Assembly: GCA_902763865.1 (NCBI GenBank)
Contig: CACWTR010000022.1
Coordinates: 1 to 40,268, forward strand
Length of the DNA: 40,268 bases
Origin: an uncultured Bacteroidales bacterium
GTDB taxonomy: Bacteria > Bacteroidota > Bacteroidia > Bacteroidales > Bacteroidaceae
Direction: 5' to 3'
Below are positions 1-40,268 of the stretch, one piece after another; position 1 is the first letter of the stretch, and every line of letters begins with the position of its first letter. The position numbers were made by a program, and so were the translations under genes. The notes under the pieces were generated by a model, which had not been told where the DNA came from, ran no database searches, and was given only the letters and a program-made list of their open reading frames with translations.

Positions 1-1
1 T

Positions 2-613
2 AGTCTCTTTGTCCGCAGCATCTTTGTGGACAACATGATATTCGCCTTCTTCCTGGGTATGTGCTCTTACCTGGCCGTATCCAAGAATGTGAAGACAGCT
101 CTCGGCCTCGGCGTGGCAGTCACCTTCGTGCTGCTCGTCACGGTGCCCGTGGATTATGCCTTGCAGACGTATGTCCTCGGTCCTGATGCCATCGTAGCAG
201 GCGTTGACCTGACGTTCCTCGCCTTCATCCTGTTCATTGCCGTCATTGCCGGCATCGTGCAACTGGTGGAGATGATTGTGGAGCGCTTCAGCCCCTCGCT
301 CTATGCAGCCTTGGGCATCTTCCTGCCCCTCATTGCAGTGAACTGCGCCATCATGGGCGCCAGCCTGTTCATGCAGCAGCGCGTCACGATGGAGCCTACC
401 AATGCTCAGTTCATCGGTGGCTTCGGCGATGCCATTGCCTACGCACTCGGCTCAGGCATCGGCTGGCTGCTGGCTATCGTTGGCCTGGCTGCCATTCGCG
501 AGAAGATGGCTTATACCGACGTGCCCAAACCTCTTCAGGGTCTCGGCATCACATTCATCACGGTCGGCCTGATGGCACTTGCCTTCATGTGCTTCTCGGG
601 CTTAAATATCTAA
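2..613 (+). CDS. nqrE: Na+-translocating NADH:quinone reductase subunit E (5' end outside the window)
   Basis: Integral membrane subunit of the Na+-NQR complex, which oxidises NADH, reduces quinone and pumps Na+. The frame is open from base 2 to the stop and reads [19 protein letters not shown] at its start, the conserved N-terminal stretch of NqrE. The family usually begins a few residues earlier, so only about five residues are missing; the GTG at 26 is an internal Val, not the start. The rest is almost entirely hydrophobic, with about six membrane segments and the conserved [13 protein letters not shown] and [11 protein letters not shown] stretches, which carry the family's paired cysteines. 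nqrF follows after 19 nt, so the two are co-transcribed, presumably with nqrA-D upstream of the window. Confidence 0.95.
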
Positions 614-632
614 TGAAAGGAGGAAACAGAAT

Positions 633-1922
633 ATGGATTTGAATTTGATTTTAACCAGTATTGCTGTCTTCCTGGGCATCATACTGATATTGGTGGCAAT
701 ACTGCTCGTAGCGAAGGCTTACCTTTCGCCGAGCGGCAACGTGAACGTAACAATCAACGGCAAGGACACACTCTCCGTGCCTCAGGGCGCTTCACTTCTG
801 AGCACACTGAGCCAGGAGGGCGTCTTCCTGCCCTCGGCTTGCGGCGGCAAGGGCTCTTGCGGACAGTGCAAGCTGCAGGTAGTCTCTGGCGGCGGCGACA
901 TTCTCGACTCCGAGAAGGGCCACTTCACTCGCAAGCAAATCAAGGAACACTGGCGTCTGGGTTGCCAATGCAAGGTGAAGGGCGACCTCGAGGTCAAGAT
1001 AGATGACAGCGTAATGGGCGTAAAGGAATGGGAGTGCACCGTGATTGGCAACAAGAACGTGGCAACCTTCATCAAGGAGTACAAGGTGGCTCTGCCCAAG
1101 GGCGAGCACATGGACTTCGAACCCGGCTCGTATGCGCAGATTCGCATCCCCAAGTTCGACTGCATCGACTACGACAAGGACTTCGACAAGAGCCTCATCG
1201 GCGACACCTATCTGCCCGCTTGGGAGAAGTTCAACATGTTCTCCCTCAAGTGCGTCAACCCGCAGGAGACCATCCGCGCTTACTCTATGGCCAACTATCC
1301 CGACGAGGGCGACATCATCACCCTCAACGTCCGCATCGCCACGCCTCCCTTCAAGCCGAAGGACCAAGGCCCCGGCTTCATGGATGTCAACCCGGGTATC
1401 GCATCGTCGTACATCTTCTCGCTGAAGCCCGGCGACAAGGTCATCATGAGCGGCCCCTACGGAGAGTTCCGCCCGCAGTACGGCACAGGACGTGAGATGA
1501 TATGGGTCGGCGGCGGTGCCGGCATGGCTCCCCTGCGCGCTCAGATTATGCACATGCTGAAAGGCCACGGCGTGAAGGACGAAGACCGCAAGCGCCCCAT
1601 GCACTACTTCTACGGCGCACGCGCTCTGGAGGAGATTCCCTTCCTCGACGACTTCCTGCAGCTCGAGAAGGACTTCCCCAACTTCCACTTCCATCTGGCA
1701 CTCGACCGTCCGGACCCGAAGGCAGATGCAGCAGGCATCAAATATACGCCGGGCTTCGTGGCACCCGTCATGGGCGATACCTACCTCAAGGCGCACGAGG
1801 CACCCGAGGACTGCGAGTACTACCTCTGCGGACCTCCAATGATGGCGAAGACCGTGCTCGACCTCTTGCACTCTCTCGGCGTAGAGGACGACATGATTCG
1901 CTTCGACAACTTCGGAGGGTAA
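633..1922 (+). CDS. nqrF: Na+-translocating NADH:quinone reductase subunit F
   Basis: Electron-input subunit of Na+-NQR: it takes hydride from NADH onto FAD and passes electrons through a 2Fe-2S centre. An N-terminal membrane anchor (about residues 5-28) is followed by a plant-type ferredoxin domain with cluster ligands C70, C76, C79 and C111. Then come an FAD-binding barrel with RAYS at 215-218 and an NADH-binding lobe with GGGAGMAP at 293-300 and the terminal CGPPMM motif starting at C399. The 429-aa length is normal for the family. An unusually good ribosome-binding site (AAAGGAGG, 616-623) precedes the ATG. It is the last gene of the nqr operon; a hairpin terminator lies immediately downstream. 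Confidence 0.97.
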   Translation: MDLNLILTSIAVFLGIILILVAILLVAKAYLSPSGNVNVTINGKDTLSVPQGASLLSTLSQEGVFLPSACGGKGSCGQCKLQVVSGGGDILDSEKGHFTRKQIKEHWRLGCQCKVKGDLEVKIDDSVMGVKEWECTVIGNKNVATFIKEYKVALPKGEHMDFEPGSYAQIRIPKFDCIDYDKDFDKSLIGDTYLPAWEKFNMFSLKCVNPQETIRAYSMANYPDEGDIITLNVRIATPPFKPKDQGPGFMDVNPGIASSYIFSLKPGDKVIMSGPYGEFRPQYGTGREMIWVGGGAGMAPLRAQIMHMLKGHGVKDEDRKRPMHYFYGARALEEIPFLDDFLQLEKDFPNFHFHLALDRPDPKADAAGIKYTPGFVAPVMGDTYLKAHEAPEDCEYYLCGPPMMAKTVLDLLHSLGVEDDMIRFDNFGG

Positions 1923-1933
1923 ATCAATAATTA

Positions 1934-1996
1934 AAGGGAAGTTAAAAGTATCTGCGAAGAGAAACGGAACTTTTAGCTTCCCTTTTGTTTTTCCTT
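1934..1996 (+). terminator. Intrinsic terminator of the nqr operon
   Basis: A 16-bp stem (1934-1949 with 1971-1986, one G-T wobble) encloses a 21-nt loop and is followed by a T-rich run (TGTTTTTCC). It starts 12 nt after the nqrF stop codon, as expected for a rho-independent terminator. Confidence 0.85.
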
Positions 1997-2019
1997 TAAC
2001 CCCAAGAACAAGCATCATT

Positions 2020-2601
2020 ATGAAGTACAGATTGTTTTTAGTGACTGTCTCACTTATTGCTTCCTGCTCTCTGTCCCCCTTGCTGGCACAGACAGACTTG
2101 AAGGGACGCATCTATCATAATCCCAACATCATGGCGGATGCTATGAAGAAGGAAATCGACAACTCCTGGACTGAAGCCAAGTCCCAGGCAATAGCCAAGA
2201 TAGAGAAGGAGAAAGGTCGCAAGATGACCGATGAAGAAAAAGCCGAGTTCAACAAGAAAGAGCCCGAAGCCCGCAAAAAAATGAATGAGATCATGAACGG
2301 GATGAGAATCGGCATCACCGTAGAATTCAAGTCGGATAAGCAAGCCGTCATGAAGTTGGACATGAAGATGAACGATGAAGTCATGAAGCAAGCCGGTATC
2401 GGCTGGGTAAAGCGCAAGGCGATGCAGGCTGCTATGGCTGTGCTTCCCTCCTCGGAGAAGGTGGAATACGTGGTGAAAGACAATCTGGTCATCTTCGACC
2501 CCGACGATGAACCCGACACGCTTCGCCTTTCCGATGACGGCAAGTTCATCTTTGGCAAGTTTGAAAAAAAGACAGACTTCAAGTTGACAAGGACTAAGTA
2601 A
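2020..2601 (+). CDS. Secreted or lipid-anchored hypothetical protein (193 aa)
   Basis: Not recognised. The N-terminus is a clear export signal, MKYRLFLVTVSLIASCSLSP, followed by LLAQ. The IASC at residues 13-16 could be a lipobox (lipoprotein, Cys16) while LLAQ could be a signal peptidase I site; the sequence does not decide. Residues 40-95 are very rich in Lys and Glu and probably helical. The C-terminal half contains beta-strand-like stretches ending EKKTDFKLTRTK and resembles small Bacteroidales secreted proteins that assess or bind a ligand through a lipocalin-like sheet; that is only an impression. It lies 53 nt upstream of the steroid reductase cluster in the same direction with no visible promoter or terminator between, so it may be its first gene. 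Confidence 0.75.
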   Translation: MKYRLFLVTVSLIASCSLSPLLAQTDLKGRIYHNPNIMADAMKKEIDNSWTEAKSQAIAKIEKEKGRKMTDEEKAEFNKKEPEARKKMNEIMNGMRIGITVEFKSDKQAVMKLDMKMNDEVMKQAGIGWVKRKAMQAAMAVLPSSEKVEYVVKDNLVIFDPDDEPDTLRLSDDGKFIFGKFEKKTDFKLTRTK

Positions 2602-2653
2602 CGACCTTCGGCAGCGATATATATAGTGTGAAGCCTTATAATTGAACTTTTCC

Positions 2654-3424
2654 ATGATAACTGAAGCTATCTTTAACGGTCTGATATATAGCATGACTGC
2701 TATGGCCGTTGTGGTATTCGTGAGTCTGTACTTCGTCACCGCAGGCTACGGACAGTTCCGCACCAGGCAGTGGGGATGGAGCGTCAACAACAAGTTGGGA
2801 TGGGTGCTGATGGAGGTGCCCGTGTTCATCGTCATGCTATGGATATGGTGGAGCTCTCCCCTGAAGTGGCATTTGCCGCAGCTTGTCCTGTTCTGCCTCT
2901 TCGAGCTGCACTACTTCCAGCGCAGCCTCGTCTTTCCCTTCCTGCTGAAGGGACAAGGGAAAATGCCCGTTGCCATTATGATGATGGGCTTCCTGTTCAA
3001 CCTTATCAACGGTTTCCTTCAGGGCGGAGGACTCTACTTGTTCCCCAACCCCGACTTCGAGGAAGGTGCAGCCTACCTTCTCCGCTGGAACGCCGTCTGC
3101 GGCATCCTGCTGTTCTTCGTGGGAATGGCTGTCAACCTTCACTCCGATCACGTCATCCGCCATCTTCGCAAACCGGGCGACACGCGTCACTATCTTCCGC
3201 AAAAAGGCATGTACCGCTATGTCACCTCAGCCAACTACCTGGGCGAAATCGTAGAATGGACCGGCTTTGCCCTTGCTGCTGCCACACCGGCAGCCTGGGT
3301 GTTCCCCATCTGGACAGCTGCCAACCTCGTTCCGCGTGCACACGCCATATACAACAGATACAAGGATGAGTTCGGCAAGGAAGCACTCTCTGACCGCAAA
3401 TGCATCATTCCACTTCTATATTAA
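2654..3424 (+). CDS. 3-oxo-5-alpha-steroid 4-dehydrogenase (steroid 5-alpha-reductase) family membrane protein
   Basis: Likely reduces the C4-C5 double bond of 3-oxo-delta4 steroids or bile acids to the 5-alpha (flat, allo) form using NADPH. The protein has about six hydrophobic segments. Its C-terminal third carries the strongly conserved steroid 5-alpha-reductase signature: a GDTRHYLPQKGMYRYV stretch, then ANYLGEIVEWTGFALA, then NLVPRAHAIYNRY, and a tail reading RKCIIPLLY, matching the RKALIPFIF-type tail of eukaryotic SRD5A1. I chose the ATG at 2654 (256 aa); a TTG at 2642 would add four residues. An OYE-type reductase begins 7 nt downstream and a short-chain dehydrogenase after that, the same three-enzyme combination known from isoallo-bile acid-forming gut Bacteroidales. 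Family assignment is secure; the natural substrate is inferred. Confidence 0.88.
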   Translation: MITEAIFNGLIYSMTAMAVVVFVSLYFVTAGYGQFRTRQWGWSVNNKLGWVLMEVPVFIVMLWIWWSSPLKWHLPQLVLFCLFELHYFQRSLVFPFLLKGQGKMPVAIMMMGFLFNLINGFLQGGGLYLFPNPDFEEGAAYLLRWNAVCGILLFFVGMAVNLHSDHVIRHLRKPGDTRHYLPQKGMYRYVTSANYLGEIVEWTGFALAAATPAAWVFPIWTAANLVPRAHAIYNRYKDEFGKEALSDRKCIIPLLY

Positions 3425-3431
3425 GAGTTAT

Positions 3432-4685
3432 ATGAATAATGAAATGAATAAAGTCTTCGAGGAGGCCCACATCGGGCCGCTGACATTGAGGAACCGCACC
3501 ATCCGCAGCGCAGCCTTCGAGAGCATGTGTCCGGGACACGAACCCAGCCAAATGCTCTACGACTACCACACCAGCGTAGCCCGCGGGGGCGTCGGGATGA
3601 CCACCGTTGCTTACGCCGCTGTGACGGAGAGCGGCCTGAGCTTCGACCGGCAGCTCGTCATGAAGTCCGACATTGTCCCAGGCCTTCGGCGGCTGACCGA
3701 CGGCATCCACAAGGAAGGCGCTGCTGCCGGCATCCAGCTGGGACACTGCGGCAACATGAGCCACAAGAACATCTGCGGCTGCATCCCCGTCGGAGCCTGC
3801 AACGGATTCAATCTCTACAGCCCCACCATTGTGCGCGGCCTGCGTCGCGACGAGCTGCCGCAGCTGGCACGTAAGTTCGGCGAGGCCGTCAACCTGGCTC
3901 GCGAGGCAGGTTTCGACGAAGTGGAGATTCATTGCGGGCACGGCTATCTCATCGACCAGTTCCTCAACCCCTACTTCAACCATCGCAAAGACGAATACGG
4001 CGGCTCGCTCGAGAATCGCATGCGCTTCATGTCCCTCTGCGTGGAAGAGGTCATGAAGGCAGCACGCAACGATATGGCCGTCGTCTGCAAAATGAACATG
4101 CGCGACGGACTGATGAACGGTATCTCACTCCAGGAGCACAGCATCCCCGTTGCCCGCCGACTGCAGGACCTGGGCGTACACGCCATCGTGTTGAGCGGAG
4201 GACTGGTGAGTGCCACACCGATGTACGTCATGCGCGGCGAACTGCCCCTGCAGACGATGACGCACTACATGACCGACCCTCTGCTCAAGTATGGCATTCG
4301 CTCCTGCAAACCACTCGTGCGCAGCATCATGACTAAGCCGGTCCACTACGAAGAGGCTTTCTTCCTCCGGGATGCACTGAAGTTCCGCGAGGCATTGCCC
4401 GACATGAAGTTCATCTACGTGGGCGGACTGGTTGCCGGCGACAAGATCAACGAAGTGCTGGGCCACGGATTCAAAGCCGTACAGATGGCACGCAGCCTGC
4501 TCAACGAGCCGGACTTCGTGAACCGACTTAAAGAGGACCCGCACCACCGCTGCGGTTGCAAGCACAGCAACTATTGTATCGGCAGGATGTACACCCTCGA
4601 AATGGCTTGTCATCAGCATCTTGACGAACACTTACCAAAGGATATACTAAATGAAATCGAGCGCATCGAAAGGGAACAGAACTGA
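3432..4685 (+). CDS. Old-Yellow-Enzyme family NADH:flavin oxidoreductase, candidate 3-oxo-delta4-steroid 5-beta-reductase
   Basis: FMN-dependent ene-reductase of the OYE/2,4-dienoyl-CoA reductase family, 417 aa, holding only the TIM-barrel part; BaiCD/BaiH-type enzymes carry an extra FAD/NAD(P) domain that is absent here. The N-terminus HIGPLTLRNRTIRSA and the barrel motifs EIHCGHGYLIDQFLNP and EYGGSLENRMRF are diagnostic. The C-terminal region has a cysteine group CGCKHSNYC followed ten residues later by another Cys; the usual CxxCxxxC 4Fe-4S pattern is altered because its second Cys is Ser. The start at 3432 has AAGAG upstream; ATG 3444 is possible, and the longer open frame from 3267 overlaps the reductase upstream and is not credible. 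Given its neighbours, a bile acid/steroid 5-beta-reductase (or the reverse delta4-forming reaction) is the best inference. Confidence 0.88.
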   Translation: MNNEMNKVFEEAHIGPLTLRNRTIRSAAFESMCPGHEPSQMLYDYHTSVARGGVGMTTVAYAAVTESGLSFDRQLVMKSDIVPGLRRLTDGIHKEGAAAGIQLGHCGNMSHKNICGCIPVGACNGFNLYSPTIVRGLRRDELPQLARKFGEAVNLAREAGFDEVEIHCGHGYLIDQFLNPYFNHRKDEYGGSLENRMRFMSLCVEEVMKAARNDMAVVCKMNMRDGLMNGISLQEHSIPVARRLQDLGVHAIVLSGGLVSATPMYVMRGELPLQTMTHYMTDPLLKYGIRSCKPLVRSIMTKPVHYEEAFFLRDALKFREALPDMKFIYVGGLVAGDKINEVLGHGFKAVQMARSLLNEPDFVNRLKEDPHHRCGCKHSNYCIGRMYTLEMACHQHLDEHLPKDILNEIERIEREQN

Positions 4686-5586
4686 CCTGCCCCACCCTTC
4701 AGACCCTCCCCAGACCTCCCCTAAAGGGAGGGAGTTAGAGGGGGGCCGCAGCATTGCCATCGTCACCGGTGCAGGAACAGGCATGGGGTTCGAGGAAGCA
4801 AGAGCTGTGGCAGCAGCCGGCTTCTATACAATCATGGCCTGCCATCACCCCGAAGCTGCAGAAACGAAAAGGCTGCAAATCATCAGCGAGACAGGCAACC
4901 AGGACGTCGAGATTCTTGGACTTGAGCTGGCTGACCTCAGTTCCGTCCGACGCTTTGCCGACGAGATAAAATCCCGCTTCTCGCGGCTCGACCTTCTCAT
5001 GAACAATGCAGGCATCCTGCCCGCCAAGTTCCATACGACGACGGACAATCTGGAACAGACCGTTGCCGTGAACTATGTAGGACCATACCTGCTCACGCGA
5101 CTTCTCCTGCCCCTGATGGGCAAAGGCAGCCGCATCGTGAACATGGTGTCGCTCACTTACAGGTACGGAACCCTCGACTTCCCCGATTTCTTCACCCGAG
5201 GCCGCAACGGAAGCTTCTGGCGAATCCCCATCTACAGTAATACAAAGCTGGCCCTGACCCTCTTCACCTTCGAGCTGGCAGCACGGCTGAAGGAAAAAGG
5301 CATCACGGTCAATGCTGCCGACCCGGGTATCGTCTCAACAAACATCATCCGCCTGCACATGTTCCTCGACACGCTGACGGACCTCTGCTTCCGTCCCCTC
5401 ATCCGCACACCGCGACAGGGAGCCGACACAGCCATCCACCTTCTTCTCGACAAGGACAAGGAGCAGCAGACAGGCACCTTCAACCGCTCGAACCGCATCA
5501 TCAATGTCGGCGACAAGTTTTTCCGCCACAAGCAGATACACGAACTCTGGGACAGGACCGAGGACATCGTCCGCGACTTCCTATAA
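4651..5586 (+). CDS. Short-chain dehydrogenase/reductase, candidate 3-hydroxysteroid dehydrogenase
   Basis: Classical SDR: cofactor motif TGAGTGMG at 39-46, NNAG at 118-121, catalytic Ser167 and YSNTK (Y195, K199). Its position behind a steroid 5-alpha-reductase and an OYE reductase suggests oxidation/reduction of the C3 hydroxyl of a steroid or bile acid; 3-beta versus 3-alpha preference cannot be read from sequence. The ATG lies inside the preceding gene (35-nt overlap). No other in-frame start sits near the Rossmann strand (SIAIVTG), so the protein carries a roughly 33-residue, Pro/Arg-rich leader. Residues about 14-32 of that leader are encoded by a GC-rich palindromic repeat (4689-4746), so the leader looks like repeat-derived extra sequence rather than a functional domain. 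The symporter gene follows after 14 nt. Confidence 0.87.
   Translation: MKSSASKGNRTDLPHPSDPPQTSPKGRELEGGRSIAIVTGAGTGMGFEEARAVAAAGFYTIMACHHPEAAETKRLQIISETGNQDVEILGLELADLSSVRRFADEIKSRFSRLDLLMNNAGILPAKFHTTTDNLEQTVAVNYVGPYLLTRLLLPLMGKGSRIVNMVSLTYRYGTLDFPDFFTRGRNGSFWRIPIYSNTKLALTLFTFELAARLKEKGITVNAADPGIVSTNIIRLHMFLDTLTDLCFRPLIRTPRQGADTAIHLLLDKDKEQQTGTFNRSNRIINVGDKFFRHKQIHELWDRTEDIVRDFL
4689..4746 (+). repeat. REP-like GC-rich palindromic element, copy 1 (inside the SDR leader)
   Basis: The core is CCTCCC (4715-4720), CTAAA, GGGAGG (4726-4731), flanked by further C-rich and G-rich arms. It is read through in frame as part of the SDR N-terminus. It shares its layout (CCCTCCCC, short arm, palindrome, G-rich arm) with the elements at 8711-8794 and 17891-17972. 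Confidence 0.7.
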
Positions 5587-5600
5587 GCAAACGTTAACCG

Positions 5601-6983
5601 ATGGACGCAATCAACAACCTCTTCTCTCTGCTCAGTTCCATACTGTGGGGCTGGCCGATGATTGTCCTGCTGCTGGGTACGCATGTATTTCTCACCTTCA
5701 GGCTTCGCATTCCGCAGCGCAGACTGCTGACGGGCATCCGCCTCTCTGTCCAGAAGGACAAGGATGCGACGGGCGATGTCTCGCAGTTCGGCGCATTGGC
5801 AACGGCATTGGCCGCCACCATCGGCACCGGCAACATCGTGGGCGTGGCGACAGCCGTCGCGCTGGGCGGACCGGGGGCTGTGCTGTGGTGCTGGCTGACG
5901 GGCATCTTTGGCATGGCTACGAAGTACGCCGAGGGCTTGCTGGCTGTCAAGTACCGTGTCCGCGGAAAGGACGGCAAGACCTACGGAGGCCCGATGTATG
6001 CCCTTGAACTCGGCCTTGGCATGAAGTGGCTGGCTCTTGCCTTTGCCATATTCACGGCACTCGCCAGCTTCGGCATCGGCTGTACCGTGCAGGCCAACTC
6101 CATCGCTCTCTTGGCAAACGAGACGTTCGGCATCCCGACGTGGGTAGTGGGCGTGTGCATCAGCATCCTTACGGCACTCGTCATCATGGGCGGCGTGAAG
6201 TCCATTGCCCGTGTCTGCACCATCTTCGTCCCCTTCATGGCCGCGCTCTATGTCCTGGGCTGCATCTACATCCTCTGCATGAACAGCTGCTTCGTCTGGC
6301 CTGCCGTCGAGCTCATCGTCGATTCTGCCTTCAATCCCACGGCAGCAGGCGGCGGCTTCGTCGGAGCTACGGTGATGATGGCAGCACGCTATGGCATAGC
6401 CCGCGGACTGTTCTCCAACGAAAGCGGCATGGGCAGTGCTCCCATCGTGGCAGCGGCTGCTCAGACGCGCAACCCGGTAAGGCAGGCGCTCGTCTCCAGC
6501 ACGGGTACATTCTGGGACACGGTCGTCATCTGTGCCCTGACGGGACTCGTCCTCGTCAGCAGCATCCTGGCCTATCCAGACATCAGCTATGCCGACGGCG
6601 CAGCCCTGACGAAGGTTGCTTTCTCGAAGATACCGTATGTGGGCGCGCCCCTGCTCACCTTCGGCATCCTCACCTTTGCCTTCAGCACCATCCTGGGCTG
6701 GAGCTACTACGGCGAGAGTGCCGTCAACTACATCGAGCGCCATCGCATCAACCGCTTCTACCGCATCCTCTACATTGTAGCTCTCTTCTTTGGCAGCATC
6801 ATCAGCCTCGACGTCATCTGGAACATTGCCGACACGATGAACGCCCTCATGACGATACCCAACCTTGTCGCCCTGTTGCTGCTGAGCGGCGTTGCGGCAC
6901 GCGAGACCGACAAGTACCTCTGGGGCGGCCGCCTCGACGAGGACATGGAGGCCACAGAGAAAAGCAGAAGCGAAGACATATAA
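5601..6983 (+). CDS. Alanine or glycine:Na+ symporter (AGCS family)
   Basis: Sodium-coupled amino acid uptake protein of the inner membrane, 460 aa, with about ten hydrophobic segments. Family hallmarks are visible: GATGDVSQFGALATALAATI-type sequence near residues 53-75 followed by GTGNIVGVATA, then FGMATKYAEGLLAVKYR, and the later stretch GLFSNESGMGSAPIVAAAA. It begins 14 nt after the SDR gene and is probably on the same transcript, a neighbour not required for steroid chemistry. It might supply glycine or alanine, or use the Na+ gradient made by the Na+-NQR encoded nearby; the second idea is only inferred from proximity. The substrate cannot be assigned beyond Ala/Gly-type amino acids. Confidence 0.93.
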   Translation: MDAINNLFSLLSSILWGWPMIVLLLGTHVFLTFRLRIPQRRLLTGIRLSVQKDKDATGDVSQFGALATALAATIGTGNIVGVATAVALGGPGAVLWCWLTGIFGMATKYAEGLLAVKYRVRGKDGKTYGGPMYALELGLGMKWLALAFAIFTALASFGIGCTVQANSIALLANETFGIPTWVVGVCISILTALVIMGGVKSIARVCTIFVPFMAALYVLGCIYILCMNSCFVWPAVELIVDSAFNPTAAGGGFVGATVMMAARYGIARGLFSNESGMGSAPIVAAAAQTRNPVRQALVSSTGTFWDTVVICALTGLVLVSSILAYPDISYADGAALTKVAFSKIPYVGAPLLTFGILTFAFSTILGWSYYGESAVNYIERHRINRFYRILYIVALFFGSIISLDVIWNIADTMNALMTIPNLVALLLLSGVAARETDKYLWGGRLDEDMEATEKSRSEDI

Positions 6984-7012
6984 TATATAATAATGTATAA
7001 GGTAAAGAGATT

Positions 7013-8020
7013 ATGGAGAGACAAGTCATCAGCCTTTTGCTCGTCCTTGCAGCCATTTCGGCGCTTGGGCAAAATGTTTCTGCCGGCAATCCCGGCTGGT
7101 TGTGGACTATCAATGGTAGCGGACTGTCCGGGCGCTCGTTCCTCTTCGGGACGTGTCACGGCGACGGCATCAGCTTCACGGACGAGGAGATTTACAGCAT
7201 CACGGGGCTTTCCGAAGCCCTGGACGAGGCTCAAACCGTCATCTTTGAAGTCGATGCAAAGACTGACGAACAGAACGGCTCGAAGGAAGAGTTGAAGAAA
7301 CTCTATGGGCGGATATACAATCCTGGGCCGGAATACATGATGCCCGAAGGTGTGTTCTACAAGCCACTCTTCGACAGCGTGTCGCACTTCAACGAGGTCA
7401 ACAAGTTCATGTCTTACAAGATGAAGGACATGGAATACTGGAAGAAGACACCCGGCTATTGGTGCATCCGCCTGAGTATGTATAATTTTACAAGGGTAAG
7501 GATGTGCAGAAGCGTGGACTTGGCCTTGCACGAGGAAGTCATCAAGCGCGGCAAGGAAACCGGCGGCTTGGAAAAGACGTCATCTGTGATGGGAATGATA
7601 ATGTCCATGTACACAGATACGAAATACATCGACACGCTTTCCATGAAGGAGCAGGCTAAAATCATCTACAAGCTTGTTCGTCGGATGGATAATGACAGCA
7701 TCTTACAGTTCCCAAAGCTCCATGAAGCCTATCTTGAGAACGATACCTGCAAGTTTTACCAGTTCTTAGGGGAGTTTGAAGAAGAGCTGACGAAGTGGAA
7801 TGAAGAGGGTTTTGGGAACGGGATGCAAGATAAGAAGGACTACCAGAACGAGCACCTTCTGCGCGAGAGAAACGAGGCATGGATACCTGTCATCAAAGAA
7901 AACATCGCCAAGCGGCCTTGCCTGATTGCCGTCGGCTGCCGCCATTTGCTGAGTGCCGACGGACTTATTGCCATGCTCCGACGCGAAGGATATACCGTTG
8001 AGCCTGTAGTAAAGAAGTAA
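7013..8020 (+). CDS. TraB/GumN family secreted protein
   Basis: 335-aa protein with a signal peptide (about residues 1-24, ending NVSA). The TraB/GumN pattern is present at both ends: SFLFGTCHGDG near residue 45 and CLIAVGCRHLLSADGLIAML followed by RREGYTVEPV at the C-terminus. The family is related to Tiki-type metalloproteases and is often annotated as a conjugation or polysaccharide protein for historical reasons. The conserved His of the N-terminal GTxH-like motif and the C-terminal GxxHL motif are both present, so it may be an active periplasmic hydrolase; the substrate is unknown. It lies 29 nt behind the symporter. The next gene has its own promoter, so this is probably the last gene of the cluster. 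Confidence 0.82.
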   Translation: MERQVISLLLVLAAISALGQNVSAGNPGWLWTINGSGLSGRSFLFGTCHGDGISFTDEEIYSITGLSEALDEAQTVIFEVDAKTDEQNGSKEELKKLYGRIYNPGPEYMMPEGVFYKPLFDSVSHFNEVNKFMSYKMKDMEYWKKTPGYWCIRLSMYNFTRVRMCRSVDLALHEEVIKRGKETGGLEKTSSVMGMIMSMYTDTKYIDTLSMKEQAKIIYKLVRRMDNDSILQFPKLHEAYLENDTCKFYQFLGEFEEELTKWNEEGFGNGMQDKKDYQNEHLLRERNEAWIPVIKENIAKRPCLIAVGCRHLLSADGLIAMLRREGYTVEPVVKK

Positions 8021-8034
8021 TTTGAATGTATTCA

Positions 8035-8066
8035 TTTTGAGTTTTGAATTATTCTTCGTACCTTTG
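8035..8066 (+). promoter_or_regulatory. Bacteroidetes-type promoter of xseA-xseB
   Basis: The -33 element TTTTG (8035-8039) is separated by 19 nt from a -7 element TACCTTTG (8059-8066), a close match to the primary-sigma consensus of this phylum. Transcription would start about 15-20 nt before the xseA ATG at 8090. Confidence 0.75.
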
Positions 8067-8089
8067 TGAACAAATCAGGCGTGTGAACG

Positions 8090-9475
8090 ATGAACGAGGC
8101 ACTGACACTATTTGAGCTGAACAGCTTGGTACGCGAGCTTGTCGAGGTGAGTTTCGAAGAGCCGTACTGGGTGGTGGGCGAACTGAGCGACGTCAGTACG
8201 CCTGCCTTCGGCGGACACTTCTACGGCGAGCTCGTTCAGAAAGACGAGGCGAGCGACCGCATCGTGGCACGTGCCCGCATCACCTGTTGGGCACGCAACT
8301 ATAATATAATAAGGTTGCGCTTCCAGAAGGAAGCTGGCGAGACGCTCCGTAAGGGCTTGCAGGTGAAGCTGCTGGTCAAGGTGACGTTCCACGAGCAGTA
8401 CGGCTATTCGCTCAACGTGCTCGACATCGACTCCACGTTCACCCTCGGCGACCTCGCCAAGCGTCGGCGCGAGATTCTCCTTCAGCTCGAGAAGGACGGC
8501 ATCCTGCACGACAACCAAAGCCTTCCGCTGCCACGCCTGCTCCGGCGCATCGCCGTCATCAGCAGTCCGACGGCTGCCGGCTACGGCGACTTCTGCCATC
8601 AGCTCGAACAGAACGACTACGGCTTCCACTTCGACGTGCAGCTCTTCCCCGCAGTCATGCAGGGCGAACAGGTGCCGGAGAGCATCATCGCCGCGCTCGA
8701 GGCAATAGCCTCACCCCCGACCCCTCTCCCGTGGGAGAGGGGGGGACAGTCGCGAGAAACTCCCTCTCCCACGGGAGAGGGTTGGGGAGAGGCTGACCTC
8801 GTCGTCATCATCCGGGGCGGCGGAGCGAGCAGCGACCTGAGCGACTTCGACAGCTACGAGCTGGCGGCTTGCATAGCGATGTATCCGTTGCCCGTCGTGA
8901 CGGGAATCGGGCATGAACGCGACGAGACGGTGCTCGACTTTGTTGCCCATACTCGCGTCAAGACGCCTACAGCAGCCGCAGCCTTCATCATCGACCATCA
9001 GGCACAGGAGGCCGCCCTGCTCGACGACCTCTATATGCGCCTTACGCGTTTGGCCGATGATAGGATTTATCGCGAGAAACAACGGCTGGAACGACAGAAA
9101 TCCGTTCTGCCTTTGCTGTTCTCAAACTTCATTCAAGGGCGGCAAAGCAGGCTTCAGCTCCTTGCTGAACGAATCCAGAGCACGGCCAGACAAAGACTTG
9201 AACGTGAGCCAAGCAGGTCAGAACTGTTCCGACAAAGACTGAAGTCCTCGGCCATACAACACATTGAGCACGAGAAGCATCGCCTTCAACTCATGAAGCA
9301 ACGCATTGAGTTGCTCGACCCTTGCCTTCTCCTCAAACGAGGCTACAGCATTACGACCTGTAACGGCAAAGTCGTGCGCTCTACAGACGGCCTTGCTAAA
9401 GGCGATGCCCTGACGACCATTACAGAACATGGAGAAATACATTCAACAGTAGTATCATGCAAAAGAAAGAACTAA
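8090..9475 (+). CDS. xseA: Exodeoxyribonuclease VII large subunit
   Basis: Catalytic subunit of exonuclease VII, which degrades single-stranded DNA to acid-soluble oligonucleotides. The N-terminal OB fold spans about residues 1-105, followed by the catalytic region with SSPTAAGYGDF (158-168), IIRGGGASSDLSDFDSY (from 240), GIGHERDETVLDFVA and the long C-terminal coiled coil with the final KRGYSITT motif. At 208-235 the protein carries 28 extra residues (SPPTPLPWERGGQ... PSPTGEGWGEA) that are exactly one inverted pair of GC-rich palindromes (8711-8794). The insertion lies just before the conserved RGGG strand and keeps the frame. The gene overlaps xseB by 19 nt. Confidence 0.95.
   Translation: MNEALTLFELNSLVRELVEVSFEEPYWVVGELSDVSTPAFGGHFYGELVQKDEASDRIVARARITCWARNYNIIRLRFQKEAGETLRKGLQVKLLVKVTFHEQYGYSLNVLDIDSTFTLGDLAKRRREILLQLEKDGILHDNQSLPLPRLLRRIAVISSPTAAGYGDFCHQLEQNDYGFHFDVQLFPAVMQGEQVPESIIAALEAIASPPTPLPWERGGQSRETPSPTGEGWGEADLVVIIRGGGASSDLSDFDSYELAACIAMYPLPVVTGIGHERDETVLDFVAHTRVKTPTAAAAFIIDHQAQEAALLDDLYMRLTRLADDRIYREKQRLERQKSVLPLLFSNFIQGRQSRLQLLAERIQSTARQRLEREPSRSELFRQRLKSSAIQHIEHEKHRLQLMKQRIELLDPCLLLKRGYSITTCNGKVVRSTDGLAKGDALTTITEHGEIHSTVVSCKRKN
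8711..8794 (+). repeat. REP-like palindromic pair, copy 2 (inside xseA)
   Basis: Two palindromes in inverted orientation. The left is CCCCTCTCCC (8721-8730), GT, GGGAGAGGGG (8733-8742). The right is CCCTCTCCC (8762-8770), AC, GGGAGAGGG (8773-8781). Outer flanks also mirror each other (CACCCCCGAC on the left, GTTGGGGAGAGG on the right). The 84-nt unit is a multiple of three and is translated in frame. Confidence 0.85.
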
Positions 9476-9660
9476 CCTACGAGCAGGCCATGCAGAAGCT
9501 TGAAGAGATGGCCTCGCAGATGGAACGCAATGAAATAGGCATCGACGAGATGGCGGAGCGCTTGCGCGAAGCACAGAAATTGATGAAGTATTGTCACGAG
9601 AAACTCTACGAAGCAGAAAAAAACTGCAAATCCTTGCTCAATGTCGATGAAAAGTCGTAA
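9457..9660 (+). CDS. xseB: Exodeoxyribonuclease VII small subunit
   Basis: A 67-aa helical protein that assembles in several copies around XseA and is needed for exonuclease VII activity. Family signature: TYEQAMQKLEEMASQMERN near the N-terminus, then IDEMAERLREAQKLMKYC and a charged C-terminus. The length is typical. The ATG lies within the end of xseA (19-nt overlap), which implies translational coupling. The TAA stop forms part of a candidate promoter for ilvE. Confidence 0.93.
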   Translation: MQKKELTYEQAMQKLEEMASQMERNEIGIDEMAERLREAQKLMKYCHEKLYEAEKNCKSLLNVDEKS

Positions 9661-9665
9661 CTTTG
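9634..9665 (+). promoter_or_regulatory. Candidate ilvE promoter overlapping the xseB stop codon
   Basis: TTG (9634-9636), 21 nt, TAACTTTG (9658-9665). The TA of the -7 element is the first two bases of the xseB TAA stop. It would give a roughly 135-nt leader for ilvE containing short direct and inverted repeats. Confidence 0.55.
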
Positions 9666-9669
9666 TAGG

Positions 9670-9806
9670 CAGATTGGTTGTTTGGCAGATTAGTCGTTTG
9701 GTCGTTTAGGATTAATAACCTATGGCCATCAGTAACTTTCCCAAAAGACAAAACGACCAAATAACAACCCCAAACGACTAAGCGACCAAATAACAAAACG
9801 ACTAAA
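9670..9806 (+). repeat. Cluster of short direct and inverted repeats in the ilvE leader
   Basis: CGACCAAATAACAA occurs at 9754-9767 and 9783-9796 (29-nt period), interleaved with AAACGACTA words. The left side of the gap (about 9676-9710) carries the reverse-complement words TTTGGTCGTTTA and TTAGTCGTTTG, so the two halves could pair in RNA. The last unit ends directly at the ilvE ATG. No protein is encoded in this gap. Confidence 0.65.
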
Positions 9807-9808
9807 CT

Positions 9809-10831
9809 ATGAAAGAAATAGACTGGAGTAACCTTTCGTTTGGTTACATGAAGACCGACTACAATGTGCGCTGCTACTATCGTGGCGGCGCATGGGGTGA
9901 AATCGAGGTTTGCAGCGAGGAGACCATTCCCCTTCACATGGCTGCAACCAGCCTGCACTATGGTCAGGAAGCGTTTGAAGGGCTGAAAGCCTACCGTTGT
10001 CCTGACGGCAAGGTGCGCGTGTTCCGTTCCGACGAGAACGCTGCCAGGCTGCAAAGCACGTGTCGCGGCATCCTGATGCCTGAGATATCTACAGAGATGT
10101 TCAACGAGATGGTCGATAAGGTGGTGCGCCTCAATGAACGCTTTATCCCGCCTTACGAGAGCGGAGCCACGCTCTACATCCGTCCCTTGCTGATTGGCAC
10201 AAGCGCACAGGTGGGCGTACATCCCGCCACGGAATACCTGTTCCTCATCTTCGTCACCCCCGTCGGACCTTACTTCAAGGGTGGTTTTGCCACGAATCCC
10301 TACGTCATCATCCGCGAGTATGACCGTTCCGCTCCCCTCGGCACCGGCATCTACAAGGTGGGCGGCAACTATGCAGCCAGCCTCCGTGCCAATAAGATGG
10401 CACATGACCTCGGCTATAGCTGCGAGTTCTATCTCGACGCGAAGGAGAAGAAGTACATGGACGAGTGCGGTGCTGCCAACTTCTTTGGCATCAAGGACAA
10501 CACATACGTCACACCGAAGAGCACGAGCATCCTGCCGAGCATAACGAACAAGAGTCTCATGCAACTGGCCGAGGACATGGGCATGAAAGTAGAGCGCCGT
10601 CAGATTCCCGAGGAAGAGCTTGCCACCTTCGAGGAGGCAGGAGCTTGCGGAACGGCAGCCGTCATCAGCCCTATCGAGCGTATTGACGACCTGGACACCA
10701 AGCAGAGTTTCGTCTTCAGCAAGGACGGCCAGCCGGGTCCCATCTGCCGCAAGCTTTACGAGAAGCTGCGCAACATCCAGTACGGCATAGAACCCGATGT
10801 TCACGGCTGGACACGTGTGATTATTGGATGA
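9809..10831 (+). CDS. ilvE: Branched-chain amino acid aminotransferase
   Basis: PLP-dependent fold-type IV transaminase for the last step of Leu, Ile and Val synthesis (and the first of their breakdown). At 340 aa it is the longer BCAT2-like form. Motifs: LHYGQEAFEGLKAYR (49-63), YIRPLLIGT, the PLP lysine in GTGIYKVGGNYAAS (K183), and EFYLDAKEKKYMDECGAANFF. The C-terminal part has ATFEEAGACGTAAVISPI. It stands alone, with its own candidate promoter upstream and a tRNA gene downstream. The start codon follows an A/C-rich repeat without a Shine-Dalgarno sequence, which is common in this phylum. Confidence 0.96.
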   Translation: MKEIDWSNLSFGYMKTDYNVRCYYRGGAWGEIEVCSEETIPLHMAATSLHYGQEAFEGLKAYRCPDGKVRVFRSDENAARLQSTCRGILMPEISTEMFNEMVDKVVRLNERFIPPYESGATLYIRPLLIGTSAQVGVHPATEYLFLIFVTPVGPYFKGGFATNPYVIIREYDRSAPLGTGIYKVGGNYAASLRANKMAHDLGYSCEFYLDAKEKKYMDECGAANFFGIKDNTYVTPKSTSILPSITNKSLMQLAEDMGMKVERRQIPEEELATFEEAGACGTAAVISPIERIDDLDTKQSFVFSKDGQPGPICRKLYEKLRNIQYGIEPDVHGWTRVIIG

Positions 10832-10888
10832 ATAAGCTGCGGAGATTGGAAAAACAGCTACGATAAAAGAAAAATAAAGGCTGGAAAC

Positions 10889-10919
10889 TTGCGTATGTCG
10901 GGAGAAAGCAGTACCTTTG
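10889..10919 (+). promoter_or_regulatory. Promoter of tRNA-Asp
   Basis: TTG (10889-10891), 20 nt, TACCTTTG (10912-10919). It ends 19 nt before the mature 5' end of the tRNA, which is good spacing for the Bacteroidetes primary promoter. Confidence 0.75.
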
Positions 10920-10938
10920 CATGCGCAATTCAGCAAGA

Positions 10939-11012
10939 GGTGCGGTAGTTCAGCTGGTTAGAATACTAGCCTGTCACGCTAGGGGTCGCGGGTTCGAGTC
11001 CCGTCCGCACCG
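10939..11012 (+). tRNA. tRNA-Asp (anticodon GTC)
   Basis: 74-nt cloverleaf. Acceptor stem GGTGCGG (10939-10945) pairs with CCGCACC (11005-11011), with discriminator G at 11012. The anticodon stem-loop is TAGCCTGTCACGCTA with anticodon GTC, and the T arm is GCGGGTTCGAGTCCCGT. CCA is not encoded, as is usual in this phylum. G73 fits an aspartate tRNA. Confidence 0.96.
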
Positions 11013-11035
11013 CTGAAAAAGGGTTAGACAAAGAG

Positions 11036-11082
11036 AATAAGAGCGTTGTACCGGAATCCGGTGACAACGCTCTTATTCATTT
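11036..11082. terminator. Bidirectional terminator between tRNA-Asp and clpB
   Basis: Perfect 14-bp inverted repeat: AATAAGAGCGTTGT (11036-11049) with ACAACGCTCTTATT (11064-11077), followed by CATTTT on the plus strand and by CTCTTTGTCT on the minus strand. It lies between two converging transcripts. Confidence 0.85.
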
Positions 11083-11106
11083 TACGACTATTCCGAGCGG
11101 GCGATG

Positions 11107-13230
11107 TCAATTGTCAATTGAGAGCTTGCCTTCCTTGACATCAACCTTGATCGGCCTTTCGCGGTCAAGTCGGCCTGCGAGGAGTGCCTTCGAGAGGTCG
11201 TCGAGCAGTAGGTGCTGAATGGCGCGCTTCACGGGTCGAGCACCGAAGTCCGGGTCGTAGCCTTCCTGAGCAAGGAAGTCTATGGCGCTGTCCGAGATGT
11301 TGAGGGAAAGCCCGTTCTGGTTGAGCATCTTCTTGACATTGTCCACCTGCAAGCGGACAACCTGCTTTACTTCACCCCAGCTGAGAGGATGGAAGACGAT
11401 GATTTCGTCGATTCTGTTCAGGAATTCGGGACGGATGCCTCGCTGCACGAGCATGTCGCGGACTGCTCCGTCGGTTTTTCCTTCTGCCGAAGCGGAGGGG
11501 AGCAGGTTGCTGGTCATGATGATGATGGTGTTCTTGAAGTTGACGGTTCGTCCCTTGGAATCCGTGAGCCGACCGTCGTCGAGCACCTGCAGCAACGTGT
11601 TGAAGACGTCGGGGTGTGCCTTCTCTATCTCGTCGAAGAGGACGACCTGATAGGGTTTGCGTCGTACAGCCTCGGTCAGCTGTCCGCCTTCGTCATAACC
11701 GACGTATCCTGGAGGTGCACCGATGAGCCTTGTCACGCTGAACTTCTCCTGATACTCGCTCATGTCGATACGTGTCATCATCGTCTCGTCGTCGAAAAGG
11801 TACTCGGCCAGTGCCTTTGCCAGTTCCGTCTTGCCGACACCTGTGGAGCCCAGGAAGATGAACGACCCGATGGGGCGCTTGGGGTCCTGCAGTCCGGCAC
11901 GGCTGCGCCTGACGGCATTGCTGACAGCGGCAATGGCTTCCTCCTGACCGATGACGCGTTTGTGCAGTTCTTCCTCAAGGTGCAGCAGTTTCTCTGTCTC
12001 GCTGGTCTGCATCTTGCTGACGGGTATGCCGGTCCAGCGGCTGACGACGTCGGCTATGTCGTCGGCAGTCACTTCGTCGCGAAGCAGCTTGCTGCTTACC
12101 GATGAGTTCTCCTTCAGTTGCTTCTCCAGCTCGGGCAACTTGGAGTAGCGAATCTCGGCCACCCTTGCGTAGTTGCCGTCGCGCTCTGCCTGTTCAGCTT
12201 CCTGCCGGAGCTGCTGCATGCGGTCCTTTAGGGTCTGAATCTTGTCGGCCTGCCGTTTCTCTTCCTCCCATTGCCGGCGCATCTTGCCTTCCTGTTCGCG
12301 GAGGTTTGCCACTTCGTTCTCTATCTCCTTCAGCTTGCTGACGTCTGCATCGGTTGACGTTGCAGACTTCACCTCCCTGCGGATAGCTTCGCGTTCTATT
12401 TCGAGCTGTGCGAGCCGACGGGTGATTTCGTCGAGTTCCTCGGGCACGGAGTCGCGTTCCATTCGCAGCTTGGCAGCCGCTTCGTCCATGAGGTCGATGG
12501 CCTTGTCGGGCAGGAAACGCTCGGTGATGTAGCGTTCCGAGAGCTGTACGGCTGCTATGACGGCATCATCCTGAATGCGGACCTTGTGGTGGTTCTCATA
12601 GCGTTCCTTCAGTCCTCGCAGAATGCTGATGCTGGACAGGGTGTCCGGTTCATCCACCATTACGGTCTGGAAGCGTCGCTCCAGGGCTTTGTCCTTCTCG
12701 AAATACTTTTGGTATTCGTCGAGGGTTGTCGCGCCGATGCTGCGCATCTCTCCACGGGCCAGGGCAGGCTTCAGTATGTTGGCTGCATCCATTGCCCCTT
12801 CGCCCTTACCGGCACCGACAAGGGTGTGAATCTCATCGATGAAGAGGATGATTCCGCCCTGGCTCTCAGTTACTTCCTTTACTACGCTCTTCAGTCGCTC
12901 CTCGAACTCGCCCTTGTACATTGCTCCTGCAACCAGGGCCCCCATATCGAGGCTATAGAGCTGTTTGTTCTTCAGATTCTCGGGCACGTCGCCACGCAGG
13001 ATTCGGTGGGCCAGTCCCTCCACGATGGCAGTCTTGCCCGTACCGGGTTCGCCAATCAGGATGGGGTTGTTCTTCGTCCTACGGGAGAGGATTTGCAGGA
13101 CGCGCCTAATCTCGTCATCACGTCCGATGACAGGGTCGAGCTTTCCGGCCCTTGCCTCATCCACGAGGTTGCGGGCGTACTTCTGCAAGCTCTTCTCTTC
13201 GTTTTGCTGATTTTGTGTGTTCTGTATCAT
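11107..13230 (-). CDS. clpB: ATP-dependent disaggregase ClpB lacking the N-terminal (Clp_N) domain
   Basis: Hsp100 unfoldase that, with DnaK, extracts proteins from aggregates. Present are NBD1 (Walker A GEPGTGKT at 60-67, LFIDEIH near 130), the ClpB-specific coiled-coil M domain (about 256-375, rich in Glu/Arg and ending [11 protein letters not shown]), and NBD2 (Walker A GSTGVGKT at 461-468) with the C-terminal D2 small domain. The protein has 707 aa against about 860 for full-length ClpB. It begins [20 protein letters not shown], exactly where the roughly 150-residue N-terminal substrate-gating domain normally ends. The start has a strong ribosome-binding site (AGAAAGGAGAAC, 13235-13246 minus strand), so this is a real start, and no Clp_N-like frame lies upstream. 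Two direct repeats (13289-13319) are a candidate heat-shock control site. Confidence 0.94.
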
Positions 13231-13288
13231 AGTATGTTCTCCTTTCTACCCTCCACGACACAAAGAGCGTGCAAGGCCGGTGGTCGAA

Positions 13289-13319
13289 GACAAAATGGCA
13301 TAAAGAAAGACAAAATGGC
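13289..13319 (-). promoter_or_regulatory. Direct repeats upstream of clpB, candidate control site
   Basis: GACAAAATGGC occurs at 13289-13299 and 13309-13319 with a 20-nt period (minus strand GCCATTTTGTC), about 60-90 nt before the clpB start. Near-two-turn spacing suits a dimeric regulator or an alternative-sigma promoter. It is not a CIRCE element. The role is inferred from position only. Confidence 0.4.
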
Positions 13320-13385
13320 GGCGGAGCACATGTCGTCTGCCCTCGGCGAACCTGTCGCGGAAGCAATGACAAAGCGATGTGTTCG

Positions 13386-13451
13386 TTGCTTCATCGTGAA
13401 CAAGCAATTGCACATACATGTATGTGCAATCACTCCATGACGATGAAGCAA
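13386..13451. repeat. 66-nt concentric double palindrome, copy 1
   Basis: The outer arms TTGCTTCATCGT (13386-13397) and ACGATGAAGCAA (13440-13451) are perfect complements. The inner 24-nt perfect palindrome (13407-13430) has half-site ATTGCACATACA. Both are centred on the same point, separated by 9-nt spacers on each side. The second copy is at 25175-25240. Confidence 0.85.
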
Positions 13452-13695
13452 TCAAGTCATCGCGTCGTATCAGTTTGCGTTTCAGCGTCCGACGTTGCGC
13501 TTGTCAGCACAGTTTTCAGCTACAAACGTCAGTCTCGTCTATCTGACTCCGCTTACCGATGAATCAGGAAAAAGACAAAAACAATTGTTCTAAAGTTCTC
13601 AATGTTTGTCATTTAAGGACTCTGAAGATGAGAAATTACCCCCCCCATTACTATATCTCAAAACGAAGAGAGGAGGTAAATATATCGAAAAAGAC

Positions 13696-13726
13696 TTGCA
13701 ATTAACAGAAAAAATTACTAATTTTG
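13696..13726 (+). promoter_or_regulatory. Promoter of the 97-aa gene
   Basis: TTG (13696-13698), 20 nt, TAATTTTG (13719-13726), matching the Bacteroidetes -33/-7 pattern. It ends 21 nt before the ATG at 13748. Confidence 0.65.
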
Positions 13727-13747
13727 CGTGTCAATAACAATAAAAAG

Positions 13748-14041
13748 ATGTTCGATTCTTTAATAAACAGCATATATCTTAGCTTTTGGCAAGGAGAAAA
13801 GAAAGTCGGGCCAAAGAAAAGGGTGCTTTTGTCAAAGAGTTGCGAAACCTATGGTGACACGGTCTTCGACCTGCGCTGGACGCTGAAGTATATCCACGAC
13901 AACGGAAAGACTTCCCACTCCGTCACCATTACGGAAAGGGCAAGCAAATGGAACCTGCGGCACATCATCCGCAGGGTGGAAAAACATCGACTGCCCAAGG
14001 AAATAGATGCACTCGTGAACAGAAACACCCACCAGGAATAA
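13748..14041 (+). CDS. Small hypothetical protein (97 aa)
   Basis: Not recognised. I start it at ATG 13748 (MFDSLINSIYLSFWQGEKK); the frame stays open back to a TTG at 13724, but that codon overlaps the -7 promoter element. The protein is basic and looks soluble, with no signal peptide or membrane segment. The centre has beta-like stretches (TVFDLRWTLKYIHDNGKTSH) and the C-terminal half is helical and Arg/Lys-rich (KWNLRHIIRRVEKHRLPKEI), which could bind nucleic acid. It is monocistronic with a good promoter and converges on rpiB. A recognisable promoter and a GC-balanced coding sequence argue that it is expressed; function is unknown. Confidence 0.6.
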   Translation: MFDSLINSIYLSFWQGEKKVGPKKRVLLSKSCETYGDTVFDLRWTLKYIHDNGKTSHSVTITERASKWNLRHIIRRVEKHRLPKEIDALVNRNTHQE

Positions 14042-14081
14042 CCTTGGAGACTAACAACGCGCTTTGTCAAGGCTTCCCTTA

Positions 14082-14522
14082 TCAGACCGGGATTTTGGCG
14101 ACACGTCTTTCGTGACGCCCACCTTCGAATTCAGTCGCGAAAAACGCGTCCATAATCTCCTTTGCCATATCTGTGTCGATGAACCGGCCAGGCATGACAA
14201 GGACGTTGGCATTGTTGTGCCGACGGATCAGTTGCGCCATCTCTGCTGTCCAGCACAGCCCGGCGCGAATCTGCTGGTGCTTGTTCAGGGTCATGGCAAT
14301 GCCTTGGCCTGAACCGCAAACGGCAATGCCCGGATAGACTTCCCCTGCTTCGATGCCGCGAGCCAAGGCGTGACCGAAGTCGGGATAGTCGCAACTTTCC
14401 GTCGAGTAGGTCCCGTAATCCTTCCACGCTATGCCGCGGGCATCCAGATAAGTCTTAACAAACTCTTTGAGCGGGTAGCCAGCATGGTCGCTGGCTAACC
14501 CGACTACTTTGACATCCATCAT
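14082..14522 (-). CDS. rpiB: Ribose-5-phosphate isomerase B
   Basis: Interconverts ribose 5-phosphate and ribulose 5-phosphate in the non-oxidative pentose phosphate pathway. RpiB/LacAB fold, 146 aa, typical length. Motifs: ASDHAGYPLKEFVK near the N-terminus, CGSGQGIAMTLNKHQQIRAG holding the catalytic Cys region, RRHNNANVLVMPGR, and the terminal FEGGRHERRVAKI. It starts 27 nt after the transketolase stop on the same strand, so the two enzymes of one pathway form an operon. The second Met (14519) is an equally possible start. Confidence 0.95.
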   Translation of the reverse strand: MMDVKVVGLASDHAGYPLKEFVKTYLDARGIAWKDYGTYSTESCDYPDFGHALARGIEAGEVYPGIAVCGSGQGIAMTLNKHQQIRAGLCWTAEMAQLIRRHNNANVLVMPGRFIDTDMAKEIMDAFFATEFEGGRHERRVAKIPV

Positions 14523-14549
14523 TATGAATCGAATCTTCCGGATTACCGG

Positions 14550-16574
14550 TTATAACATACTCTTTACCTGATTATAGACATTCTCGGCTGTGTACCCCAA
14601 CTTCTCGTCGAGCACCTTGTACGGAGCCGAGAAGCCGAAGCTTTCGAGTCCCCATATCCGGCTCTCGGGAGCAGCACCGATGAGGAAGCCCTGCAGATTG
14701 ACGGGCAGGCCGGCGGTAAGGCCGAACACCTTGGCCCCGGCGGGCACAACGCTTTGCTGGTACGATGCAGGCTGGTTGCGGAAAACACCTTCCGACGGGA
14801 CACTCACGATGCGCACGCGAATGCCGTCCTGACGCAACAACTCGGCTCCGCTGACAAGGGTGCTTACCTCGGAACCCGTGGCGATGAGCACGACGTCGGG
14901 GTTCTCGTCGCTGCCGGCCACGATGTAGCCTCCCTTGCGGGCCTGCTCGTAGTCGTTGCCGGCGGGCAGCGTCTGTATGTTCTGCCTGCTCAGGATGAGG
15001 GCTGTCGGAGTCTTCGTGTTCTCCATTGCCATTGCCCAGGCCGTAGTGGTCTCCTGTGCATCGGCGGGACGCAGGACGAGCATCGAGTTCGCGCCGTGAT
15101 GGTTCTTCAGCTTCTCCATCAGGCGAATCTGAGCTTCCTGCTCGACGGGCTCGTGGGTCGGACCATCCTCACCGACGCGGAAGGCATCGTGGGTCCAGAT
15201 GAACTTCACGGGCAGTTCCATCAAGGCAGCCATGCGGACGGCAGGCTTCATGTAGTCGCTGAAGACGAAGAACGTGCCGCAAGCCGGGATGACACCACCG
15301 TGCAGGGACATTCCGATGCAGCAGCAGGCCATCGTCAGCTCGGCAACACCGGCCTGGAAGAAAGCGCCGGAGAAGTCGCCAGCCTGGAAAGCGTGGGTCT
15401 TCTTCAGGAAACCGTCCGTCTTGTCGCTGTTGGAGAGGTCGGCACTGGCACAAACCATGTTGGGTACCTGCTCGGCCAGGACGGAGAGACAGGCTGCGCT
15501 GGCATTGCGCGTAGCGTCGCCGTCTTTCTGCACGCACTTGCTCCAGTCAATCTTCGGAGCCTTGCCGGAGAACCAGTCCTCCTGCTGTGCTGCCTTGTCG
15601 GGATTCGCTGCGGCCCATGCCTTCTCCTCGGCATAACGTTCAGCAGCCAGCCCCTTCAGTTCCTCGGCACGACGGGCATAGAGCTCCTTCACGTCGGGGA
15701 ATATCTGGAACGGATTCTCGGGGTCGCCGCCCAGGTTCTTGATGGTGTTCTTGTAGGCCTCACCTCCGAGGGGAGCGCCGTGCGTCTTGCAGTTGCGCTC
15801 GTAGCTGGAGCCGTCGTCCTTGAGAGCACCTTTGCCCATGATGCACTTGCCGATGATGAGGGCAGGCTTGCCCTTCACGGCTTTGGCTTTCTCTAAGGCA
15901 GTGCGAATCTGGGCAACATCGTTTCCGTCTATTTCCTGCACGTCCCAACCCAGGGCGCGATACTTCATGGCCGTATCTTCGTTCATAACGACGCTTGTCT
16001 CTGTCGAAAGCTGTATGTCGTTAGAATCGTAGAACATGATGAGGTTGTCCAGTCCCAGCGTACCGGCTATACGGGCGGCACCTTGCGAAATTTCCTCTTG
16101 AATGCCGCCATCCGAGATGTAGGCATAGACTGTTTCCTTTGCAAAGGTAGGGTTGCCGGTATGGGCAGCCAGGAACTTGGCTGCAATGGCAGCACCTACA
16201 GCATAGGCGTGGCCCTGTCCGAGCGGACCGCTGGTGTTCTCCACACCGCGGACGGGGTCGAACTCGGGATGTCCCGTCGTAGGAGAGCCCCATTGCCGCA
16301 GCTGGGACAATTCCTCAAGGCTGTATCTGCCTATCAGACACAGCTGGCTGTAGAGCATGGGAGCCATGTGACCGGGGTCGAGGAAGAAACGGTCGCGCCC
16401 CACCCACGTCGGGTTCTCGGGGTCATACTGCAGATATTCGCTGAAAAGCACATTGATGAAGTCGGCACCTCCCATGGCTCCGCCGGGATGTCCGCTCTTG
16501 GCCTTCTCTACGGCACTTGCAGCCAGAATACGGATGTTGTCGGCTGCATGGTTCATTATGGATAAGTTGTTCAT
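14550..16574 (-). CDS. tkt: Transketolase
   Basis: Thiamine-diphosphate enzyme moving two-carbon ketol units between sugar phosphates. 674 aa, full length, with three domains. N-terminal part: KSGHPGGAMGGADF and the TPP motif region ISDGGIQEEISQG ending in FYDSND. Middle pyrimidine-binding part: GVAELTMACCCIGMSLHGG with the catalytic Glu, and WTHDAFRVGEDGPTHEPVEQ. C-terminal part: LIATGSEVSTLVSGAELL. The motifs match bacterial transketolase rather than DXP synthase. It is followed by rpiB and preceded by a consensus promoter (16649-16679), so tkt-rpiB is a two-gene unit. Confidence 0.97.
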   Translation of the reverse strand: MNNLSIMNHAADNIRILAASAVEKAKSGHPGGAMGGADFINVLFSEYLQYDPENPTWVGRDRFFLDPGHMAPMLYSQLCLIGRYSLEELSQLRQWGSPTTGHPEFDPVRGVENTSGPLGQGHAYAVGAAIAAKFLAAHTGNPTFAKETVYAYISDGGIQEEISQGAARIAGTLGLDNLIMFYDSNDIQLSTETSVVMNEDTAMKYRALGWDVQEIDGNDVAQIRTALEKAKAVKGKPALIIGKCIMGKGALKDDGSSYERNCKTHGAPLGGEAYKNTIKNLGGDPENPFQIFPDVKELYARRAEELKGLAAERYAEEKAWAAANPDKAAQQEDWFSGKAPKIDWSKCVQKDGDATRNASAACLSVLAEQVPNMVCASADLSNSDKTDGFLKKTHAFQAGDFSGAFFQAGVAELTMACCCIGMSLHGGVIPACGTFFVFSDYMKPAVRMAALMELPVKFIWTHDAFRVGEDGPTHEPVEQEAQIRLMEKLKNHHGANSMLVLRPADAQETTTAWAMAMENTKTPTALILSRQNIQTLPAGNDYEQARKGGYIVAGSDENPDVVLIATGSEVSTLVSGAELLRQDGIRVRIVSVPSEGVFRNQPASYQQSVVPAGAKVFGLTAGLPVNLQGFLIGAAPESRIWGLESFGFSAPYKVLDEKLGYTAENVYNQVKSML

Positions 16575-16648
16575 GGCAAACAGTACTATATTTATATATA
16601 ATGTATAATGTGATTAATTGATTCCCTTTAAATACGTCTTAACAACTA

Positions 16649-16679
16649 CAAAGGTATGGAATTTTGTTCTAATAAACAA
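16649..16679 (-). promoter_or_regulatory. Promoter of tkt-rpiB
   Basis: Minus strand: TTG (16679-16677), 20 nt, TACCTTTG (16656-16649). A 75-nt AT-rich leader separates the -7 element from the tkt ATG. Confidence 0.75.
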
Positions 16680-16710
16680 TTCTCCGTCTTCCTTTATTTG
16701 TTTAGATGTC

Positions 16711-16893
16711 TTATTTTTCTTTCTGACAGCTGTCGGCAAGGCTAAATGTACCGCCAATCCACTCGGTGAGGGCTTCCTCTTCCCGAAGTCGCCGCCAACC
16801 GAGGTACTGTCCCTCGGCATCTGTCTCCACGATGACAGGACCGTGCTGCAAAGTGCCGTCGGGCAAGAGTATGTCGTGATACGCGCGTTTCAT
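16711..16893 (-). CDS. Small conserved-looking protein (60 aa), amidohydrolase-stub-like
   Basis: No firm identification. The sequence MKRAYHDILLPDGTLQHGPV, then VIVETDAEGQYLGWRRLREE, reads like the small beta-sandwich that precedes the barrel in amidohydrolase-superfamily enzymes (a strand with PDG, then a strand with D-x-x-G), and it ends TEWIGGTFSLADSCQKEK. No barrel follows, so it is a stand-alone stub or an unrelated small protein. It begins 17 nt after the DUF4296 gene on the same strand and should be the last gene of the lspA transcript. The coding call rests on this tight spacing and on the orderly hydrophobic/charged pattern; the ribosome-binding site is weak. Confidence 0.55.
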   Translation of the reverse strand: MKRAYHDILLPDGTLQHGPVIVETDAEGQYLGWRRLREEEALTEWIGGTFSLADSCQKEK

Positions 16894-16910
16894 CGTGATG
16901 ATGCAATGAT

Positions 16911-17981
16911 TTATCTGCGCCGACGGTTCCTGCGTTCAGGAATGCCCTTTTGCGGATGAATGGGGTTGGGGTTCTCCTTCGTGACGTGTATCGTGCGTCT
17001 TCTTGGCTGGCTCTCTCGCATCTGAAGAGGCGTAAGTCGTTCATTCCTCTCGCGAAGCGTCGTGTCAAGACCAACGGAATCAATGTCCAGCGAATCCAGG
17101 TCTTCCTCCTGTTCTGCCTTTCCTTCCGGAATCACAACCTTATGCATGCGGATAAGTTTTATTTCACTTATGAGCAAAGGCTTAGGCGGGTCCGTGCGGG
17201 ACATCGGCAAGTAGATGAAGCCCATGACTGAACGAAGGCCGAGCGTGTCTGTTTCCTTGACCGGATCGTATCGCAACTCGTTCTTAGTACTGTTGTGAAT
17301 CAGCTGGTTTACCGTTGCAACAGTGTCTGTGTCGTAGTAAAGATTCAGGAGGGCAATTGCTTCGTTGTTCATGGAGCGGGCCACGAACTGCGACTTGAAG
17401 CGCCATATAAAGCTGTCGCCCGGGCGGAAGGTGGAGTCGGCCTTCAGCTGGAAAGAATAAATGCAACCGACCTGGCTGGAGACGACGCAGGCAAAGTCCT
17501 TGCCCAACCAGATGTTGGCTGTGTCGCCCTCGTTGGTGAGGGAGGCGAACTGGTCCTGTGCCGTTGCCTCGAGTCCCATGCGTTCTGCCTGGGCACGGAC
17601 GCGGGTCACTACATCATTATATAAATGTGTGAAGTCTTCTGCCTTTCCGCTGTAATAAATCATCGAGGAATCGAACTCGGCCTCGCTGATACGATGTTTC
17701 CGAAAGACAGCCTGTATGTACTTGTAGCGCTCCACCTCGACATTCGCGCCTTGTGCTTCAGCCATGCCCTGCGCCAGATGGATGTCAACAAGCACATCGG
17801 TCATCTTGTCCTCACTCAGTATGCCGCGAGGACGGGACGGAGAACAGGCCAGGAAGAGAAGGGAAAGGAAGAAAGGAGAGAAGAAGGAAGTCCCTCTCCA
17901 ACTCCTTTTGAGAGCAGAGTAAAGAAACTGAACAAGCCCTCCTCCTCTGGGGAGGGTCAGGGAGGGGGCTGTCCTTGTCAT
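16911..17981 (-). CDS. DUF4296-type lipoprotein with a repeat-extended N-terminus
   Basis: 356-aa predicted lipoprotein. After the lipobox (LLFLAC) the mature part begins SPSRPRGILSEDKMTDVLVD and IHLAQGMAEA, the DUF4296 pattern of Bacteroidetes lipoproteins encoded next to lspA. The C-terminal half is an unassigned region with a Pro/Arg-rich tail. The ATG at 17981 overlaps the lspA TGA (ATGA), which fixes the start. Between start and hydrophobic core lie about 32 residues (APSLTLPRGGGLVQF...) encoded by a REP-like element (17891-17972), making the n-region several times longer than usual. Function unknown; the neighbour LspA would process its signal peptide. Confidence 0.78.
   Translation of the reverse strand: MTRTAPSLTLPRGGGLVQFLYSALKRSWRGTSFFSPFFLSLLFLACSPSRPRGILSEDKMTDVLVDIHLAQGMAEAQGANVEVERYKYIQAVFRKHRISEAEFDSSMIYYSGKAEDFTHLYNDVVTRVRAQAERMGLEATAQDQFASLTNEGDTANIWLGKDFACVVSSQVGCIYSFQLKADSTFRPGDSFIWRFKSQFVARSMNNEAIALLNLYYDTDTVATVNQLIHNSTKNELRYDPVKETDTLGLRSVMGFIYLPMSRTDPPKPLLISEIKLIRMHKVVIPEGKAEQEEDLDSLDIDSVGLDTTLRERNERLTPLQMRESQPRRRTIHVTKENPNPIHPQKGIPERRNRRRR
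17891..17972. repeat. REP-like palindromic pair, copy 3 (inside the DUF4296 lipoprotein gene)
   Basis: The right half contains CCCTCCTCCTCTGGGGAGGG followed by TCAGGGAGGGGG. The left half, TCCCTCTCCAACTCCTTTTG then AGAG, is a degraded inverted copy of the same type. On the minus strand it is translated in frame (PSLTLPRGGG), matching the peptides PPTPLPWERGG in XseA and DPPQTSPKGRE in the SDR. Confidence 0.65.
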
Positions 17982-18583
17982 CTGAACATCCTTTGGTTGT
18001 AGAAAAGAATGAGGGCTATCACTCCACAGGAAATGCTTGCATCGGCAAAGTTGAAGATGGGGCTGAAGAAGATGAAGTGTTCGCCTCCAATATAGGGCAG
18101 ACCGGCTGGCCAGTCCCATTCTACAAGAGGGAAGTAGAACATGTCAACCACCCTTCCAAGCATCATCGGCGCATAACCCGTCCCCCAGGGGACGAACTCG
18201 GCTACCAAGGGAGCAGGAGGATTGTTGAATATCATCCCATAGAACATGCAGTCAAAGATGTTGCCTGCTGCTCCGGCGGCTATCATCGTCAGGCAGACAA
18301 GATAGCCCCACCCCACCCCTTTTCTGATGCTTCGGCAGATATATACCATCAGGAAGACGACGGCCACAATGCGGAAGGATGTGAGGAACCATTTGTCGAA
18401 CACTTCCATGCCGAATGCCATACCGTTGTTCTCGGTGAAGAGGATGCGGAACCAGTCGGTGACACGTATGCTTTGGTGAAGGTACATGCCGGTCTTGACC
18501 GCAACCTTGATGGCTTGGTCGATAGCAACGATGCCGAGTGCAAGGGCTACAGAGGTCAGCGTTTGAGCATGTTTGCGGGTCAT
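17978..18583 (-). CDS. lspA: Lipoprotein signal peptidase (signal peptidase II)
   Basis: Inner-membrane aspartyl protease that cleaves prolipoprotein signal peptides before the lipid-modified Cys. 201 aa, four membrane segments. Conserved: DQAIK (22-26), ENNGMAFG (51-58), GAAGNIFD (104-111), and the two catalytic aspartates in GRVVDMFYF (D147) and FNFADASI (D181). Its ATG shares a base with the stop of the DksA-like gene (TGATG) and its stop overlaps the next start (ATGA), so three genes are translationally coupled. A roughly 15-residue loop before D181 is longer than in E. coli LspA, as is common in this phylum. Confidence 0.96.
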   Translation of the reverse strand: MTRKHAQTLTSVALALGIVAIDQAIKVAVKTGMYLHQSIRVTDWFRILFTENNGMAFGMEVFDKWFLTSFRIVAVVFLMVYICRSIRKGVGWGYLVCLTMIAAGAAGNIFDCMFYGMIFNNPPAPLVAEFVPWGTGYAPMMLGRVVDMFYFPLVEWDWPAGLPYIGGEHFIFFSPIFNFADASISCGVIALILFYNQRMFR

Positions 18584-18969
18584 CAGCGTTTCTTGTCGCG
18601 TGCTTGCTTTGCTTCGATGGAGAGCGTGGCGTGAGGTACCGCACGAAGGCGTTCCTTGGGAATCAGCTTGCCTGTCTCACGGCAGATGCCGTAGGTCTTG
18701 TTCTGGATGCGAACCAATGCAGCCTGCAGGCCCGTAATGAACTTCTGTGCACGCATACACTCGTTCATGAGCGATTCCTTGGAAAGTGTCTCGGAGCCTT
18801 CCTCCAACGTATGGTAGGTGGAATGTGGGTCCTCGTCGTCGGTGTCGCTTCCGTTGATTTTCTCCATCAGTATCTCATAGTCACTTTTGGCTCTGGCGAG
18901 CTTCTCGTTGATAAGCTGGCGGAACTCCTCCAGTTCTTCGTCGGAGTACCTGACTTTGTTTTCTTCCAT
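18583..18969 (-). CDS. TraR/DksA family protein with a degenerate zinc finger
   Basis: RNA-polymerase secondary-channel binding protein family (DksA regulates rRNA and stress genes with ppGpp). 128 aa: an N-terminal helical hairpin with acidic residues (about 8-40, then GSDTDDEDPHSTYHT), a second helix, and the C-terminal finger region YGICRETGKLIPKERLRAVP then HATLSIEAK. Of the four zinc-ligand cysteines only C96 remains; the other positions are T99, S117 and A120, so metal binding is unlikely. This Cys-poor form is common in Bacteroidetes as far as I recall. It is the first gene after ileS (14 nt gap) and is coupled to lspA. Confidence 0.9.
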   Translation of the reverse strand: MEENKVRYSDEELEEFRQLINEKLARAKSDYEILMEKINGSDTDDEDPHSTYHTLEEGSETLSKESLMNECMRAQKFITGLQAALVRIQNKTYGICRETGKLIPKERLRAVPHATLSIEAKQARDKKR

Positions 18970-18983
18970 ATCTTTTTACATTA

Positions 18984-21900
18984 TCATATTCTGTTAACTG
19001 CCAGTTCTGAGCCGAGGCTAATTCCGTCGGCAAGAACCTGTGAAGAGATATAGTCGCTGAACTTGCCCAGACAGGCACGGTTGTCCTCGCTGTCGGGAAG
19101 GGTAACGTGGATGCGGTCGGTTATCTCGAAGCCGCTGTCCTTACGGAGCGTCTGAATGCTGCGGATAAGTTCGCGGGCAACGCCTTCGAGTCGCAGGTCT
19201 TCGGTAATGGTGAGGTCAAGGGCAACAGTCAATGTGCCTTCGTTGGCCACGCTCCATCCCGGTATGTCCTGACTGAAGATTTCGATGTCCTCGAGGTCGA
19301 TGGTCACCTGCTCGCCTGTATCGATGGTGAGGGTCAGGTGCTCCTTTGCTTCCAGCTCGGCTATCTGCTCTTGACTCATAGCAAGGACTGCTGCATTGAC
19401 ACTCTTCATCAGCTTGCCGAACTTCTTGCCCATCGTCCTGAAGTTGCACTTCACTTGTTTAACAAGGATTCCTTGAGCCTCAACGAATTCCAGTTCCTTG
19501 ACATTAACTTCATCGAGAATGAGTTGCTGCATGGCCTGGATGCGTTGCTGCTGTTCAGCGCTGGTGGCGGGAATAGCTATGCGTTGCAAGGGTTGCTTCA
19601 CGACTATCTGTTCTTTCTTGCGTAGCGAGAGGATCATACTCGTCACTTGCTGGGCAAGAGCCATTCGCTGCTCCTGTTCCTGGTCTATCTTGGCATCGTC
19701 GTAGGCCGGGAACTTAGCCAGATGCACGCTCTTCGTCTCGCCCCTGCCGGTTGCATCGTTCAGGTCTCGCCAAAGGCGGTCGGCATAATAGGGCGCGATA
19801 GGTGCCATCAGGCGGGCTACAGTCTCAAGGCATGTGTAGAGTGTCTGGTAGGCACTCAGCTTGTCGAGACTCATGGCGGAGCCCCAGAAGCGCTTTTTGC
19901 TGAGCCGGACGAACCAGTTGCTGACGTTATCGACCACAAAAGTCTGGATGAGACGGCCTGCACGGGTCGGTTCGTAGTCTTCGTAGCACTGCTCCACCTC
20001 ACGGATGAGGCTGTTCAGGCAAGAGAGAATCCAGCGGTCCATCTCCGGGCGCTCGTTCATGGGCACGTCGTGTTCTTCGTAACACCACCCATCTACGTTG
20101 GCGTACATTGTCAGGAAGGAATACGTCTGGAAGAGCTTGCCGAAGAATGTGCGGCTTACTTCCTGTACGCCTTCCTCGTCGAACTTGAGGTTGTCCCAAG
20201 GTGCGCTGTTCGTTATCATGTACCAGCGGACGGCGTCGCTGCCGTACTTTTCTATGGCTCCGAAGGGATCGACAGCATTGCCCAAGCGCTTTGACATCTT
20301 CATGCCGTTCTTGTCAAGCACCAGTCCGTTACTGATGACGGCTTTGTAGGAGACACTGTCAAAGACCATCGTGGCGATGGCATGCAGGGTATAGAACCAG
20401 CCGCGTGTCTGGTCCACGCCTTCAGCGATGAAGTCTGCGGGGAAGGCCGTGCCCTTGTCAAGAAGTTCCTTGTTCTCGAAGGGATAGTGTATTTGTGCAT
20501 ACGGCATTGCACCCGAGTCGAACCAAACATCGATGAGGTCCAGTTCGCGCTTCAGGACGGCGCCGCTCTTGCCGACAAGCCAAATCTGGTCCACGAAGGG
20601 ACGGTGCAGGTCGATGCGGTCATAGTTCTCCTGACTCATGTCGCCTGGCACGAAGCCGCGCTCCTTGAGAGGATTGCTCGGCATTACACCTGCGGCAACG
20701 GCCTTTTCTATCTCATTGTAGAGTTCCTGAACCGAGCCGATGCAAATCTCTTCGCGCGTGTCCTTATTGCGCCAGATGGGTAGGGGCGTACCCCAGTAAC
20801 GTGAACGGGAGAGGTTCCAGTCGTTGAGGTTCTCCAGCCACTTGCCGAAGCGTCCCGTGCCGGTGCTTTCAGGTTTCCAGAGGATGGTCTTGTTGAGTTC
20901 CATCATGCGTTCCTTGGCTGCCGAGGAACGAATGAACCATGAGTCGAGCGGATAATAGAGGATTGGCTTGTCCGTACGCCAGCAATGCGGGTAGTTGTGC
21001 ACGTGCTTCTCTATCTTGAAAGCGGTGCCAGCCTGCTTCATTTCCATGCACAGGACGATGTTCAGGTCTTCGGTCTTAGCCAAAGCCTTCTCATCGAGTC
21101 CGGCATACTTCGGGTCGTAGGCATTCTTGACGAAATCGCCGGAATGTTGCCAATAGCTTTCGTTGACACAGGTACGAATGAAATCCTCGTCCATATCGTC
21201 CTTCACGAAGTACTTGCCTGTGAAGTCAACCATCGGACGCGTGTCGCCGGCCTTGTCGATGACGAACAGGCTGGGGATGCCGGCATCCTTGGCTACCTTG
21301 GCATCGTCGGCGCCGAAAGTCGGGGCGATATGCACGATGCCCGTGCCGTCCTCGGTTGTCACGTAGTCGCCGGGGATAACGCGGAAGGCTTCAGCACTCT
21401 TCTCAGCAACTTTTCCGTCTTTTAGTTCGCAGGGCTTCACCCAGGGGAAGAGCTGTTCATACTTCAAGCCCAGGAGGTCTTCTCCCTTACCTTTCCAGAG
21501 AATCTCGAGTTCCTTGCCTTCTTCGGCTTGGAAGTAAGCCGAGAGACGAGCTTCGGCCAGGATGTAGATGGCCTGTTCTCCGCTATAGGGGTTTGTGCCC
21601 TTGACCGCTACGTAATCTATCTTCGGACCTACGCACAGGGCTGTATTCGAGGGCAGTGTCCACGGCGTTGTGGTCCAGGCAAGGATGTAAACCTTGCCCG
21701 TTCCCTCGGAAGGAAGAGTGAACGGCAGCGTCTTGGCTCCCACTGCAGGGGTGAGGCGGAACTGTGCTGTCACCGTGGTGTCCTTCACGTCGCGGTAGCA
21801 ACCGGGCTGGTTGAGCTCGTGGCTGGAGAGGCCGGTACCTGCTGCCGGAGAATACGGCTGTATGGTGTAGCCCTTATAGAGCAGGTCCTTTTGGTAGAGT

Positions 21901-22400
21901 TGCTTCAGGAGCCACCAGAGCGTCTCGATGTACTTGTTGTCGTAGGTGATGTAGGGGTGCTCCATATCGACCCAATATCCCATCTTGTGGCTCAGGTCGG
22001 CCCATTCGCTGGTGTACATCATCACGTTCTCGCGGCACTTCCGGTTGTAGTCCTCGATGCTGATGGTCCGTCCGATGTCTTCCTTCGTGATGCCAAGTTC
22101 CTTCTCGACACCCAGCTCCACGGGCAGTCCGTGTGTGTCCCATCCTGCCTTGCGCTTCACCTGGAAGCCCTTCATCGTCTTGAAGCGGCAGAAGGTGTCC
22201 TTGATGCTACGTGCCAGGACGTGGTGGATGCCGGGGTGTCCGTTTGCCGATGGAGGGCCTTCATAGAATATGAAAGAAGGACATCCTTCCCGCTCGGACA
22301 TGCTATGGTGGAATACGTCTTCCTCGTCCCACTGCTGCAGCACCTCCTTGTTCACGTCGCTGAGGTTGAGCTTGTTGCGCTCTATGAATTTCTTACTCAT
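18984..22400 (-). CDS. ileS: Isoleucyl-tRNA synthetase, type-2 (long) form
   Basis: Charges tRNA-Ile. 1138 aa from the ATG at 22400 (MSKKFIERNKLNLSDVNKEV); the frame opens 23 codons earlier but that part is not family-like. Class Ia motifs: HPGIHH (HIGH, 55-60) and KMSKRLGN (KMSKS). The large editing domain contains WTTTPWTLPSN and GTGIVHIAPTFGADD. The C-terminus has the DUF5915-like region (CNFRTMGKKFGK, LEGVARELIRSIQTLRKDSGF) and lacks the zinc-binding tail of type-1 enzymes, placing it in the eukaryote-like type 2. Members of this type are generally poorly inhibited by mupirocin. It has its own promoter and leads the dksA-lspA-DUF4296 run. Confidence 0.97.
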   Translation of the reverse strand: MSKKFIERNKLNLSDVNKEVLQQWDEEDVFHHSMSEREGCPSFIFYEGPPSANGHPGIHHVLARSIKDTFCRFKTMKGFQVKRKAGWDTHGLPVELGVEKELGITKEDIGRTISIEDYNRKCRENVMMYTSEWADLSHKMGYWVDMEHPYITYDNKYIETLWWLLKQLYQKDLLYKGYTIQPYSPAAGTGLSSHELNQPGCYRDVKDTTVTAQFRLTPAVGAKTLPFTLPSEGTGKVYILAWTTTPWTLPSNTALCVGPKIDYVAVKGTNPYSGEQAIYILAEARLSAYFQAEEGKELEILWKGKGEDLLGLKYEQLFPWVKPCELKDGKVAEKSAEAFRVIPGDYVTTEDGTGIVHIAPTFGADDAKVAKDAGIPSLFVIDKAGDTRPMVDFTGKYFVKDDMDEDFIRTCVNESYWQHSGDFVKNAYDPKYAGLDEKALAKTEDLNIVLCMEMKQAGTAFKIEKHVHNYPHCWRTDKPILYYPLDSWFIRSSAAKERMMELNKTILWKPESTGTGRFGKWLENLNDWNLSRSRYWGTPLPIWRNKDTREEICIGSVQELYNEIEKAVAAGVMPSNPLKERGFVPGDMSQENYDRIDLHRPFVDQIWLVGKSGAVLKRELDLIDVWFDSGAMPYAQIHYPFENKELLDKGTAFPADFIAEGVDQTRGWFYTLHAIATMVFDSVSYKAVISNGLVLDKNGMKMSKRLGNAVDPFGAIEKYGSDAVRWYMITNSAPWDNLKFDEEGVQEVSRTFFGKLFQTYSFLTMYANVDGWCYEEHDVPMNERPEMDRWILSCLNSLIREVEQCYEDYEPTRAGRLIQTFVVDNVSNWFVRLSKKRFWGSAMSLDKLSAYQTLYTCLETVARLMAPIAPYYADRLWRDLNDATGRGETKSVHLAKFPAYDDAKIDQEQEQRMALAQQVTSMILSLRKKEQIVVKQPLQRIAIPATSAEQQQRIQAMQQLILDEVNVKELEFVEAQGILVKQVKCNFRTMGKKFGKLMKSVNAAVLAMSQEQIAELEAKEHLTLTIDTGEQVTIDLEDIEIFSQDIPGWSVANEGTLTVALDLTITEDLRLEGVARELIRSIQTLRKDSGFEITDRIHVTLPDSEDNRACLGKFSDYISSQVLADGISLGSELAVNRI

Positions 22401-22446
22401 GTCGTATGTGTTATTTGTCGTCCAATCTTTAATCCATTTTGGGCTG

Positions 22447-22478
22447 CAAAGATACAAAGAAATATTCATAATTCACAA
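22447..22478 (-). promoter_or_regulatory. Promoter of ileS
   Basis: Minus strand: TTG (22478-22476), 21 nt, TATCTTTG (22454-22447). The leader to the ATG is about 40 nt. It is divergent from the metalloprotease promoter. Confidence 0.65.
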
Positions 22479-22561
22479 CACATAATTCATAAATTTGCTT
22501 CCCGTGAATCTTTTTCTGGATTTATTTGGTTTAATGAAACACTATTCTGAATTAAAAGTTG

Positions 22562-22569
22562 TACCTTTG
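22562..22569 (+). promoter_or_regulatory. -7 element upstream of the metalloprotease gene
   Basis: TACCTTTG, the commonest -7 form in this window, 31 nt before the ATG at 22601. No clear TTTG lies at the expected upstream distance, so only the -7 element is called. Confidence 0.5.
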
Positions 22570-22600
22570 CACTTCAATTACATGATAAACGAGCAACGCG

Positions 22601-25063
22601 ATGAAAACGAAGTATCTGATTCTGCTGCTCATGGCAGCAATTGTGGGCTATGTACCAGCCACAGCCAGGGACAAGAACGAAAAGAAGGACAAGACCGAAC
22701 AAGTCGCCAAGGGCAAGAAGCAGGAGGCGAAGGACAAAAAGGGCAAGGGCCTCTTCGGAAAGAAGAAGAAACAGAAAGGCCAGGAGGCTCAGGCTCCGAA
22801 GGACAGCGCGAAGGTCGAAAAGCCAAGCATCGACAGAAAAGGACTCTTCCACGTCACGAAGGTGAAGAACGACTGGTTCTTCGAGATTGCCGACTCGCTG
22901 CTGGGCCGCGAGTTCCTGACCACAACCCGCTACACCTCCACTCCCTCCAACAGCGGCTGGTTCGGCGGTGAGCAAGTCAACGGAGAGACGCTCTACTTTG
23001 AGTCAGCTCCCGACGACCGTCTGCTGCTTCGCGCCAGCCTGCTCATCAACTATGCCGACACGACGCAGAAAATCAACCGAGCCATCACCATCAGCAACGA
23101 GAACCCCATCATCGGCTCCTTCAAGGTGGAGAGCCACAAGGACGGCTTATATAAAATAAAGGTGAACGACTTCTTCAACCAGGACAACCCCGCCATCGGC
23201 CTCTCGAAGAGCATCAAGGACGGCTTTGGCCTGCAAGGTCAGATAGGCGATGCCTCCTACATCGAGGACATCAAGTCCTTCCCCATGAACACGGAAGTCC
23301 GTCTCGTCAAGACCTTTGCCGCAGGCGGAAACTCCCTCATCACGAACCGTGCCACCGGACGCGCCACATTCGGACTGAACATCAGCTTCGTTCTCCTGCC
23401 CGAGAAGCCCATGATGCGCCGATACTTCGACCCGCGCGTAGGCTACTTCACCGACGACTACACCAGCTACTCCGACAGCCAGCAGCGCGTGGAAGAGAAG
23501 CGCTTCATCACCCGATGGCGACTGGAACCCAGGCCCGAGGACGTGGAGAAGATGCGTCGCGGCGAACTGGTTGAACCCGTCAAGCCCATCGTCTATTACA
23601 TCGACCCCGCCACGCCCAAGCAGTGGCGCAAGTACCTCATCCAGGGCGTCAACGACTGGCAGGCAGCCTTCGAGAAGGCAGGATTCAAGAATGCCATACA
23701 CGCCGAGGAATGGCCCGAAAACGACTCCACAATGAGCATGGAGGATGCCCGCTTCAGCTGCATACGCTACCTGGCAAGCCCCATCGAGAACGCATACGGC
23801 CCAAACGTACACGACCCGCGCACGGGCGAAATCATCGAGAGCCACATCTGCTGGTACCACAACGTCATGAGCCTTGTCCACGACTGGTACATGGTACAGT
23901 GCAGCAGCATCGACGAAGCTGCACAGAAGATGAACTACGACGAAGAGCTCATGGGACAACTCATCCGCTTTGTCTCCAGCCACGAAGTCGGCCACACACT
24001 CGGCCTGCGCCACAACTTCGGCAGCAGCTCCACCGTGCCCGTCGATAGCCTTCGCGACAAAGCATGGGTCGAAGCACACGGACATACGCCCTCCATCATG
24101 GACTACGCACGCTTCAACTACGTTGCACAGCCCGAGGACGGCATCTCGCACGTCGGCATCTTCCCCCGCATCAACGACTACGACAAATGGGCCATTCAGT
24201 GGGGCTACACGCCTATGCTCGATGCCAAGGACGAGGACGAAGACCACCGCATGCTGGAACCCATGACGCTCCGCGCACAGCAGAACAAGCGCCTCTGGTG
24301 GGGCGACGGAGAGAGCGAGTACCGCGACCCGCGGCGCCAGACTGAAGACCTGGGCGACGACCCCGTCAAGGCCAGTCGCTACGGCATTCTGAACCTCAAG
24401 CGCGAGCTCCTCAGCCTGCCCGAGTGGACACAGGACGACGACAAGGACCTCTACTGGTCGGGCATTGAGCGTATGCACAGCCAGATGCGCTCACAATTCC
24501 TGCGCTACATGGGCCACGTCATACGCAACATCGGCGGCTACCGCATCAACTTCCAGCCCAAAGGCTCGCTCGAACCCGTCTTTGTGCCGCAGCCACTCGA
24601 CAAACAGAAGGCAGCACTCAGCTTCATTGACGAGCAGGCACTCAACGAACCCACATGGCTCCGCGACCTCAGCTATGCCGGAAGACTCTGGAGCGACCCT
24701 CAGCAAGTCACCAACGGCGTAGGACAGTATGTCGTCACGAACCTGATGAACCGCCTCGATGCCCTCAACGACCTCTATAAGCCGCAGGCATATCTGGCTG
24801 ACCTCACCAAGCTTATCTTCACCGAACTGGACAACAACAAGAAGGTAACGCCCTACCGCGTTGCTCTGCAAAACACAATGTACCTGCACCTGAGCCGCGC
24901 CTACGGCAATGGCAACCAAGCCGTCCGCCCCGCCGTGCTCTACACGCTTCAGCAGCTCGAGCGCAAGACGAAGGCTGCCGCTCAGAAAGCCCCCGATGCT
25001 GAAAGCCGCGCTCACTGGGCCAGCCTACACGACCAGATTGGCCGACTGCTCACTTGGAAGTAG
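22601..25063 (+). CDS. Secreted zinc-dependent metalloprotease (DUF5117/DUF5118-type, metzincin)
   Basis: 820-aa exported protein with a signal peptide (1-22, ending ATA) and then a very Lys-rich linker (about 24-75). A beta-rich N-terminal region follows, then a catalytic domain with the extended zinc motif HEVGHTLGLRH (H461, E462, H465, H471) and a Met-turn in SIMDYARF (M500), so it is metzincin-like. The C-terminal roughly 250 residues are helical. This organisation matches the large zinc-dependent metalloproteases widespread in Bacteroidetes, whose substrates are mostly unknown. It is monocistronic, divergent from ileS, and ends at a strong terminator. The poly-Lys linker may hold the protein at the anionic cell surface; that is inference. 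Confidence 0.9.
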   Translation: MKTKYLILLLMAAIVGYVPATARDKNEKKDKTEQVAKGKKQEAKDKKGKGLFGKKKKQKGQEAQAPKDSAKVEKPSIDRKGLFHVTKVKNDWFFEIADSLLGREFLTTTRYTSTPSNSGWFGGEQVNGETLYFESAPDDRLLLRASLLINYADTTQKINRAITISNENPIIGSFKVESHKDGLYKIKVNDFFNQDNPAIGLSKSIKDGFGLQGQIGDASYIEDIKSFPMNTEVRLVKTFAAGGNSLITNRATGRATFGLNISFVLLPEKPMMRRYFDPRVGYFTDDYTSYSDSQQRVEEKRFITRWRLEPRPEDVEKMRRGELVEPVKPIVYYIDPATPKQWRKYLIQGVNDWQAAFEKAGFKNAIHAEEWPENDSTMSMEDARFSCIRYLASPIENAYGPNVHDPRTGEIIESHICWYHNVMSLVHDWYMVQCSSIDEAAQKMNYDEELMGQLIRFVSSHEVGHTLGLRHNFGSSSTVPVDSLRDKAWVEAHGHTPSIMDYARFNYVAQPEDGISHVGIFPRINDYDKWAIQWGYTPMLDAKDEDEDHRMLEPMTLRAQQNKRLWWGDGESEYRDPRRQTEDLGDDPVKASRYGILNLKRELLSLPEWTQDDDKDLYWSGIERMHSQMRSQFLRYMGHVIRNIGGYRINFQPKGSLEPVFVPQPLDKQKAALSFIDEQALNEPTWLRDLSYAGRLWSDPQQVTNGVGQYVVTNLMNRLDALNDLYKPQAYLADLTKLIFTELDNNKKVTPYRVALQNTMYLHLSRAYGNGNQAVRPAVLYTLQQLERKTKAAAQKAPDAESRAHWASLHDQIGRLLTWK

Positions 25064-25088
25064 CATACCCCTCAGGATACAAACAACG

Positions 25089-25133
25089 AAACAGACGTGT
25101 CTCATTGGCGATTGAGACACGTCTGTTTTTCTT
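25089..25133. terminator. Intrinsic terminator of the metalloprotease gene
   Basis: Perfect 16-bp stem (25089-25104 with 25113-25128, arm AAACAGACGTGTCTCA), 8-nt loop, then TTTTT on the plus strand. The minus side reads TTTCGTTGTTTG, so it may also stop the converging operon. Confidence 0.9.
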
Positions 25134-25136
25134 TGT

Positions 25137-25280
25137 CCTCACGTCGCGGGGACAATATCCTCACGTCGATTTCTTTGCTCCATCGCGATGAAGCAATTGC
25201 ATCTACATGTATGTGCAATCACTCCATGACGATGAAGCAATCAACACGTCGCGTCATGCCGGACAAGACATGACGTGAGG
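25137..25280. repeat. Concentric double palindrome, copy 2, within an outer inverted repeat
   Basis: The 66-nt core (25175-25240) matches copy 1 at 60 of 66 positions: inner palindrome 25196-25219, outer arms 25175-25186 and 25229-25240, both sets centred on the same point. Around it, CCTCACGTC occurs at 25137-25145 and 25159-25167, and its reverse complement GACGTGAGG at 25272-25280. It lies between two converging genes and encodes nothing. Confidence 0.8.
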
Positions 25281-25306
25281 GGGAAACGAAGCAGCGTTCA
25301 AAAAGC

Positions 25307-26002
25307 TCAGGATACGCTCTGGCAGAAAGCCTCGTATGACTGTTCGAGCCGAGCAATCTGGTAGGGCTGAAGGCGAAGGGAAAAGGTTCCGGAGAGTTCG
25401 TCAAGGCCAAAAGCCACCTTGATGATACTGGCCAGGTTGAAGCTCATACCTGTGCCACGCTTCATCAGCTGACGGGCCACTTTCAGCACCTCCGTCCGGT
25501 CATGCTCGATGTAACGCAGCGAGCGCAACAAAAGGAAAAGGCAGGGAAGCGTGTCGATGCGGACAAGATAGACCATCTGCTCGCGCCCCTTCGCTATGCC
25601 CATGACGGTGAAAAGCTCTTCCACCATCTGTGGTGTACGAAGCTCCGGCAAGAGCAGCAGGGCAACCTTCTGCTGCTCGATGGCATTGAACTCGGAGGCA
25701 AGCCGCGCAAAAGGCTGGTCGGAGAGGCTGGCCGTGCCGCGAGACAGTCGGACAAGGAAAGTCTTCATAAGCGTGATGAGATAGGCACGGCTGTCGTGGC
25801 GGACGAGGGCTGAGGTCAGCTGCCAGTAGAGGTCGGTCTGCACATCCGTGAGCATTCGCTCGCCAAGCATGTAGCCCGCGGTACGCTGTTCGCTTCTGGA
25901 AAATGAATCCAGCAGGCTGAGAAGTTCCTCGGCGTCACCTGTCGCGACGGATGGCAGAAGCTTCAGCTCGATGGATTTGCTGTAGTGTCGGTCGGCAGAC
26001 AT
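25307..26002 (-). CDS. Hypothetical protein (231 aa), all-helical
   Basis: Not recognised. The sequence lacks a signal peptide and membrane segments, is rich in Leu, Arg and Glu, and is predicted to be helical throughout, in a pattern reminiscent of HEAT/TPR-like repeats (ALVRHDSRAYLITLMKTF, QQKVALLLLPELRTPQMVEE, LPCLFLLLRSLRYIEHDR). It starts 24 nt after the M23 peptidase gene on the same strand and is the last gene of the minus-strand run that begins with lepA. Codon use is like that of the neighbours. A scaffold or adaptor role would fit a repeat-helix protein, but nothing in the sequence proves it. Confidence 0.75.
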   Translation of the reverse strand: MSADRHYSKSIELKLLPSVATGDAEELLSLLDSFSRSEQRTAGYMLGERMLTDVQTDLYWQLTSALVRHDSRAYLITLMKTFLVRLSRGTASLSDQPFARLASEFNAIEQQKVALLLLPELRTPQMVEELFTVMGIAKGREQMVYLVRIDTLPCLFLLLRSLRYIEHDRTEVLKVARQLMKRGTGMSFNLASIIKVAFGLDELSGTFSLRLQPYQIARLEQSYEAFCQSVS

Positions 26003-26026
26003 AGGTAAAATTCGATGAAACAGCGT

Positions 26027-26662
26027 TTAGTCTTCTATTTCTTCCGCGGTGAACTTCAGGCTACCGTTTTTCAGGCGAGTGACGACGAATATCTGTCGGC
26101 GAAGAGCGTGACGGGCATGGTCGAAGATGCGCTCTGAGTCGAAAGCCTTGCCCCGGACGCGTGTCTCGAAATGCAAGTGGTCGGTGGTGGCGCGTCCTGT
26201 ACGCCCCTCTAAGCCGACAGGATCGCCGGCATGCAGCCACTGACCCACGCGGACCAGGTTGCGCGAATGGTGGCTGTAGAGCGTCTCGAGGCCATTGGCG
26301 TGACGAAGAATGACGCAGTTGCCATAGCCGTAATGCGGACCGGAAAGGATGACTTCGCCGGGAAAGGCTGCACGCGTCGTGTCGCCGACATGGGTCTTGA
26401 TGTCGGTGCCGGAATGATGGCGCGCACCGCCAAAGGGACTGAGAAACCTGGCTCCGGGCAACGGATAGCACCACTCCTCCTCCGTGTAGTTGGCAAAGTT
26501 GATGGTAAACTGGCTGCCGCCGGCAAACGGGTCCTTGGCCGCCTCCACCTTCATGACCTGCCACTCGTCAATGTCCGGCGTTACGTCCTGAGCATAAATC
26601 ATTGAACTTTGAACATTGAACAATGAACAATGAAGAAGTAGGCAAAGTAAAATTCTGTTCAT
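26027..26662 (-). CDS. Secreted M23-family (LytM-type) peptidase
   Basis: Probable cell-wall endopeptidase or LytM-like regulator, 211 aa. The M23 core shows the zinc ligands in HHSGTD (H83, D87) and DHLHFE (H162, H164) with the additional SHH at 130-132. All catalytic residues are present, so activity is plausible. The start at 26662 is chosen because it gives a signal peptide (MNRILLCLLLHCSLFNVQSS then MIYAQ). Remarkably, the part HCSLFNVQSS is encoded by a 35-nt tract of five heptanucleotide units (26600-26634), in which loss or gain of one unit would shift the frame. A later ATG (Met21) would leave a leaderless protein. It lies 43 nt behind pgeF and 24 nt before the last operon gene. Confidence 0.88.
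   Translation of the reverse strand: MNRILLCLLLHCSLFNVQSSMIYAQDVTPDIDEWQVMKVEAAKDPFAGGSQFTINFANYTEEEWCYPLPGARFLSPFGGARHHSGTDIKTHVGDTTRAAFPGEVILSGPHYGYGNCVILRHANGLETLYSHHSRNLVRVGQWLHAGDPVGLEGRTGRATTDHLHFETRVRGKAFDSERIFDHARHALRRQIFVVTRLKNGSLKFTAEEIED
26600..26634 (-). repeat. Heptanucleotide tract inside the M23 peptidase signal peptide
   Basis: Minus strand: TTCATTG, TTCATTG, TTCAATG, TTCAAAG, TTCAATG, five consecutive 7-nt units in three variants. The unit is not a multiple of three. Similar words (TTCATTGTTCAATG) are common intergenic repeats in Prevotella-type genomes; here they are translated. Confidence 0.85.
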
Positions 26663-26705
26663 CTCCAAGCTATGAATTATGCTTCCACTAATTATAATTA
26701 ATGAA

Positions 26706-27347
26706 TTATAAATTGATAAAGATTCCGTTGTAGTTGCGTCCCGTGTTGATGGTTTCGCGGCGGGCACTGTAGAAGTCATCGCACGCGCGTGTGCACGTAC
26801 TTTGTATATATATGTCTTTTACGCCTTCCTGTTCCAGGAGCCAACGGTTAGCTTCCCACAGGTCGATATGCCAAGCCCCTACCCTTTTTGCAATACGTTC
26901 CATTGGGAATCCTGCTGCGCGGAACGCTTCATAGACTTCGTCCCCCACCTCGAACCATTCGAGCGAGATTCCCGGTCCAATGATGGCATGAAGGTCAGCC
27001 GGGCTGTGAGGTTGCATCTGCCTGATGGTCTTCTGAACGATGCGGGACACCGTTCCGCGCCAGCCGGCATGGGCAGCAGCCACGATGCGCTGGTGTGTGT
27101 CGTAGAGAAGGACAGGAATACAATCAGCCGTCTTGACGCAGGCACAAAGTCCGGGCTTGTCGGTAATGACGGCATCTGTCGCATCCGGACGACCGGCTTC
27201 ACTCATCCAGCAGACATGGTCGGAATGAACCTGCCGAGGCAAGGCAAGCTCTTCAAGACGAAGTCCCAGCGCCTCTACCCCACAGTCCCGGCCTGTCGTG
27301 AAGGCGGTAAGCCAGGAGGGAGTCTTGTAAATGATGAGGTTATTCAT
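26706..27347 (-). CDS. pgeF: Purine nucleoside phosphorylase-type multicopper-fold protein (YfiH/PgeF, laccase-domain)
   Basis: Member of the YfiH/LACC1 family, reported as purine nucleoside phosphorylase/adenosine deaminase enzymes and, as PgeF, as peptidoglycan editing factor. 213 aa. Motifs: QVHSDHV near residue 42, [20 protein letters not shown], and [15 protein letters not shown], which hold the metal-binding His and Cys residues (H in QVH, C in KTADC, H in AHAGW). I chose ATG 27347, which overlaps the obg stop by 8 nt; an upstream Met adds eight residues inside obg. Next to an M23 peptidase, a cell-wall quality role would make sense, while adk and hpt upstream would equally suit purine metabolism. 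Confidence 0.92.
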
Positions 27348-28512
27348 CTTCCTCGTAGATGAAGTCATCAAACTCTTCTGCGTCCTCTATGGCATCTTCG
27401 TCGGCAATGATGATTTCCTCGTCTTCACCTTCGTCCATGAGTTCCTGACGAAATGCTGCGAAGTCCTTGTCGCGATGGACGATGCTTTCCTGTTGCGTAA
27501 TGGCAGCTATCTTGCCCGACTCGCTGTTCAAGGCTGTCCAGAGAAGGTCCTTCAGCTGGTCGAGCCCGAAGCCTGTCACTGCGCTGATGAAGACGTGCGG
27601 CAGGTCCTCGGGCAAGTCTTCGGAGAGCATCTGCCGGAGCTCATCGTCGAGCAGGTCGCTCTTTGTAATGGCAAGTATCCGCTGTTTGTCGAGCATCTCC
27701 GGATTGAAGTTGCGTAACTCGCTCAACAGCACTTCGTACTCGCGGCGGATGTCATCGGTATCGCCTGGGACCATAAAGAGCAGAAGGGAGTTACGCTCGA
27801 TGTGACGCAAGAAGCGAAGGCCAAGCCCGCGCCCCTCGGAGGCACCTTCGATGATACCGGGTATGTCGGCCATGACGAAGGAGCGTCCGTCACGATAAGG
27901 CACAATGCCGAGCGACGGCTCCATCGTCGTAAAGGGATAGTTGGCGATTTTAGGCCGGGCACTGGACAGGGCACTCAGCAACGTGCTCTTTCCTGCATTG
28001 GGAAAGCCAACGAGTCCTACGTCAGCCAACAGCTTGAGTTCAAGAATGACAGTACGCTCCATCATGGGCTCGCCGGGCTGGGCGTAGCGTGGAGCCTGAT
28101 TGGTGGCTGTGGCGAAATGCTTGTTGCCCATACCGCCACGACCACCTTTGAGGAGCATAACGACCTGTCCGTCGTCCGTAACGTCGCAAAGGTACTGCCC
28201 TGTCTCGGCATCATAGACAACCGTGCCGCATGGGACATCGATATAGCGGTCCTCGCCATCGGCACCCGTACTGCCGCTTGCGCCGCCGTTGCCGCCGTGA
28301 CCGGCAAAGACATGTCGCTCGTAGCGAAGATGCAGCAACGTCCAGTAATTGTGGTTGCCTCGCAGATAGACATGCCCGCCACGTCCGCCATCGCCTCCGT
28401 CCGGACCGCCGTTAGGAACATACTTGGCGCGGTGCATGTGCATAGAGCCACGACCACCCTTACCCGAGCGGCAGCATATCTTGACGTAATCTACGAAGTT
28501 CGACTCTGCCAT
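27340..28512 (-). CDS. obg: GTPase Obg (CgtA), ribosome-assembly factor
   Basis: Essential GTPase acting in late 50S assembly and stress signalling. 390 aa. Gly-rich Obg fold at the N-terminus ([34 protein letters not shown]), G1 GFPNAGKS (169-176), G3 DIPG (216-219), and the NKxD equivalent TKSD. The C-terminal tail is very acidic ([20 protein letters not shown]), an extension of the family that varies in length. The start ATG shares one base with the adk stop (TAATG). The switch order and Obg fold distinguish it from Era or HflX. Confidence 0.97.
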
Positions 28513-29090
28513 TACTTCACTTTATCCAGGAATTCGAAGATAGAGGCTATCATGCTTTCCTTTGTCGGGGTATTGGCCCAGTAGAAGGTGTGACGGATGC
28601 CTTCACGCTCGAACCACTCGATGAGGGGAGCCGTCTGATTGTGATAAACATCGAAGCGCTTCTTGATGGTCTCCTCGTTGTCATCCGCACGTCCCTGTTC
28701 CTTGGCACGGTTCAGGAGACGGGCCATGAGGACGTCTTCCTCGACCACAAGTTCAATCATCAGGCCAAGCTCATGTCCGCGCTCGGCAAGCATCTTCTTC
28801 AAGGCTTCAGCCTGAGCAATAGTACGGGGGAAGCCGTCGAAAATAACTCCCTTGCCTGTCGGCTGTGCATCGTAGGTCTTAGCCAATATGTCTATCATGA
28901 GGTCATCGGGAATGAGTTGACCATTGGAGATGTAGCCTTGAGCCACCTTGCCAAGTTCTGTTCCATTCTTGATTTCAGCACGGAGTACGTCCCCCGTGCT
29001 GATATGTCCCATTCCGTACCTTGCTACAATCTCGTCGCTGTAGGTGCCTTTACCCGAACCCGGAGCACCGAAAATGATGATGTTCTTCAT
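28512..29090 (-). CDS. adk: Adenylate kinase
   Basis: Catalyses ATP + AMP to 2 ADP. P-loop GAPGSGKGT at 8-16, AMP-binding [10 protein letters not shown], and the conserved [13 protein letters not shown]. At 192 aa it is the short form without the Zn-type lid; the lid region ([15 protein letters not shown]) has no Cys ligands. It is coupled to obg (TAATG) and starts 21 nt after hpt. Clustering of hpt, adk and obg in Bacteroidetes joins purine salvage and energy charge with ribosome assembly. Confidence 0.97.
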
Positions 29091-29111
29091 TTATCTTGAA
29101 ATTTGAATTTA

Positions 29112-29660
29112 TTAACTTTGGATTAACGTGTAGATATCTTTTGTATTTCTGCCGAAGCCGTCGTAGTCAAGGCCGTAGCCTACGACAAAATCGTCGGGAA
29201 TCTCCAGGCAGCAGTAGCGCACGTCGAGTTCAACCTGCAGTTTGCTCGGTTTGAGCAGCAGAGTACAGACATCAACGCTGGCAGGATTATGTCCTTTCAG
29301 CGTCTCGAGCATGTGCACCATTGTAAGCCCCGTATCAATGATATCCTCGACAATGATAACCGGACGTCCTGTAATGTCAGTATTGAGGCCGATGATTTCA
29401 CGAATGCTGCCCGTCGTGTTTGTGCCCTGATAGGAGGCAAGCTTGACGAAGGAGATTTCGCAGGGAAGGTCCACCTCGCGCAGGAGGTCGGCAGCAAAGA
29501 TGAAGGAACCGTTCAGCACAGCCAAGAAGATAGGCTGAAGGCCCGCATAGTCGTGACTTATCTGGTCTGCGATGCGCTTAATCTGAAGTTTCAGCTCATC
29601 CTGCGGAACAGAGATGGCGAAAGTCTTGTCTTTGACCTGTATTGTCTTTTGTTCTTTCAT
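29112..29660 (-). CDS. hpt: Hypoxanthine phosphoribosyltransferase
   Basis: Purine salvage: hypoxanthine or guanine plus PRPP to IMP or GMP. 182 aa from the ATG at 29660 (MKEQKTIQVKDKTFAISVPQ); the 15 extra in-frame codons upstream overlap the Crp-like gene and are not conserved-looking. Motifs: the PRPP loop VEDIIDTGLT and the metal/base-binding C-terminal part VVGYGLDYDGFGRN, plus LNGSFIFAADLLR. It starts 13 nt after the Crp-like regulator gene on the same strand. Confidence 0.95.
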   Translation of the reverse strand: MKEQKTIQVKDKTFAISVPQDELKLQIKRIADQISHDYAGLQPIFLAVLNGSFIFAADLLREVDLPCEISFVKLASYQGTNTTGSIREIIGLNTDITGRPVIIVEDIIDTGLTMVHMLETLKGHNPASVDVCTLLLKPSKLQVELDVRYCCLEIPDDFVVGYGLDYDGFGRNTKDIYTLIQS

Positions 29661-29673
29661 TATAAAAAGTATG

Positions 29674-30324
29674 TTACTTCGTGACTGCATGTGTCCACCA
29701 TGCATCGTTCTGGTCTCGTGGCGTTGAGTTGTTCTTCACGGCTCCAGATATGGCAGCACCGCGTACACGGCTGAGCGTCTCGGGAGTCATCTGTAGGAAG
29801 CTGGCAATGTGAACCATCGGAGCACGAAGGATGATTTCAGGTTTTTCGCGAAGAAGGCGGTCATAACGCTCGGCAGCATTCTCGAAGCGCTGACTGTCGG
29901 CATGTTCCTGACTGCTGATGGCTACATGCTCAAGTATCTTGCGATAGAGCATTTCCATCTCTTGGTTACGTGCCATGAGACTGTGCAGGCCATCGTATGG
30001 AATGGCATAGAGCTGAGTATTCTCGAGTGCCTCGACAATGAGGCGGCTGGGCTCCTGCTTCAAGAAACTCTCGATGCAGAAGACTATGCGTCCCTCGAAA
30101 GAAAAGTGCTCCGTGACATCCTTTTTATTCTTATAATAGTATTGCCGCACCATTCCTTTCTCTACGAAATAGAGTGCACGGCACACTTTTCCCTCCTCCA
30201 GAATGGTGTCGCCCTTTTGGTACTTCAGGGGAACGAGAATGCTACTCAAGACATCGATTCCAGAGGGTGTCATGTGGCAATAGATGCGGGAAATTTCCCG
30301 TGCAATATCGCGGCGATTGTCCAT
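29674..30324 (-). CDS. Crp/Fnr family transcriptional regulator
   Basis: 216-aa regulator with an N-terminal cyclic-nucleotide-binding-type beta-roll (about 20-125; YQKGDTILEEGKVCRALYFV, RIVFCIESFL) and a C-terminal winged helix (APMVHIASFLQMTPETLSRV). No Fnr-type cysteine cluster is seen, so it is not an iron-sulfur oxygen sensor; the ligand is unknown. It lies 13 nt after lepA and 13 nt before hpt, inside a run of housekeeping genes, so it is probably expressed constitutively with them rather than from its own regulated promoter. Its targets cannot be inferred. Confidence 0.9.
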   Translation of the reverse strand: MDNRRDIAREISRIYCHMTPSGIDVLSSILVPLKYQKGDTILEEGKVCRALYFVEKGMVRQYYYKNKKDVTEHFSFEGRIVFCIESFLKQEPSRLIVEALENTQLYAIPYDGLHSLMARNQEMEMLYRKILEHVAISSQEHADSQRFENAAERYDRLLREKPEIILRAPMVHIASFLQMTPETLSRVRGAAISGAVKNNSTPRDQNDAWWTHAVTK

Positions 30325-30337
30325 ATTCCTTAATTAT

Positions 30338-32119
30338 TTAATCCAGTTTCAGCACAGCAAGGAAGGCTTTCTGCGGCACCTGTACGTTGCCTATCTGTTT
30401 CATACGCTTCTTACCTTTCTTCTGTTTCTCCAGCAACTTACGTTTGCGACTCACATCACCGCCATAGCACTTTGCCAGCACGTCCTTCCTGACTTGCTTC
30501 ACTGTTTCACGAGCTATAATTTTGGCTCCTATGGCAGCTTGTATCGCTATGTCAAACTGCTGGCGAGGCAACAGTTCTTTCAGTTTCTCGCACATGCGTC
30601 GGCCAAACGTCTCGGCGTTGTCGAAGTGGGTCAAGGTGGATAGGGCATCAACGGGTTCACCGTTGAGCAGGATGTCCATCTTGACCAACTTGCTCGGACG
30701 GTAGCCGTCCTGATGATAGTCGAATGAGGCATACCCCTTGCTGATGCTCTTCAGCTTGTCATAAAAGTCAATGACTATCTCGCCCAAGGGCATGGCATAC
30801 TGCAATTCTACACGATTGCCACTGATGTATTCCTGCTTGAGCAGCTCTCCGCGCTTGCCCAGGCAAAGTGTCATGATGGGGCCGATGAAGTTGGCCGTCG
30901 TGATGATAGATGCATGAATATAGGGTTCCTCGATGTGGTCAATGAGAGTCTGGTCCGGCATTCCGCTTGGATTGTGCACCTCCGTCACATTCCCTTGCTT
31001 GTCATAAACGAGGTACGAGACGTTAGGCACGGTTGTGATAACATCCATATCGAACTCGCGGTCGAGTCTTTCTTGGATAATTTCCATGTGAAGCAACCCT
31101 AGGAAACCGCAACGGAAACCGAAGCCGAGAGCAACGGAACTTTCCGGTTGGAATGTGAGGCTGGCATCGTTGAGCTGAAGCTTCTCGAGCGAAGCCCTCA
31201 GGTTCTCGAAGTCCTCCGTTTCGATAGGATAGACACCGGCAAAGACCATTGGCTTGACTTCTTCAAAGCCGGAAATGGCTTCCTTGCAAGGATTCAAGGT
31301 AGTCGTAATCGTATCGCCTACCTTTACTTCTGTTGCAGTCTTGATGCCGGAAACGATGTAACCTACATCTCCGCATTTCAATTCCTGTCTGGGCACCATG
31401 TCCATCTTCAGCACGCCGATTTCGTCAGCCTTGTACTCTTTGCCGGTATTGATGAACTGCACCTGGTCGCCGCTTCGCATCGTGCCGTTGACAATCTTGA
31501 AGTAGGCAATAATGCCGCGGAAGGAGTTGAATACAGAGTCAAAGATAAGTGCCTGCAATGGTGCAGTTTCATCCCCTTTGGGACAAGGGATACGCTCCAC
31601 GACAGCACGAAGGATATCCTCTACTCCCATGCCAGTCTTGCCGCTGGCTCTGATGATTTCTTCATGTTTGCAGCCAATGAGATCTACTATTTCGTCCTCA
31701 ACCTCATCAGGCATTGCATTGGGCATGTCGCATTTGTTGATGACGGGAATGATTTCCAGGTCATGGTCGATGGCCATGTAGAGATTGCTGATGGTCTGAG
31801 CCTGGACGCCTTGTGTGGCATCGACGACAAGCAAGGCTCCTTCGCAAGCTGCGATGCTGCGGCTCACCTCGTAGCTGAAATCGACGTGACCCGGAGTGTC
31901 AATGAGGTTCAGGATGTATTTTTCTCCATCGAGGGTGTACTCCATCTGTATGGCATGGCTCTTGATGGTGATGCCGCGCTCCTGTTCCAAATCCATATCG
32001 TCGAGCATCTGCCCTTTGGTCACGGTAATAGTCTTCGTATATTCAAGCAGACGGTCTGCCAGCGTACTCTTCCCGTGGTCAATGTGGGCTATGATGCAGA
32101 AGTTCCTAATGTGTTGCAT
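30338..32119 (-). CDS. lepA: Translation elongation factor 4 (LepA)
   Basis: Ribosome-associated GTPase that back-translocates or remodels stalled ribosomes. 593 aa from the ATG at 32119 ([21 protein letters not shown]1 at 11-18), matching the canonical start; the extra in-frame Met nine codons upstream is rejected. GTPase motifs DTPGHVDF and [11 protein letters not shown]-like domains, and the LepA-specific C-terminal region with [20 protein letters not shown] then [10 protein letters not shown] -7 element lies 25-32 nt upstream. It heads an eight-gene minus-strand run. Confidence 0.97.
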
Positions 32120-32143
32120 ATATGACGTAAAAGTATTCCGAGG

Positions 32144-32151
32144 CAAAGTTA
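32144..32151 (-). promoter_or_regulatory. -7 element upstream of lepA
   Basis: Minus strand TAACTTTG (32151-32144), 25 nt before the lepA ATG. No good -33 element is found at 19-21 nt. It probably drives the lepA-to-hypothetical run. Confidence 0.5.
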
Positions 32152-32313
32152 CAAAATTAAATCAAGATATGAGAGGAAAATGCCAAGAAAATATAAGAAA
32201 AGGAAACAAATCACACAACAAGGGTGCTGTGTCGGCATTACGTTAGTGAAAGTGACACAGCAAAGCAACCGACAAATCCCTTCCACCGAAGACAATCGAA
32301 GGTGTAATAAAAG

Positions 32314-32356
32314 AATCGGGCAGAACGAAGCCCGAAAGCGTTCATTCTGCCCGATT
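32314..32356 (-). terminator. Intrinsic terminator of the outer-membrane protein gene
   Basis: AATCGGGCAGAA (32314-32325) pairs with TTCTGCCCGATT (32345-32356), 12 bp. On the minus strand it is followed by CTTTTATT. It begins 25 nt after the stop codon of the gene ending at 32381. Confidence 0.8.
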
Positions 32357-32380
32357 GTTTGTCTGCTTGGACGTCTTGTC

Positions 32381-33301
32381 TCAGAAGATGTATCCTACGG
32401 TAATTGCAAAGTTGTGGCGCGTGGAGATGTACATATCGCTACCGGTTCCGCTGGTAACGGTATAGCCGCCTACACTTTTGGGTACCTTCGTTGTTCCGGC
32501 AGGGCTGCTTGCACTGGCAAACGGAGTAATGTCACACATGTATGCAACGCCAAAGGAGTAATGTTTGTAGAAGGCATTAAGGCCCACCTGAGCACCCACC
32601 TGGAAGAGTTTGCCGATATGGTTTCTTCCTTCCATCCAACCGTTGCGGCCATTGTTGTTGTCAGTCCTCAGACTTTTGCTGATAGTCGTAACAGTGGTAG
32701 GCAGAGCATTGCCATTGTCATCATATAAAGTAGTGGTTGCTGTTTCCTTTCGGTTTGCCACGAGATTGAAGCGACCATATACACCGGCAAAGGGTGCAAG
32801 GGTAAATCCTTCTATACCTTTGATGTTCCGGAACTGCCAAGTGAGGTTAATGGGAATTGTCAGGCTGAATGCATGAACGCGGTAGTTACGTATTGTGTAT
32901 TCTCCTTTGGGCATACCTACATGATAGGAATATATGCTGTCTTCTTTGCTGTTTCCTGTCTGATAGGCGAATGTCGTACCGACTTCAATATAGAACGGTT
33001 GTGTCTTCATGAGTCGCAGGTCGCACATCCATCCCAAGCTAACTCCGGGAAGGAAATACGTTTCTTTTCTTGGTGCAGTCGGGCTCTTCTGAAGGCTATT
33101 ATTGGTGTACTTGGCACTGGTACCTACAAAGCCGAGCTGCAGACGATGGAAGATTGGCTTCTCATACGGATTTTTAGGCACAAGGGACTCGATTGCTTCG
33201 TCCTCCGACGTAGCTTCCAACAGTTCGTCATCATCTTGGGCAAAGGCACCGAGACCAAATGTCAGCAACAGTGCCGGTAGCATTAGTTTCATTGATTTCA
33301 T
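32381..33301 (-). CDS. Outer-membrane beta-barrel protein (PorT/OMP_b-brl-like)
   Basis: 306 aa. Signal peptide at 1-22 (LLTFGLGAFAQ), an acidic linker (DDDELLEATSEDEAIES), then alternating aromatic/polar strands typical of an outer-membrane barrel (LQLGFVGTSAKY, FYIEVGTTFAYQTG, FSLTIPINLTWQFRN, LAPFAGVYGRFNL, YSFGVAYM), ending in HNFAITVGYIF, an aromatic C-terminal residue as in BAM substrates. It is a single-gene unit with its own consensus promoter and a terminator. The sequence type is that of Bacteroidetes OMP_b-brl proteins; ligand or partner is unknown. Confidence 0.88.
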   Translation of the reverse strand: MKSMKLMLPALLLTFGLGAFAQDDDELLEATSEDEAIESLVPKNPYEKPIFHRLQLGFVGTSAKYTNNSLQKSPTAPRKETYFLPGVSLGWMCDLRLMKTQPFYIEVGTTFAYQTGNSKEDSIYSYHVGMPKGEYTIRNYRVHAFSLTIPINLTWQFRNIKGIEGFTLAPFAGVYGRFNLVANRKETATTTLYDDNGNALPTTVTTISKSLRTDNNNGRNGWMEGRNHIGKLFQVGAQVGLNAFYKHYSFGVAYMCDITPFASASSPAGTTKVPKSVGGYTVTSGTGSDMYISTRHNFAITVGYIF

Positions 33302-33335
33302 AGTATATCTTTGTTAGTTTTTTGATTTCTTCATG

Positions 33336-33367
33336 CAAATATATCTTTAATTACGTTAACTACCAAA
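33336..33367 (-). promoter_or_regulatory. Promoter of the outer-membrane protein gene
   Basis: Minus strand: TTTG (33367-33364), 20 nt, TATATTTG (33343-33336). The leader to the ATG is about 35 nt. Confidence 0.75.
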
Positions 33368-33387
33368 CATTTTTTGCATAATTTTAA

Positions 33388-35037
33388 CTAATGTTCAATA
33401 ATTCGTTTCATCTCGATAACTTGTGAGCAGTATGCAATGACGGCAGGACGATGCGTTACGCAGATTATGGTTCGTCCGGCTTCGCGTCTGCTGAGGTTCT
33501 TCAGCAGTTCCTGTTCGGTTTGCATGTCAAGGGCACTTGTGGCTTCATCCAGAAGGAGAACCGAACCCTTTCGCAGCAGGGCTCTGGCTATGGCGATGCG
33601 CTGTGCCTGACCCTCACTGAGTCCAGCCCCGAGTTCGCCGCAGGCGGTGTCGAGTCCGTCCGGGCGGTTCATCACGAAACCTGCACAAGCCGTCTCGAGT
33701 GCTTGGCGCATGTCTTCTTCTGTGGCATCAGGATTACCCATGAGGAGGTTGTCACGTATCGTTCCGCTGAAAAGGGTATTTCCTTGCGGCACATAAATCA
33801 AGTTGTTTCGTATCCGCGGAGATATGCCTACAGACGTTGTCTCGTCGTACATCTCCATTTTGCCCTCCGAGGGCTTAATAAGAGCAAGGATGAGACGGAT
33901 GAGTGTTGTCTTGCCTGCCCCTGTCTCGCCCAGTATGGCTGTTGTGGAGCCTTTGGGAAAGTCGCATGAAAAATGGGAGAGGATGGGACGTCCTCCCTCC
34001 TTGTAGTGGAAGCTGACATCGGAGATGCGCACCCCTGCACCATCAGGAAAGATGATGGGGGCTGCTTCGTCTTCGAGCGGAACTTCCTGCAGCTCCATGA
34101 GTCTTTCGCTTGCAGTCAGGGTATTGATCAGGATAGGTATGAATCGCGTCATATCGCGGAACGGCCCCTGTATCTGCCCGACAAGCTGTATGAAGGAAAT
34201 CATCATGCCGTAGGTGATGGCTCCCGACTGCAGGCTATCTACTCCCCACAGGAATGTGACGAGGTAGCCGGCGCCGAAGCCAATGCTTATCAGGGTGGAG
34301 GACGTACTGCTGAAGACAGCACGGTGCCGAACATGCTTGCGTAGCTGGCTCTGCGTCAGCATGAGCTTTTCTATCATGGTGCCTGTCCGCTCCAGCGTCT
34401 TGAGGATAGCACGATGCTGGATGCTTTCCTGCAGGATGCTCTGTACGCGGCTCTCGGTGGAACGGATGTCGCGTGTAATGGTTCGCATTTTGCGCACATA
34501 GAGCTTGCTCAGCACCAGGAAGCATGGAGCGATACAAACCACCAGACAGGCAAGGCGTGCATCCATGTGGAAGAGATAGAAGAAAGCACCGACAAGGCGG
34601 AAGGAGACTTCGAGCAAGGCGGGTATTGTCTCTGTAATACACGATGTGAGGTCAAGTACATCGCGTTCTATGCGGTTCAGGATGTCGCCACTGTGACGTT
34701 CCTCCAAGCCCTTCCATTCGCTGCGGAGCAGATGGGAGAACAGACGTTGCTGAAGGATATTCTGGGAGCGGACGCCAAGCAAGGCACTGACCCACTTCCT
34801 GGCAAAGCCGAGCAGAATCTTGCTGACCATGATGGCTACCAGGGCGTAGGCAGCAGAGCGCAGGCTACCTTCGGCTTTGTCCGTTGCAATGTCAATCGTC
34901 CACTTCGTTGCATAGATAAAGGCAAAGTCGAGAATGACGGACATGATGCCGATGAGCGCATTGAGAACCGACTGCAGCCGCAATCCTCGGGAGGAATGCC
35001 AAAGCCATGCTATTATTTTACGATTTGACAACTTCAC
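33388..35037 (-). CDS. ABC exporter, fused permease and ATPase (half-transporter)
   Basis: 549-aa half-transporter of the ABCB/MsbA-like type, so it should act as a dimer. The membrane domain (about 20-310) has six segments. In the ATPase domain: Walker A GETGAGKT (370-377), Q-loop VPQGN, signature LSEGQ (473-477, Gly replaced by Glu against LSGGQ), Walker B LLLDEATSALD (494-504) and switch THR. Catalytic residues are intact. The start is a GTG (35037) inside a 16-nt tandem repeat (35021-35070); MKLSNRKIIAWLW is otherwise without homologous context. It follows nadK with a 40-nt gap. The substrate cannot be predicted; lipid, peptide or drug export are the usual options for this group. Confidence 0.9.
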   Translation of the reverse strand: MKLSNRKIIAWLWHSSRGLRLQSVLNALIGIMSVILDFAFIYATKWTIDIATDKAEGSLRSAAYALVAIMVSKILLGFARKWVSALLGVRSQNILQQRLFSHLLRSEWKGLEERHSGDILNRIERDVLDLTSCITETIPALLEVSFRLVGAFFYLFHMDARLACLVVCIAPCFLVLSKLYVRKMRTITRDIRSTESRVQSILQESIQHRAILKTLERTGTMIEKLMLTQSQLRKHVRHRAVFSSTSSTLISIGFGAGYLVTFLWGVDSLQSGAITYGMMISFIQLVGQIQGPFRDMTRFIPILINTLTASERLMELQEVPLEDEAAPIIFPDGAGVRISDVSFHYKEGGRPILSHFSCDFPKGSTTAILGETGAGKTTLIRLILALIKPSEGKMEMYDETTSVGISPRIRNNLIYVPQGNTLFSGTIRDNLLMGNPDATEEDMRQALETACAGFVMNRPDGLDTACGELGAGLSEGQAQRIAIARALLRKGSVLLLDEATSALDMQTEQELLKNLSRREAGRTIICVTHRPAVIAYCSQVIEMKRIIEH

Positions 35038-35070
35038 GATTTGATAATTTCACAAATTGACGGTTTGACG
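35021..35070 (-). repeat. 16-nt tandem repeat overlapping the ABC exporter start
   Basis: Plus strand units CGATTTGACAACTTCA (35021-35036) and CGATTTGATAATTTCA (35037-35052), then a degenerate third unit. The GTG start codon at 35037-35035 (minus strand) is made at a unit junction. Such words are frequent in Prevotella-type intergenic regions. Confidence 0.7.
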
Positions 35071-35077
35071 GTTCTTC

Positions 35078-35995
35078 TTAATGTTCGATGGTTCTGGTGT
35101 CACTTCCCCAAAGGAGTTTGCTCCGCAGGGTATGGAGGAAAGTTGTTTCCGGTCTTTTCAGCACGAAGACCTGATAGGGAGCCTTACGGATGGTGAGGCG
35201 CGTCGTATCCTGACAGGATTCGCTGCGTCCGTCGATAGCGACCAGGAAGTTGTGGCTCCGGCTTTCCACGGTAAGCGTTATCTCCAAGTTATCGGGAAGG
35301 GCCAGCGGTCTGACGGTCAGTCCGTGGGGGGCGACAGGGACAAGTCCTACGTTCTGGCACCCCGGCAACATGACGGGGCCGCCTACGCTCAGGGCGTATG
35401 CCGTACTGCCGGTCGGAGTGTTGACAACAAGCCCGTCGGCCTGATACGTAGTGAGGTATTCGCCGTTGAGGTCAACACGGATACTTATCATGCTGCTGTT
35501 GTCGCGCTTGAGCACGGCCACCTCGTTGAGAGCAAAGGGATAGCCGGGAGGTGCTGCTTCCTGCTGTGCACTGCCGTCCGCGGTGTCATATTCAACCTGC
35601 AGGACGTTGCAGCGTTCCGTGTGGAGCAGACCGGCGTGGAGGTTACGGAAGGTCAGGGCGATGTCGTCCGGGGAGAAGTCTGCCAGGAACCCAAGCCGCC
35701 CCGTATTGATGCCGAGGATGGGAATCTGCTTCTTCCCTACCCTCATGGCTGTGGTCAGGAAAGTGCCGTCCCCGCCCATGCTGACAGCGACGTCTGCCTC
35801 GAAGTCATCTCCTGTTATCAGCTGATGGCTGGGAATGGAGACGTGCATCTCTTCGTGCAGGTACTCGTAGAAGGATGTGTCGATGAGCGGGACGATACCC
35901 GATTCCTGCAGCGCTTCGAAGAGTTTATGCACTGCCTCGCACTTCTTGGGTTGATAGGTATTCCCGAAGATTGCACATCTTTTACCCTTTTCCAT
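35078..35995 (-). CDS. nadK: NAD kinase
   Basis: Makes NADP+ from NAD+ and ATP. 305 aa, a usual length. Signature motifs: GGDGTFLTTAMRV with the catalytic GGDG, NTGRLGFLADF, and PTGSTAYALSVGGP. The N-terminus (MEKGKRCAIFGNTYQPKKCE) is family-like for Bacteroidetes. It has a good promoter (36018-36049) and is divergent from the DJ-1/PfpI gene. The NADPH demand of the reductases at 2654-5586 is served by this enzyme, like any other NADPH user, but there is no specific link. Confidence 0.96.
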   Translation of the reverse strand: MEKGKRCAIFGNTYQPKKCEAVHKLFEALQESGIVPLIDTSFYEYLHEEMHVSIPSHQLITGDDFEADVAVSMGGDGTFLTTAMRVGKKQIPILGINTGRLGFLADFSPDDIALTFRNLHAGLLHTERCNVLQVEYDTADGSAQQEAAPPGYPFALNEVAVLKRDNSSMISIRVDLNGEYLTTYQADGLVVNTPTGSTAYALSVGGPVMLPGCQNVGLVPVAPHGLTVRPLALPDNLEITLTVESRSHNFLVAIDGRSESCQDTTRLTIRKAPYQVFVLKRPETTFLHTLRSKLLWGSDTRTIEH

Positions 35996-36017
35996 AATTT
36001 ATTTTGCTTTGAGCGGA

Positions 36018-36049
36018 CAAAGTTAAGGATTTTTTCTTAACTTTGCAAA
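36018..36049 (-). promoter_or_regulatory. Promoter of nadK
   Basis: Minus strand: TTTG (36049-36046), 20 nt, TAACTTTG (36025-36018). Its spacer contains the mirror -7-like element of the opposite strand (36038-36045). Confidence 0.75.
36038..36045 (+). promoter_or_regulatory. -7-like element facing the DJ-1/PfpI gene
   Basis: TAACTTTG on the plus strand, the mirror image of the nadK -7 element: CAAAGTTAAG (36018-36027) and CTTAACTTTG (36036-36045) form a perfect inverted repeat with an 8-nt gap. No good plus-strand -33 is found at 19-21 nt. Confidence 0.45.
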
Positions 36050-36124
36050 ACAGAAGGGCCAATTATGGTTCATTCTGCACAAATCTTGCATCATAACTCT
36101 TTATTCATATATAATATATAAGGT

Positions 36125-36682
36125 ATGATTTACGTCTTTTTAGCAACAGGCTTCGAGGACATCGAAGCTATAGCACCGGTTGACATCATGCGACGTGCCG
36201 GGCTGGAAGTGCAGACGGTTTCCGTTACGGGCGACCGTGTCGTGACGACAGCACATGGCGTTGGTATCGTGGCCGACATCTTGCTTCAGGATGCAGACTT
36301 TTCGCAGGCAGAGATGATAGTGCTGCCCGGAGGACTGCCCGGCTCAACGAACCTTGATGCATGCCGCCCCCTGACGGAAGCCATCGTGCGCCACCGCGAG
36401 AAAGGCGGGGCAATTGCAGCCATCTGTGCCGCTCCGCTTGTCTTCGGACATCTTGGCCTGCTGAAAGGCCATCGCGCCACGTGCTATCCCGGAGTTGAGC
36501 CCGAACTGAAGGGCGCCACCTGCACCTCGGCTATCGTCGAGCAGGATGCCGGCATCATTACGGGTAAAGGTCCCGGCGCCGCCTTCGAGTTCGGCTACAC
36601 CATCGTCGATTTCTTCCTTGGCAAAGGTGCATCCCAGCCTCTGCGACAGGGCATGATATACCAGGAACTGGTAGGAGGATGA
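36125..36682 (+). CDS. DJ-1/PfpI family protein (YajL/ThiJ-like)
   Basis: 185 aa. The DJ-1 hallmarks are seen: an acidic residue E14 in FEDIEAIAP and the nucleophilic elbow AAICAAPLV with C101, plus [12 protein letters not shown]. The family includes stress chaperones and glyoxalase- or amide-hydrolase-like enzymes (reported deglycase activity is disputed), so a precise reaction should not be assigned. It overlaps ispD by 4 nt (ATGA), suggesting coupling of the two, with no known biochemical link. Confidence 0.92.
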
Positions 36683-37368
36683 CGCCAATGACCGGAGAGC
36701 ACCTGTTTGCCATCATCGTGGCAGGCGGCAAGGGACTCAGAATGGGCAGTGAGATACCGAAGCAGTTCCTCCCCATCGGAGGGAAACCGGTACTGATGCA
36801 TACTATCGAGGCTTTCAGGCAAGCGCTTCCGGAAGTCCGGGTTGTGCTCGTACTGCCTGCCGAGCAGCACGACTACTGGCACCGACTCTGCCAGCAATAC
36901 GACTTCCGTTCCCCTCAGCTGATTGCAGCTGGCGGCGAGACGCGCTTCCACAGTGTCCGCAACGGCCTTGCGCTCCTGCCGGACGAAGCGGGAGCAGTTG
37001 TCGGCATCCACGACGGGGTGCGTCCTTTCGTCTCGGCTGACACCATACGCCGCTGCTACGAAGCTGCAGCCACGGGTCATGCCGTAGTGCCTGTCGTGCC
37101 TGTCGTCGAGACGGTGCGCCAGATTCTTCCCGACGGCAAGAGCGCAACACGGCCACGCAGCGACTACCGCCTCGTGCAGACTCCGCAGACCTTTCCCCTG
37201 ACACTGCTGAAGGAAGCCTACCGACAGCCCTACTCGGAGTCCTTTACCGACGATGCCTCGGTTGTCGAAGCAATGGGACGCGAGATTGTCATGATTGAAG
37301 GCAATCGCGAAAACATCAAGCTAACAACACCTGAGGACCTTCAGTACGCACGCTTCCTACTGTCCTGA
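36679..37368 (+). CDS. ispD: 2-C-methyl-D-erythritol 4-phosphate cytidylyltransferase
   Basis: MEP-pathway isoprenoid enzyme that makes CDP-methylerythritol from CTP and MEP. 229 aa. Motifs: [38 protein letters not shown] and the C-terminal [11 protein letters not shown]. The ATG at 36679 overlaps the DJ-1 stop by 4 nt; ATG 36688 is a possible alternative. The ribosome-binding site GTAGGAGG (36671-36678) lies immediately upstream. The next gene starts 43 nt later. Confidence 0.96.
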
Positions 37369-37411
37369 AGGTTCACATCACTATTATTAACTTAAAACAC
37401 TGGAAAACAAA

Positions 37412-40165
37412 ATGAAATTAAACAAAGGGTTATACACATCCTTCATGTTCTGCTGCATGTTCCTGTCGGCAGGCATGACCATTAACATGAATGCACAGGA
37501 CACCATAGACGACATCGGCAACCTGCTGGTGAGCTACAGCTTCGACCGTGACGGCGACGACAGCGGCACCTACTCCGCCACGCCGATGGGGTCCGCCTCT
37601 TTCCTCGAACTTAGCAACGGCAACCGCGTCCTCTCTACAGGCAACGACAAGGGCTACCTGGACCTCGGCACCGCGATGGCACGCGAAGTGCTCGGACAGC
37701 TGAGCGGCAATTACTCTATCTCGCTCGACATCTGCATCGGCATTCCCAACTCGCTGAACAGCTTCTGCTGGGCATGGGCAATGGGCAATGGCACGGGGCA
37801 GTACTCGGCTCTCGTCAACAAAGCAGGAAACGGCGACTGGTACTACGAGATAAAGAACTCGAATGCTTATAAGGCTTCCTCCGCACGCGGACTCAGCGAG
37901 GATGAGTGGCACACCGTCACGGTTGTCCAGAGCGGCAGCACCTGTGCCATCTACACCGACGGCGTGCGTCGCGGCACGGTCTCCACGTCAGTTCATCCCG
38001 CGAACTTTGCATCCAGCATCTCTCAGAGTTGGCTGGGACGCTCGCCTTACGAGTCCGACGCCTACATGACCGGAACCATGATGGACAATTTCCGCATCTA
38101 TGCGAAAGCCCTCACGACTGCCGAGGTCAAGATGCTCTATGAAGCTCGCCCCAAACAGGAGGAGGAACAGAAAGTGGAGTTCCCCGTCGTGTTCGACTTC
38201 TCGTCCGAGAGCGACACGGCACGGCAGTTCACCGGCACCCTCCAGAACGGAGCCGAGCTGACACGCTTTGCCTCGAAGCCCGTGCTCAGCCTCGGCAATG
38301 CCGACGGCTATTTCGACTTCGGTCCGGACTTCCGCAATGTCATGAGCAGCCTCGACGAGACATTCTCCATCTCTACGACACTGCTCGTGCCGAAGACCAC
38401 GTCCGTCTCCGGTGCAGGCAACTTCATCTGGTGCTTTGCCCGCAGTTCCAGCGAAGGCTATCTCTTCCTCAGTGCCAAGGACACGCGTTATTCCATCTCG
38501 ACCTCCAACTGGAGCGGCGAGACCAACTGCTCCGCCACCATGCCTATTGCACAGGGAGAGTGGGTCAACGTCACCTACACGCAAAGCGGCAACACCGGTG
38601 CCTTGTACGTCAATGGTGTGAGGAAGAGTCAGAACGGCAACATGAAGACGCATCCTGCCGACCTCAAGAAGCTCGTGATGAACTACCTGGGAAAGAGCTG
38701 CTACGCCGGCGACGCCTACCTGAAGGATGCACTCTATGCTGATTTCCGCATCTACGACACCACCCTCACAGCCGAGGACATCGCCGAGCTGGTGGCGGAA
38801 GCCGACGCCCTGAACAACCTCAGCAGCGAGGAGGCCATACGCATCGACCTCGAAGAACTGTCACTGCCCAGCAGCATTAACAATCTCTACGAAGGCGTCA
38901 AGCTGCCCGCCAGCGGCACTTATGGCTCCGCCATTACCTGGCAGTCCGACAACACGGCACTGCTATCGAGCGACGGACAGGTTGTAGGCATTCCCGAAGG
39001 AAAGCGCCAGCACGTCACCCTCACCGCCACGCTGACCAACGGCACGGAGACTGCCACCAAGACCTTCGACGTCTATGTCCGCCGCAAGGACAGCCCCTAC
39101 TCCCACTACCTCTTCACCTTCTTCCCCAGCAATTCCGACGAGAACATCTACTATGCCCTCTCGGACAACGGCTACGACTACACGGTCATCAATCAGGGCA
39201 AACCCGTCATAACCGCCAAGGACATCACCGTCATGGGCGGACTGCGCGACCCCCACATCCTGCGAGGCGAGGACGGACGCTTCTACATGGTCGCCACCGA
39301 CATGCGCAGCTCCCTTGGCTGGAGCAGCAACCGCGGCATGGTGCTCATGCGCTCCGACAACCTTGTCACCTGGACGTGCAGCACCGTCCATTTCCCGACA
39401 CGCTACGCAGGAACGTCCTTTGCCAACGTGACGCGCGTCTGGGCACCGGAGACTATCTACGACCCCGTGGCCGGAAAGTACCTCGTCTATTTCTCCATCC
39501 TGACTAACGACGGCTCCGTGCCCTACGACAAGGTCTTCTATGCATACGCCAACGAGGACTTCACCGACCTCGAGACGGAACCCATCTACTTCTACGACCG
39601 CGGCGGTGCCACCATCGACATGGACATCGTCTTCAACGAGAACGACAGCCTCTACCACGCCTTCTACAAGAACGAGGGAGCGGGCGGCATCTGTCAGGTG
39701 ACAGCCAGCAGCCTCACCGCCCCCGTCGGACAGGAAGGCAGCCAATGGAGCAAGCCCAGCGGCACCCTGCAGCAAACAACCGAGGCCGTGGAGGGCGCTG
39801 GAATCTTCCGCCTCATCGACAGCGACGATTGGATTCTCATGTACGACTGCTACATGAACGGCCACTACCAGTTCTGCTCTTCGCCCGACCTTTTCCAGTT
39901 CACCTTCCGCAAGAACACAGCCACCTCCGGGGCATTCACGCCCCGCCACGGCACCGTCATTCCTATCACCGAAGACGAGTACCAGGGGCTGCTGCTGCTC
40001 CCCGACGTGACAGGCATCAAGGCCATTGGCAACCGGGAGCAGTCAGCCGGCGGCGAGCACCCCGTGCGCAAGGAACTCACTCCCTCTGGAATCGTCATCA
40101 AGGACCAGAACGACCACCGTTTTGACCTGAACGGCAGACAGATTAAGGTGGGTTCTATAAATTAG
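37412..40165 (+). CDS. Secreted multidomain protein: two LamG domains, Ig-like domain and GH43-type glycosidase
   Basis: Likely an arabinan- or xylan-type polysaccharide hydrolase, 917 aa. A signal peptide (1-28) is followed by two concanavalin-A-like (LamG) modules (about 35-245 and 258-455; both contain the same W-x-x-V-x-x-x-Q-S-G strand), an Ig-like domain (about 478-555) and a five-bladed GH43 domain. In the last, the general base lies in RDPHIL (D613), the pKa-modulating Asp is D736 or D738 (TIDMDIVFN), and the proposed acid is E794 (AVEGAGIF), so all three catalytic residues are present. The C-terminus starts a typical sorting or anchor pattern (HRFDLNGRQIK) but stops after VGSIN. The downstream sequence may be an insertion-sequence end. 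It stands alone, without a SusC/SusD pair nearby. Confidence 0.88.
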   Translation: MKLNKGLYTSFMFCCMFLSAGMTINMNAQDTIDDIGNLLVSYSFDRDGDDSGTYSATPMGSASFLELSNGNRVLSTGNDKGYLDLGTAMAREVLGQLSGNYSISLDICIGIPNSLNSFCWAWAMGNGTGQYSALVNKAGNGDWYYEIKNSNAYKASSARGLSEDEWHTVTVVQSGSTCAIYTDGVRRGTVSTSVHPANFASSISQSWLGRSPYESDAYMTGTMMDNFRIYAKALTTAEVKMLYEARPKQEEEQKVEFPVVFDFSSESDTARQFTGTLQNGAELTRFASKPVLSLGNADGYFDFGPDFRNVMSSLDETFSISTTLLVPKTTSVSGAGNFIWCFARSSSEGYLFLSAKDTRYSISTSNWSGETNCSATMPIAQGEWVNVTYTQSGNTGALYVNGVRKSQNGNMKTHPADLKKLVMNYLGKSCYAGDAYLKDALYADFRIYDTTLTAEDIAELVAEADALNNLSSEEAIRIDLEELSLPSSINNLYEGVKLPASGTYGSAITWQSDNTALLSSDGQVVGIPEGKRQHVTLTATLTNGTETATKTFDVYVRRKDSPYSHYLFTFFPSNSDENIYYALSDNGYDYTVINQGKPVITAKDITVMGGLRDPHILRGEDGRFYMVATDMRSSLGWSSNRGMVLMRSDNLVTWTCSTVHFPTRYAGTSFANVTRVWAPETIYDPVAGKYLVYFSILTNDGSVPYDKVFYAYANEDFTDLETEPIYFYDRGGATIDMDIVFNENDSLYHAFYKNEGAGGICQVTASSLTAPVGQEGSQWSKPSGTLQQTTEAVEGAGIFRLIDSDDWILMYDCYMNGHYQFCSSPDLFQFTFRKNTATSGAFTPRHGTVIPITEDEYQGLLLLPDVTGIKAIGNREQSAGGEHPVRKELTPSGIVIKDQNDHRFDLNGRQIKVGSIN

Positions 40166-40268
40166 CTTGGGATTGCTCTTAGGCTATTTTCGAGCAGATT
40201 TGACTTCAAACCCGCCGAAGCGTAGCAGGCTACGGTTCAAGGGACTGAAGGCAAAGATGCCGAAAAGA
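40150..40268 (-). mobile_element. Possible end of an insertion sequence (partial)
   Basis: The sequence from about 40150 to the window edge has a different character from the gene it follows. Read on the minus strand, it contains an open frame from the window edge (40267) to a TAG at 40186-40184, ending GFEVKSARK, which could be the C-terminus of a transposase. A terminal repeat would begin near the GGGTTCTATAAAT words at 40150-40162. The complete element, its other end and target duplication lie outside the window, so this is only a suspicion. Confidence 0.3.

Follow-up and report, generated by a model that had tools for sequence, protein, structure and literature searches.

A clustered 5-alpha-reductase, OYE-type ene-reductase and SDR in a rumen-associated Bacteroidales lineage: a probable steroid A-ring redox module

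A review describes a 5AR/5BR/3-beta-HSDH gene cluster in Parabacteroides merdae, reportedly that of Sato et al. 2021, and the same three families are clustered in the DNA analyzed here. This DNA, the window, is a stretch of 40,268 nucleotides from an uncultured Bacteroidales bacterium (contig CACWTR010000022.1). Many of its named relatives are ruminant-associated, which raises the question of what such a cluster acts on in this lineage.

Gene layout and conservation

All three reading frames are present and intact. The relevant features are:

2654..3424, + strand: 5AR, membrane steroid 5-alpha-reductase (SRD5A type), 256 aa, starting at ATG 2654; Pfam Steroid_dh and PDB matches
3432..4685, + strand: OYE, OYE-type ene-reductase, putative 5-beta-reductase / delta4-desaturase, 417 aa; Oxidored_FMN
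4651..5586, + strand: SDR, putative 3-hydroxysteroid dehydrogenase, 311 aa, of which about 33 at the N-terminus are absent from relatives; adh_short
4686..4746, no strand: stretch with a palindromic repeat, situated between the OYE stop and the conserved part of the SDR; pattern match at 4716-4732

The first-pass annotation had described three adjacent genes with a gap of 7 nt and an overlap of 35 nt. Pfam confirms the families, and both spacings are as described (3425-3431 between 5AR and OYE, 4651-4685 between the OYE and SDR frames). Of 62 related loci, 52 have the complete order 5AR-OYE-SDR, with differing genes on the flanks; the clustering is therefore not due to chance. OYE is found in 59 of these loci, at most 150 nt from 5AR in 57 of them and at a distance of 1.3-1.4 kb in the other two; SDR is found in 54. 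Clustering of 5AR and OYE is not universal in the genus: by hand count in the genus draw, the two genes lie on separate contigs in 6 of the 45 genomes that have both. An ATG at 3447 may be an alternative start for OYE.

The overlap, previously read as a packing detail, goes with a repeat at the position where relatives begin the SDR. Fourteen of 16 relatives examined have an ATG no more than five codons from the conserved LAIITG-like SDR core. In the window this start is lost and the palindromic repeat stands in its place, leaving ATG 4651 as the sole in-frame start codon (ATG, GTG or TTG) ahead of the core. Across the genome the repeat pattern is matched 49 times in forward and 53 times in reverse orientation, compared with 0 and 3 for the control. 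An AlphaFold2 model of the SDR is confident in the core, with residues 1-31 below a pLDDT of 50 and predicted to be disordered.

Two flanking genes that had been pointed out as extra genes do not belong to the conserved unit. The downstream AgcS-type symporter (5601-6983), the supposed Na+ symporter, is a TIGR00835 amino acid carrier and adjoins none of the 62 related 5AR loci. The upstream secreted protein (2020-2601), without a match in Pfam or NCBIfam, adjoins two of the 62; it was also found at three of seven short loci from the same genus. When neighbor proteins were grouped, the family ranking fourth, behind the three of the module, was present in at least 13 of 70 records. Such counts are lower bounds, because the script retains the longest of overlapping frames and loses real genes beneath longer antisense frames (in the window, the SDR, AgcS, NqrF and the secreted protein). 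A fourth conserved partner is possible.

Enzyme families and active sites

The 5AR scores well above the Pfam Steroid_dh (PF02544) cut-off (124.8 against 22.6 bits, E 3.7e-36). Its PDB matches include bacterial SRD5A (7c83, E 1.1e-46) and human SRD5A2 (7bw1, E 2.4e-34), whereas the match to the very-long-chain enoyl-CoA reductase 22of is far weaker (E 0.034). Residues E54, Y87 and R90 are invariant across 20 aligned sequences and, in the PDB-match alignment, fall on the SRD5A2 residues that we take to be E57, Y91 and R94 in human numbering. The protein thus combines a PF02544 score above the cut-off with an SRD5A2-like active site containing the catalytic Glu and Tyr, the two features expected of the SRD5A type. 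It shares family and catalytic residues with both structures, but represents a Bacteroidales branch that is clustered with OYE and SDR.

OYE matches Pfam Oxidored_FMN with 171.2 bits (cut-off 27, E 4.6e-50) and contains H167, H170 and Y172. Its best NCBIfam match is BaiCD, where residues 6-262 align to a 642-position profile and score 169.7 bits, the cut-off being 825. We rejected BaiCD membership on this score and on length, as the protein stops at 417 aa, short of the full-length architecture. OYE has the OYE core in common with BaiCD and BaiH of 7-dehydroxylating Clostridia, but is without their FAD/NAD part. Eight window proteins, located between 26 and 8017, were scanned, and all stay below the cut-offs of the bai families.

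Near its C-terminus, OYE carries the cysteine motif C374-x-C376-x5-C382-x10-C393, of which C376, C382 and C393 are found in at least 90% of the rows of alignment A1 (32 rows) and C374 in fewer. In the AlphaFold2 model (mean pLDDT 82.4), fold matches to the Fe-S flavoenzymes 2-naphthoyl-CoA reductase (6qkg), trimethylamine dehydrogenase (2tmd) and 2,4-dienoyl-CoA reductase (1ps9) extend to residue 417, and matches to YqjM-class OYEs end at about 372; classical OYEs, however, also reach 393-401, and the C-terminal region has low pLDDT. By sequence, the best PDB matches are NADPH dehydrogenases of the YqjM type. In contrast to the three Fe-S enzymes, the window OYE ends after the segment in which 2,4-dienoyl-CoA reductase-type enzymes hold their 4Fe-4S cluster, and its cysteine spacing differs from the one we take these enzymes to have. 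Because OYE ends here and has no FAD/NAD domain, we infer that it draws electrons from a separate donor.

The SDR exceeds the adh_short cut-off (110.9 against 26.6 bits, E 7e-32), and its conserved and catalytic residues are intact (G40/G44/G46, N118, S167, Y195 and K199). Its closest folds are light-dependent protochlorophyllide reductases and 3rd5, an SDR from a mycobacterium that is itself uncharacterised; these share the SDR fold at only 22-31% identity and do not imply a substrate. Steroid dehydrogenases were not singled out by the fold search, with no dedicated bacterial 3-beta-HSDH among the best 50 matches listed. The SDR also matches plant ketone reductases, at modest E-values. The assignment as 3-beta-HSDH is putative and comes from context.

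Family, order and conserved catalytic residues support placing the trio, at the level of sequence, in the Bacteroidota 5AR/5BR/3-beta-HSDH set. The review (PMC10382948) relates that disruption of 5AR in P. merdae leaves no alloLCA derivatives, terms 5AR widespread among Bacteroidota, and describes a gut cluster of this kind as active on 3-oxo-delta4 bile acids. Our tree took in other Parabacteroides rows and Phocaeicola vulgatus rows. Identity to P. vulgatus ATCC 8482 (L026), a named relative rather than a tested strain, is 59% for 5AR, 64% for OYE and 56% for SDR. The window set differs from the P. merdae cluster in its ruminant-rich clade, its altered SDR N-terminus and a genome without a bile salt hydrolase-family match. 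The Firmicutes 5-alpha-reductases BaiP and BaiJ (PMC9645264) yield the same kind of product, allo-bile acids.

We consider the trio a steroid A-ring redox module with a probability of roughly 0.72, a figure that applies to the module class and not to the substrate. Families and gene order come from our analysis; direction, stereochemistry and substrates are modeled on the reported P. merdae cluster. By this analogy, the SDR would oxidize or reduce the C3 oxygen, and OYE, through FMN hydride chemistry, would saturate or desaturate the C4-C5 bond from the 5-beta side. The membrane 5AR would reduce the 3-oxo-delta4 intermediate and so produce the flat 5-alpha form, so that the three enzymes jointly could turn 3-oxo-delta4 and 5-beta steroids into 5-alpha, C3-reduced products.

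Candidate substrates in a ruminant lineage

The window belongs to a separate, well-supported clade (22 rows, SH-aLRT 100, branch 0.38). Of its 14 named relatives, six have a ruminant host in the title and four more a rumen-project name. A comparison of 17 ruminant-clade rows with 33 gut rows, leaving out the horse row L013, four rows duplicating others and more distant rows, gave 24 fixed differences in OYE and three in 5AR. Residues 163-182, which surround the active-site segment, hold five of the OYE sites (p 0.005 in a binomial test on this stretch, picked post hoc); a scan test covering every 20-residue window does not support such clustering (p 0.26), and the sites carry no weight in our reading.

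Matches to the bile salt hydrolase family (CBAH) occur in 1 of 47 carriers of the genus draw, compared with 27 of 30 carriers from other genera of the family, counting genomes as independent, although they are not, and including incomplete MAGs. This family, PF02275, presumably also includes penicillin acylases. The own genome (84% complete) gave no match. In the family draw, 2 of 13 genus carriers have one. Within the genus, carriers and non-carriers (4 of 54) do not differ (p 0.37), so the contrast lies between lineages. The earlier designation as a bile-acid-type set stands for the set itself, on family, order and catalytic residues, while its bile-acid link is weakened by the scarcity of CBAH among genus carriers.

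In the rumen, diosgenin is saturated and epimerized to epismilagenin, with smilagenone and tigogenin reported too, and 5-beta sitosterol products predominate in herbivore feces. Given these reactions, the ruminant relatives and the CBAH contrast, we tentatively propose, at a little short of even odds, that the likeliest natural substrates in this lineage are ketones of plant steroids, derived from sapogenins or phytosterols, with bile acids used opportunistically.

The same module might instead do the job it has in the human gut, converting 3-oxo-LCA through 3-oxo-delta4-LCA and 3-oxo-alloLCA to isoalloLCA, in a ruminant lineage that merely carries it or meets bile acids elsewhere. Families and order match the reported cluster, and rumen contents given 5-beta bile acids form allocholic acid (alloCA), so such enzymes may accept bile acids; the few CBAH matches of the family draw, and the equal CBAH frequency in carriers and non-carriers, also fit. 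However, the rumen is described as normally free of bile acids, no CBAH match occurs in 46 of 47 genus carriers or in the own genome, and the clade is distinct and rich in ruminant members. We regard this as somewhat unlikely. It bears on the substrate and leaves the module class as it is.

An improbable alternative to the module class itself is that another hydrophobic enone (isoprenoid, lipid or plant phenolic) is reduced, or electrophiles detoxified, and that the steroid names were passed on by annotation. Promiscuity is a trait of both the OYE and the SDR family, and the YqjM-type matches of OYE and the plant ketone reductase and protochlorophyllide reductase matches of the SDR would agree with this. 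Against it stand the 5AR, far closer to SRD5A than to 22of and with invariant SRD5A2 Glu and Tyr, and the activity on 3-oxo-delta4 bile acids reported for the related gut cluster. Host- or feed-derived 3-oxo-delta4 steroids of the progesterone or testosterone type are a quite improbable substrate: clostridial OYE-family 5-beta-reductases act on progesterone, with wider substrates including bile acids and phytosterols proposed by their authors (PMC12238238), but those enzymes are homologues of full-length BaiCD, unlike the window OYE.

Implications for rumen steroid chemistry

The cluster is already known; what is new is ecological, namely its presence in a rumen-associated genus mostly without bile salt hydrolase-family genes. 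A rumen survey defined 82 bile-acid KEGG orthologues and found eight in rumen genomes, and the term 5AR is absent from its main text. Narrow searches found no paper joining Bacteroidetes 5alpha-reductase with rumen and bile acid, and none combining four of the topics rumen, sapogenin, steroid reductase, 5-beta, gut bacteria and metagenome-assembled genomes.

Returning to plant steroids, a bolder and rather doubtful proposal is that the ruminant branch accounts genetically for the reduction of these compounds long known from the rumen. It would convert sapogenones such as diosgenone to smilagenone (5-beta) and to products of the tigogenin type (5-alpha), might likewise turn phytosterones into stanones, and would hence have a part in epismilagenin formation. 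In sheep with photosensitisation disease, conjugates of epismilagenin are deposited in the bile ducts.

The occurrence of the cluster in such a genus suggests that genes commonly interpreted as a bile-acid set do not necessarily point to bile acids. It also supplies candidate genes for two rumen chemistries, plant sapogenin reduction and the formation of allocholic acid on bile-acid feeding. If the bolder proposal is true, the bile-acid enzyme set would represent one special case of a plant-steroid set, either older or parallel.

Organization and conservation of the three-gene module

The three-gene set claimed by the first-pass annotation is borne out by three intact frames in one direction:

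2654-3424, + strand: 5AR, steroid 5-alpha-reductase (Steroid_dh, 124.8 bits)
3432-4685, + strand: OYE, Old Yellow Enzyme-type ene-reductase and putative 5-beta-reductase (H167, H170 and Y172 present)
4651-5586, + strand: SDR, putative 3-hydroxysteroid dehydrogenase (glycine motif, N118, S167, Y195 and K199 present)

This 5AR is the only Steroid_dh match that a profile search found in the source genome (2.91 Mb, 84% complete). Its nearest solved structures are 7c83 (1.1e-46) and human SRD5A2 (7bw1, 2.4e-34), and its match to a very-long-chain enoyl-CoA reductase structure is remote (0.034). Residues E54, Y87 and R90 do not vary across 20 aligned sequences and correspond to SRD5A2 positions Glu57, Tyr91 and Arg94 in the human numbering.

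The trio belongs to the known Bacteroidota 5AR/5-beta-reductase/3-beta-HSDH kind, and the module is already known. One review (PMC10382948) describes this cluster in Parabacteroides merdae, where disrupting 5AR is reported to leave no alloLCA derivatives. As described in an excerpt of another review (PMC10672800), the 5-beta-reductase converts 3-oxo-LCA to 3-oxo-delta4-LCA, the 5-alpha-reductase forms 3-oxo-alloLCA, and the 3-beta-HSDH yields isoalloLCA. The Firmicutes enzymes BaiP and BaiJ differ from the Bacteroidota set (PMC9645264).

A contig scan recovered 62 loci whose 5AR is related to this one; absences among them are upper limits, as some contigs stop near the module. OYE is present in 59 (within 150 nt in 57, at 1.3-1.4 kb in two), SDR in 54, and the full trio, ordered 5AR-OYE-SDR, in 52. 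The flanking genes are seldom shared: the AgcS symporter (5601-6983) adjoins 0 of the 62 loci, the secreted protein (2020-2601) two, and NqrF, also encoded in the window, four. The secreted protein is small, shares 57-60% identity with its counterparts in a few nearest relatives, and has no Pfam or NCBIfam match.

Evidence against strict 5AR-OYE linkage comes from 6 of the 45 sampled genus genomes matching both genes, in which the two matches are on separate contigs (G394, G420, G434, G454, G457 and G458); here the module has been split or was differently assembled. At two loci (L035, L036) 5AR adjoins SDR, with OYE found neither between nor beside them. At L028 and L049 the OYE match is in two pieces, possibly because the frame is broken or the assembly is wrong. 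A neighboring SDR of a different family, perhaps with another C3 stereochemistry, is common to five 5AR-OYE loci that are more distant (L042, L044, L050, L053, L055).

A palindromic repeat at the SDR start

Of 16 relatives compared, all but L004 and L063 have the SDR ATG no more than 5 codons from a conserved LAIITG-like core (14 of 16); these ATGs are mostly within ~70 nt of the OYE stop. The window SDR lacks this usual start, its place being occupied by a stretch with the palindrome CTCCCCTAAAGGGAG, and ATG 4651 is the sole in-frame ATG/GTG/TTG available. The 35-nt OYE/SDR overlap, initially read as tight packing, is therefore probably better understood as a by-product of the repeat than as close operon packing. 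In the structure model, the extra SDR N-terminus is predicted to be disordered, while the core is predicted with confidence.

Genome-wide, the repeat pattern matches 49 times in forward and 53 times in reverse orientation, versus 0 and 3 for the control; many forward and reverse matches coincide at the same palindromic sites. This dispersed palindrome, CTCCC-n-GGGAG, occurs in two flavors, with window sites at 4716-4732 and 8724-8779, and lies in frame within coding genes at the SDR start and in xseA. The ORF at 16911-18119 on the minus strand has a similar GGGAGGG-rich stretch (17950-17966) in its N-terminal portion.

Distribution, hosts and bile salt hydrolase

With thresholds of E 1e-20 or better for 5AR and 1e-60 or better for OYE, 5AR matches were found in 90/393 sampled genomes of the order, 43/301 of the family and 47/101 of the genus; OYE matched in 50 of the same 101. 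In a 67-row tree, the window falls in a 22-row clade (SH-aLRT 100, branch 0.38) whose other members are 14 named loci and 7 unnamed ones of the same genus. By the relatives' own titles, the named loci include five from rumen or omasum, one from reindeer, four with RUG (rumen uncultured genome) names, one from horse faeces and three that name no host. Named loci also share identical rows with four genomes of the genus, of which one has water buffalo rumen and another roe deer rumen in its title.

No match to CBAH (PF02275, the bile salt hydrolase family, which covers more than that enzyme) was found in the 84%-complete genome. Among the 301 family genomes, with genus membership and overlaps tallied manually and relatedness uncorrected, CBAH occurs in 27/30 5AR carriers outside the genus versus 84/249 non-carriers (p 2e-9), and in 2/13 carriers within the genus (p 4e-6 against the same 27/30). 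The larger genus draw, likewise uncorrected for relatedness, gave 1/47 carriers and 4/54 non-carriers.

Plant steroids as candidate substrates

Bile acids are described as normally absent from the rumen; rumen contents supplied with 5-beta bile acids formed allocholic acid. Among plant steroids, tigogenin is a 5-alpha and smilagenin a 5-beta form. Excerpts of PMC5535167 and PMC10385484 describe saturation and epimerization of diosgenin to epismilagenin in the rumen, and smilagenone, smilagenin and tigogenin as products of the sheep digestive system. In herbivore faeces, ruminant or not, 24-ethylcoprostanol and 24-ethylepicoprostanol, the expected sitosterol products, dominate (PMC6366745). The predicted 5-alpha, 5-beta and C3 chemistry of the trio fits these sapogenin and sitosterol products, and we therefore favor plant steroids as the natural substrates of the window module, with a probability of about 0.45; that sapogenins in particular are the substrate is less likely. 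The bile acid/steroid interpretation first proposed is partly supported: it holds as to the kind of gene cluster and less well as to what it acts on. Narrow literature searches found no earlier link of the module to rumen steroid chemistry. The module itself is known; its interest lies in its lineage and presumed habitat.
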